Assembly: GCA_003019535.1 (NCBI GenBank)
Contig: NEXG01000004.1
Coordinates: 1-64,000, forward strand
Length of the DNA: 64,000 nucleotides
Direction of reading: 5' to 3'
Source of the DNA: Candidatus Marsarchaeota G2 archaeon ECH_B_1
GTDB taxonomy: Archaea; Thermoproteota; Thermoprotei_A; Marsarchaeales; Marsarchaeaceae
The translations under genes were made by a program, and so were the position numbers. Under the pieces are notes generated by a model. The model searched no databases, was not told where the DNA came from, and was given only the letters and a program-made list of their open reading frames with translations. The stretch's first letter is position 1; every line of letters begins with the position of its first letter. Positions 1 through 64,000 of this stretch are shown here, one piece after another.

Positions 1-37
1 AGACAGGTTTATATAGATTTCTGGATTTGAACAATCC

Positions 38-341
38 GGTTGTGCATGGGCAGTAGGGTGATAGCGAAGACCCAAGACCTCGGCTAAGGAAGAGAGGGAG
101 GGGTACATGCACACACAGGGAGGAGGGGAGGCTAAAGATGGAGGGCGCTTCCCACTAAGCCCTCTTCGGCGACGCGGAAGGCGTGTGAGTGGGTGAGGTG
201 GGAGGTGCGCCCTCACACGAGGGGGGTGGGACCGAAGGATCCCGATGGCCTCGTGAAGGGTCTGCATGATGCCGTGAAGTCCAAGCCCTATGCGGTATGC
301 GAACGCATACCCACGTTTACCCATGTAGGGTGAAACCCTAC
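38..341 (+). ncRNA. Probable structured non-coding RNA, family unknown
   Basis: A TATA-like element (TTTATATAG, about 8-16) lies where a transcript starting near 38-42 would need it. The stretch then carries several perfect helices: TGTGCATG 41-48 with CATGCACA 106-113; GAGGGC 141-146 with GCCCTC 159-164; CGTGTGAG 182-189 with CTCACACG 212-219; GGTATGC 294-300 with GCATACC 305-311; and a final hairpin GTAGGGT 325-331 / ACCCTAC 335-341 followed by a pyrimidine-rich run. CATGGG 45-50 could alternatively pair with CCCATG 320-325 and close the molecule. I looked for the conserved cores of archaeal RNase P RNA and SRP RNA and did not find them. The strand is inferred from the promoter; one inner hairpin (near 229-244) pairs slightly better on the minus strand. 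The terminal hairpin overlaps the trpA stop and could end both transcripts. Confidence 0.4.
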
Positions 342-1144
342 TTTCCCTCTTCAGTGGGCACAGTTGTGCTTGTTGCCTGTTTAAGTGCGTGAACAGTGCT
401 CTCCAAATTCGCTAACACCTCAACCCAGCTGGACTCCTGGTCCATTAGCTTGGAGATAAGGAGGCTGCCAACTATTACGCCGTCAACACCCGCCTTTAAG
501 GCGTGACTCACTGTGCGTGGATTGGATACTCCGAAGCCCAACGCGAGAGGCCTGTTCACCACACTCTTAGCCCTTCTTATGAACTCATATGTATATCCTG
601 GTAACTCATCCCTGACACCCGTCACCCCGTAGACTGATACCAAGTAAACAAACGCTGTTGAGTTTTGTGCTATCTTCTTCAATCTCGGAGTAGAAGTAGA
701 GGGCGTCGCTAGGAAAACGGTGCCCAACCTATTCGCCCAAGCCGTGCGCACCCATTCGGCCGCGAGCTCAACGGGTAAATCGGGTATTATTACACCACTA
801 ACACCACTACGTGATGCTTGGGCTGCGAACTCGGCGTAGCCCATCCTAAGTATTGGGTTAAGATAACTCATTATGAAGATGGGTTTCCCACTACCACTCA
901 GTCTACCAGCCATATCCAGCACGAGTCGAAGAGACACGTTTTGTCTCAGCGCTACTGTTGACGCCTTCTGGATTAGGGGTCCATCCGCTAAGGGGTCCGA
1001 GAAGGGCACACCCAATTCGAGGGCGTCGGCGCCAGCTTTGAACACTATTTCAGCGGCCTCAAGGCTTCTGTTAAGCGTTGGGTAACCCGCCATGAGGTAG
1101 GCTATCAACGGGTGATTTGAACCAGAGAAGATCCTAGCACTCAT
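338..1144 (-). CDS. trpA: Tryptophan synthase alpha subunit
   Basis: Cleaves indole-3-glycerol phosphate to indole and glyceraldehyde 3-phosphate and channels indole to TrpB; cytoplasmic, last step of tryptophan synthesis. The 268-residue protein has the usual length and a TIM-barrel pattern. The family's catalytic acids appear as Glu43 ([11 protein letters not shown]) and Asp54 (PLADGP), and the phosphate-binding glycines sit near the C-terminus (GFGVSNP, VIVGSLL). It is the last gene of the trp operon and its start overlaps the trpB stop by 4 nt (ATGA type), which suggests translational coupling. The stop codon falls inside a 7-bp hairpin (325-341) that may serve as the operon's transcription end. 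Confidence 0.97.
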
Positions 1145-2328
1145 AGCATGCTGCCCCTAAACTTGGCTACACTCTCCACATCCTTGTCACCCCTACCAGA
1201 GAGGGTGACAACTATCGTGGTGTCGTGTGGCAGGGTTGCGGCGAGCTTTATGGCGTAGGCTAAGGCGTGGCTTGATTCGAGAGCTGGTATTATACCCTCA
1301 GACCTGCTTAGTGTTTCAAACGCTTTCACCGCCTCCTCATCTGTCACGCCAACATATTCAACCCTGCCAGTCTGCTTAAAGTATGAATGCTCCGGTCCCA
1401 CGGCCGAGTAATCCAAGCCAGCCGCTACGCTATGCGTGAGTTGGATCTGGCCATTATCATCCTGAAGTAAGTATGTGCGCATACCATGCATCACCCCAAC
1501 GGAGCCGGCTAGCAGAGGCGCGGCGTGCTTACCCGAGGCCAAACCTTGCCCAGCTGCCTGCACACCAACAAGCTTCACCTTCTTTTCATCAACAAAGGCC
1601 TGAAAGCTACCAGCAGCGTTGCTCCCACCGCCAACACACGCCACGATGTAGTCAGGTAGCCCGCCCACTGATTTCTTAAACTGGACCATTATCTCCCTGC
1701 CAATAACGCTTTGAAAGTCCCTTACGATTGTAGGGTATGGGTGGGGACCCACCACCGAGCCCACCAAGTAGTGTGTGTTCGAAACATTTGCGATCCAGTC
1801 ACGCATCGCCTCATTTATAGCATCCTTAAGGGTTCTCGAGCCGGCATCCACGGGGTGCACAGTGGCACCCAGCAACCTCATCCTAAACACGTTTAGGCGC
1901 TGTCTCTCCATGTCCTCTGAACCCATATAGACCTCCGCGTGTAAACCGAGCACAGCCGCGGCCATGGCTGTAGCTACACCGTGCTGACCCGCACCAGTCT
2001 CCGCTATAACCCGAGTTTTACCCATCCTCTTGGCGAGGAGAGCCTGACCTAAGGCGTTGTTAATCTTGTGCGCCCCACCATGGAGGAGGTCCTCCCTCTT
2101 GAGGTATATGCGGGCTCCACCTACGATGTCACTGAGGTTTTTAGCATAGTAGAGAGGTGTAGGCCTCCCCGCGTAGCTTCTAAGGTAGTAATTGAGTTCA
2201 CGTCTAAACGTCGTGTCCCTTCTTATCTTTGAGTACTCGGCTTCAAGCGCGCTCAGCGCCTCCATAAGTGTTTCCGGCGCGAACTGGCCTCCGAAATCTC
2301 CGAACCATCCAACCTTCTTCTTAGCCAA
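1141..2328 (-). CDS. trpB: Tryptophan synthase beta subunit (TrpB1 type)
   Basis: PLP enzyme that condenses indole with serine to give tryptophan, in complex with TrpA. The 395-residue length and N-terminus ([13 protein letters not shown]) are typical of the TrpB1 class that pairs with TrpA, not of the longer TrpB2. The PLP lysine is Lys88 in [13 protein letters not shown], and the phosphate-binding glycine loop is CVGGGSNA. It overlaps trpA by 4 nt and trpF by 8 nt, so it is translated as part of the trp operon. Confidence 0.97.
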
Positions 2329-2941
2329 CCTGCCTCACCGCCTCAATAAAACGCGATACAAGTCTTTTATCCTTAACACCAGGTGAACGTTCAACACCAC
2401 TGGACACGTCCACAGCGTATGGCTCCACCTTAATAATCGCCTCAACAACATTCTCGGGATTAAGGCCCCCGGCGAGGATTATGTTACCAAAGGTTTTCGA
2501 AAGCATCCTTGAAACCTCCCAGTTATGGGTTAGACCAGAACCACCTTTAAGCTTGGAGTCTGTGTCCACTAAGACGTATTCGAACTCAGAATACTCCTTC
2601 AAGACCTCGGGTTTGGGTGGGTCCTGCCCAACGTATAAAACGGGTATTATTTTAAGCTCAGGATGGGATTCGCGTATCTGGGGGTAGGTAGAGGGGGGAG
2701 CTATGAGCTGAACTGTTCTCACACCCATGCGCACAGCGTTTTCTATGCCTGGGGGGTTTGTGACCACAACAGCTTCTGTGAGAGGCGGCACACCCCGCAC
2801 AAGTCTCCCCGCACTCTCAAAGTCGTTGTTTCTAGGCGAATCTGGGAAACCGTGTACCACACCGACCGCGTGGGCGCCAGCCTTCGCCTCGTAGAGTAAG
2901 TCATTAAGTCTCGTATTACCGCATATTTTAACTCTGATCAC
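2321..2941 (-). CDS. trpF: Phosphoribosylanthranilate isomerase
   Basis: Amadori rearrangement of phosphoribosylanthranilate to CdRP, third step from anthranilate. The 206-residue barrel begins with the family hallmark VKICGNTR (catalytic Cys at residue 7) and has the general acid Asp in VLVDT and the C-terminal phosphate loops ([18 protein letters not shown]). It overlaps trpB by 8 nt downstream and trpC by 14 nt upstream. A separate trpF, rather than a trpC-trpF fusion, is the usual archaeal arrangement. Confidence 0.95.
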
Positions 2942-3743
2942 AGTCCAACAACTCCTTAAGCTTCCCGGGTGGGTTGGCGGATGACATTATCGCGCTACCT
3001 ATCAGAAAGGCGTCCGCACCAGCCAACCTATCACGCCCTATGCGCCCACACTCATTGTAGCCGCTCTCAGCCACCTTGAATCTACACCCCCTCAGCTCAT
3101 GGGACAGAGAGTAGAAGTGGTCGGGTTTTAGGTTGAGTGTATAGAGATCCCTGTTATTCACCCCTACATAGTCGGCCTCTGAGTTTGTGACCGTCCCTAA
3201 GAGCTGGGGGTCGTGGAACTCGAGGAGCACCTCTAGACCCAAGGAGTGGGCGAGCCTGATTATTTGGTTCAACGGCAGCTCTGTGTACCCGTCGCGGAAA
3301 AGCTCAGCGATAAGTAGGAGTATGTCGGCGCCACTTCTGCTTGCTGCTTCCACTTGCTTTGTGCTCACCACAAAGTCTTTAAAGAGAATGGGTATACCTA
3401 TGCTTTCTGAAGCCCTGCATAGGAGTTCAAGTGACCCGTTGAAGTGGATTCTCTCAACAAGTATTGACAGCGCCGAGGCACCAGCTCTCTCCAAGCTTGA
3501 GGCTAACTCCACACTCACCGAATCAATAAGTCTACCGAGGCTGGGTGAAAGTGGCTTGATCTCGGCTATTATGGGTAAACGCGTTTTCTCGGCCACCTCC
3601 TTTAGACTCGGCCTATCCAGCTTGTCTACATGTTCAGCCAGGTCGTAGTAGCCTTGACGGATGTTTTCCCGAACGCCTGCGACAACACTGCTTAGGAAGT
3701 TAGACAACCCTCTCAATCGCCTCCAGTTTTGATGGGTCGCCAC
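2928..3743 (-). CDS. trpC: Indole-3-glycerol phosphate synthase
   Basis: Decarboxylates and cyclises CdRP to indole-3-glycerol phosphate. Family motifs are present: IIAEIKPLSPSLG near residues 58-70 (catalytic Lys), ILFKDFVV, VEASRSGADILLLIA, LEVLLEFHD, GVNNRDL and the C-terminal AESGY and FLIGSAIM phosphate loops. The longest frame overlaps trpD by 44 nt; a TTG at about 3707 (residue 13, giving LSNFLSS) would reduce this to about 8 nt and is the likelier start. Part of the trp operon. Confidence 0.95.
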   Translation of the reverse strand: MATHQNWRRLRGLSNFLSSVVAGVRENIRQGYYDLAEHVDKLDRPSLKEVAEKTRLPIIAEIKPLSPSLGRLIDSVSVELASSLERAGASALSILVERIHFNGSLELLCRASESIGIPILFKDFVVSTKQVEAASRSGADILLLIAELFRDGYTELPLNQIIRLAHSLGLEVLLEFHDPQLLGTVTNSEADYVGVNNRDLYTLNLKPDHFYSLSHELRGCRFKVAESGYNECGRIGRDRLAGADAFLIGSAIMSSANPPGKLKELLDCDQS

Positions 3744-4761
3744 CGCTTAGCCTAACAAGCTCGCGGAGTCTATCGGCGGCACGCCCCGACTCTATTGTGC
3801 TTAAGGCTAGCTGCACACCCTCGCTGACGCTATCAACAACCCCTCCAACCATGAACCCAACCGCCGCATTGGCCGCTACAAGCCTCGTCTTTGGGTCTCC
3901 CAAACCACTTCTACCCGAAAGAATCCTGTACACTGTGAGGGCGCTATCACGCACATCTCTGCACGTGAGTTGGGAGGGTTCGGCTGACTCTAATCCGAGC
4001 TCCCTAGGTGTGAGGGTCACGTGTTTTACGGCGCCACTGTCAACAAGAGCCATGATGGTGGGCGAGTTTATTGAGACCTCATCCATACCTTCTGTGCCAT
4101 GAACAACGCACGCAAACTCGACCCCAAGCTCATTTAGAGCCTTGGCCATCACGTCGACCATGAATGGCTCAGCAACACCAAGCAACTGTCTTTTAACCCC
4201 GGCTGGGTTAACGAGTGGGCCTAGCATGTTAAAGATGGTTCTAAAACCCAGCTCCCTCCTTATACCCGCAACTCTTTTGAGGGCTGGGTGGAAGGTGGGC
4301 GCATACATGAAGCCTATACCCGCGCCCTCCACGCACGCCGCCACTATTTGGGGGTCAACCTCAAGCCTCACACCGAAGGCCTCCATGAGGTCGGCGCTAC
4401 CAGACGTGCTACTAACGGACCTGTTACCGTGCTTTGCAACCCTGAGCCCTCCAGCAGCGAGCACGAATGCGGCCGCTGTGCTCACATTAAAAGTTTTAAA
4501 CCTATCGCCTCCAGTACCAGCCGTATCCATCAAGCGACCTCCACTCAGATTAACCCTTAAAGCCTTTTTCATAAGCCCCCGAGCGAAACCGGCTAGTTCT
4601 TCATATGTCTCACCCTTGAGTTTGAGGGCTACGAGGAGGGCGCCGATCTGTGCATCAGTAGCCGAACCGTCTAGCACCTCTAAGAGCACACTCTCAGCTT
4701 CCTGCGGGCTCAGATTGCATCCTTCCATGGCTTTGATGAGAGCACCCCTAACAGCGCTCAC
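3700..4761 (-). CDS. trpD: Anthranilate phosphoribosyltransferase
   Basis: Transfers phosphoribose from PRPP to anthranilate. The 353-residue protein shows the class IV PRTase signature: DTAGTGGD (PRPP loop, about residue 80), NVSTAAAFVLAAGG, KHGNRSVSSTSGSADLMEA, and the DEVS metal-binding segment. It starts 4 nt inside trpG (ATGA overlap) and runs into trpC. No fused glutaminase, since trpG is a separate gene just upstream. Confidence 0.97.
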   Translation of the reverse strand: MSAVRGALIKAMEGCNLSPQEAESVLLEVLDGSATDAQIGALLVALKLKGETYEELAGFARGLMKKALRVNLSGGRLMDTAGTGGDRFKTFNVSTAAAFVLAAGGLRVAKHGNRSVSSTSGSADLMEAFGVRLEVDPQIVAACVEGAGIGFMYAPTFHPALKRVAGIRRELGFRTIFNMLGPLVNPAGVKRQLLGVAEPFMVDVMAKALNELGVEFACVVHGTEGMDEVSINSPTIMALVDSGAVKHVTLTPRELGLESAEPSQLTCRDVRDSALTVYRILSGRSGLGDPKTRLVAANAAVGFMVGGVVDSVSEGVQLALSTIESGRAADRLRELVRLSGGDPSKLEAIERVV

Positions 4762-5336
4762 CTCTTCATCACCCCTATAAAGGATTCAAGTATATTTTGG
4801 CCGAGCCTCGTGAGAACGGATTCTGGGTGAAACTGCACCCCGAATATGGGGTGACTCACGTGTTCTACACCCATTATCTCACCATCATCAGCGCTTATAG
4901 CATTGACTCTAAGGGGTACTCCTGATCCCACTTCACCCACTAAGGAGTGGTATCGCCCAACATAGAATCTATGTGGTAGACCCCTAAAAAGGGCGCCTCC
5001 CAAGTTAACTATTGGGCTCTTTTCTCCGTGTCTAACTACTCTTGCCTTCCTGATCTTACCACCGAAAACGTGTATGATTTCTTGATGACCCAAGCAAACC
5101 CCGAGAACAGGTTTCTCGCTGCCAAGCCGCCCAATAATGTATGGGCCAATACCAGTCCACCTACCATCCCTAGGGTCGCCTGGGCCGGGGGATATCACGA
5201 AGCCATCGTATACTCCAAGCGCCTCAATGGGTAGTTCGTCATTCCTACGCACTTCAACATCCACTCCAAGTGAACCCAATGCCTGATAGAGATTGTAGAC
5301 AAAGGAGTCGTAGTTGTCCACCAAAAGCAACCTCAA
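4758..5336 (-). CDS. trpG: Anthranilate synthase component II (glutamine amidotransferase)
   Basis: Class I glutaminase that supplies ammonia to TrpE. The 192-residue protein starts with LLVDNYDSFVYNL, carries the nucleophile Cys81 in GVCLGHQ, the PGPGDP loop, and the His/Glu pair of the triad in FHPES near residue 170. It overlaps both trpE and trpD by 4 nt. A para-aminobenzoate role is possible for this family in general, but the position inside a full trp operon argues for TrpG. Confidence 0.96.
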   Translation of the reverse strand: MRLLLVDNYDSFVYNLYQALGSLGVDVEVRRNDELPIEALGVYDGFVISPGPGDPRDGRWTGIGPYIIGRLGSEKPVLGVCLGHQEIIHVFGGKIRKARVVRHGEKSPIVNLGGALFRGLPHRFYVGRYHSLVGEVGSGVPLRVNAISADDGEIMGVEHVSHPIFGVQFHPESVLTRLGQNILESFIGVMKR

Positions 5337-6550
5337 AGCCTAGCCACCTCCCCACCATCGGCACGAAGAGCCTCAACTACAACCCTAGCCTTACTTTCGG
5401 TTTCATAGTACTCGGAGACAGGGTCTGATGCAGCAACTATCCCAGCGCCAGCCTGGACAACACACTGTGAGCCATGGGAGTAAAGGGACCTAATGTTTAT
5501 CGCCATATCCATGGTGTGCGCACCCATAAAGTAACCAACACTACCAGCGTAGGGTCCACGTGGTTCGCCTTCGAGTGAATCTATGAGCTCAACGGCCCTA
5601 ACCTTCGGGGCGCCGGAAACTGTCCCCGCGGGGAAAACCGCCCTGAAAACATCCACAGAATCAAACTCCTCTTGTAATTCACCCACAACCTTTGACACCA
5701 AGTGTTGAACATGGCTATACCTCATTACTTTGCGGTACAGAGTTACCCGAACACTGCCGAAGCGTGAAACCTTACCCAAATCGTTCCTAGCCAAATCGAC
5801 TAGCATAACGTGCTCCGCCGCATCCTTAGCGCTCCCAAGCAACTCCCTCCTCAAAGATTGATCCAACTCAGGGTTACCTGTGACCCTCCTAGTACCGGCG
5901 ATTGGATAGGTCTCAACCCTGCGCCCGCTCACACGCACTAGTGTTTCAGGGGAGGAGCCAATTATTCGCCTCTCACCCATCTTAATATAATACATGTAAG
6001 GCGAGGGGTTCGTTTCTAGGAGCCTCATGAACACACTCTTATATTCCCCATCAAACGCTACACCTAGCTTCCGCGCCAAGACAACTTGGAACACCTCACC
6101 AGCAGCGATGTACTCCTTGGCCCGGTTGACCATATCCACATAGCCACCAATATCAGGTCGCTCATAAACTACCTTCCCCGTCCCACTGTCACGCGGTTTA
6201 TGGGAGCCAAGCTCGCCAATATTTCTCCACTCTGGGGGTCGACCCACAGCCCAGGCTTTATCCTCGTTGAGTACTATGAAATCATCGAAGCCAAGATATT
6301 CTAGGTCGTGGAAAGGCTCGGGAGACCTGTATGGAACCTTCTCCCAGAGTGACATAGCGCTGAATGAGGCGTAACCCAATACTAAGCCGTGGGTCCGCAG
6401 AATGCTTCGAAACTCTGATGCCACGCTTTCCCAGTCACGTCCACCCCCACTAACACTGTACACTGTTGTAGGGTTAACACCGCACACAACACGCCTACGC
6501 GAGCCGTTGGATAAAATAATCAGACCGCCACTATACGCCGATTCAACCAA
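5333..6550 (-). CDS. trpE: Anthranilate synthase component I (N-terminus probably frameshifted)
   Basis: Makes anthranilate from chorismate; first committed and normally feedback-inhibited step. Family motifs: PIAGTRRVTGNPELD, DLARNDLGKV, VFPAGTVSGAPKVRA and the C-terminal GAGIVAASDP. The open frame can only start at TTG 6550, but this places Met exactly on the L of LVES, which corresponds to the LLES feedback-site motif that lies about 30 residues in from the N-terminus in other TrpE proteins. The same frame stays open upstream to a stop at about 6625-6623 with protein-like sequence. A TATA box at 6649-6657 predicts leaderless initiation at ATG 6626, which is one base out of frame; removing one G of the GGG at about 6615-6617 would join the two. 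First gene of the trp operon. Confidence 0.92.
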   Translation of the reverse strand: MVESAYSGGLIILSNGSRRRVVCGVNPTTVYSVSGGGRDWESVASEFRSILRTHGLVLGYASFSAMSLWEKVPYRSPEPFHDLEYLGFDDFIVLNEDKAWAVGRPPEWRNIGELGSHKPRDSGTGKVVYERPDIGGYVDMVNRAKEYIAAGEVFQVVLARKLGVAFDGEYKSVFMRLLETNPSPYMYYIKMGERRIIGSSPETLVRVSGRRVETYPIAGTRRVTGNPELDQSLRRELLGSAKDAAEHVMLVDLARNDLGKVSRFGSVRVTLYRKVMRYSHVQHLVSKVVGELQEEFDSVDVFRAVFPAGTVSGAPKVRAVELIDSLEGEPRGPYAGSVGYFMGAHTMDMAINIRSLYSHGSQCVVQAGAGIVAASDPVSEYYETESKARVVVEALRADGGEVARL

Positions 6551-6626
6551 ATCAACAAGGGAAGAGATCTTCGGATAAGTCGACAGACGTTCCCTTATTA
6601 ATCCAAACGCGACCGCCCTGCATCAT

Positions 6627-6895
6627 GTCTTAATAAGCCTAGGTTAGTGTATTTAAGGTTTAGCCAAAAGATTCCGCCCAAAATTTAGCCTATCTCCCAC
6701 ACCCCCCTAGTAACTAGCCAGAGAGTTCAACCACTAACTATGGGAACAATCAGCTTAGGAGGGGTAAAACCCTGTTAGCGAAGTGGAGGTGAGCCTAATC
6801 AATTGCCTATATAGTGGGTATTCTCTTCAGCCGCTGACTCCCAACGCTATAGGTAGACTCAATAGAAAGGGGTGACAATAAACTTGGCTGTTAGG
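6627..6895. other. Intergenic region between permease and trp operon
   Basis: Apart from the trp TATA box I see no coding potential above about 25 codons and no strong inverted repeat. A TATA-like CCTATATAG at about 6808 points to the plus strand but no gene follows it. Confidence 0.4.
6649..6657 (-). promoter_or_regulatory. trp operon TATA box
   Basis: On the minus strand CTTAAATAC sits about 27 nt before the tandem ATGATG at 6626-6621. That is the spacing expected for a leaderless archaeal transcript. It is the only promoter-like element I see between the permease gene and trpE, and it supports an initiation site about 75 nt upstream of the open TrpE frame. Confidence 0.5.
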
Positions 6896-8440
6896 TCACT
6901 CTGGAGGTATTTCTTCGAACACTCTGCGTATGTCGAGGCCTACGGACTTATAGTGTAGCTTCATTGCAATATAGATCACGCTTCCAGCTATAAGTGACCC
7001 AGCTATGTACCCGTAGGCTAGTGGGTTGCCTCCCCACACGGCGGGGTAGGCTAAAAACTCGTAGGAAATGAATACGAAGACGGCGGCCATGAGTGTTCCC
7101 GAAACCGCTAAGGTCGACTTCGCTCCACCCTTCTCCTTCCTTAAGGCGTAGACAACGGCGCCCACACCCACGAATGCGAAGTACACCATAGAGGCTAGAA
7201 CAGCCCCGTAGAGGGATGAGACCCTCCCATAGAAGTAGGATGCCGCACCTATTAGGGCGGAGGTAACCGCGAAATCAACTAGGTGAGCCACCACAGGTGA
7301 CCCATACCTAGGGCTGACGTACGCGAAGGAGGCGGGGAGAGTCCTGTCAAACGCCTGAGCCAAAAGGTATCTGGATATGAGTATGACACCAAACTCGAGT
7401 ATTGCAAGCGTCCAAACAATCCACCCCACACCTATCATCACCCTAAGCACTGGGCTCCCCGAGACACCCATAGCTAGAGTCCAGAAGTTGAAGGAGTAGT
7501 TGTATACCAAGGTGGGGTTAGAGAGAGCCGCGTTCACAGCCCTGAACCCCCCAGCGTAGTACATGGCGGCTAGTGGGGCTGTCATCACCGCGAAGCCAAA
7601 CAGTGCGGATACTGGTACAGCCCACCTAACAGCGTTCTTACCCTTGAGCTCTGACCCAATGGATGGGGAAGCGTTGAACCAAGGGTATGAGAACAGCGCG
7701 AAGAAGGGTACAACGAGTAGTGTATTCCAGAAATTGAACGTGGACCCCTTATATGTGGACACTAGCCCAGAGTAGGATATCCCGGGAGCCCCGAGCGAGT
7801 CAATATAGTGCTGGAAGCCGGCTCTACCCGAAGCTAAGAGCACCCCCACCCCGAGGATGAGGGTTATCAGCCCGGCGACCATTGTGGCTGATATTAGTCT
7901 GTATCCCCAGTTTGGCTTGAAAACATTCAGCGCCACTATCCCACCGAAAGCCGTCTCTGCGATCGCGAAGACACCTAGAGGTGATGAGCCTGTTGCAAGG
8001 GGTTGGAACGCGTGTTCCCCGAGTAGCACACCCACCGAGCCAATCGCGAAAACGAGTGATAGCGCTATCAAGGCTAAGTAGGGCATCGTCTCGAAGGTCA
8101 TACCCGTGAATGTAACAGTTGAGCCAATAAATCCTCCAAGAGACCTTGAAAGCCAAACATAGTCACCCCCCGTTCTCGATATACGCCTCGACATCATTGT
8201 GTACACAACCATCATGGGCACTATCATGAGAAAGGTGATCACCGAGCCCACGACTAGATTAACACCACTCGCTGTTGGGAGCGAAGCCATGGTTACCCCA
8301 ATCAGACCCAACGCCGCGCCGATGGACATGTAGCTCACGTTTATTGAGAGTGCATCGAAGAAGGACACATTTTTGACTAGGCCTGTGCTCTCCCGAACGA
8401 ACAACCCAGGCCTTTCGGACTCAGCCATGGGAGTATTCAC
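6896..8440 (-). CDS. APC-family amino acid permease
   Basis: Integral membrane transporter of 514 residues with about 12 hydrophobic segments, the length and layout of the amino acid-polyamine-organocation family. The N-terminus (TGLVKNVSFFDALSINVSYM) resembles archaeal permeases annotated as amino acid transporters, with the glycine-rich first helix (IGAALGLIG). Substrate cannot be read from sequence. It lies 345 bp upstream of trpE on the same strand with a separate trp promoter between them, so cotranscription is not required. A role in aromatic amino acid uptake would be a guess from position. Confidence 0.85.
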   Translation of the reverse strand: MNTPMAESERPGLFVRESTGLVKNVSFFDALSINVSYMSIGAALGLIGVTMASLPTASGVNLVVGSVITFLMIVPMMVVYTMMSRRISRTGGDYVWLSRSLGGFIGSTVTFTGMTFETMPYLALIALSLVFAIGSVGVLLGEHAFQPLATGSSPLGVFAIAETAFGGIVALNVFKPNWGYRLISATMVAGLITLILGVGVLLASGRAGFQHYIDSLGAPGISYSGLVSTYKGSTFNFWNTLLVVPFFALFSYPWFNASPSIGSELKGKNAVRWAVPVSALFGFAVMTAPLAAMYYAGGFRAVNAALSNPTLVYNYSFNFWTLAMGVSGSPVLRVMIGVGWIVWTLAILEFGVILISRYLLAQAFDRTLPASFAYVSPRYGSPVVAHLVDFAVTSALIGAASYFYGRVSSLYGAVLASMVYFAFVGVGAVVYALRKEKGGAKSTLAVSGTLMAAVFVFISYEFLAYPAVWGGNPLAYGYIAGSLIAGSVIYIAMKLHYKSVGLDIRRVFEEIPPE

Positions 8441-8488
8441 CTCACACCTATCTGTAGTTTTTAATCAAGGATTATAATATACATGAGC

Positions 8489-8743
8489 TCAGAGGCTTTG
8501 GATTAGCTCTTCTATGATTTCTTTATCCTTTGCCCACTCATCCCGCGTGTGGATCTTGTATTTCTGCACAACCTTCCAATCATTATTCTTGGATTGCCAC
8601 AGGTAGACTGTCAGCGACTTTTTACCCCAGCCCTCCGTTAGCACGGCTGCCTTCCACCATTTCTCAGTCTTATATATGGTTTTACCCTTTAACTGCTTTA
8701 GGTTTTCATCGACGGGGAACCTTTCAACTTCTGTGTCGCTCAT
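8489..8743 (-). CDS. Conserved small hypothetical protein
   Basis: An 84-residue soluble protein rich in Lys and Trp with alternating charged and hydrophobic segments (KTEKWWKAAVL, LTVYLWQSK). The sequence is balanced and plausible as a small beta-rich domain; I do not recognise the family. It has its own AT-rich upstream region and stands between galT and the permease gene on the same strand. No signal peptide or membrane segment. Confidence 0.7.
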   Translation of the reverse strand: MSDTEVERFPVDENLKQLKGKTIYKTEKWWKAAVLTEGWGKKSLTVYLWQSKNNDWKVVQKYKIHTRDEWAKDKEIIEELIQSL

Positions 8744-8912
8744 ATCACTCTATATTACATTCAAGTGTGCGATAAGTTTGACGTGCAACCGCTAAGCATT
8801 ACATCTGGGAACCATTTAAGCCATATCCATGTTAGGTGTTGTAGGTGCGGTGGAGGGGCTTACAGCCAGCCGGTAGGAAGCTTAATACGTAGGATGTGTA
8901 GCCTCTATAGGT

Positions 8913-9800
8913 TCAACTCGGCTTGATCCTGACTAGCTCTTCGAGGTTTGTTCTCAATTCGTGGGCTTTGTCTTCGGGTAGTGTATCGAGTAGGTAGCTA
9001 CCCGAGCTCCGCTCAAGTCCTCTGCTAAACCTCACACGCTTCCTGTCTGTGATTACTGGTATTAGCTCCACGTGTGCATGGAAGTCCTCTGCCTCCTTAG
9101 GTGAATTATGAAATGTTAGGGTGTACACGGTTTCATCGCCAAGCGTCCAATCGAGGAGTTTAAGTGCTAAAAGCAGTGCGTATACCAAGTCTACACTCTG
9201 AGCCGAGCCGAGATCCCAGAGGTATCTTGTGTGTGTAGGCTGAATAATTAGTTCATAGGGTGTGCGTGGCGCGTAGGGGACGTACACAACCACCTCCCCA
9301 CGACTAAGCACAACCCTCTCAGCGTGGCCGGGGAGGGTGTTGGCTTTGCACAGCGCACACCTGTGCCCGTTAAGGTGCTCAGTCTCCTTGGCTATTCTTG
9401 GGGGGACAAACGGTAGGGCGAATATCTGTGAGTGTGGGTGGGTTATACTCACCCCCCCAGACCTCCCCCTGTTCCGGAAGAAGTGGACGTATTTTATCTT
9501 GGGGTCTTCCTGGAGTTGCCGCATTCTCTCAAGCGTTGTGCGCACGACTTTAAGCGCGTGGTCCAAACCGAACTCTGAGAAGTCAGTGTTATGGTTGAGT
9601 GACTCGACAACTATCTCAGACACACCGTAAGCTGGTATACTGAAGGGTGGGGTGCCGCCACCCGCACTCAGAGTGTATGGCGGAAACCTGTTGGGTATTA
9701 TCTGAACATCCAAGGATGAGTCTATCTCACTCGAACCCGGGCAGAAAGGGCAGTTGGCTGGTAGCACCGGTCTGCTTGAACGGTTGGGAGCGATTGTCAC
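8913..9800 (-). CDS. galT: Galactose-1-phosphate uridylyltransferase (start probably frameshifted)
   Basis: HIT-superfamily nucleotidyltransferase exchanging UMP between UDP-glucose and galactose 1-phosphate; in archaea it may act more broadly on sugar 1-phosphates. Motifs: zinc-type CPFCPGS near the N-terminus, SITHPHSQIFA (active-site His-Pro-His) and FHAHVELIPV near the C-terminus. The only standard start in this frame is GTG 9800, yet the codons just upstream (9801-9839) read NEIRLDPLTGEW, the conserved GalT N-terminus. ATG 9835, overlapping the stop of the HD gene as ATGA, would be the natural start but is one base out of frame. One extra G after that ATG would give MEIRLDPLTGEWV. A base is therefore probably missing here. 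Confidence 0.92.
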   Translation of the reverse strand: MTIAPNRSSRPVLPANCPFCPGSSEIDSSLDVQIIPNRFPPYTLSAGGGTPPFSIPAYGVSEIVVESLNHNTDFSEFGLDHALKVVRTTLERMRQLQEDPKIKYVHFFRNRGRSGGVSITHPHSQIFALPFVPPRIAKETEHLNGHRCALCKANTLPGHAERVVLSRGEVVVYVPYAPRTPYELIIQPTHTRYLWDLGSAQSVDLVYALLLALKLLDWTLGDETVYTLTFHNSPKEAEDFHAHVELIPVITDRKRVRFSRGLERSSGSYLLDTLPEDKAHELRTNLEELVRIKPS

Positions 9801-9831
9801 CCATTCACCGGTGAGGGGGTCCAGTCTTATC

Positions 9832-10407
9832 TCATTCGTGTCTGAGCACCTCTAGGAAGGATTTAGTTACAGCCTCCAACTCTTTCGGTAGGTTAAGCTC
9901 CTCAAGGTTTTTAACGAACCCTTCATATATCTGCCTATCCATACCAGACCTGCGGTATTCTAACGCCTGTATCGCTGCTTCAAGCTTGTCTGCCAAATGC
10001 ACAATCTTTGATTCAAATGTGCGCTCAGAGGCATACTCTTCCCATAGCTGTGAGAAACGCTCAGAGACATCTTTCGGTAGCTCCAATAGCAGCCTCCTAA
10101 TCACGGTGCCCTCAAGCTCACTCTTGGTTTTCCGTCCAACCAGCCCAGTGGTCTCATGGTCCCAGTCACCAATATAGGCTTCAGCCAAGTCATGGATGAG
10201 CGCCATCTCCACGATCTTCGAATAGTCCACCTCTGCGTCCACCATTCTGGAAATGGTCGCGGCTAGCAGCGCTGTTCTATAGGAGTGATCCGCGACGCTT
10301 TCATTTGGTAGCGCACGCACAGCCCACCCTGTGCGTGTTACACGCTTGAGTCTACCCGCCGCGATCGTGAACGCTAAAACCCTCTCACACTGTGTTTTTC
10401 TATTCAT
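9832..10407 (-). CDS. HD-domain phosphohydrolase (YfbR/HDDC2-like)
   Basis: A 191-residue HD protein of the deoxynucleoside monophosphatase-like group. The metal ligands are visible as His in VADHSYRTALL, the His-Asp pair in ALIHDLAEAYIGDW, and Asp in VHLADKLEAAIQAL. Such enzymes usually remove phosphate from nucleoside 5'-monophosphates; the exact substrate is not known here. The stop codon overlaps the presumed galT start (ATGA at 9835), so the two genes are probably cotranscribed. Confidence 0.85.
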   Translation of the reverse strand: MNRKTQCERVLAFTIAAGRLKRVTRTGWAVRALPNESVADHSYRTALLAATISRMVDAEVDYSKIVEMALIHDLAEAYIGDWDHETTGLVGRKTKSELEGTVIRRLLLELPKDVSERFSQLWEEYASERTFESKIVHLADKLEAAIQALEYRRSGMDRQIYEGFVKNLEELNLPKELEAVTKSFLEVLRHE

Positions 10408-10474
10408 TTACAAACGCTTAAAACTCAACCTCAGCCGAAAATATCAATCTTGTGACATAAACATTATGGGGGTG

Positions 10475-11227
10475 CTAGAGGTGTTTTACCCACACATTCT
10501 TGGTGTAGGTTTTCCTGAATCCAAGCTTCTTGTAGAATCCTTCAACATTGTCCGCCGTGAATGTCTGAAGTATAAGTTTAGTGTTAAGGTTCTCAGCGTA
10601 TCTGGCCGCGTAGCTGAGAAGGGTTGTCGCTACACCTACACGTCTTTGCCCACGCAGTGTGCCAACACAGTAGGCGCCCGTGTACCCGTTATGCGTGAAT
10701 AACGCGGTTACGCCGCAGGGAGTGTCACCTATAACTCCCAGTAGTAGCCTCACATTTGGGTTGCCGACGGCTGTGCTCACAATCCTCTTCACACTTCCAA
10801 GGAGTGATGGGTCCTCGTCGAAAGCTGAAACGTAAACTTCACTCCAGACGTCGGCGAGCGCCCTATCAGCAACCAACACTCGAACATCGCTATTCACCCT
10901 GTTAAGTGGTCCGTCAAGCATCATAACGCTGAGCGTATCCGCTTTCTCATAGCCTTTGGAAGAGAGGGTCTGGTTCAGCTCGTGATAGTCTACGCTATCT
11001 TCAACCATGAATGATGCGGGTAACCCCACCCCCGAGTAAAACTCCTCGACCTGTAAAACGAAAACTTTAGGGTCTAAGTTTGGTAAGAGTACACCCGCAT
11101 GGTTAAAGAGTGGCTCGTGGAACTCATTTGAATAGAGGATGTACCCCTCCGTACCTACCCATTCAAGCTGGGCCCAATACGACCACCACCCAGCCTCGTT
11201 CAACTCGAAGTCTCTGTGATCACCCAT
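10475..11227 (-). CDS. GNAT-family N-acetyltransferase
   Basis: The C-terminal half (about residues 120-250) is a GNAT domain with the acetyl-CoA loop RGQRRVGVATTLL and the terminal motif FYKKLGFRKTY. The N-terminal 110 residues (aromatic-rich, WWSYWAQLEW) may be a degenerate second GNAT half, as in two-domain acetyltransferases. Target unknown. It overlaps the 3' end of cysS by 8 nt and is thus translated with it. Confidence 0.8.
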   Translation of the reverse strand: MGDHRDFELNEAGWWSYWAQLEWVGTEGYILYSNEFHEPLFNHAGVLLPNLDPKVFVLQVEEFYSGVGLPASFMVEDSVDYHELNQTLSSKGYEKADTLSVMMLDGPLNRVNSDVRVLVADRALADVWSEVYVSAFDEDPSLLGSVKRIVSTAVGNPNVRLLLGVIGDTPCGVTALFTHNGYTGAYCVGTLRGQRRVGVATTLLSYAARYAENLNTKLILQTFTADNVEGFYKKLGFRKTYTKNVWVKHL

Positions 11228-12440
11228 CTAAACTCAAGCCCAGTATTTCCTCGGCCGCCAAAACAAGCCTACACACCTGGTTTAAATATAGCCCGGGTTT
11301 TTGGTTTGAGCTGTCGGCTGCCAGTCGCTTCAAGGAGGCCAGCGCCCTAGGTGTATCCAAATCCCTTGTTAAGGCTTCCCTGAACCGCGAGGCTACTTCG
11401 GATGTGATGTCGGGTTTAAGTCGCCTATGAACACGCTCCCGTATCTTCGAGGCCCTGCTTATCAGGTCTTCCACCTCCCCCGCACACAATTCAACATCCT
11501 TCTCATCAAAAGACACATCACTTCTATAATGGGTCTTCATAAAATACCAGCGCAACGTGTTTACACCATACTTCCTAAGCCCATCCTTAAGATAGATGAG
11601 GTTACCCTCAGACTTCGACATCTTCTTGCCGCCCACTGTGAGCATACCGGTGTGCACCCAGTACCTCACAAACGGTCTGACACCGGTGAAGCTCTCAGCT
11701 TGAGCTATCTCAGCCTCGTGGTGTGGGTAAACAAGCTCGTAGCCGCCACCGTGAATGTCGTACTGGGGGCCAAAATTACTCACCGTTATAGCTGTATCTT
11801 CAATATGCCACCCAGGTCTACCCTTACCCCAAGGGCTATCCCAGCAGGGATCACATCCCTCTGGAGGCATGCTCCTCCATAAAGCGAAGTCCACCTGCGA
11901 CCTCTTCTTCGAGGACATCTCTATGGGTCTTAACATGAGCTCACTCATCCCCTGCTTTGAGAGTTGACCATAGTAGGGGTAGGAGGAAACATCGAAGTAC
12001 ACGTCCCCCTCCGACACGTAAGCGTGACCCTTCTCGATAAGTGAAGATATCTGGAACAACATTTCTTGAATATAGCCCGAGGCCCGCTCATACCTCCGCA
12101 CGGTGGTGACACCCAAGGCCTTCATATCTTGAATAAACGCGCGTGTATAGTGGTCAACGAACACCCAGAAATCCCTTTTCGCCCTACCAGCCGCCTCAAC
12201 GACCTTATCATCTACGTCGGTGATATTCATAATAAAATTCACCCTATAACCCATGTGTGTGAGTAGCCTTGCTAAAACATCATAGAACACATAGGTGCGA
12301 CCGTGACCCAAGTGGAGGTAGTCCTGCACGGTCGGCCCGCACACAAACATCTTAACCCTGCGCGGATAGATGGTCTCGAAGCGCTGCACCCCGCCATGTA
12401 GCGTATTATACAAAAACAATGGCGAATGTTCACTTATCAT
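11220..12440 (-). CDS. cysS: Cysteinyl-tRNA synthetase
   Basis: Class Ia synthetase charging tRNA-Cys. Motifs: the zinc ligand Cys34 in FVCGPTVQDY, the HIGH-type box HLGHGRTYV, second zinc segment CDPCWDSPWGKGRPGWHIE and the KMSKS loop KKMSKSEGN. At 406 residues it is shorter than most bacterial enzymes (about 460) because the C-terminal anticodon-binding extension is reduced; short forms are common in archaea. Upstream there is a TATA-like CTTAAAAG near 12490 on the minus strand and a perfect palindrome at 12460-12476. Confidence 0.96.
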   Translation of the reverse strand: MISEHSPLFLYNTLHGGVQRFETIYPRRVKMFVCGPTVQDYLHLGHGRTYVFYDVLARLLTHMGYRVNFIMNITDVDDKVVEAAGRAKRDFWVFVDHYTRAFIQDMKALGVTTVRRYERASGYIQEMLFQISSLIEKGHAYVSEGDVYFDVSSYPYYGQLSKQGMSELMLRPIEMSSKKRSQVDFALWRSMPPEGCDPCWDSPWGKGRPGWHIEDTAITVSNFGPQYDIHGGGYELVYPHHEAEIAQAESFTGVRPFVRYWVHTGMLTVGGKKMSKSEGNLIYLKDGLRKYGVNTLRWYFMKTHYRSDVSFDEKDVELCAGEVEDLISRASKIRERVHRRLKPDITSEVASRFREALTRDLDTPRALASLKRLAADSSNQKPGLYLNQVCRLVLAAEEILGLSLDG

Positions 12441-12459
12441 GTTTTTCGCCTATTCACCC

Positions 12460-12476
12460 AAAGACACAGTGTCTTT
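12460..12476. promoter_or_regulatory. 17-bp palindrome in the cysS leader (possible operator)
   Basis: AAAGACAC-A-GTGTCTTT is a perfect palindrome with a single central base. It lies between the cysS TATA-like element and the start codon at 12440, the position expected for a dimeric repressor site, or for a hairpin in the short leader. Confidence 0.4.
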
Positions 12477-12842
12477 CTCATCCAAGCTTTTAAGCCTAAC
12501 AACGCAGTTGTGAACGAACAAATATCGGAACAACTATAAGGCTTGATGACCGCTGACCAAAAACGCAGGGAGCACACCCACCCACACATGGTTTACTTAG
12601 CTTCTGTTTAGGAGGCGCCAGCTCATGTGGCCGCAGAATTCCACCCACTGCGGATGGTTACGGCGACCCTCGCAAGCCCATAAAAATGTAAATCACCCGT
12701 CCCCCCGATCACGAGCAAACCTTGATTAGAGACCCATTCAAGATTTCTTGCTTTTTCCCACTTCGGATAAGCGGGGTTTTGGAAACTCTTCAACGTTTAT
12801 TGGAGTAATTCCTAAAGCTTCGAAAGACGGTGACTTTATAGA
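12477..12842. other. Intergenic region between cysS and a small hypothetical gene
   Basis: Contains the divergent promoters of cysS and the gene at 12843. A 6-bp hairpin CCGCAG 12631-12636 / CTGCGG 12648-12653 is visible, with a TATA-like TATAAGG upstream (about 12535, plus strand) and TTTTTATGG (about 12683, minus strand). A small RNA is possible but the evidence is thin. No coding frame. Confidence 0.3.
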
Positions 12843-13124
12843 TTGGCTGATAAACACTTAAGCTCACTCGACGAACTCTTTGATGCGATAGCGAAGCTGG
12901 AGATAGATGAGGGGGTAAGGGTTAACGGCAGGGTGGCAGGCAGGAAATGCTACATGTTTGTCACTAAGTCGTCCAATGGGTACACGATTGCCGTATTTGA
13001 AGTGGGACACAACTCAACGGGTGTGGGAAAGCAGCTGATGATAGAGGACTCTGTGAGCCTCGAACGTGTGAAGCGCTTTATCAAGGAAAACTGTGAAACA
13101 CCGCTCAAGGCCTTCCGCTACTAA
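12843..13124 (+). CDS. Small hypothetical protein
   Basis: A 93-residue protein starting at TTG 12843 (MADKHLSSLDELFDAIAKL). It shows an amphipathic N-terminal helix, then a beta-rich segment (YMFVTKSSNGYTIAVFEVG) and a C-terminal helix with Lys/Arg residues (VKRFIKENCETPLKAFRY). I do not recognise the family. Its 3' end overlaps the convergent pterin synthase gene by 20 nt. The start codon is non-ATG and therefore less certain. Confidence 0.6.
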   Translation: MADKHLSSLDELFDAIAKLEIDEGVRVNGRVAGRKCYMFVTKSSNGYTIAVFEVGHNSTGVGKQLMIEDSVSLERVKRFIKENCETPLKAFRY

Positions 13125-13647
13125 CCTCCATCTTGAAAATGGCCGAGGAGTGGGCCGTCTCATAGACACGGGCCAATACGACCTGGATGTTAACCCTGTG
13201 CTCTCTGAGAATAGCCCAAATCCTTGAAACCAAATAGCGCGCAAGCTCCTCCGCGCTAGTGTCCCTAACAGGGAGCAGAACAACATCCCGTGACGGGAGG
13301 AAATATTCTTCGCCGCCACTGCACACAACCCTTATCCCCCTCTCCACACCTGGGTCTCCTATAACCTTAAGCAGAGGGTTGCCTGTGGGGAGCATAACCC
13401 TGTGATCCAACTCGCCGATTACCCTTCTCACAACCTCCTTTAGATCCAAGAAGTTTACGACGAACCCATCATCGCCGAGGTTACCAGTTACCTCCACCTC
13501 TACTTCATAGTTATGGCCGTGTAGAGGTTCTTTAAAGAAGGGATTATATATAAAGTGGGCCGCGGAGAACCTGAGCTCTGACCCGCTCACCCTTACACTA
13601 AAATCATCCATGCCAAGCATAACACATCCATCACTAATAACCTTCAC
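13105..13647 (-). CDS. 6-pyruvoyl-tetrahydropterin synthase family protein, PTPS-III-like motif
   Basis: T-fold pterin enzyme of 180 residues. Zinc ligands are His31 (FSAAHF), His43 and His45 (LHGHNYEVEV); a LDHRVMLP segment and the C-terminal glutamate region (TSAEELARYLV) follow the family. The usual catalytic Cys upstream of HGH is absent and replaced by Glu40, giving E-x-x-HGH. That motif is described for PTPS-III proteins, which substitute for FolB in pterin synthesis, rather than for QueD (C-x-x-x-HGH). A pterin (folate or methanopterin) role is thus favoured over queuosine/archaeosine, and it fits mptA in the same window. Start GTG 13647 is near a TATA-like TTTTAAGG. Confidence 0.75.
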   Translation of the reverse strand: MKVISDGCVMLGMDDFSVRVSGSELRFSAAHFIYNPFFKEPLHGHNYEVEVEVTGNLGDDGFVVNFLDLKEVVRRVIGELDHRVMLPTGNPLLKVIGDPGVERGIRVVCSGGEEYFLPSRDVVLLPVRDTSAEELARYLVSRIWAILREHRVNIQVVLARVYETAHSSAIFKMEVSSGRP

Positions 13648-13847
13648 TGTTTTAACCTAATAGTCTCCCAAACTTGGTCCTTAAAACCACTATGACGCGT
13701 GGTTAAGCCTCTATACAAATCATTCGCGCATACCACCGATAACTATCTAAACCTGGGGATTGGGCGCCAAACTACCCATAAGGTTACTTGGAACACAATC
13801 AAGCGCGTAGGTTTCCTGAGCGTACTCTGGGCTAACTGCAATATCGA

Positions 13848-14474
13848 TTATCGTTGTGAATATTCGGTGTTTAGGAGGAATGCGTATTCTTGGGGGGTGT
13901 TCACATTTTTAAGCGAGTTTAGGTCTGGGTCCACCGTCGTTAGCCTACTGGTTGGCACATAGGCCGCGTCTGGTAGTGTGGCTATCAGGTCTATTAGTCT
14001 AAATTTTCCCTCGTCGAGTACACGCCATAAACCTAGCCTGACACTGGGCGTATGGTAGACTGCGCAGAGAGGCTCCAAAACCCCTGACGCATCCCACATA
14101 GGCACAGCCGCGGAGTGGCCCAAACACGCACTGTAGAGGTACCCTATAAGCTCGGCTTTAACAAGCGGCATATCGCACCCCACAAGGGCGAAGTAGGGTG
14201 TCTCGATAAAGTCAACCGCTGCCACAAGCCCACTAAGGGGGGAACCAAACTCTAGGGTGTACCCAACTATCCTAACCGGGCCACCAGCCTCCCTCAGATA
14301 GCTTTCTGGCCGTTTTGAGCCTACCGCTATAAAAACTTGGCTTGTTAGGATCTTCAACTCTGAGACTATGCGTGACAAAAACGTTTCGCCGTTTAGCCGT
14401 AAGAAGGCTTTATCCACACCCATCCTAGTACTCTTCCCACCACAAGCGACTACAGCGGATAAACCCTGCTCCAT
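13848..14474 (-). CDS. mobA: Molybdenum cofactor guanylyltransferase
   Basis: Nucleotidyltransferase that activates molybdopterin with GTP (or CTP in MocA-type relatives). The N-terminus VVACGGKSTRMGVDKAFL is the nucleotide-binding signature and VGCDMPLV the metal site. The frame is open to 14648, but that extension lies inside the xdhC-like gene and is not family-like, so I place the start at ATG 14474 (MEQGLSAVV), 29 nt after the preceding stop. It is the last gene of the CO dehydrogenase cluster. CO dehydrogenases use the cytosine dinucleotide form of the cofactor, so this protein may act as a MocA-like cytidylyltransferase; sequence alone does not settle this. Confidence 0.88.
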   Translation of the reverse strand: MEQGLSAVVACGGKSTRMGVDKAFLRLNGETFLSRIVSELKILTSQVFIAVGSKRPESYLREAGGPVRIVGYTLEFGSPLSGLVAAVDFIETPYFALVGCDMPLVKAELIGYLYSACLGHSAAVPMWDASGVLEPLCAVYHTPSVRLGLWRVLDEGKFRLIDLIATLPDAAYVPTSRLTTVDPDLNSLKNVNTPQEYAFLLNTEYSQR

Positions 14475-14502
14475 TGTTGACCCATTCCCAGCCGGGGAAA
14501 AC

Positions 14503-15432
14503 CTAGGCGTTCGCCTCGGGGGAGTATCTTTGGGGGTTTGATTCGAAAACCCTCTTGCATTGCTCTGAGCAGAAGATGGTCCTCTTACCTTCGATGATTG
14601 TGAAGTGTGGGCTGAGGGGTTCGACGAGCATTCCGCACACAGGGTCAACGAAGAGGTCGGATGACTGTGTTGCGGGTTGGGAAGCCACTAAGCCAGTGCT
14701 GATTTGGGTGTTCGAGTATTTCACCGCCTCAGCCATGATGCTGAGTGCTATCTCGCTGAGTGTGCGGGCGCCGATATCAATACCTGCGGGCGACCTGACA
14801 CGCTCCACGAGCTCCACCGGTATCCCTCTGGCTAAAAGCCATTTTTTTATTGCTTCCGCCCTCTTCTTACCCGCTACAACACCAATGTAGAGTGGTCTTA
14901 CACTCAGTATCTTCTCCACGAATAGTTGGTCATCTGAGCCCATGGTTGCTACAAGAGCGTAGAGGTTCTCGGGGCGCACCGAGCGCAGGAAGCCGCCGAG
15001 CCTATCCAAAGCCTCAGCCTTATCACTGGGGGTAACACTGAGGTGGGTTACATGGAAGCCCACCACCCTCGCTATTTCTGTGATGGATGCGATGAGCTCT
15101 GAATGCTCACCCACGACTAAAAGCTTTCTGCGTTCACCGAACGGTTCAATGAGTACCTCCACCACCCCACCTTGAAAAGTCTCGAGTGAATGCACAAACT
15201 GCCCTCCGTCTCCAGCCATAATGCGCACACACAGGTCGACTATCTCACGCGTCGTACACGAGCCGCCGAGCCAGCCATGGGTGGAGCCATCCTCCTCCAC
15301 AATGGCTTTGGAGCCAGCTTTGAGTGCGGAGGGGCTCCTCGCTGAGAGCACGGTCACTAGTGCAAACCTTTTCCCAGCCCTGAGTAACTCAAGCTGAGTC
15401 TGTAGGAGTTCGGCGTAGTCGCTCAAGCCCAA
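14503..15432 (-). CDS. XdhC/CoxF-family maturation protein with C-terminal YHS domain
   Basis: XdhC-type proteins bind Moco and assist its sulfuration and insertion into molybdenum hydroxylases. Residues 1-100 show the XdhC N-domain (SARSPSALKAGSKAIVEEDGS, GWLGGSC), residues 105-240 the Rossmann-type C-domain (KLLVVGEHSEL, IGVVAGKKRAEAIKKWL). Residues from about 260 form a YHS metal-binding module (VDPVCGMLVEPLSPH, FCSEQCKRVFESNP). The fusion is unusual and suggests that metal, perhaps copper for the Mo-Cu centre, is handled together with the cofactor; that is inference. Lies 3 nt from coxG and just before mobA. Confidence 0.88.
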   Translation of the reverse strand: MGLSDYAELLQTQLELLRAGKRFALVTVLSARSPSALKAGSKAIVEEDGSTHGWLGGSCTTREIVDLCVRIMAGDGGQFVHSLETFQGGVVEVLIEPFGERRKLLVVGEHSELIASITEIARVVGFHVTHLSVTPSDKAEALDRLGGFLRSVRPENLYALVATMGSDDQLFVEKILSVRPLYIGVVAGKKRAEAIKKWLLARGIPVELVERVRSPAGIDIGARTLSEIALSIMAEAVKYSNTQISTGLVASQPATQSSDLFVDPVCGMLVEPLSPHFTIIEGKRTIFCSEQCKRVFESNPQRYSPEANA

Positions 15433-15435
15433 CGC

Positions 15436-15873
15436 CTACCTCAACCTTTGGCTCAGACACTCGAAAAACTGTTTTATTATCTTCTCCGCTTGGGAGCTTA
15501 TCATACCCTGAGCCATGGATGCCACCCTCCCCACCACCTTTGTGTCCGCCACCCAGCTTAGGGTTGAACCGCCTGTGGATAAATCCTCTAATTGGACTGT
15601 TATGGATATGTCGACACCGCTCCCAAGCCCTGAGCCGTGTACAGCGTAACCCAGGTTTGTGTGGGGGGACCTTTGAGTCACATTGAAACGCAGGTTAAAG
15701 TCTCCTCTGATGAAGCCGATGCCAGCCCTAACAGTGGCCAATGCTTCATCCTCTGATTTAATCTCTAGGCTCTTCAGGTCTGGAATACACTCTGATACGC
15801 GCCTTAAATCTGATATGTAGGAGTAGACCTCTGAGCTCGACTTCGGGAACTGATAGCTACCTTCAAACTTCAA
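15436..15873 (-). CDS. coxG: CO dehydrogenase subunit G (CoxG, SRPBCC fold)
   Basis: A 145-residue START/SRPBCC domain protein beginning FEGSYQFPKSSSEVYSYISD and ending in a long helix (MISSQAEKIIKQFFECL), as in CoxG. CoxG proteins attach CO dehydrogenase to the membrane or feed electrons towards quinone. No membrane anchor is present in this short version. It lies 15 nt downstream of coxL and directly before the XdhC-YHS gene, so it belongs to the cox transcription unit. Confidence 0.88.
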   Translation of the reverse strand: MKFEGSYQFPKSSSEVYSYISDLRRVSECIPDLKSLEIKSEDEALATVRAGIGFIRGDFNLRFNVTQRSPHTNLGYAVHGSGLGSGVDISITVQLEDLSTGGSTLSWVADTKVVGRVASMAQGMISSQAEKIIKQFFECLSQRLR

Positions 15874-15888
15874 GGTCTAACCCCCACA

Positions 15889-18237
15889 CTACTTATCCAA
15901 CGCATAACCCTTCTCCTCCAGGAGCCTGCGTATCTTCCAAGGATAAAGCGGCATGTCTATGTGGGTTACCCCAAGCGGCCAAAGAGCGTCGACAACCGCA
16001 TTGACGAACGCAGCTGGTGATCCAACGGTGGCGGATTCACCAACACCCTTGGCACCCAATGGGTGGTGGGGTGATGGAGTGACGGTTTTATCTGTTTCCC
16101 ACTTGGGTGTCTCCACAGCTGTAGGTATAGTGTAATCCATGAAGTTAGCGCCGTAGATGTTACCATCTTGGTCGTAGCCAATCTCCTCCATGAAGGCTGT
16201 GCCGAAGCCCATTGTGAGCCCTCCGTGTATCTGCCCGTCAACTATAAGTGGGTTTATTATGTTACCGCAGTCGTCGACGGCGACGAACCTTCTAACCTTA
16301 GCTTCACCTGTACCCCTATCTATGTCTACAACGCAGATATAGCTTCCGAAGGGGAACGTCATGTTGGGTGGATCATAGTAATGAACAGCCTCCAGCCCCG
16401 CCTCCATGCCCGGTGGATGATTCGTGTATGCGGCGAAGGCCACTTCTTGAATGGTCTTATACTTGGCGGGTGCACCCTTAACATAGAATCTGCCACGCTC
16501 CCATACCACGTCCTCCTCCCTAGCCTCCAAGAGGTGGGCGGCTATTTTCTTCGCCTTCTCACGGATTTTACGTGATGCCACAGCCGCGGCAGCGCCAGCG
16601 GTGGGGGTGCTTCGACTCGCATAGGTTCCAAGGCCATAGGGCGCAGTGTCCGTGTCCCCCTCCTCAACAGTAATATCTTCGATGGGTATACCCAACTCCT
16701 CAGCGATTATTTGGGCATAAGTCGTCTCATGCCCCTGGCCCTGAGACCTAGTCCCAAAACGGGCGATAACCTTACCCGTGGGGTGAATCCTTATCTCGGC
16801 GCTGCCGAACATCTTGATGCCTAAGATGTCGAATGTGTGGGAGGGGCCTGCGCCAACTATTTCCGTGAAGCTACTTATACCTATACCCATGAGTTCGCCC
16901 CGCTTCCTCTTCTCTTCCTGCTCTCTGCGTAGCTCTTCATAGCCTATCTTCTCCATCGCCTTCCTGAGCGCGCCAGCATAGTTGCCGCTATCGTAAACCC
17001 AACCCATCACCGACCTGTAGGGGAACTTCTCTGGCGGAATAAAGTTCTTAAGCCTTAGCTCAGCTGGGTCGATTCCAAGTCGGTGGGCCATTATATCCAC
17101 CAGCCTCTCTATGGCGTACACTGCCTCTGTGACGCGGAAGGAGCACCTGTAGGCGATGCCTCCCTGCGGCTTGTTGGTGTAAGCTCCATCCACTTCAACA
17201 AACGCCGCTTTAAGGTCATATGACCCAGTGCATATGCTGAAGAGGCCGAACGGGAATTTTGATGGGTTGGCATCGCCGAAGAAGGCACCGTGGTCACTCA
17301 CCGCCTTTACCCTGAAGGCTAGCAGAGTCCCATCCCTCTTTGCTGCGAGCTCAGCCCTCATATGGAAGTCCCTTGCGAAAGCGGTGCTGGGGTGGTCGTC
17401 CGAGCGATCGTTGACCCACTTTACAGGTCTACCAGTAACGATTGAGGCTACAGCAGCCACAATGGAGCCGGGGTAAACATACACCTTGCCGCCGAAGCCA
17501 CCACCGATGTCGGGGGATATTATCCTGATTTTGTTTTCAGGGATCTTCGTGATAAGCGAAGCCACCGTCCTCACAACGTGCGGTGCCTGCGTGGTCATCC
17601 AAATGGTGGGTGTCCCCTTTACACTATCATAGTAGGCGACGCATCCGCATGGCTCCATGTAAGACACGTGTATCCTCTGATAATACATGTCTTGACCCAC
17701 AACTACATCTGCTTGCTCGAACAACCTATCTGTAGCCTCCCTGTCACCAGCCTCCCAGTGAAAGACGTGGTTGGTGCGCTTATCCTCTCTAACTATGGGT
17801 GAACCCTCCTCGAGCGCCTTTTTGGGGTCGGTGACCACTGGAAGCGGCTCGTAGTCAACCTCGACGAGTTTGACGGCATCAGCCGCAGCATACCTGCTCT
17901 CAGCCACAACACCCACCACCTCCTGCATTTGGAAGACCACCTTCTCGGTGGGAAGCACCATCATTTTATCACCGCTGAGTGTGGGTATCCAGTCCAAGCC
18001 GAGTGGTTGCAGGTCTTTGCCGGTGATGACGGCTACCACGCCGGGCGCACCCTTAGCCCTCTCAGTGCTTATACTCCTAATTCTCGCGTGCGCGTAGGGA
18101 CTCCTAACAAAGTCTAAATAAACCATCCCAGGTAGGCTGATATCATCAACATATGTATCCCTACCTTGAATGAAGCGCACATCCTCCTTTCTCTTGACAG
18201 CGCTACCCATTCCATGTATGACTGGCACCTCTGTCAC
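15889..18237 (-). CDS. coxL: Aerobic carbon monoxide dehydrogenase large subunit, form I
   Basis: Catalytic Mo subunit (782 residues) that oxidises CO with water to CO2. The active-site loop reads GIAYRCSFRVTEA with Cys365. AYxCSFR is the signature of genuine form I CoxL, whose Cys carries the copper of the Mo-S-Cu centre; form II and other xanthine oxidase-family proteins have different loops. The N-terminal HGMGSAVKRKEDVRFIQG, the Moco-binding GGGFGGKVYVYP and the C-terminal GVGESATVGSPAAF with the catalytic Glu are all present. Gene order M-S-L is also that of form I operons. It follows coxS by 2 nt. Confidence 0.96.
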   Translation of the reverse strand: MTEVPVIHGMGSAVKRKEDVRFIQGRDTYVDDISLPGMVYLDFVRSPYAHARIRSISTERAKGAPGVVAVITGKDLQPLGLDWIPTLSGDKMMVLPTEKVVFQMQEVVGVVAESRYAAADAVKLVEVDYEPLPVVTDPKKALEEGSPIVREDKRTNHVFHWEAGDREATDRLFEQADVVVGQDMYYQRIHVSYMEPCGCVAYYDSVKGTPTIWMTTQAPHVVRTVASLITKIPENKIRIISPDIGGGFGGKVYVYPGSIVAAVASIVTGRPVKWVNDRSDDHPSTAFARDFHMRAELAAKRDGTLLAFRVKAVSDHGAFFGDANPSKFPFGLFSICTGSYDLKAAFVEVDGAYTNKPQGGIAYRCSFRVTEAVYAIERLVDIMAHRLGIDPAELRLKNFIPPEKFPYRSVMGWVYDSGNYAGALRKAMEKIGYEELRREQEEKRKRGELMGIGISSFTEIVGAGPSHTFDILGIKMFGSAEIRIHPTGKVIARFGTRSQGQGHETTYAQIIAEELGIPIEDITVEEGDTDTAPYGLGTYASRSTPTAGAAAAVASRKIREKAKKIAAHLLEAREEDVVWERGRFYVKGAPAKYKTIQEVAFAAYTNHPPGMEAGLEAVHYYDPPNMTFPFGSYICVVDIDRGTGEAKVRRFVAVDDCGNIINPLIVDGQIHGGLTMGFGTAFMEEIGYDQDGNIYGANFMDYTIPTAVETPKWETDKTVTPSPHHPLGAKGVGESATVGSPAAFVNAVVDALWPLGVTHIDMPLYPWKIRRLLEEKGYALDK

Positions 18238-18239
18238 AC

Positions 18240-18764
18240 CTAGTCACCTCCACTTCTCCATGAGGGGTCTGAGCGAAGCTTCTGCGCCGCGTACTCGATG
18301 GCTTCAACTATCTTTACATACCCAGTGCACCTGCAGAGGTTACCCGAGATACCCCTCCTAATCTCCTCCTCTGTGGGGTTAGGGCTCTTCTGTAGCAGGT
18401 CATAGGCAGCCATCATCATGCCAGGCGTGCAGTACCCACACTGGAGGCCATGCTTCTCCCAGAATCCTTCCTGAATGGGGTGAAGTCTACCCTTCCTTGC
18501 GAGCCCCTCCACTGTTAGCAGGCTTCCCCCGTTCGCCTGCACTGCGAAAACCGTGCACGATTTAACCGCCCTACCATTAAGCACAACCGTGCAGGCACCG
18601 CAGTTGGACGTGTCACAGCCAACATGGGTGCCGGTTAGACCGAGCACTTCTCTAATAAAGTGTACTAGGAGCATCCTCGGCTCAGCCTCCCCGACCCTCC
18701 TCTCACCGTTCACGGTGAGCTCTAAACGCACCTTAGCGTCGGCTGGGTAGATAAGCGCGGTCAC
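18240..18764 (-). CDS. coxS: CO dehydrogenase small (2Fe-2S) subunit
   Basis: Carries two [2Fe-2S] clusters passing electrons from the Mo site to FAD in CoxM. The plant-type ferredoxin cluster appears as [15 protein letters not shown] and the second as [12 protein letters not shown] with NLCRCTGY. At 174 residues it has the usual length. It overlaps coxM by one base (18764) and precedes coxL by 2 nt. Confidence 0.96.
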
Positions 18765-19642
18765 TATAGGCCACCCCTAGCCCTCTTGTAGGCCAACTTC
18801 AGAGCCCTATGGGTGAGCACCTTGACCATCGCCTTTTTATATTCAGCTGGGCCACGGATGTCTGAAAGTGGGTTACTCGTGTTCATCGCCAGCGTTGAAG
18901 CCTTATCTAGGACTTCGTCAGAGAGGCTTTTTCCGACAAGCCACGACTCGGCTTCACTGGCTTTAATGGGCTTCGTTGAAGCAGATGTGAGACCTATCCC
19001 AACACTCCTACACACCCCATCACCGTCGACCTCCAACTGCGCCGCCACTCCAACTATAGCGTAGTCGCCCACCCGACGTTCAAGTTTGAGGTACGCACCA
19101 CCGCATCCACGCCTATTCTTTGGGATGCGGACCTCGGTGAGCAGTTCGTCGGATGCTAGAAGTGTTGTGAATCTATCCACAAAGAAGTCCTTTGCAGCTA
19201 AAACCCTCTGACCGCTTGGGCCGCTAGCAACCATCTCCGCATTCATGGCTAGGCAAACCGCTGGCAAGTCGTCACCCATATCCGCATGGCAAACGTTACC
19301 GCCGAATGTGCCAAGATTCCTAACAAGTGGGTCAGCTATCTGTAGCGCCGCATCGTGTATAAGTGGGTAATCCTTGGCTACCAGCTCAGAGTCGCAAAGT
19401 CTTGATATCCGAGTAAGAGCGCCTATTTTCAGCGACTCTCCAGAGTCGTCCAAGTAGTCTAAGTTGGGGATGCGATTTATATCTACGAGGCTTTTGGGAG
19501 ACGCGTAGCCTAGCTTCATAAACGGTATGAGGCTTTGGCCGCCGGCTAGAACCTTGGAGTCCTCTAGTGTATGGAGGAGCTCCACAGCCTCCTCCACACT
19601 GTGTGCAACCGTATAGGAAAATCTATCGGGAATCACAAACAA
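18764..19642 (-). CDS. coxM: CO dehydrogenase medium (FAD-binding) subunit
   Basis: FAD subunit of 292 residues. The two FAD loops of the family are visible as [15 protein letters not shown] (about residues 33-47) and [16 protein letters not shown] (about 110-125), followed by the C-terminal CO-dehydrogenase flavoprotein domain. It is the first gene of coxM-S-L-G-xdhC/YHS-mobA. The start is TTG 19642 (MFVIPD); GTG two codons later is an alternative. A possible promoter (TTTAGG around 19670, minus strand) lies close by, and the non-coding element at 19895-20024 points toward this gene. Confidence 0.95.
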
Positions 19643-19894
19643 TAATCTTAATACCTTTACCTAAAGATTGTTGTAATACTTTATCATTATATTTACTATA
19701 TTTATAGAAATAATATTCATATTTATCAAAACCTGAGTAAGTCATACCCACCATTCACCCACACCACTCAACAGAATACCCGAGAACCCCCAACACATCC
19801 AAAGGAAACATCAACCTTTACCCAGAGTGATCGAAGCTTTTCAAAAGGGGAAGGTGTCCGAATTGGAGGATGAGTGGACCCCGTGCTCCTAAAT
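19643..19894. other. Upstream region of the CO dehydrogenase operon
   Basis: AT-rich close to coxM (TTATAGAAATAATATTCATATTTATC around 19698-19730 gives several possible TATA boxes on either strand). Between about 19740 and 19894 I see no gene; a minus-strand frame of 76 codons crosses the region but has low-complexity, non-protein-like content. Confidence 0.35.
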
Positions 19895-20024
19895 GCGGCT
19901 TGGCTCACCAAGCAAGGCGCCAGCGGGAGGACTTTGACTGGTGGTTTGGCCCCGACTGGGTAATTGGTATACACTCTTTCTCCTCCAAGTGGCACCATAC
20001 AGGTGTTGGGTGAGGGTGGTTGTG
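19895..20024 (-). ncRNA. Candidate small RNA or leader element, copy B
   Basis: On the minus strand a TATA box (GTTTATAA, about 20055-20048) is followed about 60 nt later by TTGGAG-GAG-AAAGAGTGT-ATAC-CAA-TTACCCA (19988-19957) and then GCCAAACCACC. The same series of blocks, with the same TATA box in front, occurs on the plus strand at 20849-20965. CACC-TGTAT-GGTG (about 20006-19994) can form a small hairpin at the place where copy A has a different but also pairable sequence, and GCTTGG/CCAAGC (19898-19913) closes the end. Expected start near 20024. It points toward coxM, so it might be a long leader rather than an independent RNA. Family unknown. Confidence 0.4.
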
Positions 20025-20184
20025 GCTGGGGTTGCCCGCTTGGGTTATAAACTTTTCAGGTGGGTATCCAGACCAATCATGGGCTTAGGGTTGAGCTTTA
20101 AATCGAATTAAGGATTACACAATAACAAGCTTGCCTTTGTTGGCTTCTTCACCTGAAACTGGAGAAGCTCGCCTTAAAAGCAAC

Positions 20185-20632
20185 TTATTTACACGTTGTG
20201 TAACCAACCGTGACGTTAAGCGACGCGTTTTGTGACGCAATCTCGTTAACACTGTTTTGATTGGTGCTTAGAATTACACCATTATGGAAGAACGAACTAC
20301 TGAAGAGTGGGGCTTCGCCAGCGTAATTGCTATAGCTTACGCTTTGCGTCTTACCACCATAAGTTACAGTGATTGTTACGTCATCAAGTGGGTTGAGACT
20401 CGTTACAGCCGAACCATTTTTTTGTAAAAGTAGTGGGGTTGCCGCCTTCGATGTACACTACTGTGATGTTATAGCCATCGATTTCAAACGTGGTGTTCTT
20501 TAGCCATTCAGGCTGTGGAAGTATAGTAGAGTGGTAGCGAACACCACAGTTTGAATCCTTATAGAAAAGGATGGCGCTCGCAACAAGGACCGCTATGAAT
20601 AAGCCAACTACAAAGTATCCAATCTTTTGCAT
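20185..20632 (-). CDS. Small membrane-anchored secreted protein, frame broken at a 7-base run
   Basis: The open part (20384-20632, 82 codons) begins MQKIGYFVVGLFIAVLVASAIL, an N-terminal membrane anchor, then a short extracellular segment. At T7 20417-20423 (A7 on the coding strand) the frame changes: skipping one A lets translation continue as NGSAVTSLNPLDDVTITV and on to a stop at 20185, giving a beta-rich, Asn/Ser/Thr-rich ectodomain of about 148 residues in total with several N-x-S/T sites. The continuation has clear protein-like composition, so the gene was or is a single unit. Whether the run is a sequence error, a slippage site or a mutation cannot be told here. Family unknown. Confidence 0.7.
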
Positions 20633-20847
20633 TTGTTTTCACCTACGGTACACACGCGGGTATCGACGAACCGCTAGCTGGTATACTACTAACACCTGAA
20701 CTGAAGTATGATAAATACAGACGGGGGCTAGCATCTCTTTTGTCATAATAATTATGCTCTTAATATATATATTGCTCAAATCCAACTTTTAGTTATTCAC
20801 AAAGAATCTTGCAGAACACGGGTGGTGTCCGGATACCCATGTGGGCG
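20633..20847. other. Promoter region between divergent genes
   Basis: Holds the start region of the secreted-protein gene (minus) and AT-rich promoter-like sequence around 20745-20775 (plus). No coding frame of protein-like composition. Confidence 0.35.
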
Positions 20848-20877
20848 GTTTATAAACCCGGCGAGCTACCTAGCCGC

Positions 20878-21010
20878 CACCCTCTTAGCACCTGGGGGCG
20901 CAATTTGGAGAAAGAGAAAGAGTGTGGTATACTGGTTACCCATCCTGAAAAGCCGAAACCCCACTGTGGGCGGGAGCAAATGCTTATGGGTGGCTTACCC
21001 GGTTTGTTTA
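20878..21010 (+). ncRNA. Candidate small RNA or leader element, copy A
   Basis: TATA box GTTTATAAACCC (20848-20858) followed by blocks shared with copy B: CCACCCTC, CACCTG, then TTGGAG, AAAGAGTGT, ATAC, TTACCCA (20905-20942) and GCC-AAACC (20951-20960). ACCCAT (20938-20943) can pair with ATGGGT (20986-20991). A bulged hairpin GGCG-A-GCT / AGC-CGCC at 20860-20878 overlaps the TATA-to-start interval. It ends just before the DUF1464 gene at 21019 and could therefore be its 5' leader. A stronger AT-rich box (TAATATATATATT, 20761-20773) lies further upstream. No match to a family I know. Confidence 0.4.
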
Positions 21011-21018
21011 GTGGATGA

Positions 21019-22119
21019 GTGCATTTGGTTCTGAGTGTGGGTGTCGACCAGGGAAGCGTGTCCTACGATATTGTCGCTATTGATGACTCTAACGGTGAGC
21101 CCAAGATAGTCCTTGAGAAATCCTTCTCCACCAAGTTCGTTAAGGAGAGGCCCAGTGTTGTTGTGGACACGATATTCTCGCTCGGAGTTAAAATCGACAG
21201 CTTGGTTTTACCATCCGGCTTCGGAACCAGACTTAAACACATCTGGGAGCTCACATCTGAAGACTTCTTTGAGATGAGTCTGAAACCCGGCGGCGGGTCA
21301 TCGCTTGAGAGAGTGATTCAGGCCGTTAAGAACACTGGTGTAAACGCCTACGTAATCCCCGCTGTCAAACACCTCCCCACGGTGCCAGCCCACAGAAAGC
21401 TCAACAGGGTTGACCTTGGCACATCTGACAAGGTGTGTGCCGCCGCGCTGGGAGTGTACACCCAGATGAAGAATAAGAACATCACGCCTGAGGAAACCGA
21501 GTTCGTCCTAGCGGAGCTTGGCTCATCATTCAACGCTTTCATAGGTGTTAAGAATGGAAAGATCGTAGATGGGGTGGGTGGTACCAACAGCTGGCTGGGC
21601 ATCGGCTCTAGAGGGTGCGTTGACGGGGAGGTGGCCGCCCTGATGGGTGAGTTCTCGAAGGATGATGCATACTCGGGGGGCGCGTTATACCTCGCCTCGG
21701 CGGGTAACGGCAACATGAGTGTGGAGGAGCTCGCTGTTTACGCTGAGCAGGGGCACGAGAGAGCTAGGCTCGTCTGCGAGGCATATGTGGAGGGAGTGGT
21801 AAAGGATGTATCCGCCATAATCGCTGCGAACGGTATAAGTTCCACTGAACTATTTTTATCAGGTAGAATACCCCGTATAAGCTACTTCAACGAAGCCCTC
21901 CGCTCTAAGCTCAGGGGCTACACACTCCTAGGCATGGATCGGATGGGGTCCGTGGCGAAGGAGGGAGCCATCGGGGCTGCGATAATAGCAAACGGCCTCG
22001 TGGGTGGTGTGTTCAAACCCATCGTTGACAACCTGAGCCTAGACAAGGCCGCGGGTCACGTGCTAGACTACGTACACCTCCCGCCGAAAGCGCGTAGTAG
22101 GGTGGGATTGCGGGATTAG
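21019..22119 (+). CDS. DUF1464 family protein (ASKHA-fold, kinase-like)
   Basis: A 366-residue protein with an ASKHA (actin/acetate-kinase/Hsp70) pattern: N-terminal VGVDQGSVSYDIVAID (phosphate-1 like), the central ELGSSFNAFIGVKNGKIVDG (phosphate-2 like) and a C-terminal adenosine-type segment (LFLSGRIPRISYF). It matches the archaeal DUF1464 family, sometimes annotated as butyrate-kinase-like; the substrate is unknown. Start is GTG 21019; an ATG at 21015 is out of frame. It follows the candidate RNA element A and precedes mptA by 40 nt on the same strand. Confidence 0.85.
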   Translation: MHLVLSVGVDQGSVSYDIVAIDDSNGEPKIVLEKSFSTKFVKERPSVVVDTIFSLGVKIDSLVLPSGFGTRLKHIWELTSEDFFEMSLKPGGGSSLERVIQAVKNTGVNAYVIPAVKHLPTVPAHRKLNRVDLGTSDKVCAAALGVYTQMKNKNITPEETEFVLAELGSSFNAFIGVKNGKIVDGVGGTNSWLGIGSRGCVDGEVAALMGEFSKDDAYSGGALYLASAGNGNMSVEELAVYAEQGHERARLVCEAYVEGVVKDVSAIIAANGISSTELFLSGRIPRISYFNEALRSKLRGYTLLGMDRMGSVAKEGAIGAAIIANGLVGGVFKPIVDNLSLDKAAGHVLDYVHLPPKARSRVGLRD

Positions 22120-22159
22120 TAAGCCTTAATCCTTAAGGGAGGATGACCTAGGCTGATAT

Positions 22160-23116
22160 ATGTCGAACCAACCACCCGACGTTCAGTCTGAGCGGCCAGC
22201 CATACCTATACCCATAGGCAGAGTTGGCCTAGTCAACGTTGTCAAGGAAGTTGTGTTCAACGGTTCATCCAAACCATATAACGTTGTGGCCTCCATAGAT
22301 GTATATACAGACCTACCCAGAACCCAGCGTGGACTCCATATGAGTAGGCCGGGCGAGGCGATAATGGATATCATTGAGAGTGCTTCTTCGATAAGCATAA
22401 AGACCTTCGAAGCGCTGTGCGGGGAAATTTCTAAGAGGACGCTTGAGGTGACCGATGGGTCAACCTACGTAGAGACAAGGTTGCGTGGGAAAATGGTTAT
22501 ACGCTCTAGGTCTAGGGTTAACAACAGGGTCACGAGCGAGCCCATAGATGTTTTCGCGTCTGCGAAGGTTGTGCGTGATTTGAATGAGACCGTGTACTCC
22601 GTTGGCGCTAGGACGGTGGGTATGACTGTTTGCCCCTGCGCCATGGAGGTTGTGAGAAACTATACTAAGGATGTTACCCGGGAACTCTTCAGCCAAGAGA
22701 ACCTAGATGTAGGCGATGAGTTTATCGCCAGCCTTCTACGGAACCTCCCCTTGGCTTCACATGTTCAGAGGGGTGCGGGCTCGATAGTTGCTCTGGGCAT
22801 AACTCCCGGCATAGTGGATGTCTACGACCTAGTCGAAATCATAGAGCAGTCAATGAGTGCGCCCATTCAAGACGTGCTCAAACGGACCGACGAAGCAAGC
22901 CTCGTGCGTATGGGCTTCTCCAGACCACGCTTCGTTGAAGACGTGGTAAGAAACATGGCCTACGAATTGGTTCAACGATACTGTGACAGGCTCTCGCAGG
23001 ACACCGTGTTCACACTTCGTCAACGAAACTTCGAGAGCATACACAAGCACGATGTTAAAGCAGAGATAAGGTCCACCCTAGGTGAGCTTATACGCTGGGT
23101 TTCAGACATCGAGTAG
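22160..23116 (+). CDS. mptA: GTP cyclohydrolase MptA (FolE2/COG1469 type)
   Basis: Opens the guanine ring of GTP to give dihydroneopterin (cyclic) phosphate, first step of tetrahydromethanopterin or folate-like cofactor and archaeosine synthesis. The 318-residue length and the metal-binding Cys in VGMTVCPCAMEVV identify the FolE2/MptA family; HVQRGAGSIVALG is a second conserved segment. Archaeal MptA is typically Fe(II)-dependent. The 3' end overlaps a convergent small gene by 15 nt. Confidence 0.93.
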   Translation: MSNQPPDVQSERPAIPIPIGRVGLVNVVKEVVFNGSSKPYNVVASIDVYTDLPRTQRGLHMSRPGEAIMDIIESASSISIKTFEALCGEISKRTLEVTDGSTYVETRLRGKMVIRSRSRVNNRVTSEPIDVFASAKVVRDLNETVYSVGARTVGMTVCPCAMEVVRNYTKDVTRELFSQENLDVGDEFIASLLRNLPLASHVQRGAGSIVALGITPGIVDVYDLVEIIEQSMSAPIQDVLKRTDEASLVRMGFSRPRFVEDVVRNMAYELVQRYCDRLSQDTVFTLRQRNFESIHKHDVKAEIRSTLGELIRWVSDIE

Positions 23117-23434
23117 GTTCACGCCCTCTATGAACTCTTTCAGCAGCGAGCGCTGAGCTTCATCCATTCCTTTGAGCTGGGTTATGAAAATCTGTTTTAC
23201 CCATGCAAGGTCAAATCTGAGCTCACCGTGATACCCTTTCTTCCCATAGAAATCAGTTAAACTCTCGATGATACGATTCTTTATTTCCTCCCTACCCATA
23301 GTATAGTTCAACTTATGGGTTAAGTAGCTCACCCATTCATCCGTGAACCTTAGGCCTCCTCCCTCCGTCACAACCACTCCGTAGGTTATTAGGCGGTTTA
23401 ACGCCTCATCCAAGAAGGCTTCTGCCATCATCAA
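23102..23434 (-). CDS. Hypothetical protein
   Basis: A 110-residue, mostly helical acidic protein (MMAEAFLDEALNRLITYGVVV at the N-terminus; EAQRSLLKEFIEGVNLLDV at the C-terminus). The first 40 residues resemble a winged-helix half, but I cannot assign a family. The stop region overlaps the 3' end of mptA on the other strand by 15 nt. Confidence 0.65.
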   Translation of the reverse strand: MMMAEAFLDEALNRLITYGVVVTEGGGLRFTDEWVSYLTHKLNYTMGREEIKNRIIESLTDFYGKKGYHGELRFDLAWVKQIFITQLKGMDEAQRSLLKEFIEGVNLLDV

Positions 23435-23531
23435 TAAAACGTCACAGGGAAGTTAAAGGCGCGTTGAAACGACGGTAAAAACCCAACACCAACTAACGCT
23501 ACGGGTTCTAACCTACATTAAGAAGCTCACC

Positions 23532-24311
23532 TCATCTCGAGAGTGGGTAGGCCTGGGTTATTAGCGCCTCATTCATCGACTGGGGATACGCAAGTATAGC
23601 ACCATGAACACCCAGTTCCCCCAGTTCCACCATTAACTTTTTTACTTTGTCGATGCTGCCCATTAAGTAGTAGTCCTCAAGATTCGGGAAAACCCTTCGC
23701 ACATGGCCACTCGCACCAGCGTATACGTATTTGGCACTTGACATAAGCCTCCTATACGCGTATTCCGTGTATTCTTCGTCATAAACCAGACTCGGGGCGG
23801 TTGAGTAGAATTCGGTGTCGCCCACAATTCTCTTAGCGTAGGAGACCGGGGCTGGCTTGAGGAAGCCGAACACCACCCCATCAAACCTGTTGCTGAGTCC
23901 AAGGATCCTAGGTCCCTGAGCGGCCAAAAGGGTTTTGAAACCCATATCCCTAGATGTGTTCGCGAACAAAATGAGCCTCTCAACTAGCCTACCCAAATCT
24001 ACTCCCGACGCCAAACGTTGGCGGAGGTCACCCACACATAGGGCGACCGATACGTCGGGGGGCACACCCGCTAGTAGCCTTTGCGGCTCAACATTGAACC
24101 ACTTGCACACGTTGATTGCTGCTACACCTAGCTCAACGCTCCTCCCGAAGTCCCTCCTTAACGCACTGAGGAATTCTATTGGCTTCCCATGTTCTGTGTC
24201 ATTCACCCAAACCGAGGAATATCCGAGTTTAAGGGCGTGACCCACCAGTCTTCGCACCCGCTGATAAGGCAGGTGTGAGTGGAATAGTAAAGAGATTTTA
24301 GGTGATTTCAC
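23532..24311 (-). CDS. Luciferase-like (LLM) TIM-barrel protein, probably F420- or flavin-dependent
   Basis: A 259-residue barrel beginning KISLLFHSHLPYQRVRRLVGHALKLGYSSVWVND, which is the first strand-helix-strand of LLM proteins such as methylene-tetrahydromethanopterin reductase and F420-dependent dehydrogenases. VELGVAAINV and GMPPDVS-like segments follow, and a late segment EYTEYAYRRLMSSAKYVYAG fits the C-terminal helices. It is shorter than Mer (about 330), so the insertion regions are reduced and activity is uncertain. Its ATG overlaps the alba stop (ATGA, 24308-24311). cofD at 61221 shows that the host makes F420. Confidence 0.7.
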   Translation of the reverse strand: MKSPKISLLFHSHLPYQRVRRLVGHALKLGYSSVWVNDTEHGKPIEFLSALRRDFGRSVELGVAAINVCKWFNVEPQRLLAGVPPDVSVALCVGDLRQRLASGVDLGRLVERLILFANTSRDMGFKTLLAAQGPRILGLSNRFDGVVFGFLKPAPVSYAKRIVGDTEFYSTAPSLVYDEEYTEYAYRRLMSSAKYVYAGASGHVRRVFPNLEDYYLMGSIDKVKKLMVELGELGVHGAILAYPQSMNEALITQAYPLSR

Positions 24312-24610
24312 GTCTGCTTCGAGAGGGTGATCTCTATCGAGGACACGCTTCTTGTCTTATTATCCACTGTGAATGTCTCCGTTGATATCTTAACATCCTT
24401 CACATAGGCATCGGAGACAAAGCTACGCCTAAGTATTTCAGCCGTATCCACCGCCCTACTTATGGACTTCCCCCTAGCCTTGATCACAATCGTCTTAGAG
24501 CCGCGTTCGAAGAGAGTTAGTGCAGCGATAACATAGTTCATAACGGGTTTCTGGCCAACAAGCACAACGTTACCGAGGTCTGACCTGAGACCACCACTTG
24601 ACTCCGACAT
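24308..24610 (-). CDS. albA: DNA/RNA-binding protein Alba
   Basis: Abundant archaeal chromatin and RNA-binding protein, 100 residues. The Alba fold is recognisable by VVLVGQKPVMNYVIAALTLF (dimer and nucleic-acid face), KTIVIKARGKSISRAVDTAEILRR with the Lys that is acetylated or trimmed in other species, and the beta-hairpin VKDVKISTETF. A divergent promoter region of 249 bp separates it from the HAD gene. It overlaps the downstream LLM-like gene by 4 nt, an odd partner. Confidence 0.95.
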   Translation of the reverse strand: MSESSGGLRSDLGNVVLVGQKPVMNYVIAALTLFERGSKTIVIKARGKSISRAVDTAEILRRSFVSDAYVKDVKISTETFTVDNKTRSVSSIEITLSKQT

Positions 24611-24859
24611 CTACCGCACCACCAGAAATACACGTCAAACCCCCTATTATTTGTTACCAATACGCCACGAATGCCTCCCACCTTGCTAGTAAACTGGATA
24701 CCGCTCATCCAAACGCTAGGGTAACTGAAAGTCAACACTCCACAAAATTGGATTTGGGGCACAAACCCTATTTATTGATACTTGAAAACTTTGTAGTGGT
24801 GGGGGTTACCCGGTTTAGAGTTCTTGTGGAGTTAGGTTTAAGTCTGACCAGTGTGATTA

Positions 24860-25525
24860 ATGTTTCTCTTGGCACACAAGCGATATGAGATTCTACTGTT
24901 GGACTTCGATGGAACCCTAGTGTCAACCCTAGACTCATTTGTGTACTCCGCCAATAAGGCTCTGAGCTTGATGGGTTTCAACGTTAGCCTCGAATCGCTC
25001 TACACCAGTTTAACCAAGCCCTTTGATAAGGTGGTTGAATCCCTAGTTGGTCCACTTGAAGCAATGATAAAGCAGGAATTGATTGACAAATATATAGAGA
25101 TCTATAACACTGAAGGCTACAAGTACTCGAAGCCTAATAAGGGTGCCCTCGAGGTTTTAGACCATCTTACTAATAATGGTGTAAAACTGGGTATAGTCAC
25201 CTCAAGAACACTTCTCTGTGACAGTATTCAGAGAACGTTGGAGCACCTCTCTCTAGCGAAGTATGTTAGCACACTGGTTACCGCGAGAGATGTTGCAAGA
25301 CCAAAACCCCACCCAGATCAGCACCTCCTAGCTCTGCGTAGACTAGGCGGAACAGCCTCACACGCACTATCCGTGGGCGACTCACCAGAGGACATACAAG
25401 GGTCAAGAGGTGCTGGTATCCGTGTTGCCGCGTACACCAAGGGCTTCTACACATACGACCAGCTTGCACCTTTCAACCCCGACTACGTGATACATGAGTT
25501 AACAGAGCTTTTGCAACTGTTTTAA
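24860..25525 (+). CDS. HAD-superfamily phosphatase (phosphoglycolate phosphatase-like)
   Basis: A 221-residue HAD hydrolase with all four motifs: LLLDFDGTLV (nucleophile Asp), GIVTSR (motif II), RPKPHPD (motif III Lys) and SVGDSPEDIQG (motif IV). The C1 cap helices (residues 20-95) place it with phosphoglycolate phosphatase and PpaX-type enzymes. The substrate is open. It lies 39 nt before lipA on the same strand. The first codons (MFLLAHKRYE) are less certain. Confidence 0.85.
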   Translation: MFLLAHKRYEILLLDFDGTLVSTLDSFVYSANKALSLMGFNVSLESLYTSLTKPFDKVVESLVGPLEAMIKQELIDKYIEIYNTEGYKYSKPNKGALEVLDHLTNNGVKLGIVTSRTLLCDSIQRTLEHLSLAKYVSTLVTARDVARPKPHPDQHLLALRRLGGTASHALSVGDSPEDIQGSRGAGIRVAAYTKGFYTYDQLAPFNPDYVIHELTELLQLF

Positions 25526-25564
25526 ATTCGAAGCGTTTTAAACAGGGCTAATAATAGTGTTGTT

Positions 25565-26440
25565 GTGACACTTAAACCTGAATGGTTAAAGATCAGGCCG
25601 CCATCGGGTGAAAAGTACCTTATGATCAAGGGTCTAAAGGAGGGCCTTGAGCTTCACACTGTATGTGAAGAGGCTCACTGCCCCAACATATATGAGTGCT
25701 GGGGTGGGGGCACCGCTACATTCATGGTTATGGGTGACCTGTGCACAAGGCACTGCCGATTCTGCGCCGTAAAAAGCGGCCGCCCGAATGGCTACCTAGA
25801 CCCCCTTGAACCAGTTAAACTGGCGTACGCAATCAGACGAATGAATCTAAGATACGTTGTGGTTACATCGGTTGATAGGGATGACCTCGAAGATGGTGGA
25901 GCCTCACACTTCGCGGCCTGTATTAGGGAGATTAGAAGGCTTAATCCCTCAATCTACATTGAGGTCTTGATACCCGATTTTAGAGATGACGTTGAAGCCC
26001 TAAAGAGAGTTGTGGAGGCTAGACCACATGTAGTGGCGCACAACATCGAAACAGTGAGGAGGCTAACGCCTGCTGTAAGGGACCCACGTGCTGGGTATGA
26101 CCAGTCGCTTGCTGTGCTTGAAAACATCAAGAAACTGGATGGGGGAATCTATACCAAGTCTTCTATAATGTTGGGTTTGGGTGAGACAAAAGAGGAAGTG
26201 GTTTCAGCTATGGAGGATCTAAGAAGGGTTGGTGTTGACTTCCTAACAATCGGACAATACCTCCAACCATCTAAGACTCACATATCCGTCAAAGAGTATG
26301 TTCACCCCGACGTGTTCGAGGAGTATAGGCTAATCGGTGAAAGCCTAGGCTTCAAATACGTGGCCTCCGGACCCCTTGTGCGTAGCTCCTACAAGGCTGG
26401 GGAGTACTTTATCGTGAAAAACCTAGCCACCGCACAGTGA
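25565..26440 (+). CDS. lipA: Lipoyl synthase
   Basis: Radical SAM enzyme inserting two sulfurs into protein-bound octanoyl groups. The family-specific auxiliary cluster is CEEAHCPNIYEC near the N-terminus and the radical SAM cluster is CTRHCRFC; the C-terminal RSSYKAGEY with the conserved Ser is present. 291 residues, start GTG 25565. Its products are the lipoylated GcvH (41643) and E2 (56632) proteins of this same window. Confidence 0.96.
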   Translation: MTLKPEWLKIRPPSGEKYLMIKGLKEGLELHTVCEEAHCPNIYECWGGGTATFMVMGDLCTRHCRFCAVKSGRPNGYLDPLEPVKLAYAIRRMNLRYVVVTSVDRDDLEDGGASHFAACIREIRRLNPSIYIEVLIPDFRDDVEALKRVVEARPHVVAHNIETVRRLTPAVRDPRAGYDQSLAVLENIKKLDGGIYTKSSIMLGLGETKEEVVSAMEDLRRVGVDFLTIGQYLQPSKTHISVKEYVHPDVFEEYRLIGESLGFKYVASGPLVRSSYKAGEYFIVKNLATAQ

Positions 26441-26471
26441 AAGTGGAAATAACGAATATTGATTTGCCTAG

Positions 26472-27920
26472 TTACGGTATACCAGCTGTGTTACCTATCC
26501 CAGCAACCACCACTATATCGCCTAGATTTGTTCTTTCCTGGATTATCTTTGTTAGCGACTCTATGACGACTGGCACAGAGTCCGCTATACTCTTCTTCAT
26601 CGCGGTTATAGCCTCCTCTTCACTCTGCTTAACAATCACCGCGTCAAGTGGAATCCTGAAGCGGGTTGCAACATCCTCGATTGCATACTTTTCTGGTCCA
26701 GGGTCGCCGATCGCGGCTCCAACACCCTCAGCCACTGTACCAGTCTTCTCCCCCTCAAGCTTTAAGGCGGCATCAACAGTTATTATCCTCGCCACACGTC
26801 CGCCATTCATCTCCACTAGTTTGGCTATGGCCTTACCTGGCTTACCCACAGTGGCCCCCGGTCCCTTCGCCTTCACAACTAGGATCCTTCTACCCTCCAA
26901 TTGAACTTCACCGTACTCTGTTTCATCCTCTATCTCCTCCATTTTAGCGCCCTTCAGCAGATTCACAGCTACCAGCGGACCTATACCGTCACCCACGGGT
27001 ACACCCATGAGGAACTGCTTTGTGGCTCGCTTATAGATTCTTGCTACTTCGAGAACCATCGGTACAACCATACTAAGCTGCAGGTAGAGGTAGAAGTTAT
27101 TGGTTTTCTTGGCTGTCAGGTAGTAGTGTTTTATCACCTTTGAGAGGTAGTGAGTAGCCCAAGCTGCCTCTAAGCTCACCTCGAAGTTTTCAAGCTGTGC
27201 ACCGTTAAAGTTGGGCGCAATCTTCTTAGCCATACCCCTACTCTTAATGTTCCTCACGTTAAGTATGTGGTCAAGTCTACCCAGAACACCATTCGGATCC
27301 CTGTCAACGGGCTCAATAGTGAATGTCTCAAGCGCCTGCTGAATCGCCATATCCACACTCTGCTGAGAGGCACCCCCTTGGAGCGCGGCCTGCCTAACAG
27401 TGTTCCTAGAGTCCTCCTCTATTAGTGTGAGCGTTCTAATCGCGCGCTCCACTTGGGAGCGGTACATCATAGTCTGTATTTGGGGTTGAAAGAAGATGAG
27501 CGCGAAGAAAATCAGAAAGTAAATCACGTTATAGAAGAGTGAGTAAGAGGGTTGAAGAGTACTTGAGGACACACTCAGTGTGGCGCTTGCTGTGTCACCG
27601 TGCGTGTCAACCGCCCTAATGGTGTACTGCCCAGCCGTAAGGTAGCTTGGTATGTTTATGGAAGCCGAAAAACTCCCCTGAGGGTTTGTGGACACAACCC
27701 ATGCGGGTTGGCTTATAACTGTGTCATTTATTAGCAGGTTAATCGTTACGTTAGAGTTGGGCGCGAATCCAGACCCATACACCGTCACAATCGCTTGACC
27801 AGCTGTCACCTTCGTGGTGGACAGGGTTATCTGGGGTTGGGCTGCGTGGATGGGTGATACAAGCGTAAGTAGGGAGATAACTATAAGTATTCCAATTAAA
27901 AATGTTGACCTGATAGCCAC
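26472..27920 (-). CDS. DUF1512 family membrane protein with an N-terminal Ig-like ectodomain
   Basis: Residues 1-28 are a signal peptide or anchor (FLIGILIVISLLTLVSPIHA). Residues 30-120 are a Thr/Ser-rich beta-sandwich of the kind found in archaeal surface proteins (YGSGFAPNSNVTI, AGQYTIRAVD). A membrane segment follows (about 131-147, YFLIFFALIFF), then a large soluble domain to residue 482 that matches the archaeal DUF1512 family (GVPVGDGIGPLVA, VVVAGIGNTAGIP). If the N-terminus is exported, the DUF1512 domain lies in the cytoplasm. Function of DUF1512 is unknown. Last gene of the run that begins with the ferredoxin oxidoreductase. Confidence 0.8.
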   Translation of the reverse strand: MAIRSTFLIGILIVISLLTLVSPIHAAQPQITLSTTKVTAGQAIVTVYGSGFAPNSNVTINLLINDTVISQPAWVVSTNPQGSFSASINIPSYLTAGQYTIRAVDTHGDTASATLSVSSSTLQPSYSLFYNVIYFLIFFALIFFQPQIQTMMYRSQVERAIRTLTLIEEDSRNTVRQAALQGGASQQSVDMAIQQALETFTIEPVDRDPNGVLGRLDHILNVRNIKSRGMAKKIAPNFNGAQLENFEVSLEAAWATHYLSKVIKHYYLTAKKTNNFYLYLQLSMVVPMVLEVARIYKRATKQFLMGVPVGDGIGPLVAVNLLKGAKMEEIEDETEYGEVQLEGRRILVVKAKGPGATVGKPGKAIAKLVEMNGGRVARIITVDAALKLEGEKTGTVAEGVGAAIGDPGPEKYAIEDVATRFRIPLDAVIVKQSEEEAITAMKKSIADSVPVVIESLTKIIQERTNLGDIVVVAGIGNTAGIP

Positions 27921-27980
27921 TTAGTGGACCTCCACACTGAGTTATCCTTTTTGGACGATTTAAGCGCTTTGCAAAAACCA

Positions 27981-28904
27981 TCAGATTGGCAGAGACTCAT
28001 CTTCACGTTTTGTGGTCACCACAGGTCCGTCATTAGACATGAAGATTGTGTGTTCAAACTGGGCCACCAGTCCGCCGCTCTTCTCCAGAAGCACCTTGTA
28101 TTCATAGATTCCCCCAGCTCTCACAAGGCGTATAATCGAGTTGTACACCTCCTCCTTCGAGGCGAATGAGACTAGCCACCTATCAGTAAAGGGCATACCC
28201 TTCCTAGTGCCCAACGCATACTCAAGTATTCTCTCATCAAGCCTGGTGGGCGTCCTGACCCTTCTAAGCCCCCTGAATATCTTCCCTACGCTATCCTCTT
28301 TGATCTTCCCAACACCATACGTTGTGAACGGCTCTATGGCCACAGCTACACCTGGCGTAAACCTGAAGCTCACACCATTAGCTACGTTGGGCACACTCAC
28401 CCCGGCGTGTAGCTCATACCGCCTAATTGTGTGACCAGTGAGGTCCACGATTGGGTTGACCCCGTAGCTTCTGATTTTCGCCTCAATGAGGCCACCCAAG
28501 TCGCCCAGCCTAATATCCCTCCTGATGTGGGAAAGAGCTTCTAAGAGGGATTCCCTAGACGCACGCACAATCCTTTCCGCATCGGGGTTAAAACTCACCG
28601 TTACCGCCGAATCGGCTATGTACCCCTTATAGTGTGCGCCAGCGTCAATCTTCACCACGCTCGACTTGGGTATCACGGAATCCGTATCCATGGAGGAGGG
28701 AGTATAGTGTGCGGCCACACTGTCAATGGACACGTTGAGTGGGAAGGCTGGCTCGCACCCCTGCACCCTCAGCTCCGCTTCAACCTTCTCGCAGAGCTCC
28801 GATAGGGGCATACCTTCGTGCACCATCTCCTGCGCCTTGACGAGCGCCTTCGCGGTTACCGAGCCAGCTATACGAAAACCATTCTCAGATTCCTCAAAAC
28901 TCAT
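27981..28904 (-). CDS. map: Methionine aminopeptidase, type II
   Basis: Removes initiator Met from new proteins. The 307 residues include the metal ligands of the family in order: Asp in KIDAGAHYKGYIADSAVT (two Asp), His in LTGHTIRRYELHAG, Glu in VAIEPFTTYG and Glu in AQFEHTIF. The insertion between the fourth and fifth ligands (about residues 205-265) is the type II helical domain, typical of archaea. It sits 9 nt after argS. Confidence 0.94.
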   Translation of the reverse strand: MSFEESENGFRIAGSVTAKALVKAQEMVHEGMPLSELCEKVEAELRVQGCEPAFPLNVSIDSVAAHYTPSSMDTDSVIPKSSVVKIDAGAHYKGYIADSAVTVSFNPDAERIVRASRESLLEALSHIRRDIRLGDLGGLIEAKIRSYGVNPIVDLTGHTIRRYELHAGVSVPNVANGVSFRFTPGVAVAIEPFTTYGVGKIKEDSVGKIFRGLRRVRTPTRLDERILEYALGTRKGMPFTDRWLVSFASKEEVYNSIIRLVRAGGIYEYKVLLEKSGGLVAQFEHTIFMSNDGPVVTTKREDESLPI

Positions 28905-28913
28905 AGCGTACCA

Positions 28914-30893
28914 CTACATCCTCTCGGGGGGCACAATCCCAAGAAGTGAAAAACAGGATGAAAGCGTGCGGTTCAACATAACCACTAGGCCTAGTCTAGC
29001 ATCACGTAAAGCTGGGTCCGGGGCCCCCAAAACGGGTGTCGAATCGTAGTAGCTATTGAAAAGGTCACAGAGCTTTAAAACATAGTCTGCTAGAGCCTCG
29101 GGCCGCAGATTATCCGCCGCATACCCAACCACCTCTGGTAGCCGCGCAATAAGCACGGTTAGCCTGTGCTCATCCTGGCTCCTAAGCCACGAGAAGTCTG
29201 GTTGAAGCCGAGAAGTGTCTCCAGCCTTTGCTAGCAGGCTCCTAGTGCGCACATATGTGTAGAGCGCATAGGGACCACTATTGGATTCGAAGTTGAGCAC
29301 CCTATCCCAGCTGAAGGATATTTTTTTGTTGGCGTTAACGCTTATAAGCGCGAACCTTATGGCGGCCACACTCACCTTGTCAGCTATGCTTTTCACCGTG
29401 TCATCATCCAGCTCCTTGTTTCTCCGCTTAACCTCATCCACAGACCTGTTGAATGCCTCATCGAGCACAGAGTCAAGCGCGATGTACCTGCCACGTCTTG
29501 AAGTCATCCTCTCACCCTCGAGCTCAACATGCTCGTAGGGAACATGCACCTGGTTAACAATCTTTTTATAACCCAAAGAGTAGAGCGCCACCTTGAGCTG
29601 AAGCTGTGGGGTAGACTGCTCGGCGCCGATTATGTTGTATACATAGTCCGCCTCGGAGAGCTTAACAACAGAGTAGGCCAAGTCCCGTGTGGTGTAAAGG
29701 GTTGTACCATCAGAGCGTGTGAGCACAAGTGGGGGTATTACGCGTGTCTTCGGTATCCCGAACAACTCCTTTAAACCCAACTCGTTTGCGGCCCTCTCAG
29801 CATCGAAGATGAGACTCCTACCTTCCATCTTGACGTACGGTGAATCCCTTAACTTCTCTAATAATAGCTCCACGCTACCATCCCATAGCAGGTCGCTCTC
29901 AAAATAGAACCTGTCGTGGTTGACGTTGGCGCGGCGAAGGGTCTGTTTGAATCCCTCTAAGCAGTGGTTTACGAGCTTCCTCACAAGCTTCACAGTCACA
30001 CCAACACCTTCCTCATACTCCATCATTAACTGGTTCAATGCAAGAACGGGGTCTTCTAAGTCGGCGAAGGCGCGACTCAACGCCTCAAACATCGCCGGAT
30101 CCCTCTTAGATTGTTCAGCGAGTACGCCCATCCACTCATCGATCTCCGACTGCACTCTCTTCACCTCCTCGTCACCCTCAGCTTCAGCAAGCCTAGCCTT
30201 AGCGTCATAGAGTTCGACAAACGCGTTGGCGAAGACATAGAGTGAACCAACATAGAAGTCGGGTTTACCGGACGGCTCTGGTTCACCTAGCAACTTATAG
30301 GCCAACGCGGCGAGCGCGGTCTGCCTACCAGTATCATCCACGTAGAAGTGTGTTGTAACCGTTTTATGTCTTGCTCGAAGGAGGCGTGCCAAAGTGTCAC
30401 CAAAGAACGCGTTTCGAGCAGCACCTATATGGAGGGGGTGAACGGGGTTCGCGCTCGTGTGCTCAACTATCACCCTACTCGGAGTGGATGGGTTCTCACC
30501 GTATTTTTCCCCAAGCTTAGATATGCTACTCCAGACAGCATCTGCAACACTCTCAGTCCTAAGAAAGAAATTAACATACCCACCCACGGGTTGGACGCGC
30601 TCGACAAAGTCGAGCGCCGCCGATGCTACTAAGTCGGCGAGTCTTCTAGAAAGCGCATCTGGCGTGTCACCACTCCGTTTTGCCTCGGCGTGGACGGGTA
30701 AAGCCAAGTCACCCAAGTCGGGTGAAGGGGGAACCTCAAACTCATCTGGCTCAACGCTAAGCGTAGACGAGAGAGAGCCTATTATACCACGTTTAAACGA
30801 ACCCATAGGGTCAAATTCCGCGTGATCACCATCTATGCCAGGCATTTTTGCTAAACACGTAACGGTGTGATTTATGGTTTTGTGCACAGCCAC
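28914..30893 (-). CDS. argS: Arginyl-tRNA synthetase
   Basis: Class I synthetase, 659 residues. N-terminal Add-1 region, HIGH-type box in HTSANPVHPLHIGAARNA, the KMSKS-like ERMTSRRGRYI, and the DALR anticodon-binding domain at the C-terminus. ArgRS commonly lacks a canonical KMSKS lysine, as here. It follows the D-2-hydroxyacid dehydrogenase gene by 32 nt and precedes map by 9 nt. Confidence 0.95.
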   Translation of the reverse strand: MAVHKTINHTVTCLAKMPGIDGDHAEFDPMGSFKRGIIGSLSSTLSVEPDEFEVPPSPDLGDLALPVHAEAKRSGDTPDALSRRLADLVASAALDFVERVQPVGGYVNFFLRTESVADAVWSSISKLGEKYGENPSTPSRVIVEHTSANPVHPLHIGAARNAFFGDTLARLLRARHKTVTTHFYVDDTGRQTALAALAYKLLGEPEPSGKPDFYVGSLYVFANAFVELYDAKARLAEAEGDEEVKRVQSEIDEWMGVLAEQSKRDPAMFEALSRAFADLEDPVLALNQLMMEYEEGVGVTVKLVRKLVNHCLEGFKQTLRRANVNHDRFYFESDLLWDGSVELLLEKLRDSPYVKMEGRSLIFDAERAANELGLKELFGIPKTRVIPPLVLTRSDGTTLYTTRDLAYSVVKLSEADYVYNIIGAEQSTPQLQLKVALYSLGYKKIVNQVHVPYEHVELEGERMTSRRGRYIALDSVLDEAFNRSVDEVKRRNKELDDDTVKSIADKVSVAAIRFALISVNANKKISFSWDRVLNFESNSGPYALYTYVRTRSLLAKAGDTSRLQPDFSWLRSQDEHRLTVLIARLPEVVGYAADNLRPEALADYVLKLCDLFNSYYDSTPVLGAPDPALRDARLGLVVMLNRTLSSCFSLLGIVPPERM

Positions 30894-30925
30894 CCAAACA
30901 CGTGTTGCCGCCCTATGACTCAGCG

Positions 30926-31930
30926 CTAAACGTAATCTTCTCTGCTCACCACATTCTTATAGTTCTTACCCTCTAGGAATGCGGCGAGATTTCTAGCCGC
31001 GCTCCTCACAGCCCTAGGAAAGAAGTTCTTCACAACACCCGAATTATGAGGCGACCCCAAAACGTTCGGTAGCTCCAAGAAGGGGTAGCGCGGACGGAAA
31101 GCCGAGTCACCCTTCGGTTCATCCCACCAAACATCAATCGCAGCCCGGAAGCGTGGGTGACTGAGAAGATGGTTATAAAGGTCCTCTTCAACGATTACAC
31201 CTGCGCGCCCAACATTAACAAGCAATGCATCATCCTTCATAACCCCGAGCGCCTCTCTATTGATCATACCAGCTGTGCGCTTGGTTAGCGGTAGGGTTAT
31301 AAGCAGTATGTCAACACCACTCAAAAACTCTTTGAGGGCGCTCGACCCAAAAAGCCTATCCACATAAGCGTCGGCATTACCCGACCGATTCAAAGCGTGA
31401 ACACTCATACCAAAGCACTTAGCCCTTTTGGCCACAGCGCGCCCTATCCCTCCATATCCGAGTATACCCAACACTTTACCCGCTAACTCCTCTGTGGGGG
31501 TTTTCTGATTGAAGACTCCCCGCTTCAAAAGTTGATGGTTCGACTGCAACTCCTTGTAGAAGTAGAGGATCATGGCGAAAACGTGTTCAGCCATCGGCTC
31601 CGCGTAGGCGCCAGCATTGCTGAGGACCACGACACCCTCAGGTATGGAGTCAAACGGTAGACCGTCCACACCCGCTGAAACCGTCTGTATAACCCTGAGC
31701 TTAGGTAGTCGATTAGTCCACTCTGATAGGAATACGCCTGTTGGGCGGGAGTCACCACCACCAGAGCCAGACGAGTAGGCCACAAGCATGGCCTCCGTGT
31801 CCTCCGGTGGGTTTGGGGCTTCGCTAGAATACACTAACTCGCATATGCTTCCGAGCTCTGAGGTGATAGCCCCTCTGACCTCGGAGCCCACTGGGAATGC
31901 GACGTACACCCTAGCGGCCAAAGCCATCAC
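30926..31930 (-). CDS. D-isomer-specific 2-hydroxyacid dehydrogenase
   Basis: NAD(P)-dependent reductase of 334 residues. Nucleotide-binding loop GILGYGGIGRAVAKRAK, substrate Arg in VNVGRAGVIVEEDL, Glu in VWWDEP and catalytic His in SPHNSG. The substrate could be glyoxylate, hydroxypyruvate or another 2-oxoacid. It stands directly downstream of a 2-oxoacid oxidoreductase and a small hypothetical gene (10 nt spacing), so a linked role in 2-oxoacid balance is possible. Confidence 0.88.
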   Translation of the reverse strand: MMALAARVYVAFPVGSEVRGAITSELGSICELVYSSEAPNPPEDTEAMLVAYSSGSGGGDSRPTGVFLSEWTNRLPKLRVIQTVSAGVDGLPFDSIPEGVVVLSNAGAYAEPMAEHVFAMILYFYKELQSNHQLLKRGVFNQKTPTEELAGKVLGILGYGGIGRAVAKRAKCFGMSVHALNRSGNADAYVDRLFGSSALKEFLSGVDILLITLPLTKRTAGMINREALGVMKDDALLVNVGRAGVIVEEDLYNHLLSHPRFRAAIDVWWDEPKGDSAFRPRYPFLELPNVLGSPHNSGVVKNFFPRAVRSAARNLAAFLEGKNYKNVVSREDYV

Positions 31931-31940
31931 TCATTACGCT

Positions 31941-32225
31941 TCATGGAGATGCCTCGTCGTCAACAGCCATCAGCCATGGTACCAGGGTTTCGAGATTGAG
32001 CTTACGCACATCCCCACCGCCGTAGTCCATCTCTGCCCCCGTTATTTCCACGTACTCATCATTCTTTGTACCGTATATTTTTATAACAGCGTCTTCGTAG
32101 TGTTCTCTTGCAGCGTCAAGCTTGGAGAGGAAAATCAGCGACAGTTTTGCACCCTCCGTTTGAAGTGAATATGCACCGTTTGAAGACTCCACGAACCCCA
32201 CTAGTTTAGAATACTTGAGCCTCAT
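31941..32225 (-). CDS. Hypothetical protein in the 2-oxoacid oxidoreductase run
   Basis: A 94-residue protein of alternating strands (LKYSKLVGFVESSNGAYSL, VIKIYGTKNDEYVEI) and an acidic C-terminus, without cysteines or membrane segments. I do not recognise it. It is 11 nt downstream of the beta subunit gene and 10 nt upstream of the dehydrogenase, so it is almost certainly in the same transcript. Confidence 0.65.
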   Translation of the reverse strand: MRLKYSKLVGFVESSNGAYSLQTEGAKLSLIFLSKLDAAREHYEDAVIKIYGTKNDEYVEITGAEMDYGGGDVRKLNLETLVPWLMAVDDEASP

Positions 32226-32236
32226 GTGTCAGCACA

Positions 32237-33097
32237 CTACTGAAATGGTTCTATGGCCTTAGCGAATTCCTGCTCACTCAGATTCCTCACACTTTCAACC
32301 GGTATAGTGGCCGTGACCTCCGAGCTCACAAGCTCCTCGAATGTGGGCTTCTCCTCCGACCTATAAAAGAGGCCAAGCGGTATCTTATCTACTTCCTGAG
32401 CCCTGTGCAACGCTGCCACCAAATCGCTCGGATCGTGACCCACATCCTCCAGCTTATACATTTTCTGCCTAACTTCATCGTATATGTCGTGCCACGTGAC
32501 ACAGGGGCTTATCACGTCCACAAGAGCGAAGCCGCGATGCTTGATGGCCTCTTGGATAAGCATAGAGAGATGTTTGGGGTCGCCACTGAAGCCCCGAGCC
32601 ACAAACGTTGCACCCACGCCGAGGAGTGTGGATAGTGGGTTGAGTGGGTAGATAATGCTACCATCGGGTGAGGTCTTGGTTCTCTGGCCCTTCTTAGATG
32701 TAGGCGAAAGCTGACCGGTTGTGAGGCCGTAAACCTCGTTGTTCATAACTATTAGCTTCACATCATGATTCCTTCTCGCAGTGTGCACTACATGGTTGAA
32801 ACCTATACCGTACTCGTCGCCGTCACCGGCCGCCGCTATCACAACCAAGTTGGGGTTCGCCACCTTCACCCCCACCGCTACAGGGAGAGGCCTGCCGTGG
32901 AGTCCGTGGTGGGCATAGGTCCTAATATAGCCCGGAAGGTTGGATGAGCAACCTATACCGGAGCTTATGAACACACGCTCCGGGGGAATCTGTAGTGTTA
33001 TGAGCGCATTCTTAAGGGCGGCGAGAACACCGAAGTCACCGCAACCAGGACACCAGTCGGGTCTGGTGTCACTCTCATAGACCCTAGGGTCCAACAC
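32237..33097 (-). CDS. 2-oxoacid:ferredoxin oxidoreductase, beta subunit
   Basis: TPP-binding subunit, 286 residues. PDWCPGCGDFGVL is the CoA/TPP-adjacent Cys motif, GDGDEYGIGFNHVVH...MNNEVYGLTTGQLSPTS contains the TPP-Mg motif GDG...N. With the fused alpha subunit it oxidatively decarboxylates a 2-oxoacid to the acyl-CoA and reduces ferredoxin. The two-subunit form with no separate delta ferredoxin gene is the type known from Sulfolobus and other aerobic archaea, usually active on 2-oxoglutarate and pyruvate. Six nt downstream of the alpha gene. Confidence 0.93.
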   Translation of the reverse strand: MLDPRVYESDTRPDWCPGCGDFGVLAALKNALITLQIPPERVFISSGIGCSSNLPGYIRTYAHHGLHGRPLPVAVGVKVANPNLVVIAAAGDGDEYGIGFNHVVHTARRNHDVKLIVMNNEVYGLTTGQLSPTSKKGQRTKTSPDGSIIYPLNPLSTLLGVGATFVARGFSGDPKHLSMLIQEAIKHRGFALVDVISPCVTWHDIYDEVRQKMYKLEDVGHDPSDLVAALHRAQEVDKIPLGLFYRSEEKPTFEELVSSEVTATIPVESVRNLSEQEFAKAIEPFQ

Positions 33098-33103
33098 ACT
33101 TCT

Positions 33104-34930
33104 TCACCTCCCATTACTCCCAGCGATATGCTGCTTGACGGCTTTTACAACCTCAATCGGATATATCGGTTCACCGTCATACTTCAAATAGTACTTCTGT
33201 ATTAAAACACCCGTCTCACGCCTGATGAGTTTCGCCATCTGCGCTGTATAGTTCTGCTCAACATCCATGAGTTCGCTGGCCTGCTTAAGCATGCTTTCAA
33301 CATCAGCTGGGAACGGGTAGATATCATAGAACTCGTAGCTGTTCACCTTGAAGCCGTCCCCCCAGAGTCTTTCAAGCGCCTCCCGCACAGGGAGAGAGGA
33401 GCTACCCCACGTAACTATGGTTAGATCCGCCTTATCGGGTCCGAAGACGTCGGGGGGATTCATCTCCTTAGCCACACCCTGAAGCTTAATCATCCTCTTA
33501 TTAAACTGCTTCCTACGCATATCCACAGCCTCCCTTAAACCCGCTAGAACATCGCTTAAATCGTGTCCAAACTCATCGTGCTCATCCGTCTTCGCAACAA
33601 ACATCAAACCCGGCGTACCGGGCAGCGCCCTCGGAGACACGCCGTCTTCGGTTAAAGCGTACCTTTTGAACCATACACCGTTATGCATGTCGGGAGCAGC
33701 CTCCTTAACGATCTTACCCCGCTCAATAGGTATGTTTGGGTTAAGGTTCTCAACGGTCGCGTACCCTCCATCACCGATGGCGAAGTCGAGAAGAACAATC
33801 ACTGGTAGCTGATATTTCTCAGCCAAGTTGAAAGCCCTGCCAGCCGTTCTAAAGGCATCCTCAGGTGAGCGTGGTGCGAGTATCACGCGAGGAAAATCAT
33901 CATGTGAGATGCCCAGCATCATGTTAAGGTCCCCCTGAGCAGTCTTGGTCGGTAAGCCCGTGCTTGGACCAGCTCTCATAACATCCACCACAACCAGGGG
34001 CGTCTCAGTCATAGCAGCCTGACCTATGGCTTCCTGCATAAGTGAGAATCCCCCACCACTCGTCGCGCATAGAGACCTTGCACCCGCCAACGAGGCGCCT
34101 ATAGTGGCGTTCACAACCGCTATCTCGTCTTCCCCTAGGAAAACTCTTACTCCAAACCTCTTAGCATTGGAAGCCATCCAGTGGAGTATGGGGCTTGCAG
34201 GACTCATGGGATAAGCGGCGTAGAAGCGGCATCCTGCGGCGACTGCGCCGAGAGCGAACGCGTAATCGGCGTGCATGAAGGTTCTCCTCTTCGTGTAATC
34301 ATAGGTAAGTTTTTTTAGTGTGCCGAACTGTTTGGAAAATTCATAACCATCTCTCGCGGCCTCAACGTTGCTTTTCTGAACGTCTGGTTTCCTAAAGAAC
34401 TGTTCTGATATCACATCACCCACAAGTTTGAAGTCGAGGCCTAGCAGGCCGCATAGGAGACCTATCGCTACAGTGTTCTTCATTATGGGTCTCTTCTCGT
34501 ATTTTAGCGCTATCTTCGTCAGAGGCGCGTCCACCTTGGTCACGTGATCAGGAAAGTCATGCTCCTTCACAACTGATGAATCATAGATTATCACCCCACC
34601 CCTATTCACATTCATATAGTGCTCATCATATGCGAGCTGGGTTAGGGCGACCAGATAATCTATTCCGAACCCCAGAGAGTAAACCCTGCTCTCACCGGCG
34701 TGGACGTGGAACCAAACGTGTCCACCTCTTATCAGAGACTGGTTGCCGTTATAAGTGGAGACGTATAAGCCGCTTCTGGAAAATATTTTTGTAACAATTT
34801 CACCAGCACTCTGTATACCGTCACCAGCAGCCGCACCCAATCTGACGGTTACATCCTTTGAGGATTCATCATCACTCATTTTATAAGCCAAAATAATGTT
34901 TGTCTCAACGACTATATTAGCGCTACTCAA
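33104..34930 (-). CDS. 2-oxoacid:ferredoxin oxidoreductase, fused gamma/alpha subunit
   Basis: 608 residues. The N-terminal third is the gamma domain (GAAAGDGIQSAGEIVTKIFSR, NGNQSLIRGGHVWF); residues from about 220 form the alpha pyrimidine-binding domain (FYAAYPMSPASPILHWMA, FLGEDEIAVVNATIGASLAGAR, TSGGGFSLMQEAIGQ). The motif that in Sulfolobus enzymes reads YPITPSSDE is YPMSPASP here, so substrate preference may differ. Start: TTG 34930 lies about 26 nt after a TATA box (leaderless), while ATG 34879 (MSDDESSK) is the alternative and gives the more typical N-terminus. Confidence 0.93.
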   Translation of the reverse strand: MSSANIVVETNIILAYKMSDDESSKDVTVRLGAAAGDGIQSAGEIVTKIFSRSGLYVSTYNGNQSLIRGGHVWFHVHAGESRVYSLGFGIDYLVALTQLAYDEHYMNVNRGGVIIYDSSVVKEHDFPDHVTKVDAPLTKIALKYEKRPIMKNTVAIGLLCGLLGLDFKLVGDVISEQFFRKPDVQKSNVEAARDGYEFSKQFGTLKKLTYDYTKRRTFMHADYAFALGAVAAGCRFYAAYPMSPASPILHWMASNAKRFGVRVFLGEDEIAVVNATIGASLAGARSLCATSGGGFSLMQEAIGQAAMTETPLVVVDVMRAGPSTGLPTKTAQGDLNMMLGISHDDFPRVILAPRSPEDAFRTAGRAFNLAEKYQLPVIVLLDFAIGDGGYATVENLNPNIPIERGKIVKEAAPDMHNGVWFKRYALTEDGVSPRALPGTPGLMFVAKTDEHDEFGHDLSDVLAGLREAVDMRRKQFNKRMIKLQGVAKEMNPPDVFGPDKADLTIVTWGSSSLPVREALERLWGDGFKVNSYEFYDIYPFPADVESMLKQASELMDVEQNYTAQMAKLIRRETGVLIQKYYLKYDGEPIYPIEVVKAVKQHIAGSNGR

Positions 34931-34952
34931 TATGGATTGTCTGTTAGCCGAC

Positions 34953-34960
34953 CTTTATAT
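34953..34960 (-). promoter_or_regulatory. TATA box of the oxidoreductase run
   Basis: ATATAAAG on the minus strand, preceded by a purine-rich BRE-like stretch. Its centre is about 26 nt before TTG 34930. It probably drives the series from 34930 down to 26472, which has gaps of 60 nt or less. Confidence 0.5.
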
Positions 34961-35045
34961 GAAAGGAGGCGGAATACGCGCTTCAGACCCATCGTGAACT
35001 GGAAGCCGAAAAAGCGGTAGCGGTTTTTCAGCTCTCGTAAAGGGC

Positions 35046-35528
35046 TTACTCTTCTATCCTGAAGGCGTCGCGTGGGTCTTCTTTTATGACCTTTAGCGCC
35101 ACAGCTGTGCTACTTCTCTCAACGCCGTCAATCTTCGTGAAGCTCTCGATGACGTGCTCAAGCTGCGCTCTGTTCTTAGCCCGGCTAAGCACTATAAAGT
35201 CGTTATCACCAAGAACGAAGTACACCCCCCACACCCCTTCAATGGCGGCGAGCTTCTTACCGACCTCCTCGGCATAATTGGGGCCATACTTCGCCCTTAT
35301 CAAAGAGACTGCGGTAAACTCGTTCTCAAGCTTGTCGTGGTCGAGCCAAGGCAAGATGCTCTTTATCACACCCATTCTCTGCAGTCGTTTAATTCTGTTG
35401 TGCACAGTGGATTTTGACACGCCCACGCTCTGAGCTATGTCTTTGAGGTTAAACTTACCATTGTGTAGCATAGAGCGTAGAATTTTCCTGTCCACACTAT
35501 CGATTTTCAGCGAACCTCTTCTTGCCAC
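35046..35528 (-). CDS. Lrp/AsnC-family transcriptional regulator
   Basis: 160 residues: N-terminal helix-turn-helix (DIAQSVGVSKSTVHNRIKRLQRMGVI, about residues 26-52) and a C-terminal RAM/ligand domain (GVWGVYFVLGDNDFIVL). Starts at GTG 35528, 24 nt after a strong TATA box. It lies upstream of the ferredoxin oxidoreductase genes on the same strand but with a separate promoter for the latter, so control of those genes is a reasonable but untested idea. Confidence 0.9.
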   Translation of the reverse strand: MARRGSLKIDSVDRKILRSMLHNGKFNLKDIAQSVGVSKSTVHNRIKRLQRMGVIKSILPWLDHDKLENEFTAVSLIRAKYGPNYAEEVGKKLAAIEGVWGVYFVLGDNDFIVLSRAKNRAQLEHVIESFTKIDGVERSSTAVALKVIKEDPRDAFRIEE

Positions 35529-35546
35529 AAGCTGTATAGTTTTACG

Positions 35547-35558
35547 GTATATATAAAT
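35547..35558 (-). promoter_or_regulatory. TATA box of the Lrp-family gene
   Basis: TTTATATATACC on the minus strand, about 24 nt before the GTG start at 35528, which predicts a leaderless mRNA. The flanks are A/T-rich and could hold autoregulatory sites. Confidence 0.55.
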
Positions 35559-35676
35559 TCATTTCATTAAATACAAACGCCTCATCTGATAACACAAACA
35601 TTCCCCGGGTTTATCACAGGAAAATGTTCAAGTCTTGTATAGTAAACTTTTTAGATTGCGGCGTTATCCTACTCTC

Positions 35677-36012
35677 ATGGATTCACCCTTTGAAATCCTG
35701 AGCGAACTTGTCAGTAAAGCCGCTCAGAACACGCGTCTCAAGGAGAAAACAAAGGATTGGAACAAGGTTTTTCAATTTAGACCCACAGATTCTGACCCAT
35801 TCTATCTGATTATCAAAGGAGGTGAGGTCAAGCTTGAGAAAGGGTCTGCACCGAACGCTGTCGCAACGATAGTCATGTCCGCAGGCGACATGGTTCAGCT
35901 GTTCAGAGGCCAACTCGACGCGGTTCAGGCGTTCTTTTCGGGTAAACTTAGAGTTGAGGGTAACATGTTCGAAGCCCAATCATTACAGTCACTAATTGAG
36001 GCAACCAGATAG
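35677..36012 (+). CDS. SCP2 sterol-binding domain protein
   Basis: A stand-alone SCP2-like domain of about 111 residues (FQFRPTDSDPFYLIIKGGEVKL, ATIVMSAGDMVQLFRGQLDAVQAFFSGKLRVEGN). Such domains bind lipids or acyl-CoA, and archaeal copies often sit near fatty-acid or isoprenoid metabolism. The frame is open to 35635, but ATG 35677 (MDSPFEIL) fits a TATA-like AAACTTTTTAG about 28 nt upstream and removes a basic, non-conserved leader. Confidence 0.85.
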   Translation: MDSPFEILSELVSKAAQNTRLKEKTKDWNKVFQFRPTDSDPFYLIIKGGEVKLEKGSAPNAVATIVMSAGDMVQLFRGQLDAVQAFFSGKLRVEGNMFEAQSLQSLIEATR

Positions 36013-36087
36013 CTAACAAACCAAGACACTCCTCTAGAAGGAGGCGCATCTTAGTAAAGCCTATTACGGATTTAGTGAATTGTTTAG

Positions 36088-36528
36088 TTGATGCCCTACA
36101 CGATTGAATGTATGCCTGAGAACGCTGACCTAACCGAGAAGAGAACGTATATGACGTGGAAGGCGCTCATAAGTCTGGCTTCCGAGGTCTACCCTGAAGC
36201 TTCACAGTTCTTCGCGGGCTTAGAGCAACCACACATAGCACAGCCACGTGAAGTTTTGGCTTGGAGGGTGGCTCTTAACAGGATAAAACTGATGCCCAAG
36301 AAGGAGCTACCATTCGACGTGAAGCAGTATGAGGAAGATTGGTACGTGGACTATGAGGCCATAGCAAAAAAACTCAACACAACTGTGCAACACGTGAGCA
36401 TAATGATTAGGTCGGCTGATAAGGACCTCATGATTAGGTCGGCTGAAGAGGTAGCTAACGCTGCGCTTCACTCCAACCAACTCAAGCACGAGATACGCTT
36501 AGCTGACAAATCAAGGTTCAAGGATTAA
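36088..36528 (+). CDS. Hypothetical protein with an internal 9-residue duplication
   Basis: A 146-residue soluble helical protein (MPYTIECMPENADL ... DKSRFKD). Near residue 108 the motif MIRSA[DE] is repeated at a 9-residue interval, encoded by a 17-nt perfect direct repeat. A segment YEAIAKKLNTTVQHVSIMI resembles a helix-turn-helix but is not decisive. It ends 12 nt before the GMP synthase gene and is probably cotranscribed with it. Family unknown. Confidence 0.65.
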   Translation: MMPYTIECMPENADLTEKRTYMTWKALISLASEVYPEASQFFAGLEQPHIAQPREVLAWRVALNRIKLMPKKELPFDVKQYEEDWYVDYEAIAKKLNTTVQHVSIMIRSADKDLMIRSAEEVANAALHSNQLKHEIRLADKSRFKD

Positions 36529-36540
36529 GGTTGGTAGAGA

Positions 36541-37755
36541 ATGTCCTCAACCCAGCCCTATGATGATGAAGAGCTGCTCAAAGCTTCCGCTCTGCCACCT
36601 TCTAAGCTAGTAGAGGAGTTAACAAGGCTCGTAAGGCAGAAGGCGGATGGAGAAAGCGTTCTTGCAGCGGTTTCCGGTGGAATAGATAGCATGGTTGCAG
36701 CACTGGTCACAATCAGGGCGCTCGGAGAGCGCGTACACCCGGTCTTCATAGACACAGGCTTCATGCGGGAAGGGGAGGCGGGGGAGGTCAAATCGAGCTT
36801 CGACCTCGTTTCGCCTCGTAAGCTCAGAGTAATTGATGCGAAAGAAAGGTTTTACGCCTCTGTTAAGGGTATTAGGGATGCGGAGAAAAAACGACTCGCC
36901 TTCAGGGAGACCTTCTACTCGGTACTAAGAGACCTTACGCATGAAATGAACGTGGGACTACTAGTACAGGGAACAATCGCGCCGGACTGGATAGAAACCA
37001 CTGGCGGCATAAAGACGCAGCACAACGTGTTACGCCAGCTGGGTATACGCACGGAGGAAAAGTTCGGTTTCAGACTGCTTGAGCCATTGGCTTACCTCTA
37101 CAAGGATCAAGTAAGGGCGCTTGGAGAGCAACTAGGACTTCCCCAAGCATTTATCTCAAGGCAACCATTCCCAGGTCCTGGGCTACTCGTAAGAGTGCCT
37201 GGTGAGGTAACCCGCATAAAAATAGATCTACTACGCGCCATCACAGCTGTTGTCGAGGAGAAAATGAATGGGCTTGGCGGCTCGCAGTGGTTCGCGGCGA
37301 TCTTCGATGCTGCAAACAAACGCGACCAACCACTCGTGAGCGAAGCAGATAACTGGGTTTTCACGCAGAGGGTTACAGGCGTCAAGGGGGATGCGAGGGT
37401 ATACGGGGGGTTGATCGGTGTTGGGCCAAGCGCCAAAACCTCACCGCGGGAATTCGACAACAAGGCCTACAGGCTTTACATGGATGCCAACACCCTTCTA
37501 CGGGAGGTTTTGAACACTTCAGACGAGTTCTTTAGGGTTTGTGTGAGGCTTGCGGCCAAGCATGACTCGCCTCAGGGATACAGCATAGTTATCAGAGCTG
37601 TCAAAACAAGCGACTTTATGACAGCGGATGTGCTAAGACCAAACTTCCCGACACTAAAATACCTCGCAGAAGAAACCCTGGAAATCCACCCCGATATAAG
37701 GGATGTATACTATGACGTGACCCCGAAGCCTCCAGCCACAATAGAATATGAGTGA
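36541..37755 (+). CDS. guaAB: GMP synthase subunit B (ATP-pyrophosphatase and dimerisation domains)
   Basis: Converts XMP to GMP using ammonia from a separate glutaminase. P-loop AAVSGGIDSMVAALV near residue 43, the PP-ATPase and dimerisation domains with FPGPGLLVRV, and the conserved C-terminal end PPATIE. No class I glutaminase domain is present, as in other archaea with split GMP synthetase. At 404 residues it is longer than the usual about 310, with extra sequence between residues 205 and 320. Confidence 0.93.
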   Translation: MSSTQPYDDEELLKASALPPSKLVEELTRLVRQKADGESVLAAVSGGIDSMVAALVTIRALGERVHPVFIDTGFMREGEAGEVKSSFDLVSPRKLRVIDAKERFYASVKGIRDAEKKRLAFRETFYSVLRDLTHEMNVGLLVQGTIAPDWIETTGGIKTQHNVLRQLGIRTEEKFGFRLLEPLAYLYKDQVRALGEQLGLPQAFISRQPFPGPGLLVRVPGEVTRIKIDLLRAITAVVEEKMNGLGGSQWFAAIFDAANKRDQPLVSEADNWVFTQRVTGVKGDARVYGGLIGVGPSAKTSPREFDNKAYRLYMDANTLLREVLNTSDEFFRVCVRLAAKHDSPQGYSIVIRAVKTSDFMTADVLRPNFPTLKYLAEETLEIHPDIRDVYYDVTPKPPATIEYE

Positions 37756-37969
37756 CCCACACCACTAGAGTAACTAGAGCTTGCTGGTTCAGCACCCAAC
37801 CACCCCGCCCACCTTTCCACCCCGTTTTATGCTTCGTTTAATTCGTAAAGGTGGAGTTTTGAGGGCATTTAAGGATGAGGGTGAACTGTTAGTAGCCTCC
37901 CAAACCCCTTGTACAAACAGATATATATTTCATGGTTTACCGTTTCGAGGATTCGCTTGATTCGTGGTT
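37756..37969. other. Intergenic region downstream of GMP synthase
   Basis: Contains an 8-bp inverted repeat CCACCTTT / AAAGGTGG (about 37809-37854, 30-nt spacer) and a TATA-like GATATATATTT at about 37919-37930 that points to the small frame at 37970. Confidence 0.4.
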
Positions 37970-38116
37970 ATGGCTGAGACGGTAAAATCGCACGCTAAAT
38001 CTAATCTGGGCGTACCTACTAAGCCATATTTCCATGAATATCTTGTAGCTCATCAACACGGGGCCTCAGAAGTAGCTATTCGATTACGTGGAGGGTTAAA
38101 ACGAGTTTATGGATAG
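37970..38116 (+). CDS. Possible 48-residue protein
   Basis: ATG 37970 opens a frame MAETVKSHAKSNLGVPTKPY... ending at TAG 38116. It has a balanced composition with a basic C-terminus (AIRLRGGLKRVYG), and a TATA box lies about 45 nt upstream, which would leave a 20-nt leader. It overlaps the 3' end of the convergent regulator gene by 21 nt. No family recognised; a degraded fragment cannot be excluded. Confidence 0.4.
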   Translation: MAETVKSHAKSNLGVPTKPYFHEYLVAHQHGASEVAIRLRGGLKRVYG

Positions 38117-38797
38117 AACGATGTGAAGTGGTTTGTCTGGTTCAATTTTGGACCTCCACTTATCGGTGACCGCGATGAGGAATGAGTAGCCGAGTACCTC
38201 GGCTCCAATCTGTTTTACGAGGTTCGTCAGAGCCTCCTGTGTTTCGCCACTCCTCACCAAGTCGTCCACTATAAGGCAGCGATCAGACCTGCGCAGGCTT
38301 GTTGCTGGAGCGTAGGCTGTAAGGAAGAGCCCCGAGTCGCCGATGGGTGCCTCCGAAGATATGAATCTCTTCACACCCTTCTCCCTCTCCTTCTTAGCTA
38401 TAACCATCTTCGCACCGAGTGCGTCGGCCACAAAGGCTGCGTAGGCGATGCCGTCTGAAGCCATGGTGACAACCCTGTTCGCCTTTAGGTCGCCGAACCT
38501 GACAGCCGCCTCGGCGGCGGCCAGCCTGAGCACCGAGGGGTTAGCGACAAGCTCTGTGTCATCAACCATCCCCGTTGGGTCAACGTGGACGTATTCCTTG
38601 AACAGATCGGTGAGGCCGAAATGCTCTGATAAGGTGGTTATCAGCTCTTTAGCCCTTTTCTCTGTGGGTATCACCCTACCCTTAACATATCTTGTGAGGA
38701 CGCTTGGTTTGAGACCAGTGTACTTCTCTAGTTCAGTGTACCTGTGCCTTTGCTTCACAGCTGTTAAGTAGTCTATGGCGCTAAGCCTTAGCCTCAT
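38096..38797 (-). CDS. GfcR-like transcriptional regulator: HTH plus phosphoribosyltransferase domain
   Basis: The N-terminal 70 residues form a helix-turn-helix (YTELEKYTGLKPSVLTRYVKG) and the rest is an orotate-PRTase-like domain with the PRPP loop CLIVDDLVRSGETQEAL. This architecture is that of PurR/GfcR-type regulators, in which the PRTase fold senses a ligand rather than catalyses. Haloarchaeal GfcR controls glycolytic genes. Frame is open to 38890, but starts at ATG 38797 (MRLRLSAID) or 38827 (MFSRRD, 14-nt overlap with gcvPB) are likelier. It follows the glycine cleavage genes on the same strand, which suggests that it senses a purine or one-carbon signal and may regulate them. Confidence 0.82.
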   Translation of the reverse strand: MRLRLSAIDYLTAVKQRHRYTELEKYTGLKPSVLTRYVKGRVIPTEKRAKELITTLSEHFGLTDLFKEYVHVDPTGMVDDTELVANPSVLRLAAAEAAVRFGDLKANRVVTMASDGIAYAAFVADALGAKMVIAKKEREKGVKRFISSEAPIGDSGLFLTAYAPATSLRRSDRCLIVDDLVRSGETQEALTNLVKQIGAEVLGYSFLIAVTDKWRSKIEPDKPLHIVLSINSF

Positions 38798-38813
38798 CGT
38801 GGCGACTTTATCC

Positions 38814-40292
38814 CTACGGCTGAACATATCCCAAATCCCTCCATGTGAGCTTAGGCTCCCTCGCAGCCCTGACTTCGTCGAGTCTGTCAACCGCCGTGTT
38901 GTTGGGGTCAGACGTTAAATCAGACTTAGCCGCATCTAGGAGACCCTGAATGTATTCGTCAACTTCCCGCTTGGTTTCGGACTCGGTGAATTCAACCATC
39001 AACGCTTCATCCACGAGCTGTGGGAAATAGATTGTTGGTGCATAACCCCACTTTAAGATATGCTTCGCTATATCAAAAGCCCTCTTCCCAATGGGCTTTG
39101 AGGATATCACGAACTCGTGCTTCCTCGGCTTACCGCCGAAAGGCAGTGAGTAAACTTGGGAAAGCCTCTTCGCCGCGTAGTTCGAAACTAACACGGAGTC
39201 CCTTGCCGCCTGCCTCAACCCCTCAAACCCAAGTGTGCGTATATAAGTGTACGCGCGTAAAAGCACCCCGAAGTTCCCGAACCCCTCCCTAACCCTCCCG
39301 ATGGACCTGCGAGAAGCATAGTCCCATGTATAGGAGCCATCCTCACTTTTCCTAAGCCTAGGTATGGGTAGATAATCCGCCAAGTGTTTCTTAACGGCCA
39401 CGGGCCCAGCACCGGGCCCACCTCCCCCGTGCGGCGTGGAGAAAGTCTTATGAAGGTTTAGGTGAGCTATGTCGAAACCAAGCTGTGCGGGTTTCACAAC
39501 GCCTATAAGCGCATTCATATTGGCGCCATCAAAATACATAAGCCCCCCGCAGGAGTGGACAGTATCACTGACCTCTAAGATCCGCTGCTCGAACAAGCCA
39601 AGTGTGTTCGGCACTGTAGCCATGAACGCGGCCACCCTATCATCACACAGCGCCCTAAAAGAGGGCATATCCACTTCTCCGTCCCGCATGGGCACAGGAA
39701 CCACTTCGAACCCAGCCATAGCGGCGCTCGCAAAGTTGCTCCCATGAGCAGTTTCAGGTATCAAGACCCTCCTTCTCTTATCTAGCTCACCCAGCTCCTT
39801 AAAGTAGGCCTTCGCCACAAGCATACCCACGAACTCCCCTTGGGAACCAGCCGCTGGCTGCAGTGTTATGGCATCCATACCTGTGAGCTCTATTAGGAAT
39901 AACTGGAGCTCCCAGATAACGCGCAGAGCACCCTGAACACTTGATTCATCCTGCGCTGGATGGAGCATAGAGAACCCGTGCAGGCCAGCCACCACATCGT
40001 CTATCTTCGGATTATACTTCATCGTGCAGCTTCCAAGAGGGTAGGAGCCGTTATCAACTCCAAAGTTCATCTGTGACAGCCGAACAAAGTGTCTTACAAC
40101 GTCGAGTTCAGAGATGGCTGGCAGCCTTGGGCTACGCATCCGTGCTAGATGTTCTGGGACATCCACACCGCCACCCAAGCCGTCTGGTACTGGTGGGGGA
40201 AGTCTAGATTGCTGGTCAAGCTCCACTAGAAGAGGCTCGTTGACTTTATCGGAGTGTTGATAAACAGCCTGCCTATACTTCAAACGCATCAT
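38814..40292 (-). CDS. gcvPB: Glycine dehydrogenase (decarboxylating) subunit 2
   Basis: C-terminal half of the P-protein, PLP-dependent, removes CO2 from glycine and passes aminomethyl to GcvH. The PLP lysine lies in LNLHKTFSTPHGGGGPG, with the flexible glycine loop after it. The frame opens at 40316, but the tandem ATGATG at 40292 overlaps the gcvPA stop (ATGA) and follows GGAGGT, so translation most likely begins there. Confidence 0.96.
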   Translation of the reverse strand: MMRLKYRQAVYQHSDKVNEPLLVELDQQSRLPPPVPDGLGGGVDVPEHLARMRSPRLPAISELDVVRHFVRLSQMNFGVDNGSYPLGSCTMKYNPKIDDVVAGLHGFSMLHPAQDESSVQGALRVIWELQLFLIELTGMDAITLQPAAGSQGEFVGMLVAKAYFKELGELDKRRRVLIPETAHGSNFASAAMAGFEVVPVPMRDGEVDMPSFRALCDDRVAAFMATVPNTLGLFEQRILEVSDTVHSCGGLMYFDGANMNALIGVVKPAQLGFDIAHLNLHKTFSTPHGGGGPGAGPVAVKKHLADYLPIPRLRKSEDGSYTWDYASRRSIGRVREGFGNFGVLLRAYTYIRTLGFEGLRQAARDSVLVSNYAAKRLSQVYSLPFGGKPRKHEFVISSKPIGKRAFDIAKHILKWGYAPTIYFPQLVDEALMVEFTESETKREVDEYIQGLLDAAKSDLTSDPNNTAVDRLDEVRAAREPKLTWRDLGYVQP

Positions 40293-41653
40293 ACCTCCAC
40301 TGATTCCTTTAAACACTCAATAAGTAAGTCTACGTGTTTTGGAGTTATCAACTCATTCACCCCAACAAGCCACCCTGAGACACCCATGTAGTTAATCTGT
40401 GTTGGTCCAAGCACACCTCGTGACCTTAAGCTCCGTTTAAAAACCGAAGCATTGATGTTACCCTCTACCACAAAGTCTTGGTAGCTGAACCCTTTGAAGC
40501 GTGGGCTAACGACGCCTTTAACCTCAGAAATCCTACGTTGAGTATACTTAGTGTTTGAAAGCACGGTGTGCGCTAAGCGTTTGAGACCATCGTACCCCAT
40601 TAAGGCGATGTACACAGCGCTCTGAAGGGCGAGTATTGCGCTGTTAGTGGTAATATTGGATGTAGCCTTCTCCTTCCTTATGTGCTGCTCCCTAGTTTGA
40701 AGCGTTATCACAAACCCTCTACGCCCGGAGCGGTCGACTGTGGCGCCCACAACCCTACCCGGCATGCTCCTCACGTACTCCCTTCTAACCGCGAAGACGC
40801 CTAAGGTTGGGCCACCATAACTCGGATACGCTCCAACTCCCTCCCCCACAGCGATGTCGGCCCCAACCTCGCCGGGTGGCTTAAATATCGCTAGCGAAAT
40901 CGTGTCGAAACCCTGACAAAACAGAGAGCCACGCCTATGGGCCTCTTCGGCCAATTCTCCTAGGCGGGGCTCAACCACACCAAAATAATTGGGACTCTCC
41001 GCATAGACCATCGCTGTGTCTGAGTCCAACTCGCTAAGGGCTCCCTCCAAGTCTGCTTCCCCTGATTCACCGTCGTGGCCGCATTCAACTACGCTGAGGT
41101 CACGTCCAAAGGCGTAGGTTTTGAGCACTTGAAGCCTCTCTGGGTTCACAGCGCCGCACACCACAATCTTCCTCCTACCCGTAACCCTATGGGCCATGTG
41201 CGCGGCTTCCCCGAGTGAGGTGCCGTAAGTATAGTGGGATGCATTAACGACATCCAAGGCTGTGAGCTCAGCCATCAGGGATTGGTATTCAAACAACGCT
41301 TGTAGCAGACCCTGAGAGATCTCGGGTTGGTATGGTGTGTACGATGTCAAAAACTCGCTTCTCTCAGCGATCTTCTGAACCACCGCTGGAACGTAGTGGA
41401 TGTGGTATCCTCCAAGAAAGCATGGATGCTCCATGCAGTTAGAGTTCTCCAAGCTCAGATTGAAAAGCTCACGGTAAACCTCGGCTTCAGATGTTGGCCT
41501 AGGTAGGCCGTGGAACTCGGATTTAACGGGGATATCACTGAATAATTCATCGACCGAGCTTATGCCAAGCTCCCTCAGCATCTCCCGTCTATCATTAGGT
41601 GTGAGCCCCAGGTAGGGATGGCTGAAGCTATCTGCTTCTGGCTCAGGCATCAC
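40289..41653 (-). CDS. gcvPA: Glycine dehydrogenase (decarboxylating) subunit 1
   Basis: N-terminal half of the P-protein, 454 residues, fold type I without the PLP lysine. It begins HPYLGLTPNDRREMLRELG and has the FLGGYHIHYVP and YTPYQPEISQGLLQALFEYQS segments of the family. It overlaps gcvH by 11 nt and gcvPB by 4 nt. Start may be GTG 41653 or ATG 41650. The split P-protein (PA/PB) is the archaeal and Firmicute form. Confidence 0.96.
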   Translation of the reverse strand: MMPEPEADSFSHPYLGLTPNDRREMLRELGISSVDELFSDIPVKSEFHGLPRPTSEAEVYRELFNLSLENSNCMEHPCFLGGYHIHYVPAVVQKIAERSEFLTSYTPYQPEISQGLLQALFEYQSLMAELTALDVVNASHYTYGTSLGEAAHMAHRVTGRRKIVVCGAVNPERLQVLKTYAFGRDLSVVECGHDGESGEADLEGALSELDSDTAMVYAESPNYFGVVEPRLGELAEEAHRRGSLFCQGFDTISLAIFKPPGEVGADIAVGEGVGAYPSYGGPTLGVFAVRREYVRSMPGRVVGATVDRSGRRGFVITLQTREQHIRKEKATSNITTNSAILALQSAVYIALMGYDGLKRLAHTVLSNTKYTQRRISEVKGVVSPRFKGFSYQDFVVEGNINASVFKRSLRSRGVLGPTQINYMGVSGWLVGVNELITPKHVDLLIECLKESVEV

Positions 41654-42041
41654 TCAACCCTTCTATGAGCCGGCGATACTCTTCGGGTTTGAGCAGTAGT
41701 TTGATTTCCTCCTCGAGCCTTTCGGGTTTAAGCTTAAACAGCCAACCTTTACCGTAGGGGTCACGGTTCACTACACCTGGGTCCATTGATACTTCAGTGT
41801 TTACTTCTACAACTGTGCCGCTCAGGGGGGAGTAAACGTCCGAAACGGCCTTGAATGACTCAATACTGCAAGCTGGCTTCATGTACTCGAGCCTAGCGCC
41901 CACTTTTGGTAGGTCTACGACCACCACGTCCCCAAGCTTCGACTGCGCGTAGTCGGTGATGCCCACAGTGCATATCCCCTGCTCAACCCTAACCCATTCG
42001 TGCTCCTTACTATATAGTATACCTTCCGGTATGGCGGACAT
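41643..42041 (-). CDS. gcvH: Glycine cleavage system H protein
   Basis: Lipoyl carrier of 132 residues. The lipoyl lysine is Lys64 in SIESFKAVSDVYSP, within the typical YSKEHEWV...VGITDYAQSKLGD frame. It needs LipA (25565) and an E3 (57927), both in this window. Located 69 nt after gcvT and overlapping gcvPA. Confidence 0.97.
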   Translation of the reverse strand: MSAIPEGILYSKEHEWVRVEQGICTVGITDYAQSKLGDVVVVDLPKVGARLEYMKPACSIESFKAVSDVYSPLSGTVVEVNTEVSMDPGVVNRDPYGKGWLFKLKPERLEEEIKLLLKPEEYRRLIEGLSDA

Positions 42042-42110
42042 CCTGAATTTCCTAGCCCTCCATATACTTAAGCGTGTTTTAAGCCACCTATTCTTCCGAA
42101 CCCTATAAGT

Positions 42111-43157
42111 CTACTTCTTTATGAACGGCGGCCTAACAACTGTGGCTGAATACTTTTTACCTCTAACCTCGACACTTACTCGGCTACCCGCCTCCACGCT
42201 GACGGGGAAGAACCCTAACCCGATACCCTTCCCCAAAACCGGTGAAAGTGTACCAGATGTGAGCTTGGTTCGTACATTGGGTGAACACTCAACGGTGTAT
42301 CCGCCCCTGAGAACAACTCGGTCATCCGTGAGAACCCCCTTTAGAAGTCTGGTAGGCTTCAGGTTTTCGAGCGCCTCCCTTCCTATGAACTTCTTCGTGA
42401 AGTCCAGAAACCTCTGGGCATCCATCTCGTATGGATTGGTTTCTTCGTTGAAGTCAACGCATGCGAGTGGGTATCCCATTTCAAGTCTGAGCGTATCCCT
42501 CGAGCCGAGACCGCAGGGCTCTACACCCTTACCCAGCAGCCCCTCAAAAACTTCAAGCACATCCTGACTTGGACCAACTATCTCCACACCCTCCTCGCCA
42601 GTGTAGCCACTACGGCTAACTAAAAGCCGGCCATAGAGAACACACTCAAACTTCTTCACAGATGCCATATCTAGACCAGTGGCATCCTTTAAAACAGAAA
42701 GGGAAGTTGGCCCCTGGAGAGCTATCATAGCCTCCCTACCCCCACGATCCTCCAACTCGACCTCGAAACCTCCACGCGCTGCAACCTCAGCCATCCAGCT
42801 GGACATCCGCTGGGTGGTGCAAGCATTGGTAACAAACAGAAACTCGTCCTCTGTTAGCCTGAAGACTATCCCATCATCAATAATACCTCCTCTTTCATTC
42901 AAAACGTGGGTGTACGCCAACCTACCCTTCTTCAGAGCTGAAGGTCTTGCGCCGCACAGGTAATCCAAGTAATCAGTGACCCGCTTACCACGCACATAAG
43001 TTCTCTTCATGTGTGAAATATCAAAAACACCAGCATTTCTCCTTACAGCCATATGTTCTCTCTCAATAGAGTTAAACCACACAGGCATTTCCCAACCATA
43101 AAAATCTATAAAGTGAGCCCTATCCGCGTAAACAGGGTAGAGAGGTGTACGCACCAC
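42111..43157 (-). CDS. gcvT: Aminomethyltransferase (T protein)
   Basis: Transfers the methylene group from GcvH-bound aminomethyl to the tetrahydropterin carrier and releases ammonia. 348 residues with N-terminal TPLYPVYADRAHFIDFYGWEMPV, central FDISHMKRTYV and YTGEEGVEIV, and C-terminal barrel. Conserved catalytic Asp lies in FDISHM/ALQGP region of the family. Start GTG 43157 about 35 nt after a TATA element; an ATG at 43168 is out of frame and stops after three codons. First gene of gcvT-H-PA-PB. Confidence 0.95.
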   Translation of the reverse strand: MVRTPLYPVYADRAHFIDFYGWEMPVWFNSIEREHMAVRRNAGVFDISHMKRTYVRGKRVTDYLDYLCGARPSALKKGRLAYTHVLNERGGIIDDGIVFRLTEDEFLFVTNACTTQRMSSWMAEVAARGGFEVELEDRGGREAMIALQGPTSLSVLKDATGLDMASVKKFECVLYGRLLVSRSGYTGEEGVEIVGPSQDVLEVFEGLLGKGVEPCGLGSRDTLRLEMGYPLACVDFNEETNPYEMDAQRFLDFTKKFIGREALENLKPTRLLKGVLTDDRVVLRGGYTVECSPNVRTKLTSGTLSPVLGKGIGLGFFPVSVEAGSRVSVEVRGKKYSATVVRPPFIKK

Positions 43158-43571
43158 TATCCACTCATCTCAACACACCCAAACCGTGATTTAAACCGTT
43201 TTGTCTATAACAAGCAGGTTTAACCGTAGGAGTGTTTTAGTCATAGTGGGTCAAAAATAAGCCAGATTATGGTCTTTCGATTCACCATAAATCACGTAGC
43301 TTCTCCCCTTAGCCGCCTAGTTCAAATCACAACTATATAATAGGGATACTTCAACCGCTACCTGCATACTTAAGTCTTATCCTTCACGCGTCATAGGCTC
43401 ATACAACCATTACTCAGAGGGATCACTTAGCAATTGGGTTTTGTGGCCCACTTTATTTGATAGGCTAGGTTTCGGGTGCTCTGGAAGGTTCGCGTTGCAG
43501 AGCCCAACAACATAGATAAGTTATCCACTCTTAGACTCAGTAGTCAATACCTAAATCCTTAGGGTGCTAGT
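43158..43571. other. Intergenic region upstream of the glycine cleavage operon
   Basis: Contains the gcvT TATA box (TTTAAAT, 43189-43195, minus strand). Two inverted repeats are visible: TTAAACC / GGTTTAA around 43191-43224, overlapping that promoter, and TTATGGT 43267-43273 / ACCATAA 43284-43290. The first could be an operator. No coding frame of protein-like composition besides the YHS gene that ends at 43572. Confidence 0.4.
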
Positions 43572-43739
43572 TTATGCTCCACCAGATTTTTGATTGGCAG
43601 GCTTTGTAAGATACTTCTCGGGGCTACGTTTGAATTCCGATTCGCAGACCATACTGCAGAATATATACTCATTCTTCTTAAAGACAACCCGAAATTTTGT
43701 TTTCTGGTCCACTTGTTTTCCGCAGACAGGGTCGTTCAC
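43572..43739 (-). CDS. Small YHS-domain protein
   Basis: A 55-codon gene starting at GTG 43739 that overlaps the glycosyltransferase stop as GTGA. The product reads (M)NDPVCGKQVDQKTKF, then EYIFCSMVCESEFKRSPEKY, which is a complete YHS domain (DPVCG-x-V, FCS-x-x-C, F-x-x-x-PEKY). YHS modules bind metal ions, often in copper handling. The tight coupling to a glycosyltransferase gives no clear functional clue. Confident as a gene because the motif is complete and ends in frame. Confidence 0.85.
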   Translation of the reverse strand: MNDPVCGKQVDQKTKFRVVFKKNEYIFCSMVCESEFKRSPEKYLTKPANQKSGGA

Positions 43740-45106
43740 GTGTTACCCACCTGAGCGTATAGTGATGAGACCTGTTCGTAGACGCTCTTCATATTATCCG
43801 CGGAAACCTTGAGGTGACACCTCTTGGAGGTCTCATACCCATTTTCCCCAAGCCTTTCAGTCTGTGCGCCCAGAGCCTCCATAACCCTTTCAGCCAGTTT
43901 CCCATCGTCACCAGGTGGAAACGTATAGCCATTAGAGCCATCAACTATGAGCTCGGATACACCCGCACCAGTGCTTACAATCACTGGTTTCTTGTAAAGC
44001 CAAGCCTCGAGCACCGTAACCCCGAAGCCTTCAATTTTAGAGGTTAAGAGCACCGCGTCCGCGCAGCTATACGCGGCTTCAACCAAGCGTTTGGGTAGGT
44101 AGCCTAGAAACACCACCCTGTCGGAGACGCCTAAGCCTTCGGCTAACTCCTCGAGTTCGGCTCTCCATCCGTAAGCCTTACCATGAGCAAGGCCGCCTCG
44201 ACCGCTCGACGTAAAGCTACCGTCACCTATCAGCACCAGACGTAGATTCTCTCTTTGTTTAAGCCTCGCCAACGCCCTTATCGCCACATCCTGAGACTTG
44301 ATCCTATCCATTCTCGCCACCATCACAAGCAGCCTTTCACCTTCTCTGAAGCCAACCATATCTAGAAACTCCTGCTTGGACGACCTAGGCGGCTCAGACC
44401 ACTCAGAGGGGTCCACGAAGGGATATATCTGGTGTGCTCTACCATGATACGAGCTTCGAATAAGCCCCTCCAAATCTCTCCTCGTGCTCACCACCACCCC
44501 ATCAAAGCCTTCTATTGCCTTCAGGACGAACCTTTGTAGAACGCCTTCAAAGTGTTCTGGTACGAAGGGTACGTGCCAGCGCAGGATGGCTGGAGCGGAG
44601 GGACCTATAAGTTGCCCCACGAGGAGCTGCTGGAAATCTTCAACTTCAAACACGTCCACTTTACCAACATATTCGAGGAGTTTCTGAGCGTTAATAGAGT
44701 TGTAGTGCACATAAGCATTATACTCGGCTATTGGGAAATCGTGTTGACCTAAACCGTGGATCTCAGCCCAAAGCCTCTCTTTAAACGAAGCGTAATCACG
44801 CCTATACCTATCCTCCAACTCGATGTGGGACACGTGTATACCGTCAACCTTAACATTCGCGGGGTAATCTACCCCCAAACTCACCCAATACGCATCCGAA
44901 ACATAACCCTCATTAACAAGGTTTCGAATAAGCGGGTAAACCATTGCTGTCACACCACCTGGGGAGAAATCATAGTCAACACCCTCCTCAAGCATCCTTA
45001 TATCCAGTGGATCATCAAGAACACCATACTTCTCAACCAACTCAGAGTAGCTGAGCTTAAACCTGAGAAACGGTGTTTGACTGTTAATACAAATCCTGAT
45101 AGGCAT
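43736..45106 (-). CDS. GT4-family glycosyltransferase
   Basis: 456 residues, GT-B fold. The N-terminal domain has the glycine loop FSPGGVTAMVYPLI; the C-terminal domain carries LLVMVARMDRIKSQDVAIRAL, VVFLGYLPKRL and the nucleotide-sugar motif EGFGVTVLEAWLYKKPVIVS with the E-x7-E pattern. Similar to archaeal trehalose-synthase-like or glycogen-type GT4 enzymes, but the acceptor is not evident. It is monocistronic except for the coupled YHS gene. Confidence 0.88.
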   Translation of the reverse strand: MPIRICINSQTPFLRFKLSYSELVEKYGVLDDPLDIRMLEEGVDYDFSPGGVTAMVYPLIRNLVNEGYVSDAYWVSLGVDYPANVKVDGIHVSHIELEDRYRRDYASFKERLWAEIHGLGQHDFPIAEYNAYVHYNSINAQKLLEYVGKVDVFEVEDFQQLLVGQLIGPSAPAILRWHVPFVPEHFEGVLQRFVLKAIEGFDGVVVSTRRDLEGLIRSSYHGRAHQIYPFVDPSEWSEPPRSSKQEFLDMVGFREGERLLVMVARMDRIKSQDVAIRALARLKQRENLRLVLIGDGSFTSSGRGGLAHGKAYGWRAELEELAEGLGVSDRVVFLGYLPKRLVEAAYSCADAVLLTSKIEGFGVTVLEAWLYKKPVIVSTGAGVSELIVDGSNGYTFPPGDDGKLAERVMEALGAQTERLGENGYETSKRCHLKVSADNMKSVYEQVSSLYAQVGNT

Positions 45107-45397
45107 GTGTTTACTTCGCTATTCGTATTTATCAGCTTATCTTAAAAGCAAAACCAGTGATGATAATTAAGTTTCAAGGTCATTCTACAAGCATTAAGTT
45201 TGAATGATCTATTTACCGCACAGTATATGCCCACTGCTGTGCGCTCACATGGCTAAAACTATGATCTTAACCTCACATAGTAACACGACTTCAAACATCT
45301 AAGAATTCTTACGAACGAATAAGTTTAGTTGTACCTTTTACGGTACCCTTATTTTAATACGTTAAATAAAAGAATAGTGGCATCACCCTCCGATCAC
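45107..45397. other. Divergent promoter region
   Basis: AT-rich; a TATA-like TTAAATAAAAG at about 45363-45373 precedes the DUF202 gene. GTACC / GGTAC (45330-45345) forms a short inverted repeat upstream of it. No gene seen. Confidence 0.4.
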
Positions 45398-45709
45398 ATG
45401 GCTAATGAAAGAACGTTTCTTGCTTGGGTAAGGACTGGCATAGCGCTTGTAGGTTTTGGTTTTGTCATTGCCAAATTCACTCTTTTTTTAGAATTAATCA
45501 AAAGTGTATAGAGCAGCGGACACTCACAGATCTTTGGGGTCTCGATGATAGCGCTTGGCGCACTTGTAATCGTATATGGGTTGGTGATCTACGTGCTAAA
45601 CGAAAAAGATTTGAAAGTTGGTAGATATAAATCGAGGTATACTATAAATTCTATTTTTGCTGGGCTTATTCTTATTATAGCAGTTTTACTGGCACTACTT
45701 ATAATTTAA
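45398..45709 (+). pseudogene. DUF202 membrane protein interrupted by an in-frame TAG
   Basis: ATG 45398 begins [23 protein letters not shown], the conserved DUF202 N-terminus with the first membrane helix. At 45509-45511 the frame hits TAG, but the same frame continues as SSGHSQIFGVSMIALGALVIV and a third helix to TAA 45707-45709, which is the rest of a normal three-helix DUF202 protein of about 103 residues. No shift of frame is needed, only readthrough or a base change at one codon. Either a recent nonsense mutation, a sequence error, or a recoded stop. Other genes here end in TAG, so general reassignment is unlikely. Confidence 0.8.
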
Positions 45710-45745
45710 AAACCAAAAGTTTCTATGACTTAGATTGCGTTCAAG

Positions 45746-46228
45746 CTACACCAGCTCATATTCAAGTGCTACAGCATTTTCACCCTGAATATAGTAGTCT
45801 TTTAATACTCTATAGGGTTTAAAGCCGACTTTATGGAACATTTCCAGTGCTGGGACATTCATTTCGCTCACTATTGTTACAACCTTCCTTATACCTTGAT
45901 TTCTTGCGAAGTCAAGGACGGTTCTTACGAGAGCTGTACCTAGGCCCCTATTACGGTGATCTTTTCTAACGGACACATCCGTTATTATGCACGCATCCTT
46001 CATATCAAGGTTCTCAGCACCTGTGAATGTGATGGCGCCAACCACTTCCTCACCTTGCTTGGCCACGTAGGCCTTAATCCAAGTAGAAAAACTCTTGATT
46101 TTCTCGTAGTACTCTTGCTTGCTGAGTGGGAATCCCAGTCTACTCAATAAGTCCTTCACACTGTCCTCCGCGTTGAGTAGGTTTAGATACTGCTCAACGT
46201 CTTTATCCGTTAATTCAACTATTTCCAT
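45746..46228 (-). CDS. GNAT-family N-acetyltransferase
   Basis: A single GNAT domain of 160 residues with acetyl-CoA motif VRKDHRNRGLGTALVRT and the terminal ALEMFHKVGFKPYRV. Resembles ribosomal or small-molecule acetyltransferases in general form; the target is unknown. Own transcription unit. Confidence 0.85.
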   Translation of the reverse strand: MEIVELTDKDVEQYLNLLNAEDSVKDLLSRLGFPLSKQEYYEKIKSFSTWIKAYVAKQGEEVVGAITFTGAENLDMKDACIITDVSVRKDHRNRGLGTALVRTVLDFARNQGIRKVVTIVSEMNVPALEMFHKVGFKPYRVLKDYYIQGENAVALEYELV

Positions 46229-46426
46229 ATCTAGGGAACACTAACTCTGATTTAAAATATAACATTAGCGTTTTTCCATACCTCAAACTACTCTGCATCA
46301 TAAAAATGCTTTAAAATAATTGTAAAATCAAGCATTTATACAAGCAATTGAAGACTTAATAATCTTTAAGTGCTAGTGTCAAAATTTAAACCTCACTAGA
46401 GGGGGCATAGTGGTGCGACTAGACAC

Positions 46427-47041
46427 TCACGGCTCCACAATTTTATAGTCGCGGTGGATGAGTCTTTCCCGCGCCTTTTTAACAGCGTCTAAACGTAGAC
46501 CTCTATACAGGTAGAGGTCATGGTATCTACCATCAGCAGTATGGTAGATGTATTCTTCGAGCAAAGTTAACCTATTCAGCCCGAGGGCTTCCAAGGTTCT
46601 TATAGAGGGGGTGTTACCGACGTACACATAGGCGTGAACATATTTTACGCTGAGCCTGTTAAGAAGCGACAAAAGAAGCGCATAGGATAAGCCCGCTCCT
46701 CTGTATTCCCTTCGTACGGCGTAATAGATTTCGGCTTCATGAGGCTGAGCCGTTCCAAAGTTTGGTCCAACAACTGCACCCGCGTACCCCACCAGAAGAT
46801 GGTTGCAAAAGGCTACTTCAAGATGGGATCGAGACTTATTCCACACCTTGGACCGCTCTTTTAATTCTTCTCTTGGCGGTACTTCACCCATGTAATTGAC
46901 CATTACATAAGAGTCCCGCTCCCTGCGGAGGATGCACAGTAAGTCGTAGAACACATCAAAATCTCTGTCAGGGTCAGCCGCCCTCACATCAAACTCTTTT
47001 GATGATACCAGCCTCATTAAACACTCAACTATATACTCCAA
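46427..47041 (-). CDS. GNAT-family N-acetyltransferase
   Basis: 204 residues, GNAT core in the second half: VRREYRGAGLSYALLLSLL (acetyl-CoA loop) and the strand-helix TPSIRTLEALGLNRLTL. The first 60 residues (YIVECLMRLVSSKEFDVRAA) are less typical. Not closely similar to the neighbouring GNAT at 45746, so not a recent tandem duplication. Confidence 0.8.
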   Translation of the reverse strand: MEYIVECLMRLVSSKEFDVRAADPDRDFDVFYDLLCILRRERDSYVMVNYMGEVPPREELKERSKVWNKSRSHLEVAFCNHLLVGYAGAVVGPNFGTAQPHEAEIYYAVRREYRGAGLSYALLLSLLNRLSVKYVHAYVYVGNTPSIRTLEALGLNRLTLLEEYIYHTADGRYHDLYLYRGLRLDAVKKARERLIHRDYKIVEP

Positions 47042-47157
47042 GATTTAAGAATCCCTATATTGACACGTCCTGGGCTCGCGTTACGAATAAAAATAGATGA
47101 GGATTGTGGCTAACCCAATGTGGGCTATGATGTATGGCTAGGGTTTATTAGTTTGCG

Positions 47158-48363
47158 GTGAGAGATGTATTTAGATTGTACCTTACCAAGACACAGGAGC
47201 GAATGCTCGCGGGCGAGTTTGGGGAAGCCTCTTCGAAGGCCATGGAGATCTTGGTGGCTCTGGGTAAGATATATGGTGCGCCGAGGCTTGTAAGGTGTAC
47301 AAGCGCGCAGATATCGGGTGTGAGCTATAAGAACATTGGTGATGCGGGTGCAGACTTCCTGTGGGACCTAGCGCAGAAGGGTGCTAGGGTAAGGATACCA
47401 TCATACATCAACCCAGCCGGAATGGACCTCAACAGGTTCGAAGAAATGAGGCTTGACCACAAATTCATAGAGGGCCAAAACAGGATACTGCAGGCCTACC
47501 GCAAAATGGGTGTAAACCTATCCCTTACGTGTGCACCATACCAGATAGGAGTAGAGCCCCATCTCGGCGAGCATGTGGCTTGGGCTGAGAGTAGCGCTGT
47601 CATATTCGCTAACTCCGTTCTCGGCGCGATGACCAACAGGGAAAGCGGCGTATCCGCGCTGTGCTCAGCGATAACCGGGTACACTCCCTACTATGGTTAC
47701 CACCTCACCTCGAACAGAGTGGCCACACTACTCGTACGGGTTGATGCCGAGTTAACGGACCCCGTCGACTATGCTGTCCTTGGCTCCTATGTTGGTAGGG
47801 TGGCGGGTGAGAGAGTTGTGGCGTTCAGGGGTATAAACCCTTCAAGGGAAGACCTCAAAGCACTCGGAGCCGCCCTAGCCTCAACGGGCGCGGTAGCGCT
47901 CTTCTTCGTTGAGGATGTGACGCCAGAATGGAGGCTCTCTGACAAGCCTGAGGTGGCGGATGTCAGCCAAGCTGATCTAAAAAAGGAGGCTGACAAGCTC
48001 GGGGGCTCTGCGCCCAGCGCTGAGGTGATAACCATTGGCTGCCCTCACGCATCGATTGAGGAAATCGGGAGGCTTGCTAGAATACTTACGAATAGGAAGC
48101 TCACGAAGCCGCTCTATGTTTACACTTCAAGGCAGGTCAAGAGCCAAGCAGACCAGCTGGGTTACACAAAAATCATCGAAGATGCCGGTGGTAAGATCTA
48201 CTGCGATACGTGTATGGTTGTCTCACCAATTGATAGGATGGGTGTATCATCAATTGAAGTAGCATCAGCCAAGGCGGCATACTACTCGCCAATGATGAGC
48301 CACGTAAACGTTAGGTTAGCGCCCCTTGAGAAAATCATACTGGAAGCCTCGGAGGCGGTTTAG
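47158..48363 (+). CDS. Phosphomevalonate dehydratase large subunit (AcnX type)
   Basis: 401-residue aconitase-X catalytic subunit. With the small subunit it dehydrates mevalonate 5-phosphate to trans-anhydromevalonate 5-phosphate in the archaeal mevalonate pathway. Family segments include VRCTSAQISGVSYKNIG, the Cys in SLTCAPYQIGVEP, IGCPHASIEEI and YCDTCMVVSP, whose cysteines are the likely Fe-S ligands. Start GTG 47158. Its small-subunit gene follows after 2 nt. Confidence 0.92.
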   Translation: MRDVFRLYLTKTQERMLAGEFGEASSKAMEILVALGKIYGAPRLVRCTSAQISGVSYKNIGDAGADFLWDLAQKGARVRIPSYINPAGMDLNRFEEMRLDHKFIEGQNRILQAYRKMGVNLSLTCAPYQIGVEPHLGEHVAWAESSAVIFANSVLGAMTNRESGVSALCSAITGYTPYYGYHLTSNRVATLLVRVDAELTDPVDYAVLGSYVGRVAGERVVAFRGINPSREDLKALGAALASTGAVALFFVEDVTPEWRLSDKPEVADVSQADLKKEADKLGGSAPSAEVITIGCPHASIEEIGRLARILTNRKLTKPLYVYTSRQVKSQADQLGYTKIIEDAGGKIYCDTCMVVSPIDRMGVSSIEVASAKAAYYSPMMSHVNVRLAPLEKIILEASEAV

Positions 48364-48365
48364 CT

Positions 48366-48767
48366 TTGGGTGTAATACCTGGTAGGGCGATCTCTAAGGG
48401 GGTGGCTAGCGGGGAGGCACTCGTGTCATCGCAGCCCATCAGCTTTCTAGGTGGAGTCGACCCTTTAACGGGGGTTGTTGTTGACAGAAACCACGAGTTA
48501 GCTGGCCAGAGCGTCTCAGGCAGGGTGCTCGTCTTCCCCCACGGCAAGGGTTCAACTGTGGGGACTTACACCCTCTATCAACTCGCTAAGAGAGGTCTTG
48601 GCCCAGTCGCTATAATCAATAGGGTAGCCGAACCCATCGTTGCAGTGGGTGCTATAATCTCAGGAATACCATTAGTGGATAAGTTGGAATCCGACCCGAT
48701 AGCGACGCTCAAAAGCGGCCAGATGGTTTTGGTTGATGGTAACCGAGGCATAGTAGAAGTGCTTTAG
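48366..48767 (+). CDS. Phosphomevalonate dehydratase small subunit (DUF126/AcnX swivel)
   Basis: 133-residue swivelling domain. Contains the conserved GVDPLTGVVVDRNHELAGQSVSG and VFPHGKGSTVGTYTLYQLAKRG, where Ser of KGST is expected in the active site. Starts at TTG 48366 directly after the large-subunit stop, so the two are cotranslated. Confidence 0.92.
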   Translation: MGVIPGRAISKGVASGEALVSSQPISFLGGVDPLTGVVVDRNHELAGQSVSGRVLVFPHGKGSTVGTYTLYQLAKRGLGPVAIINRVAEPIVAVGAIISGIPLVDKLESDPIATLKSGQMVLVDGNRGIVEVL

Positions 48768-48814
48768 TTTCCCCTCACTCTTCGCGTTATAAAGATATTG
48801 AGTGGTGTACCCAT

Positions 48815-48995
48815 CCACGTTGGCTAAACTCCGGTGTGCTAAGCCTCCTTTACAGCTCGAGTTGGCAGAAGCGTCCTGCTAGCTCAAGCGTGCCTAAGAG
48901 CTAAGCCGGGGTGACGTGACAAACGAAGCCTTATAATGATTAGGCGGATTTCTAGGGAATCTTAGCCACCACTTGCAGCACACATTATAAGGCGA
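48815..48995 (+). ncRNA. Candidate structured RNA with nested inverted repeats
   Basis: A TATA box TTATAAAG (48787-48794) is followed by a 10-bp hairpin GAGTTGGCAG 48859-48868 / CTGCTAGCTC 48876-48885 with a 7-nt loop, an outer stem CTCCGG 48829-48834 / CCGGGG 48906-48911, and then a perfect 11-bp inverted repeat GCCTTATAATG 48928-48938 / CATTATAAGGC 48983-48993 enclosing a small hairpin (GATTT / GAATC). The region has no coding frame. It may be one or two small RNAs or, for the last repeat, a 66-bp mobile-element relic. It lies between the two halves of the mevalonate cluster. Confidence 0.35.
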
Positions 48996-49070
48996 TGGGC
49001 TAACCCGTACTGAAGGGAACCTAGCGGTGTTTGGAAATACTTATTCACCACCACTAACTAATCATTAATT

Positions 49071-49523
49071 ATGACAAACTTAGACTCTGTTAGAGTTGAC
49101 GAAGAGCTTGAATCAATTCTGAATAGGGGTGGGGGGAACCTAATGCAGAGTGTTGTAGAGCACCTGAGAAGAAGGTACCCCAAGTATTCGTGGGTTGGAA
49201 TATACATGCTTGAGGGGGGGACGCTTGTGCTACGCGCTTGGAGTGGAAGCAGACCAACTGAACACACAAAAATACCCGTTGGTGTTGGGATATGCGGCCT
49301 CGCTGCGAGAACAGCTGAGACCGTCATCGTGGATGACGTGAGCAAGGATCCACGTTACCTTGCGTGCTTTCCTGAGACTAAGTCGGAGATAGTTGTACCC
49401 ATAATCAGGGATGGGAAGGTCCTCGGGGAAATAGACATAGATGGTGAGGAGGTAGGGGCCTACAACTCTGCAGATAAGGCGTTCCTCGAGGCTTTGGCTA
49501 GCAGGTTGAGTAGAATGGTTTAG
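49071..49523 (+). CDS. GAF-domain protein, free methionine-(R)-sulfoxide reductase-like
   Basis: 150-residue GAF domain. The pattern YSWVGIYMLEGG, VGVGICGLAARTAETVIVDDV, RYLACFPETKSEIVVPII and LGEIDIDGEEV closely follows free Met-R-sulfoxide reductases, and two cysteines at the expected sites (in GICG and LACF) are kept. It would repair free methionine sulfoxide. Its place between the mevalonate dehydratase and decarboxylase genes is unexplained. It starts near a TATA-like AAATACTTAT and ends 14 nt before the next gene. Confidence 0.82.
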   Translation: MTNLDSVRVDEELESILNRGGGNLMQSVVEHLRRRYPKYSWVGIYMLEGGTLVLRAWSGSRPTEHTKIPVGVGICGLAARTAETVIVDDVSKDPRYLACFPETKSEIVVPIIRDGKVLGEIDIDGEEVGAYNSADKAFLEALASRLSRMV

Positions 49524-49537
49524 GGTGTTCGTAGAGC

Positions 49538-50863
49538 TTGATTGAACCTAAGGGTTTCAGGGCATTCATAGCTCAAATAGAGAAGGAGGGCGGATTGAAG
49601 CGGATAAGGCGCCAAGTTTCCGCTGAATACGAAGCCGCCGGGGTTCTAGCGGCCTTCGACCCACAACCCACTTTACTCGAAAACATTCGTGGATACACGA
49701 CACCCATAGTGGGGAACGTCTATTCAACTAGGTCACTCTTCGCGAAGTACTTCGGTATATCGGAGCGTGAGCTGACGGCTTACCTTTTGAGGGCGCTCTC
49801 AAAACCAGTTGAGGTGGGTGAGGTGGAAAAGGGGGATGCCCCATGCCAAGAGGTTGTTGAAGAGACGCTTGACCTACCAAGGCAGTTACCGGCTCTCTTG
49901 CACACAGAAGGTGATGGAGGCAGGTACCTGACAGCCGCAACATTCTGTGTGCGTGACCCAGAGTATGGGTTCAACCTGAGCGTTCACAGATTGATGCTGC
50001 TCGAAGATGAGCCTAGGAGGATGGGTATAAGGATAGTTCCAAGGGACCTCTACACCTACCTGAAAAGGGCTAAAGGCGAAATCGAAGCTGTAGCCACCAT
50101 AGGAAACGGCCTTGGCTATATGGTGGCGGCCGCTACAACCGTCCCAACAGGCTACGATGAACTCGGTCTGGCGAACGCCTTGGAAAGGCAGGTTCTGGTT
50201 AGAGCGCTAAGTGTGGACCTACCTGTCCCAGCGGACAGTGAGTTCGTGCTCGAGGGTAGAATAGTTGAGAACCCAAGTATCAAGGAGGGCCCCTTCTTCG
50301 ACCTCACACTCACACTCGACGCGGTGAGGGATCAGCCAGTGTTCGAGGTCAAAAGGTTGACGCATAGAGCGAAGCCCTACTATCATGAAGTGCTTCCAGG
50401 CTTATCTGAGCACAGGTCTCTGATGGGTTTACCACGTGAGGTGACGGTCTACAGTGAGGTTTCAAAGGTCGCCGAGTGTGTTGACGTGCGACTCACGCCT
50501 GGAGGAGGATGCTGGCTTCACGGCGTTGTTAAAATCAGGAAGAAACAGGAGGACGATGGATTAAAGGCGATTGAGGCAGCGTTCAGAGGGCACGGCTCAC
50601 TCAAACACGTTGTTATAGTGGATGAAGACATAGACATAGACGACCCATCCCAAATAGAGTGGGCGATAGCAACCCGCTTCCAAGCGAAACACGGCCTCGT
50701 GGTGATCGATGACGCGGTTGGTTCATCGCTAGACCCATCTGCCGACAGGATGACAAGAAAGACCTCTAAGATGGGCCTGGATGCAACAATACCCCATGAT
50801 AAACCCAAGGAAATATTCAGAAGATGGGGATATCAAGAAGTAAAGCGTGATAGCTACGACTAG
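49538..50863 (+). CDS. UbiD-family decarboxylase, anhydromevalonate phosphate decarboxylase-like
   Basis: 441-residue UbiD-type enzyme using prenylated FMN. Segments FRAFIAQIEKEGGLKRI, NVYSTRSLFAKYFG, FCVRDPEYGFNLSVHRL, and the C-terminal IDDAVGSSLDPSADRM match the family. Next to the AcnX subunits it is best explained as anhydromevalonate phosphate decarboxylase, giving isopentenyl phosphate in the archaeal pathway. The UbiX-type prenyltransferase that makes its cofactor and isopentenyl phosphate kinase are not in this window. Start TTG 49538. Confidence 0.9.
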   Translation: MIEPKGFRAFIAQIEKEGGLKRIRRQVSAEYEAAGVLAAFDPQPTLLENIRGYTTPIVGNVYSTRSLFAKYFGISERELTAYLLRALSKPVEVGEVEKGDAPCQEVVEETLDLPRQLPALLHTEGDGGRYLTAATFCVRDPEYGFNLSVHRLMLLEDEPRRMGIRIVPRDLYTYLKRAKGEIEAVATIGNGLGYMVAAATTVPTGYDELGLANALERQVLVRALSVDLPVPADSEFVLEGRIVENPSIKEGPFFDLTLTLDAVRDQPVFEVKRLTHRAKPYYHEVLPGLSEHRSLMGLPREVTVYSEVSKVAECVDVRLTPGGGCWLHGVVKIRKKQEDDGLKAIEAAFRGHGSLKHVVIVDEDIDIDDPSQIEWAIATRFQAKHGLVVIDDAVGSSLDPSADRMTRKTSKMGLDATIPHDKPKEIFRRWGYQEVKRDSYD

Positions 50864-51554
50864 CCACAATAGCCCTCCAAAACTAGGCGACTTGAAGGCA
50901 GTGCTGTTCGACATGGACGGTACAATCATAAAGAACAGCTACCCCTTCCCACAAGCTAAGGCAGAGATACTGGCCACACTGCGTTCGCGCGGCTTGTATG
51001 TGCCCGATGACATATATGGCTCAATCGCCAACCTACTAGAGAAGCTTAAGGAGCCCCCCTACAATGACCACACCAATATTCGTGGCGTGATTCTTTCGAT
51101 TCTCACAAAGTATGACTTTGAGTGTACCGGTGACGCGAAACTGCGCCGGGGCGCGTTGGGTATTCTACGACGCCTAAAGCAGGATGGATATAGGTTGGGC
51201 TTGATCTCCAACTCAAATCTTCTAGTGGTCAGGAAGGTGTTGGGCGCCACGCGTGTGTACAGCTTATTTGACGTGGTTATTACCAGGGAGTGCGTGGAGA
51301 GGATGAAGCCGTACCCCGACATGGTGTTGGCTGCATGTGAAAAACTTGGCGTCCACCCCTCAAACACTTTGGTGGTGGGTGATAGCTGGGTGGATATTGA
51401 GGCGGGTTCCGCTGCAGGGGCTAAAACCGCCTATCTGAACACCAAAAACACGGATATACCGCAACACCCGACCTACGAGATACGCAAGATAACCCAGCTA
51501 CTCAAAATTTTAGTGGAAAATGGGGGGTCCACCACGCGTGAAGCTGCCGTATAG
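50847..51554 (+). CDS. HAD-superfamily hydrolase
   Basis: 235 residues with motif I AVLFDMDGTII, motif II GLISNSN, motif III KPYPDMV and motif IV VVGDSWVDIEAG. The cap is of the C1 type. Starts at GTG 50847, overlapping the decarboxylase stop by 17 nt, and overlaps the next gene in turn. The tight coupling suggests a role linked to isoprenoid phosphates, which is inference only. Confidence 0.85.
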   Translation: MIATTSHNSPPKLGDLKAVLFDMDGTIIKNSYPFPQAKAEILATLRSRGLYVPDDIYGSIANLLEKLKEPPYNDHTNIRGVILSILTKYDFECTGDAKLRRGALGILRRLKQDGYRLGLISNSNLLVVRKVLGATRVYSLFDVVITRECVERMKPYPDMVLAACEKLGVHPSNTLVVGDSWVDIEAGSAAGAKTAYLNTKNTDIPQHPTYEIRKITQLLKILVENGGSTTREAAV

Positions 51555-51990
51555 CATCCTCGTTTTGGAGTTCGACTTCCCCTACGATTGCAGAAGGGTT
51601 TTTGAGTGGTGGACCGAGCTTGAGCCAAGCGGTTATGTTGGGCGAAGGCTCAAGCGAATCGAGGTGCTTGAGAGAAGCGAAAGGGGTGCGAAGGTTATGA
51701 CCCACTGGAGCTTCATGGGATTCGGCTTCAAACTTATCGAGGAGTTAGAGATAAAGAGTGAGTATGAATGGGTGTGGAGGTCTCGATTCCTCGGTGTGCC
51801 AGCTGTGGAAACATTCAGGCTAACACCCACCAACGCTAGCTGCAAACTCACAATCACATCCGTGATGAGTCCACCCAACGCTTTCAGAAAGATACTCTTC
51901 CTAGCCGTGGGCTGGTATTGGCGGGGAGAAGATAAGAAGGAGTGGTCATCGGCGGCTAAGGCGTGTATTGAAGAATTGGCGAATGCTTAA
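51538..51990 (+). CDS. SRPBCC (START/polyketide cyclase-like) protein
   Basis: About 150 residues with the helix-grip pattern: LVLEFDFPYDCRRVFEWWTEL, KVMTHWSFMGFGFKLIEELEI, and a C-terminal long helix (DKKEWSSAAKACIEELANA). Such domains bind hydrophobic ligands. Start taken as GTG 51538 (MKLPYS), which overlaps the HAD gene by 17 nt; the frame is open to 51520. Ligand unknown. Confidence 0.75.
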   Translation: MKLPYSILVLEFDFPYDCRRVFEWWTELEPSGYVGRRLKRIEVLERSERGAKVMTHWSFMGFGFKLIEELEIKSEYEWVWRSRFLGVPAVETFRLTPTNASCKLTITSVMSPPNAFRKILFLAVGWYWRGEDKKEWSSAAKACIEELANA

Positions 51991-52295
51991 AAATTTGAAA
52001 GTGTTCTCCACAACTCGTTGTAGGATGATGCAAGCTCTTCGCCGAGTTCCACCGTGTTCCTCTTAGAGAGCGAATAGGCAATAAGGGGTAGACCGACAGC
52101 TGTGGTCAACGGTTCTGGTAGAAGCATGAGGCTTAGCCCCAACCTAAGCAGGTTCGGGTTCTTCGTAAGCCTATCGATCTTCTTAGCTTCCGATAGGCTC
52201 AGCCCAGTCTCCTCCATCAACTCCAAGAGCGTCTTAAGATGCTGGATGCGCCCCTGCACGTCTCTGAGTGTGTAGGGGAACTCGGGTTCAACCAT
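51987..52295 (-). CDS. Hypothetical protein
   Basis: 102 residues, mostly helical, with one hydrophobic stretch (RLGLSLMLLPEPLTTAVGLPLIAYSL, about residues 51-76) that could be a membrane hairpin. N-terminus predicts a coiled coil (RIQHLKTLLELMEETGLSLSEAKKI). Convergent with the SRPBCC gene with a 4-nt overlap. Family not recognised. Confidence 0.6.
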   Translation of the reverse strand: MVEPEFPYTLRDVQGRIQHLKTLLELMEETGLSLSEAKKIDRLTKNPNLLRLGLSLMLLPEPLTTAVGLPLIAYSLSKRNTVELGEELASSYNELWRTLSNF

Positions 52296-52387
52296 ACTGA
52301 AAGTATGATAAAGGGATTCAAAAGCGGTTCACTGAAAGTGTTCCTGGGGAAAGGGTCACACTTCATCGCTGTGATGCTGGGGCACGG

Positions 52388-52394
52388 TTAAATA
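52388..52394 (+). promoter_or_regulatory. TATA box of the RHH-PIN fusion operon
   Basis: TTAAATA centred about 29 nt before ATG 52420, compatible with a leaderless mRNA. Confidence 0.45.
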
Positions 52395-52419
52395 CCTCCT
52401 AGAGATAAAGTTATAGAGG

Positions 52420-53232
52420 ATGCCCACAACTATTGAGATAGACGGATACCTAGAGCAGAAACTCGATGTACTCGTGAGCACAGGTCTCTACGCAACTAAG
52501 ACGGAGGCTGTACGCGACGCCATAAGGCGACTAGTACAGCAGGTGGACATAGTCTCGATACTTATGAACATGTATCGTAACGGTAAAGTGAGCTTGGGCT
52601 ACTGCGCTGAGGCCTCCGACTTATCGTTTGATGAAACACTTCTAGTCATGCAGAAGAAGGGTTATAGGCCCAGGCTGGGTGTCGATGAACTGGGTTTTGT
52701 TGAGAAAGAGGTGCGCACCCTCGACTCTGCTGATTCAGTTGTGTTCGAGGGATTCACGCTTGGCGTGCTTGGCGACTGCTTGGGCGACAAGATGTTCTCA
52801 GGAAAACCTTGGATGGTTCAGATCACGCAGCACCAAGTTGAACACCTAAGACTTGAGATCAGGAGGGGTGTCTTGTCTAAGCTCAACAACGGCGTGGTCT
52901 TCGTGACCGGCATACGCTCAGTTGACGAATTCGCCTCCCAGAACGCGATCTCGAAGGGAGAGGCAGCCTCAATTCTCGCCGCCTCCAAGAGCGGCTCACC
53001 CTTGGCCGCCGACGACGAGAAGGTGAGGCTTACAGCTGAGAGGGCGGGTGTAACCGTGGTTGGCTCGGTATCCATAGTACTCTACCTGCTCGCCAGAGAC
53101 TTTATTAATGAGCAGGAGGCTCTAGCATCATATGAAAGGCTGCTAGGCTTAGGCTACTATTTACCCCTAAGCCCAGCTGAGCTCAGCAACAAGAAACTCT
53201 CTGAGCGCGTGCTCGGCCTAGTTGGTGGGTGA
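52420..53232 (+). CDS. Fusion of RHH/UPF0175 antitoxin-like and DUF3368 PIN-like toxin domains
   Basis: 270 residues. Residues 1-40 are a ribbon-helix-helix DNA-binding domain (TTIEIDGYLEQKLDVLVSTG, TKTEAVRDAIRRLV). Residues 45-85 match UPF0175 (GKVSLGYCAEASDLSFDE, VMQKKGYRP). From about residue 100 the sequence follows DUF3368 PIN-like proteins, with SKGEAASILAASKSG (conserved Glu), PLAADDEKVRLTAERAGVTVVG (conserved Asp) and a C-terminal LGYYLPLSPAEL. UPF0175 and DUF3368 are normally separate partners of a toxin-antitoxin pair; here they form one chain. Four nt separate it from the VWA gene. Whether the PIN part is catalytically active is not clear, since the first acidic cluster is weak. 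Confidence 0.8.
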   Translation: MPTTIEIDGYLEQKLDVLVSTGLYATKTEAVRDAIRRLVQQVDIVSILMNMYRNGKVSLGYCAEASDLSFDETLLVMQKKGYRPRLGVDELGFVEKEVRTLDSADSVVFEGFTLGVLGDCLGDKMFSGKPWMVQITQHQVEHLRLEIRRGVLSKLNNGVVFVTGIRSVDEFASQNAISKGEAASILAASKSGSPLAADDEKVRLTAERAGVTVVGSVSIVLYLLARDFINEQEALASYERLLGLGYYLPLSPAELSNKKLSERVLGLVGG

Positions 53233-53235
53233 AAA

Positions 53236-53859
53236 ATGGCTGACTCGGAGTCCGACGTATTAGGGATAGACCGTTCGAAGGATGCTTCCTCCAGATTCGA
53301 AGACGTGGTTGTAGCACTCGACTCTTCGATAAGTATGCGCGCCCACGACTATGAGCCGTCAAGGTTTGAAGCTGCCAAAACAGCCCTCAAAAGGTTCGTG
53401 GATGTGAGGCTCACCACATCGCCTATGGATAGGGTGGGGGTGGTTGTATTCTATGGTTACGCGCTCCCAATAACCCGGCCGATGAGCTCCAAGGAACTAG
53501 TCGTGAGCCTAGTATCAAAACTCAAGGTGCTTGGAGAAGCCACAAATCTTGGCGACGCACTCATCGCCGCTGCAAACATGTTCGATGACACGAGAATACA
53601 GGGATTCACGAAGAGAATACTTGTTATAACCGATGGGACATTCAACCAAGGCCCAGACCCCGTAACCGCTGCGCTCTACGCTACGAGTAGGGGTATCAGA
53701 ATTGACTTCGTGACCTTAGGCAAACTTGAAGGTAACGACCTCGAAGTAATCGAGGGATGCACATCTCAGACGGGTGGAGTCCACCTAAACGCCGAGGATA
53801 CACAGAGACTACTCTCCCACGTCGCAAGCATCGCCGACAGAAGACCGCAGAGCATATAG
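53236..53859 (+). CDS. VWA-domain protein
   Basis: 207 residues, a single von Willebrand A domain. The MIDAS motif is DSSIS in VVALDSSISMRAHDY, with Thr in GEATNLGDALIAA and Asp in VITDGTFNQGPD. No signal peptide, so it acts in the cytoplasm. It is 4 nt downstream of the RHH-PIN fusion and probably cotranscribed. Partner unknown. Confidence 0.88.
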   Translation: MADSESDVLGIDRSKDASSRFEDVVVALDSSISMRAHDYEPSRFEAAKTALKRFVDVRLTTSPMDRVGVVVFYGYALPITRPMSSKELVVSLVSKLKVLGEATNLGDALIAAANMFDDTRIQGFTKRILVITDGTFNQGPDPVTAALYATSRGIRIDFVTLGKLEGNDLEVIEGCTSQTGGVHLNAEDTQRLLSHVASIADRRPQSI

Positions 53860-53892
53860 ACCAAGGCAAAAGCTAAATTACAGTATCAGTGG

Positions 53893-54822
53893 TTGAATGG
53901 TATGAAACATCCGTCTGGAAAATCCGTAACTAACCCTAGAACGCTTCTAACACTTTTTTTGATAGGCGCACTGCTCACTGGAATATTCGCGTTAACACCC
54001 AAAGCGCAAGCTACAACAGATACCTCTAGCACAACCATAAGCATATATCTAGGTGTTCCACAGAACCTTAACGCCACATACACCCAGCGTTTTGTATATA
54101 AAGCTTCCGCTAACGGCAAACCGCTCACCCAAGGCGGCTACAATGACTCTTTCACACTTGCACCTGGGCCATATTCAGCTGGTCCGTTCGGAGTGGTATT
54201 AAACTTCCCCTTCAGATTAGACATATACAGTGTCCAAGTATCCCCCAACTTTTCTGAAGAATTAGCAGGCAAAAGTCCACCAAACATTGGCCCACTATTT
54301 GGAAATGAGAATGTTTATAACTACTCTATTTCACCATACTTTATAATATCTCCAGGTGCTCAAAGTTACAATTACACGTCGGCTAAACTCAGGATCCCAT
54401 ATTACAACATAAGCGTAAGCAGGCTAACCAGCTTTAAATACAGCTATGGGGATATCAGCTTCAATGGACCGGTGATTGAGCAAACCAGTTTTTACCAGCC
54501 GCCCCCAACACCCAGCGGGCAGACTATTGTTAAAAACTTCTATGTGTACGATGCCGAGAGCGGGCTGCTCATCTATTGGACCAACACAACACTATACCTA
54601 CTTCCCGGAAACGCAGAGGTGAATATTACAAGCACTGTTTATCTTACGCAGACCAACTTGAACAGTATTAACCCCACGGGCAACGCGCAACCTCTCCCAC
54701 CCCCAACTATCCCCAAGACGCCGTCGACCAGCTTTATCGGATCTCCAGTATTCATTGTACTCATAATAATAGTGGTGGCCCTCGTAATAGTTGTCATCTT
54801 AGCATTCGCGAGGAAGAGGTGA
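53893..54822 (+). CDS. Membrane-anchored surface protein of unknown function
   Basis: 309 residues. An N-terminal signal segment (LLTLFLIGALLTGIFAL, ends near AQA), a Tyr/Asn/Ser-rich beta ectodomain with many N-x-S/T sites, a proline/threonine linker (PTGNAQPLPPPTIPKTP) and a C-terminal membrane helix followed by ARKR. This topology is typical of archaeal cell-surface proteins. First codons could be ATG 53893 or ATG 53902. No recognised domain. Confidence 0.75.
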   Translation: MNGMKHPSGKSVTNPRTLLTLFLIGALLTGIFALTPKAQATTDTSSTTISIYLGVPQNLNATYTQRFVYKASANGKPLTQGGYNDSFTLAPGPYSAGPFGVVLNFPFRLDIYSVQVSPNFSEELAGKSPPNIGPLFGNENVYNYSISPYFIISPGAQSYNYTSAKLRIPYYNISVSRLTSFKYSYGDISFNGPVIEQTSFYQPPPTPSGQTIVKNFYVYDAESGLLIYWTNTTLYLLPGNAEVNITSTVYLTQTNLNSINPTGNAQPLPPPTIPKTPSTSFIGSPVFIVLIIIVVALVIVVILAFARKR

Positions 54823-54862
54823 CAAACTACTCCTACCCATCCCACCTAATTAGGGGCGCTGG

Positions 54863-54870
54863 CTTTAAAA
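54863..54870 (+). promoter_or_regulatory. TATA box of tRNA-Pro
   Basis: CTTTAAAA about 25-32 nt before the first base of the tRNA, the usual distance for archaeal tRNA genes. Confidence 0.55.
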
Positions 54871-54894
54871 CACGCGTTCACCATCAATATTTGT

Positions 54895-54967
54895 GGGGCC
54901 GTCGGCTAGTCTGGTAGGCTGCGTGCCCCGGGCGCACGCGACTGGAGTTCAAATCTCCACGGCCCCA
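54895..54967 (+). tRNA. tRNA-Pro (anticodon CGG)
   Basis: 73 nt, no intron. Acceptor GGGGCCG pairs with CGGCCCC, discriminator A73, no encoded CCA. D arm GGCT/GGCT with two wobble pairs and loop AGTCTGGTA, anticodon stem CGTGC/GCACG with loop CCCGGGC, variable loop CGAC, T arm TGGAG/CTCCA with loop TTCAAAT. The anticodon at 34-36 is CGG, reading CCG proline codons. Position 33 is C where nearly all tRNAs have U. Confidence 0.93.
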
Positions 54968-55010
54968 CTACAACCTAACTCTTTAGGATTATTCTGATGC
55001 CTCTTTTAAG

Positions 55011-55140
55011 TGAACTACCCCGCCCTTACCAGTAGTTCAAAGATTCGTGGCAGGGGCACAGTCGACGCCAAGCGCGAATTTTGATCTACTGTTACGGCCG
55101 GGGCTTCCTGCTTCAAAGCCCCACCTTGCCTCCTCTTTTT
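55011..55140 (-). ncRNA. Putative omega (reRNA) guide RNA 3' region of tnpB
   Basis: TnpB nucleases use an RNA overlapping the gene's 3' end and the element's right end. Here a perfect hairpin GGGGCTT 55122-55116 / AAGCCCC 55106-55100 (minus strand) forms on the stop codon itself, followed by the 8-bp right-end repeat (55011-55039). Sequence just beyond about 55010, reading toward tRNA-Pro, would be the guide. Inferred from family knowledge; boundaries not fixed. Confidence 0.45.
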
Positions 55141-56279
55141 AACCCTAAGGAGGGTAGGGGAGGTATTGGGCGGAGCTCCACAGGCACAGCGGATGGCACC
55201 CACCCTGCTCTTTTTAAGAGAACAAGGGAAGCGTTAAGATCTCGATCCAAGGTGAAACCGCAATATGGACAGTGGAACACTCGGTCTTCCAAGGTTAAAT
55301 CCTGGTTGATTCCTCCGCAGAGAAAACACTCGCGTGAAGAGTTGTAAGAGGGGACAGGTAAAACCAGTTTCCCTCTTTTCACAAACTCCCACTCCAGGAT
55401 TCTCCTCAACTCCGAGAACGAGGAATCGTGGAGCCGAAGCCTCCTCTTCTTGGTTACCCCCTTCTGGATCAAGCCCTGGACGTTTAAGTCCTCCAGCACT
55501 AACACATCATACTCCTGTGAAAGAAGAGCCCCAAGTTTGAAGAACAGGTCACGCCTGAAATCCTTAACACGCTCGTGCTGTTTAGCGAGTCTTATCTTCG
55601 CTTTAAGCCAGTTTTTGGAAAGAAACCTCTTTCTTGATAGTGACCTCTGTAGCACCCTGATTCTTTCAAGAGAGCGCTCAAGCGGTTTTGGGTTCTCTAG
55701 GTACCTACCATCGGAGAGGGTGGCGAGCCTTGTGAGCCCCAGGTCAACGCCCACAGCCTTCCTAGGCTCCCCCTCCGATGGTTGCTCTTGGCTCTCTGGC
55801 TCCTCCACCAGGAATATCACGTGGATTCTACCAGAGGGGTAGAGTTTAACACACACTTGGGACACTCGCTCCAAAGGAAGCTCCCTGTGTATCACCAGGG
55901 TAAAGAAGCCGATTTTGCTTAAGTAGAGCCGTGCTTTCCTCTTTTTGTTTTTACCTAGCCCAACCTCTCTAATATTTGAAAGCTTCCAGCCACTCTGGGG
56001 ATACACTAGGGAAAGGTAGCGGTGCGGCTTCTTCACCCTAGGCTTGTTCGCGAGTCCTTCAAAGTACCTCTGACGCGCCTCGTAGAACCTCTCAGCCACC
56101 TGCTGGGTAACCTGCGAATGCAGCGCCTGAAACTCCTTGTTCTTCTTCCTCAGGTCCAAGGCGAGCTGTCGAAGCTCGTTTCTACTCATCGTGCGCTTGT
56201 TCTCCTCATACTCTTCCTGTTCAGCGTGTAAGAGCGCGTTATAAAGTTTGCAGGCTGCTTCGAGCTGGGTTTCCAACAC
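55113..56279 (-). CDS. tnpB: TnpB RNA-guided nuclease homologue (OrfB/IS605), 5' end probably frameshifted
   Basis: 388 residues in the open frame. RuvC-like Asp in AVGVDLGLTRLATL, Glu in VLVLEDLNVQGL, zinc ribbon ECFLCGG ... FHCPYCG and final Asp in LDRDLNASLVLL, so all catalytic residues are kept. The frame starts at GTG 56279 within LETQLEAACKLYNALL, but TnpB proteins begin about 20 residues earlier with a beta strand. That part is found one base out of frame: GTG 56340 opens TRVRAHRFRACQSKTTAGG and joins if one C of the run 56279-56283 is removed. A TATA box 24 nt upstream of GTG 56340 supports it as the true start. Confidence 0.9.
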   Translation of the reverse strand: MLETQLEAACKLYNALLHAEQEEYEENKRTMSRNELRQLALDLRKKNKEFQALHSQVTQQVAERFYEARQRYFEGLANKPRVKKPHRYLSLVYPQSGWKLSNIREVGLGKNKKRKARLYLSKIGFFTLVIHRELPLERVSQVCVKLYPSGRIHVIFLVEEPESQEQPSEGEPRKAVGVDLGLTRLATLSDGRYLENPKPLERSLERIRVLQRSLSRKRFLSKNWLKAKIRLAKQHERVKDFRRDLFFKLGALLSQEYDVLVLEDLNVQGLIQKGVTKKRRLRLHDSSFSELRRILEWEFVKRGKLVLPVPSYNSSRECFLCGGINQDLTLEDRVFHCPYCGFTLDRDLNASLVLLKRAGWVPSAVPVELRPIPPLPSLGLKRGGKVGL

Positions 56280-56360
56280 CCCCGCCCGCCGTGGTCTTTG
56301 ATTGGCACGCTCGGAAGCGGTGGGCTCTCACACGCGTCACCGAGTGTTTTCCCGGCGTGT

Positions 56361-56367
56361 ATTTATA
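56361..56367 (-). promoter_or_regulatory. tnpB TATA box
   Basis: TATAAAT on the minus strand, centre about 24 nt before GTG 56340; argues for leaderless initiation at that codon rather than at 56279. Confidence 0.5.
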
Positions 56368-56422
56368 CCTTTGGGATCCTTGCTTAAGGTTTTGGAAAGC
56401 GGCTACAAAGGGGGCACTCCAT

Positions 56423-56442
56423 CCCCCACCTCATGGTGGGGG
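56423..56442. repeat. Left-end hairpin of the tnpB element
   Basis: CCCCCACC-TCAT-GGTGGGGG, an 8-bp perfect inverted repeat with a four-base loop, typical of the subterminal hairpins recognised by IS200/IS605 transposases. Confidence 0.6.
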
Positions 56443-56631
56443 TCTTCCGCCCCCTGAACCCCCAGATAAGATAAACATTCAACGTGCTTAAAGCATTTCA
56501 ATGAGTGAAAGTCTAATATTGTTCAACACGTGGGCCTCAATATGGGTGTTAACCTGTAACGTTTTGTCGCTTAACTCGTGTATTGATGGTTAATCGACAA
56601 AGTTATGAGTTACTCGCGGGTTTTGTGTTTT

Positions 56632-57909
56632 ATGAGTTACGAGTTTAAGTTACCAGATATTGGTGAGGGAATCAGTGAGGGGGAGATTGTTAAGTGGCAT
56701 GTGAAGGAGGGTGACTTGGTTAAGGAGGAGCAGCCCCTTATCGAGGTTATGACGGATAAGGTCACGGTCACGATACCCTCACCCGTATCGGGTAGGGTTT
56801 CGGAGATACTTGCACGTGAAGGTGAAAAGGTTAAGGTTGGCCAAGTTCTACTTAGGTTGGCGACGGATGGTGGTCAATCCGCAACGGTTACTTCGCAGGC
56901 CGTGGAGACCACGCCTCAGACTCAAACCTCCCAGCCGCAAGTTGAGGCTCAACGCACTCAGGTGGAGGGTGAAACGAAACGTGTGCTTGCTACACCCGCT
57001 GTGAGGAAGCTTGCGAGGGACCTTGGGGTCGATATTTCTAAGGTTGTGGGCACGGGTCCTGGTGGAAGGGTCACGGAGCTTGATGTTAGGAACTACGCTG
57101 AGCAACTCAAAAAGCAGGCTGCCCCTCCGAGTGCCGCTGTGTTGGTTGAGCCTACGCAACCCAAACCCCTCAGTGAAGCTAGGCCTTACCCCCTCGCGGG
57201 CACACTTGAGGAGAGGGTTCCGCTTCGCGGTCTTAGAAGGATGATAGCTGAGAGAATGGTTAAGTCGATGTACACAATACCTCACGTTACACACTTCGAT
57301 GAGGTTGATGCCACAACACTCATTAAGCTCAGGGAGACGCTTAAACCCGCCGCGGATAAGAAGGGGGTCAAGCTCACATACCTACCCTTCATCGTTAAAG
57401 CGCTGTGCGTAGCGCTGAAGGAGTTCCCATATCTTAACGCCTCTCTCGATGATGAGAGACATGAAATTGTGCTCAAAAAGTATTACAACATAGGAATAGC
57501 TACAGCTGTGCCTGAGGGATTGGTTGTACCAGTGGTTCGGGACGCCGATAAGAAAAGCCTTTTCGAAGTTGCAGAAGAGATAGGTAGGCTCTCAGAGGCG
57601 GCTAGACAAAACAAGCTCACCCTCGAAGACGTGCGTGGGGGCACGTTTAGTGTGACCAACATAGGTAGCATCGGGGGAGTCTCGGCTACACCTATCATAA
57701 ACTATCCAGAGGTCGGGATACTTGGTGTGTACAGGATTATGAAGAAACCTGTGGTTGTGGGCGACGAATCCATAGTTGTGAGGGACATCCTGCCTATAAC
57801 ACTCACATTCGACCATAGAGTGATAGACGGGGCCGTCGCAGCATCATTCGTAGGCAGGCTCAAGCAGATCTTGGAGAACATGGATGAACTAGTGGCCGCT
57901 ACACTCTGA
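56632..57909 (+). CDS. 2-oxoacid dehydrogenase complex, E2 (dihydrolipoamide acyltransferase)
   Basis: About 425 residues from ATG 56632 (MSYEFKLPDIGEG); an ATG nine codons earlier adds a non-conserved leader. Domains in order: lipoyl domain with Lys in EVMTDKVTVTIPSP, Ala/Pro/Gln linker (about 85-115), peripheral subunit-binding domain (ATPAVRKLARDLGVDISKVVGTG) and catalytic domain ending in TFDHRVIDGAVAASF (His and Asp of the active site). The acyl substrate (pyruvate, branched-chain or acetoin derived) is not clear. E1 genes are absent nearby; the E3 gene follows after 17 nt. Confidence 0.94.
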   Translation: MSYEFKLPDIGEGISEGEIVKWHVKEGDLVKEEQPLIEVMTDKVTVTIPSPVSGRVSEILAREGEKVKVGQVLLRLATDGGQSATVTSQAVETTPQTQTSQPQVEAQRTQVEGETKRVLATPAVRKLARDLGVDISKVVGTGPGGRVTELDVRNYAEQLKKQAAPPSAAVLVEPTQPKPLSEARPYPLAGTLEERVPLRGLRRMIAERMVKSMYTIPHVTHFDEVDATTLIKLRETLKPAADKKGVKLTYLPFIVKALCVALKEFPYLNASLDDERHEIVLKKYYNIGIATAVPEGLVVPVVRDADKKSLFEVAEEIGRLSEAARQNKLTLEDVRGGTFSVTNIGSIGGVSATPIINYPEVGILGVYRIMKKPVVVGDESIVVRDILPITLTFDHRVIDGAVAASFVGRLKQILENMDELVAATL

Positions 57910-57926
57910 GTAAGGGGGAGCTTGGT

Positions 57927-59339
57927 TTGAGTTCAAAATATGACTGTGTGGTCTTGGGTGGGGGTGTTGGCGGCTATGTTGCAGCCATTAGGCTAGGCCA
58001 GCTAGGAAAACGAGTTGCACTCGTAGAGAAACACAGGCTTGGCGGCGAGTGCCTGAATTATGGGTGTATACCCACGAAGACGTGGATAAACACGGTTAAG
58101 ACCGCTTATACAGCGAGCCACTCAGCCAATAAAGGCATCACAGGAGACGTGCACGTCGACCTCAAACAGCTTAAGACGTGGAAGGATGACGTTGTGAAGA
58201 AACTGGTTAGCGGAATCGAGGGTCTGTGTAGGTCGAACAGGGTAGAGGTGGTGTACGGTATGGGGAACATAATCAGTGAGGGCCGAGTAGAGATAATACA
58301 GGGCTCTAATTCCAGGACAATCGAAGCCGAAAATATCATAGTGGCCACTGGCTCAAAACCCACAGTTTTACCCGGCTTCGAATATGACCACATCAACATA
58401 GTGGACAACCACGATGTGCTGGAGTTCACGGAGGTGCCAAGGAGCCTGTGTATAATAGGCGGGGGAGCGATAGGCTTGGAGTTCGCGTTTCTCTTCTCGA
58501 AGCTGGGCTCCAAGGTGACGGTTATAGAACTCATGGACCAACTCCTCCCTGGCATCGATAAGGAGGTAGCCGCCCTCATATATAGGTCAGCAGTGTCACA
58601 CTCCATCGATGTCCACTTGGAGTCGCGGGCGAAATCATGGAGTCGGGTAAACGACTCCATAAAGGTTGTGTTCTCCGAGAAGAATGGTGAAGAGAGGTCG
58701 GTTGAGTGTGAGCGAGTGTTGGTAGCGGTGGGCAGGCGGCCCAACACCGATGGGTTAGGCCTTGAAAGGATAGGTGTGCAGAGGGATAGGGCTGGTTATA
58801 TACAAGTTGACGGCAAGCTTAGAACGAATGTAAAGGGGGTTTACGCTGTGGGCGACGTGACCCCAGGACCGATGCTGGCCCACAAGGCCAACCGACAGGG
58901 TGAAGTAGCCGCCGAGGTCATCGCGGGGCTCAACTCTGAATTCGACAACGTAGCTGTCCCCAATGCGGTGTTCACCGACCCTGAAGTGGCAACGGCTGGT
59001 CTATCGGTTGAAGAAGCCTCTAAGTCTGGCTACGAAGTTAGCGTGGGTCGCTTCCCCTACGTAGCACTTGGGCGAGCGGTGAGTGTGGGTGAAACCGAGG
59101 GCTTCGTTAAGGTCGTAGCGGACGCGAAATCGGGTGTGATCCTAGGCGTACAAATAGTGGGGTCAGAAGCCTCTGATATGATAAGTGAGGCTAGCCTAGC
59201 GCTTGAGATGGGTGCAACTCTGGAGGATGTAGGCGCAACCATACACCCGCACCCCACATTCCCAGAGGCGCTGCTCGAAGCCGCGAAGCACGCTGAGGGC
59301 AAGGCTATCCACATCGTCAACCGACCACGCAGCAAATAG
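57927..59339 (+). CDS. lpdA: Dihydrolipoamide dehydrogenase (E3)
   Basis: 470 residues. FAD loop VVLGGGVGGYVAAI, redox disulfide in GGECLNYGCIPTKT, NAD loop IIGGGAIGLEFAF, and C-terminal His-Glu pair in HPHPTFPEALLEA. It reoxidises lipoyl groups of E2 and, most likely, of GcvH. Start TTG 57927, 17 nt after E2. Confidence 0.96.
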   Translation: MSSKYDCVVLGGGVGGYVAAIRLGQLGKRVALVEKHRLGGECLNYGCIPTKTWINTVKTAYTASHSANKGITGDVHVDLKQLKTWKDDVVKKLVSGIEGLCRSNRVEVVYGMGNIISEGRVEIIQGSNSRTIEAENIIVATGSKPTVLPGFEYDHINIVDNHDVLEFTEVPRSLCIIGGGAIGLEFAFLFSKLGSKVTVIELMDQLLPGIDKEVAALIYRSAVSHSIDVHLESRAKSWSRVNDSIKVVFSEKNGEERSVECERVLVAVGRRPNTDGLGLERIGVQRDRAGYIQVDGKLRTNVKGVYAVGDVTPGPMLAHKANRQGEVAAEVIAGLNSEFDNVAVPNAVFTDPEVATAGLSVEEASKSGYEVSVGRFPYVALGRAVSVGETEGFVKVVADAKSGVILGVQIVGSEASDMISEASLALEMGATLEDVGATIHPHPTFPEALLEAAKHAEGKAIHIVNRPRSK

Positions 59340-59492
59340 CGTGAGGGTCTAACCAAGATGTAGCTGCCACATTACAAAAGCAGTCCTTACTCGGAGTGAT
59401 TCATCGGTAAGTGTAGAGCCACTACTCACCCCCGCCAGTTTGCTCTGAGGCCTTATATATTTCGTGGGGCGTATACTCGTGGTGATGAGCAG

Positions 59493-59963
59493 ATGGTTGA
59501 CCTAAACACGCAGGCCCCAGACGTACAGCTTGTGGACACCGATATGAAGCCTGTTAAGATATCTGATTTCAGGGGTAAGGTCACTGTTCTCGCCTTTTAT
59601 CCAGGCGCCTTCACCTCTGTTTGCACAAAGGAGATGTGCACATTCAGAGACAACATGAGCAAATTCAACTCACTCAATGCAGCGGTGGTTGGTATAAGCG
59701 TGGACCCACCTTTCTCCAACTCCGCGTTCAAGAAGAGTAACAACCTCAACTTCCCGATACTGAGCGACTATAACAGGGAGGCTGTGAAGCTTTACGGTGT
59801 GGCAGCAGAGAACTTCGCGGGGCTGAAGGGGTACACCGCTGCTAAGAGGTCGGTGTTCATCCTTGACAAGCAGGGTATAATCAGGTATAAATGGGTTTCA
59901 GATGACCCCCGTGTTGAGCCGAACTACGAAGAGATAGCCAATCAAGTGGCCAAACTGCAGTAA
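59493..59963 (+). CDS. Peroxiredoxin (AhpC/Bcp family)
   Basis: 156 residues, thioredoxin fold. Peroxidatic Cys44 in YPGAFTSVCTKEMCTF with Cys49 as a possible resolving partner. AVVGISVDPPFSN and a C-terminal RYKWVSDDPRVEP follow the family. Reduces peroxides; fits an oxygen-using metabolism. A TATA box (TTATATATT, about 59452-59460) lies upstream. Confidence 0.93.
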   Translation: MVDLNTQAPDVQLVDTDMKPVKISDFRGKVTVLAFYPGAFTSVCTKEMCTFRDNMSKFNSLNAAVVGISVDPPFSNSAFKKSNNLNFPILSDYNREAVKLYGVAAENFAGLKGYTAAKRSVFILDKQGIIRYKWVSDDPRVEPNYEEIANQVAKLQ

Positions 59964-60038
59964 AACCCAATTTATTGTTTTTTCATCCAAAATATAGGTC
60001 TAGGTAAGCTATATTAGTCGACTCCCAGTATTTGGGTT

Positions 60039-61205
60039 ATGCCTCTTGGATTCGACTTTGACGAGGAACAAGAGTTGTTTAGGTCCAGCGTGGCTGAGTT
60101 CGCGAGGAAAAACCTCACAAAGGAGAACATAAAAAAGTGGGATCGTGACGCAAGATTTACTAAGGAGCTCTACGAGAAGCTAGCCGAAATCGGGTTAGCG
60201 GGCATAAGCATCCCCCCTGAATACGGGGGCCAAGGAGCCGATTCTGTGACGACTGGTATAGCCGTGGAGGAACTCTCAAAGGTGGACTTCAACGTGGGCA
60301 ACCTCCTTATAATCGACAACATACTTTCAGGGGGGATAATCGCTTCATACGCCAACGAGAAACTAAAAAGCGATATTCTACCCAAGCTGTGCAGCGGCCA
60401 AATACACCTTGGCATAGCGCTTACGGAGCCCCACACCGGGTCAGACGCGGCGAACATAAGCACCCTAGCCAAAAAGCACGACGGATACTATGTTTTAAAC
60501 GGCGAGAAGGCGTCGATAAGCATGGTGGGCGTGGCATCCTACTTTACACTCTTCGCTAAGACTGCTCCCGAGCTAGGCTCTAAGGGTATAAGCGCCTTCC
60601 TCCTACCAGTGGACGCGGAGGGCGTCCAGCCCTACTACTTTGATGATTTGGGCTACAGGCCTCTGAGGAGGGGTGGATTGATTCTAAAGGATGTCCGCCT
60701 ACCCGAGGAGAACCTTATGGGTGGTGAGAACAACGGCTTCAAGATAGTTATGCAACAGTTCGATTACAGCAAAACCCTGCTCGCACTGTCCTGCGTTGGT
60801 GCGGCTTTGGGGGCCCTCGATGATGCGGTGGAGTACGCGAGGAACAGGAAAGCCTTCGGTCAACCCATACTAAAGTTTGAGGGTGTACAGTTCAGACTCG
60901 TTGAACACTACACAAAACTGGAGGCCGCCCGCTTACTCTGCTATAGAACACTCTGGTTGAGAGATAAGGGTAAAAGGATAACCAAGGAGGCGGCTATGTG
61001 TAAGTGGTGGGCTCCCAAGCTCGCTGTTGAAGCGATACACGACGCCCTCCTCACCATGGGTAACCCAGCTTACTCAACAGACTTCCCACAGGAGAAGAGG
61101 TTAAGGGACGTGATAGGGATTGAGATAGGTGACGGCACAGCAGAAATACAGAAGATAGTTGTGGCTAGGGAAATGTTCGGCAGGGAATTCATACCATACA
61201 AGTAA
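60039..61205 (+). CDS. Acyl-CoA dehydrogenase
   Basis: 388 residues in the three-part ACAD layout: N-terminal helices (GFDFDEEQELFRSSVAEFARKN), middle FAD-binding strand region (LGIALTEPHTGSDAANI) and C-terminal helices (RKAFGQPILKFEGVQFRLVEH, IGDGTAEIQKIVVAREMFG). GDGT stands where short-chain enzymes have the catalytic EGT Glu, so the base may be elsewhere. Oxidises an acyl-CoA with an electron-transfer flavoprotein; chain length unknown. Confidence 0.92.
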   Translation: MPLGFDFDEEQELFRSSVAEFARKNLTKENIKKWDRDARFTKELYEKLAEIGLAGISIPPEYGGQGADSVTTGIAVEELSKVDFNVGNLLIIDNILSGGIIASYANEKLKSDILPKLCSGQIHLGIALTEPHTGSDAANISTLAKKHDGYYVLNGEKASISMVGVASYFTLFAKTAPELGSKGISAFLLPVDAEGVQPYYFDDLGYRPLRRGGLILKDVRLPEENLMGGENNGFKIVMQQFDYSKTLLALSCVGAALGALDDAVEYARNRKAFGQPILKFEGVQFRLVEHYTKLEAARLLCYRTLWLRDKGKRITKEAAMCKWWAPKLAVEAIHDALLTMGNPAYSTDFPQEKRLRDVIGIEIGDGTAEIQKIVVAREMFGREFIPYK

Positions 61206-61220
61206 CCGGGTAGCGTGCAT

Positions 61221-62168
61221 TCAGCCGCTCAGAACACGTCTTGCGAGCTCAACCGAGTCGTTAACACCGCCCATAAGCGTGTTCATAACACGGGCATTCA
61301 CACCCTCCTCCATTACTTTCTGCTGTTCTTTGGAGTCAACGGTATCGATTATGAGGGTGCTCACAAATTCTCTGTAGAGTTTCGCCACACCAGCCACCGA
61401 CGGCTCGTAGCCAAGCTGACTCATCATAGAGTCAGCGGGACCCTTAATCGCTCTACCACCCACGAGTGGGCTGATGGCGGACACCTTATTCCTGTTCGCT
61501 TTTAAGGCTTCAAGAATACCCTTAACACTCAGTATGGGTTGTATGCTCGCCAGCGGGTTACTTGGACACACAATTATCATATGTGCTGAATTGATTGCCT
61601 CAATAACTCCGGGTGCTGGCTCCGCGTCATCAGCGCCAACAAACCTCAAACCGTCGATGGGGATGCTGAATCTGTGCTTCACATAATACTCTTCGAATGT
61701 AATCCACCCATCAAGTGTGTGAACCTGTGTAACGAGTTCGTTGTCCGTTGCGGGTATAATCTTCGACTTAACCCCGAATTTGACCCTGATTATATCAGTC
61801 ACTCGACTCAACGGGTACCCCCTCTTCATAAGATGCGTCCTGAATATGCATGTTGCGAAGTCACGGTCACCCAAATTGAACCATTCGGCATCCTCCAAAC
61901 CCAGAAGCCTCAGACCATCCCTCACTTGGAAGCCCTCACCTCTAAGTCCCCACCCACGCTCATCATCCCACAAATCAGCCAGCGCATATGTAACTATGTC
62001 TATGTCTGGTGCAACGTAAAGCCCGAAGACCCAAAGATTATCACCCACATTACCTATTATATATAATGAGTCGGCTTCAACAACACGCGTAAGGCCTCTT
62101 AGGAATTTTGCAGCCCCAACACCTCCAGCTAGGGCTACTATTCTTTTAGTCATAAACAGACTCTCCAT
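61221..62168 (-). CDS. cofD: 2-phospho-L-lactate transferase (F420 biosynthesis)
   Basis: 315 residues. N-terminus IVALAGGVGAAKFLRGLTRV, then NVGDNLWVFGLYVAPDIDIVTYAL and LGDRDFATCIFRTHLM, all CofD signatures for binding FO and the activated phospholactate (or phosphoenolpyruvate). Joins the side chain to FO to make F420-0. Convergent with the acyl-CoA dehydrogenase gene. Confidence 0.95.
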   Translation of the reverse strand: MESLFMTKRIVALAGGVGAAKFLRGLTRVVEADSLYIIGNVGDNLWVFGLYVAPDIDIVTYALADLWDDERGWGLRGEGFQVRDGLRLLGLEDAEWFNLGDRDFATCIFRTHLMKRGYPLSRVTDIIRVKFGVKSKIIPATDNELVTQVHTLDGWITFEEYYVKHRFSIPIDGLRFVGADDAEPAPGVIEAINSAHMIIVCPSNPLASIQPILSVKGILEALKANRNKVSAISPLVGGRAIKGPADSMMSQLGYEPSVAGVAKLYREFVSTLIIDTVDSKEQQKVMEEGVNARVMNTLMGGVNDSVELARRVLSG

Positions 62169-62482
62169 ATAACAACTATTAGGTTTAGCTTTCTAGTAAA
62201 CGTAGGAGTGAACGGTATTCTGGTTTTTACCTTTGAGAATTTATTAGTTATTAAAGTGCTAAATACGGTAATGGGATAATTGTGACAGTATCACATTTAT
62301 AACCATAATACTTCTTTGGGTACAGCCTACGCTTTAATTTTCGCATTGATACCCAAACCTCAAAGCTCAACAATCCCTATTAATCAAATGGTGCCCATTA
62401 TAGTACAATTATTATTCGATGAGAATTAGTGCATATAGAAAGGCTTTTAGACACGTGTTAAAACTTGAAATTGTGATTTTGG
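62169..62482. other. Divergent promoter region
   Basis: AT-rich stretch with TATA-like elements for cofD (minus; near 62190-62235) and for the thiolase-like genes (plus; TTTTAG near 62443 and TTAAAAC near 62459). I see no gene, repeat or stable hairpin. Confidence 0.4.
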
Positions 62483-63625
62483 TTGACTAAGGTTGCCATA
62501 ATCGGTGTGGGCTACTCTGGTTACGCCCCGTTGACGCCGCACATGTCTTTTAAGGAGATGATGTTCGAGGCCTCCAAGCGTGCGTATACTGATGCGGGGA
62601 TAAATCCGCGCACGGATGTGGGTAGCTTTATATGCTGTGAAGAGGACCTGTGGGAGGGTATAAGTATAACAGATGAGTACGTACCAGACCAGTTGGGAGG
62701 CGCGCAGAGAGCCGTGTGCACGGTGAGTGATGATGGACTCGTGGGGCTCATAAACGGCTACATGCAGATAAAGTCGGGTTTGACTGATGTGGTAGTGGTT
62801 GAATCCCACTCCAAACTCTCGAACGTGCTATCACAGGGCGACGTGACGAGGATGAGTTTTGAACCATACTATGAGAGACCGTTCCTCACTGCGGAGACGG
62901 CTGTGGCCCTAGAGATGAGAAGATACATGTTCGAACGTGAACTCGATGATGATATACCAGCCATGGTTGTGGCGAAGAACAAGAAGAATGGTCTAGGTAA
63001 CCCCCGTGCACCATACTCTGCGATACTAAGCATGGATGAGGTACTTTCCTCACCCATGGTGTGCGAGCCGCTTAGAAAGGCTCACATCCCCGAGCCAGCG
63101 GATGGGTGCTCTGTGACCGTGCTAGCATCAGAAGAAAAGGCGAGAATACTGGTGGACCAACCAGTTTGGATACGAGGCGTCGGCTGGTTTTCGGATACTC
63201 CATGGGTTTCTCAGCGTGATTTCTCTAAGGCGGTTTATGCTGAGGGCTCTTCGAAGATGGCTTACAAAATGGCTGGAGTGAATACTCCGGCTAAACACTT
63301 CGACTTCATAGAGGTTGATGACTCTTACGGTTACAAGGAGTTACAGCACTTGGAGGCGCTTGGAGTATACACGAAGGAGAACATAAAGAGAGCTGTAGAG
63401 GTGGGTGAGACAGACTTGAGGGGACCACTACCTGTGAATCCGAGCGGCGGCAAGATTAGTCTGGGCGACATGGTGGAAGCTAACGGCCTTGTGAGGGTGG
63501 TCGAAGCAGTGCTCACACTGCGCGGCCAAGGTCCCAGGTCGCTTAGGGGTGCCAAACACGCTCTTGTTCAGAGCTGGCGTGGGCCGCCCACCGCGAGTGG
63601 GTCAACCGTCATATTGGAGGTGTGA
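62483..63625 (+). CDS. Thiolase-fold protein lacking the thiolase catalytic residues
   Basis: 380 residues of the thiolase superfamily (archaeal acetyl-CoA acetyltransferase/SCPx-like group), start TTG 62483. Fold markers are ADVVVVESHSKLS-type strand, PVNPSGGKISLGDMVEANGL. The nucleophile position of CxSG reads SDDG (Cys is only found three residues earlier in AVCTVSDDGL), the GHPxG His is replaced by Asp (LGDM), and the second His (D-x-F-T box) by VDDSYGYKE. It is therefore not a standard thiolase; relatives without these residues include Ltp2-type aldolases that pair with DUF35 proteins. The next gene is a second such protein. Confidence 0.82.
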   Translation: MTKVAIIGVGYSGYAPLTPHMSFKEMMFEASKRAYTDAGINPRTDVGSFICCEEDLWEGISITDEYVPDQLGGAQRAVCTVSDDGLVGLINGYMQIKSGLTDVVVVESHSKLSNVLSQGDVTRMSFEPYYERPFLTAETAVALEMRRYMFERELDDDIPAMVVAKNKKNGLGNPRAPYSAILSMDEVLSSPMVCEPLRKAHIPEPADGCSVTVLASEEKARILVDQPVWIRGVGWFSDTPWVSQRDFSKAVYAEGSSKMAYKMAGVNTPAKHFDFIEVDDSYGYKELQHLEALGVYTKENIKRAVEVGETDLRGPLPVNPSGGKISLGDMVEANGLVRVVEAVLTLRGQGPRSLRGAKHALVQSWRGPPTASGSTVILEV

Positions 63626-63631
63626 TAAGGG

Positions 63632-64000
63632 ATGCGGCGTGTTGCCGTTGTGGGCGCTGGCATGACACTCTTCAGGCATAGGATGCTTGAGACTGGGAAG
63701 GAGATGGCCTTCGAGGCTTCTAGGATGGCCTTGGACCAAGCGGGTTTGGATATTAAGGATGTGGATAGCGTTGTGCTTGGCTCAGCGCCCGATGCCTTCG
63801 ACGGTGTCCACATGAAGGGTGAATACTTGCTGGACGGTGCGGGGGGTACGCGTAAGCCCTACACACGTGTGTTCGTTGGTGGCGGTACTGGGGTTTTCGT
63901 ACCCATCGCCGCGTGGTGGCAGGTTGCATCAGGTGTAGCGGACATAGTGCTCGTAGTGGGTGAGGAGAAGATGTCCCCGCTTCTACCACACCCGCAGTAC
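63632..64000 (+). CDS. Second thiolase-fold protein (partial, runs off the window)
   Basis: Begins at ATG 63632 after GGAGGTG (63617-63623) and is cut at the window end, 123 codons visible. VAVVGAGMTLFRHRMLETGKE and FEASRMALDQAGLDIKDVD are the thiolase N-terminus. Where the nucleophilic Cys would be the sequence is VGGGTGVFVPIAAWWQVASG, again without Cys. Six nt downstream of its paralogue; both are probably subunits of one complex. Confidence 0.8.
   Translation, partial: MRRVAVVGAGMTLFRHRMLETGKEMAFEASRMALDQAGLDIKDVDSVVLGSAPDAFDGVHMKGEYLLDGAGGTRKPYTRVFVGGGTGVFVPIAAWWQVASGVADIVLVVGEEKMSPLLPHPQY

Follow-up and report, generated by a model that had tools for sequence, protein, structure and literature searches.

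Diverged non-coding repeats in a Marsarchaeota G2 genome are probably decayed MITE-like elements with IS6-type ends

What are the two similar non-coding sequences which, on opposite strands, surround a broken secreted-protein gene in Candidatus Marsarchaeota G2 archaeon ECH_B_1? Both reside in the window, the whole stretch of 64,000 nucleotides analyzed. Copy A precedes a DUF1464 gene and copy B precedes coxM, each on the same strand as the gene, as the first-pass annotation had pointed out. The same annotation left open whether the sequences are a new small-RNA family, a riboswitch-like leader, or a decayed element. The last option has stood, given the dispersed copies, the ends shared with insertion sequences (IS) and MITEs, and the absence of the element at the DUF1464 locus of relatives; the other two have not. 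A and B are probably old, decayed copies of a lineage-restricted, non-autonomous, non-coding MITE-like mobile element.

Sequences were compared within the genome of the window (G000), and with G001 (same genus; public record 'archaeon isolate B26', CADDZQ010000005), G002 (same family), and G004 and G005 (further family members). The features of the locus are:

18764..19642, minus strand: coxM-like CO dehydrogenase medium subunit gene, downstream of B (name after the first-pass annotation)
19850..20079, minus strand: copy B, 230-bp element; 5' end TGATTGGTCTGGATACCC near 20079, inverted 3' end at 19850, model match 19880-20071 (E 2.7e-34)
19850..19866, plus strand: outer terminal inverted repeat of B, reading GAAGGTGTCCGAATTGG on the plus strand (match 12/15, p<0.002)
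20150..20632, minus strand: secreted-protein gene 1, frameshifted remnant with 82 aa still open at 20384-20632; G001 has the intact orthologue of 160 aa
20728..20729: deletion junction; ~850 bp with secreted-protein gene 2 (235 aa in G001) absent from the window
20729..20975: segment hyperdivergent vs. G001, from sequence comparison of the window with G001
20821..20975, plus strand: copy A, element diverged or 3'-truncated; right edge placed by comparing it with G001 and G004/G005
20821-20835, plus strand: left terminal repeat of A, GGTGGTGTCCGGATA (14/15 match to the IS end)
20976..21018, plus strand: native DUF1464 upstream region GCAAATGCTTATGGG, common to relatives without the element
21019..22119, plus strand: DUF1464 family gene, downstream of A (name after the first-pass annotation), with syntenic orthologues in relatives

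Homology of copies A and B

A and B are homologous, being 69% identical in the 119 columns aligned (genome-scale E=3e-7). The pairwise alignment suggested earlier, once run, extends over the whole conserved part, and the motifs already listed (GTTTATAA, CCACCCTC, CACCTG, TTGGAG, AAAGAGTGT, ATAC, TTACCCA and GCC-AAACC) are all found, identically ordered, in A and in B. An upstream block, GGATACCCA, common to A and B, had been missed. The copies had been placed at the right location, but drawn too narrow, B running from about 20079 to 19850 and A from about 20821 to 20975. Leave-one-out nhmmer models regained the omitted A at E=2.9e-12, and the omitted B at E=3.7e-22; none of 300 shuffles scored above chance level in the control. 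Upstream of DUF1464, G004 and G005 carry GGCAAACACTTATGGG, the counterpart of GCAAATGCTTATGGG found at 20976 in the window, and copy A therefore ends where the native upstream region starts.

Size and distribution of the family

The family became clear through the pattern GGATACCCA-N2-TG-N4-GTTTATAA, found with up to 3 mismatches at 7 places in G000 vs. 3 in the reversed control. A DNA search with copy A as sole query returned fragments only. A sequence-only model built from five copies (R1) detects 12 copies in G000 at E<=2e-4, plus one at E=0.008 (about 13 in total), 5 in G001 and 2 in G002. When a refined model (R2) was run across 229 genomes of the class, matches were confined to the same three genomes, the remaining 226 having 0 copies. 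Viral contigs, and phage and plasmid collections, gave no match to the family. The initial observation is upheld, and the family it led to is real and not recorded in the databases searched. The eventuality, considered by the first-pass annotation, that a model would find nothing elsewhere did not occur; further copies were found, though of a nature that suggests a mobile element.

Elements vary in length from 230 to 350 bp (B measures 230 bp, the C5 copy 346 bp), and diverged strongly, the better copies being 64-76% identical to one another. Conserved interior blocks (AGGAGAAAGAG, TATACCAATTACCCAT, CAAACCCC) are separated by variable stretches. The interior is non-coding: short ORFs over the element have no Pfam match, and frames are not kept.

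The flanks of eight copies were searched in five relatives; conserved sites are few, those of C5 and C17 only being informative. At C5, similarity to G002 breaks off at the left terminal repeat. In G002, G004 and G005 the DUF1464 gene directly follows a 6-pyruvoyl-tetrahydropterin synthase-like gene, without the element.

Near-identical multi-gene segments, made up by glycosyltransferases, a split transposase and one element copy, are found on C38 of G000 and C81 of G002. The two genomes belong to different genera and their other common genes are far more diverged; the segment may be a recent transfer or a mis-binned contig. The C8 copy adjoins a long repeat (G000:C8:52278-52379; at least 100 bp), found with 81-95% identity at about 40 other places, often near contig ends; it does not belong to the family, being a repeat of another, unrelated kind.

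Terminal repeats and resident insertion sequences

The element would, at least originally, have been bounded by 15-17 bp terminal inverted repeats, GRTGGTGTCCGGATA. This motif is found at 82 places in G000 (up to 2 mismatches) vs. 6 in the reversed control. The 5' repeat reaches significance (p<=0.02) in 8 of the 13 copies of G000, C4c and C25 having none; the inverted 3' repeat does so only in B and C5. Inspection of the flanks of B, C5, C8 and C12 revealed no recognizable target-site duplication; the copies are old.

The same GRTGGTGTCCGGATA is the terminal repeat of 69-bp palindromic MITEs of G000, which feature 8-bp target duplications (GTCTATTC, GAACCCTT, GTCCAACC). MITEs of this size (GATGGTGTCCGGATAACGCTTCTCCACGCC...) are numerous in the genome, and reside for example on C33, C35 and C37. 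Insertion sequences of about 730-790 bp with GATGGTGTCCGGATAAG ends are also found; one of them, 731 bp long (G000:C1:237580-238311), with 45 matches in the genome, is flanked by an 8-bp target duplication, CGCAAATA. Pieces of the IS transposases match IS6 in NCBIfam (E 0.001-0.003), and contain E-R-F-F-x-x-L-K-x-R, which fits E--F---K-R, the signature given for archaeal IS6-type transposases (PMC6807381). The resident IS6-type insertion sequences are old and diverse, and several lie at contig ends.

The elements of the family encode no transposase (DDE transposase test; ORFs and Pfam), and have the ends alone in common with the IS. A transposase-bearing element with the interior of the family was not found. 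Since the same ends bound the 69-bp MITEs and the IS6-type insertion sequences of the genome, an IS6-type transposase probably moved the element in trans; such cross-mobilization is deduced from the likeness of the ends.

The family is dispersed, shares its ends with other elements, is absent from related loci, and has no conserved fold or frame. Some data do not fit the MITE interpretation easily. Target duplications were not recognized, a clear 3' repeat is seen only in B and C5, and C4c and C25 lack the 5' repeat. The conserved interior blocks exceed the needs of a pure MITE. C4c and C25 elements, moreover, diverge between G000 and G001 somewhat less than their flanks (2.3% vs. about 4%, and 5% vs. 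8-9%, respectively); at B the element diverges by 2.6%, the flanks by 7.4% and 1.6%. The kind of element is a familiar one, decayed, MITE-like and non-autonomous with IS6-type ends, and the finding is real yet largely ordinary.

Secreted-protein genes between B and A

In G001 two intact small secreted-protein genes, coding for 160 and 235 aa, lie between B and A (L079:5712-7155). The comparison with this intact relative confirms that the gene noticed between A and B in the window is broken: about 850 bp including gene 2 are gone, and gene 1 is frameshifted. In G002 both genes are found at another locus (L169:4802-6203), between nucleotidyltransferase and acetyltransferase genes; they are 81% identical, homology is limited to the two genes, and no copy of the element is present.

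The segment bordered by B and A being located elsewhere in this relative hints at composite transposition or at recombination between copies, either of which would do. As the gene pair resides in a relative at another locus, which is free of elements, the A-B pair, its ends facing outward around the two genes, may plausibly have been left behind by a composite insertion or by recombination between copies; in the strain of the window one gene would have been lost afterwards, and the other frameshifted.

A stricter version takes A and B for the arms of a single transposon-like composite that brought in both genes; it is a special case of the MITE-like interpretation and compatible with it. The inverted, outward-facing pair surrounds the cargo in both G000 and G001, the cargo occupies a different locus in G002, and G002, G004 and G005 have neither element nor cargo at DUF1464. 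Against this, A has no outer terminal repeat, no target duplication surrounds the unit, and coxM need not have been the first neighbor of DUF1464, so that a wider rearrangement may be involved instead. The single unit is a reasonable possibility, though short of being the expected one.

The 20729-20975 segment differs from G001 (L079 7138-7380) by 17% up to the start of A and by 33% in A itself, vs. 3% downstream, in genomes about 96% identical. In the simplest reading of this comparison, the segment may have been replaced through recombination with a diverged copy, along with the loss of the second gene.

Other readings of the copies

The conserved interior blocks, which have no known parent, are the only ground left for a more novel reading. 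The blocks could be kept by a working non-coding function, as a short transcript or as an array binding transposase or host factors; the element would then spread an RNA or regulatory module through its mobility, and paired copies could bring host genes to new sites in this archaeal lineage. We regard this as unlikely.

Copies might also be what is left of a gene's 5' end, including promoter, GGAGG Shine-Dalgarno and GTG start, the gene itself having been lost. GGAGGAGAAAGAGTG does resemble a ribosome-binding site followed by a start, and the translations of some copies have YTNYP... and ..GQAA.KS.G in common. Yet indels between copies, not in multiples of three, break the frames, Pfam gave no match, and no full-length homologue was found in the genomes searched, which makes this origin quite improbable.

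It is very unlikely that the copies represent a new family of small-RNA genes, in which every member would have a TATA promoter of its own and yield a folded RNA. A set of about 13 copies scattered over the genome, in which conserved blocks alternate with variable spacers, would suit this reading, as would the good conservation of B, C4c and C25 between G000 and G001, and hairpins are possible in the variable stretch of individual copies. C4c, moreover, folds better than shuffles (z -3.3). But with the exception of C4c and its orthologue single-sequence folds are unremarkable, z-scores vs. shuffles ranging mostly from +0.8 to -1.7, and no consensus fold emerges, a 13-row alignment yielding an alifold energy of 0.0 (z 0.1) and a five-copy alignment -1.8 kcal/mol, in alignments which are sequence-based and could let a poorly aligned variable hairpin escape. 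A scan of the whole window with Rfam 15 at gathering thresholds gave no match. The proposal that copies are TATA-driven is not borne out. Of the copies, A, B and C25 alone carry TTTATAA, C17 has GTTATAAA instead, and even the A orthologue of the 96%-identical G001 has lost it, reading TCTATGG. The ends shared with IS also weigh against small-RNA genes.

Least probable of all is that the genes behind the copies share them as 5' regulatory leaders, either riboswitch-like or acting as a common operator, a reading favored by the position of A and B, and by same-strand genes within about 0.75 kb of C4c, C25 and C5, but countered by the genes downstream of copies being unrelated to one another, by the lack of a conserved fold, by the same native GCAAANNCTTATGGG region occurring ahead of DUF1464 in G004/G005 without the element, and by the search for copies ahead of other genes, in which about half were co-oriented with the following gene and about half faced an opposite gene at its 3' end.

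Comparison with known elements

Taken as MITE-like elements, the repeats are specific to a lineage and no longer suggest a new RNA family, and a false gene call is avoided. They document, for an archaeal lineage that is uncultivated, MITE-like repeats with ends of the IS6 type, and provide a concrete case of an element pair bordering genes that occupy different loci in related genomes.

The 69-bp MITEs of the same genome (GATGGTGTCCGGATAACGCTTCTCCACG...) have the same terminal repeat, but are much shorter, palindromic and better preserved, with clear 8-bp duplications. These duplications belong to the small MITEs and to one resident IS, and are not seen for the A/B family. Archaeal IS6-type insertion sequences (PMC6807381) have the terminal repeat GRTGGTGTCCGGATA(AG) in common with the elements, which lack a transposase and have an unrelated interior. 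Prokaryotic MITEs such as SM1-SM4 of Sulfolobus solfataricus (PMC10969869) differ in that the better of the copies described here are only 64-76% identical, target duplications were not found, and blocks of the interior can still be recognized while an autonomous parent with that interior is missing. Like SM1-SM4, however, the elements are short, non-coding, dispersed, multicopy and mostly intergenic, and terminal repeats resembling those of a resident IS are seen at the 5' end of most copies and, inverted, at the 3' end of B and C5.
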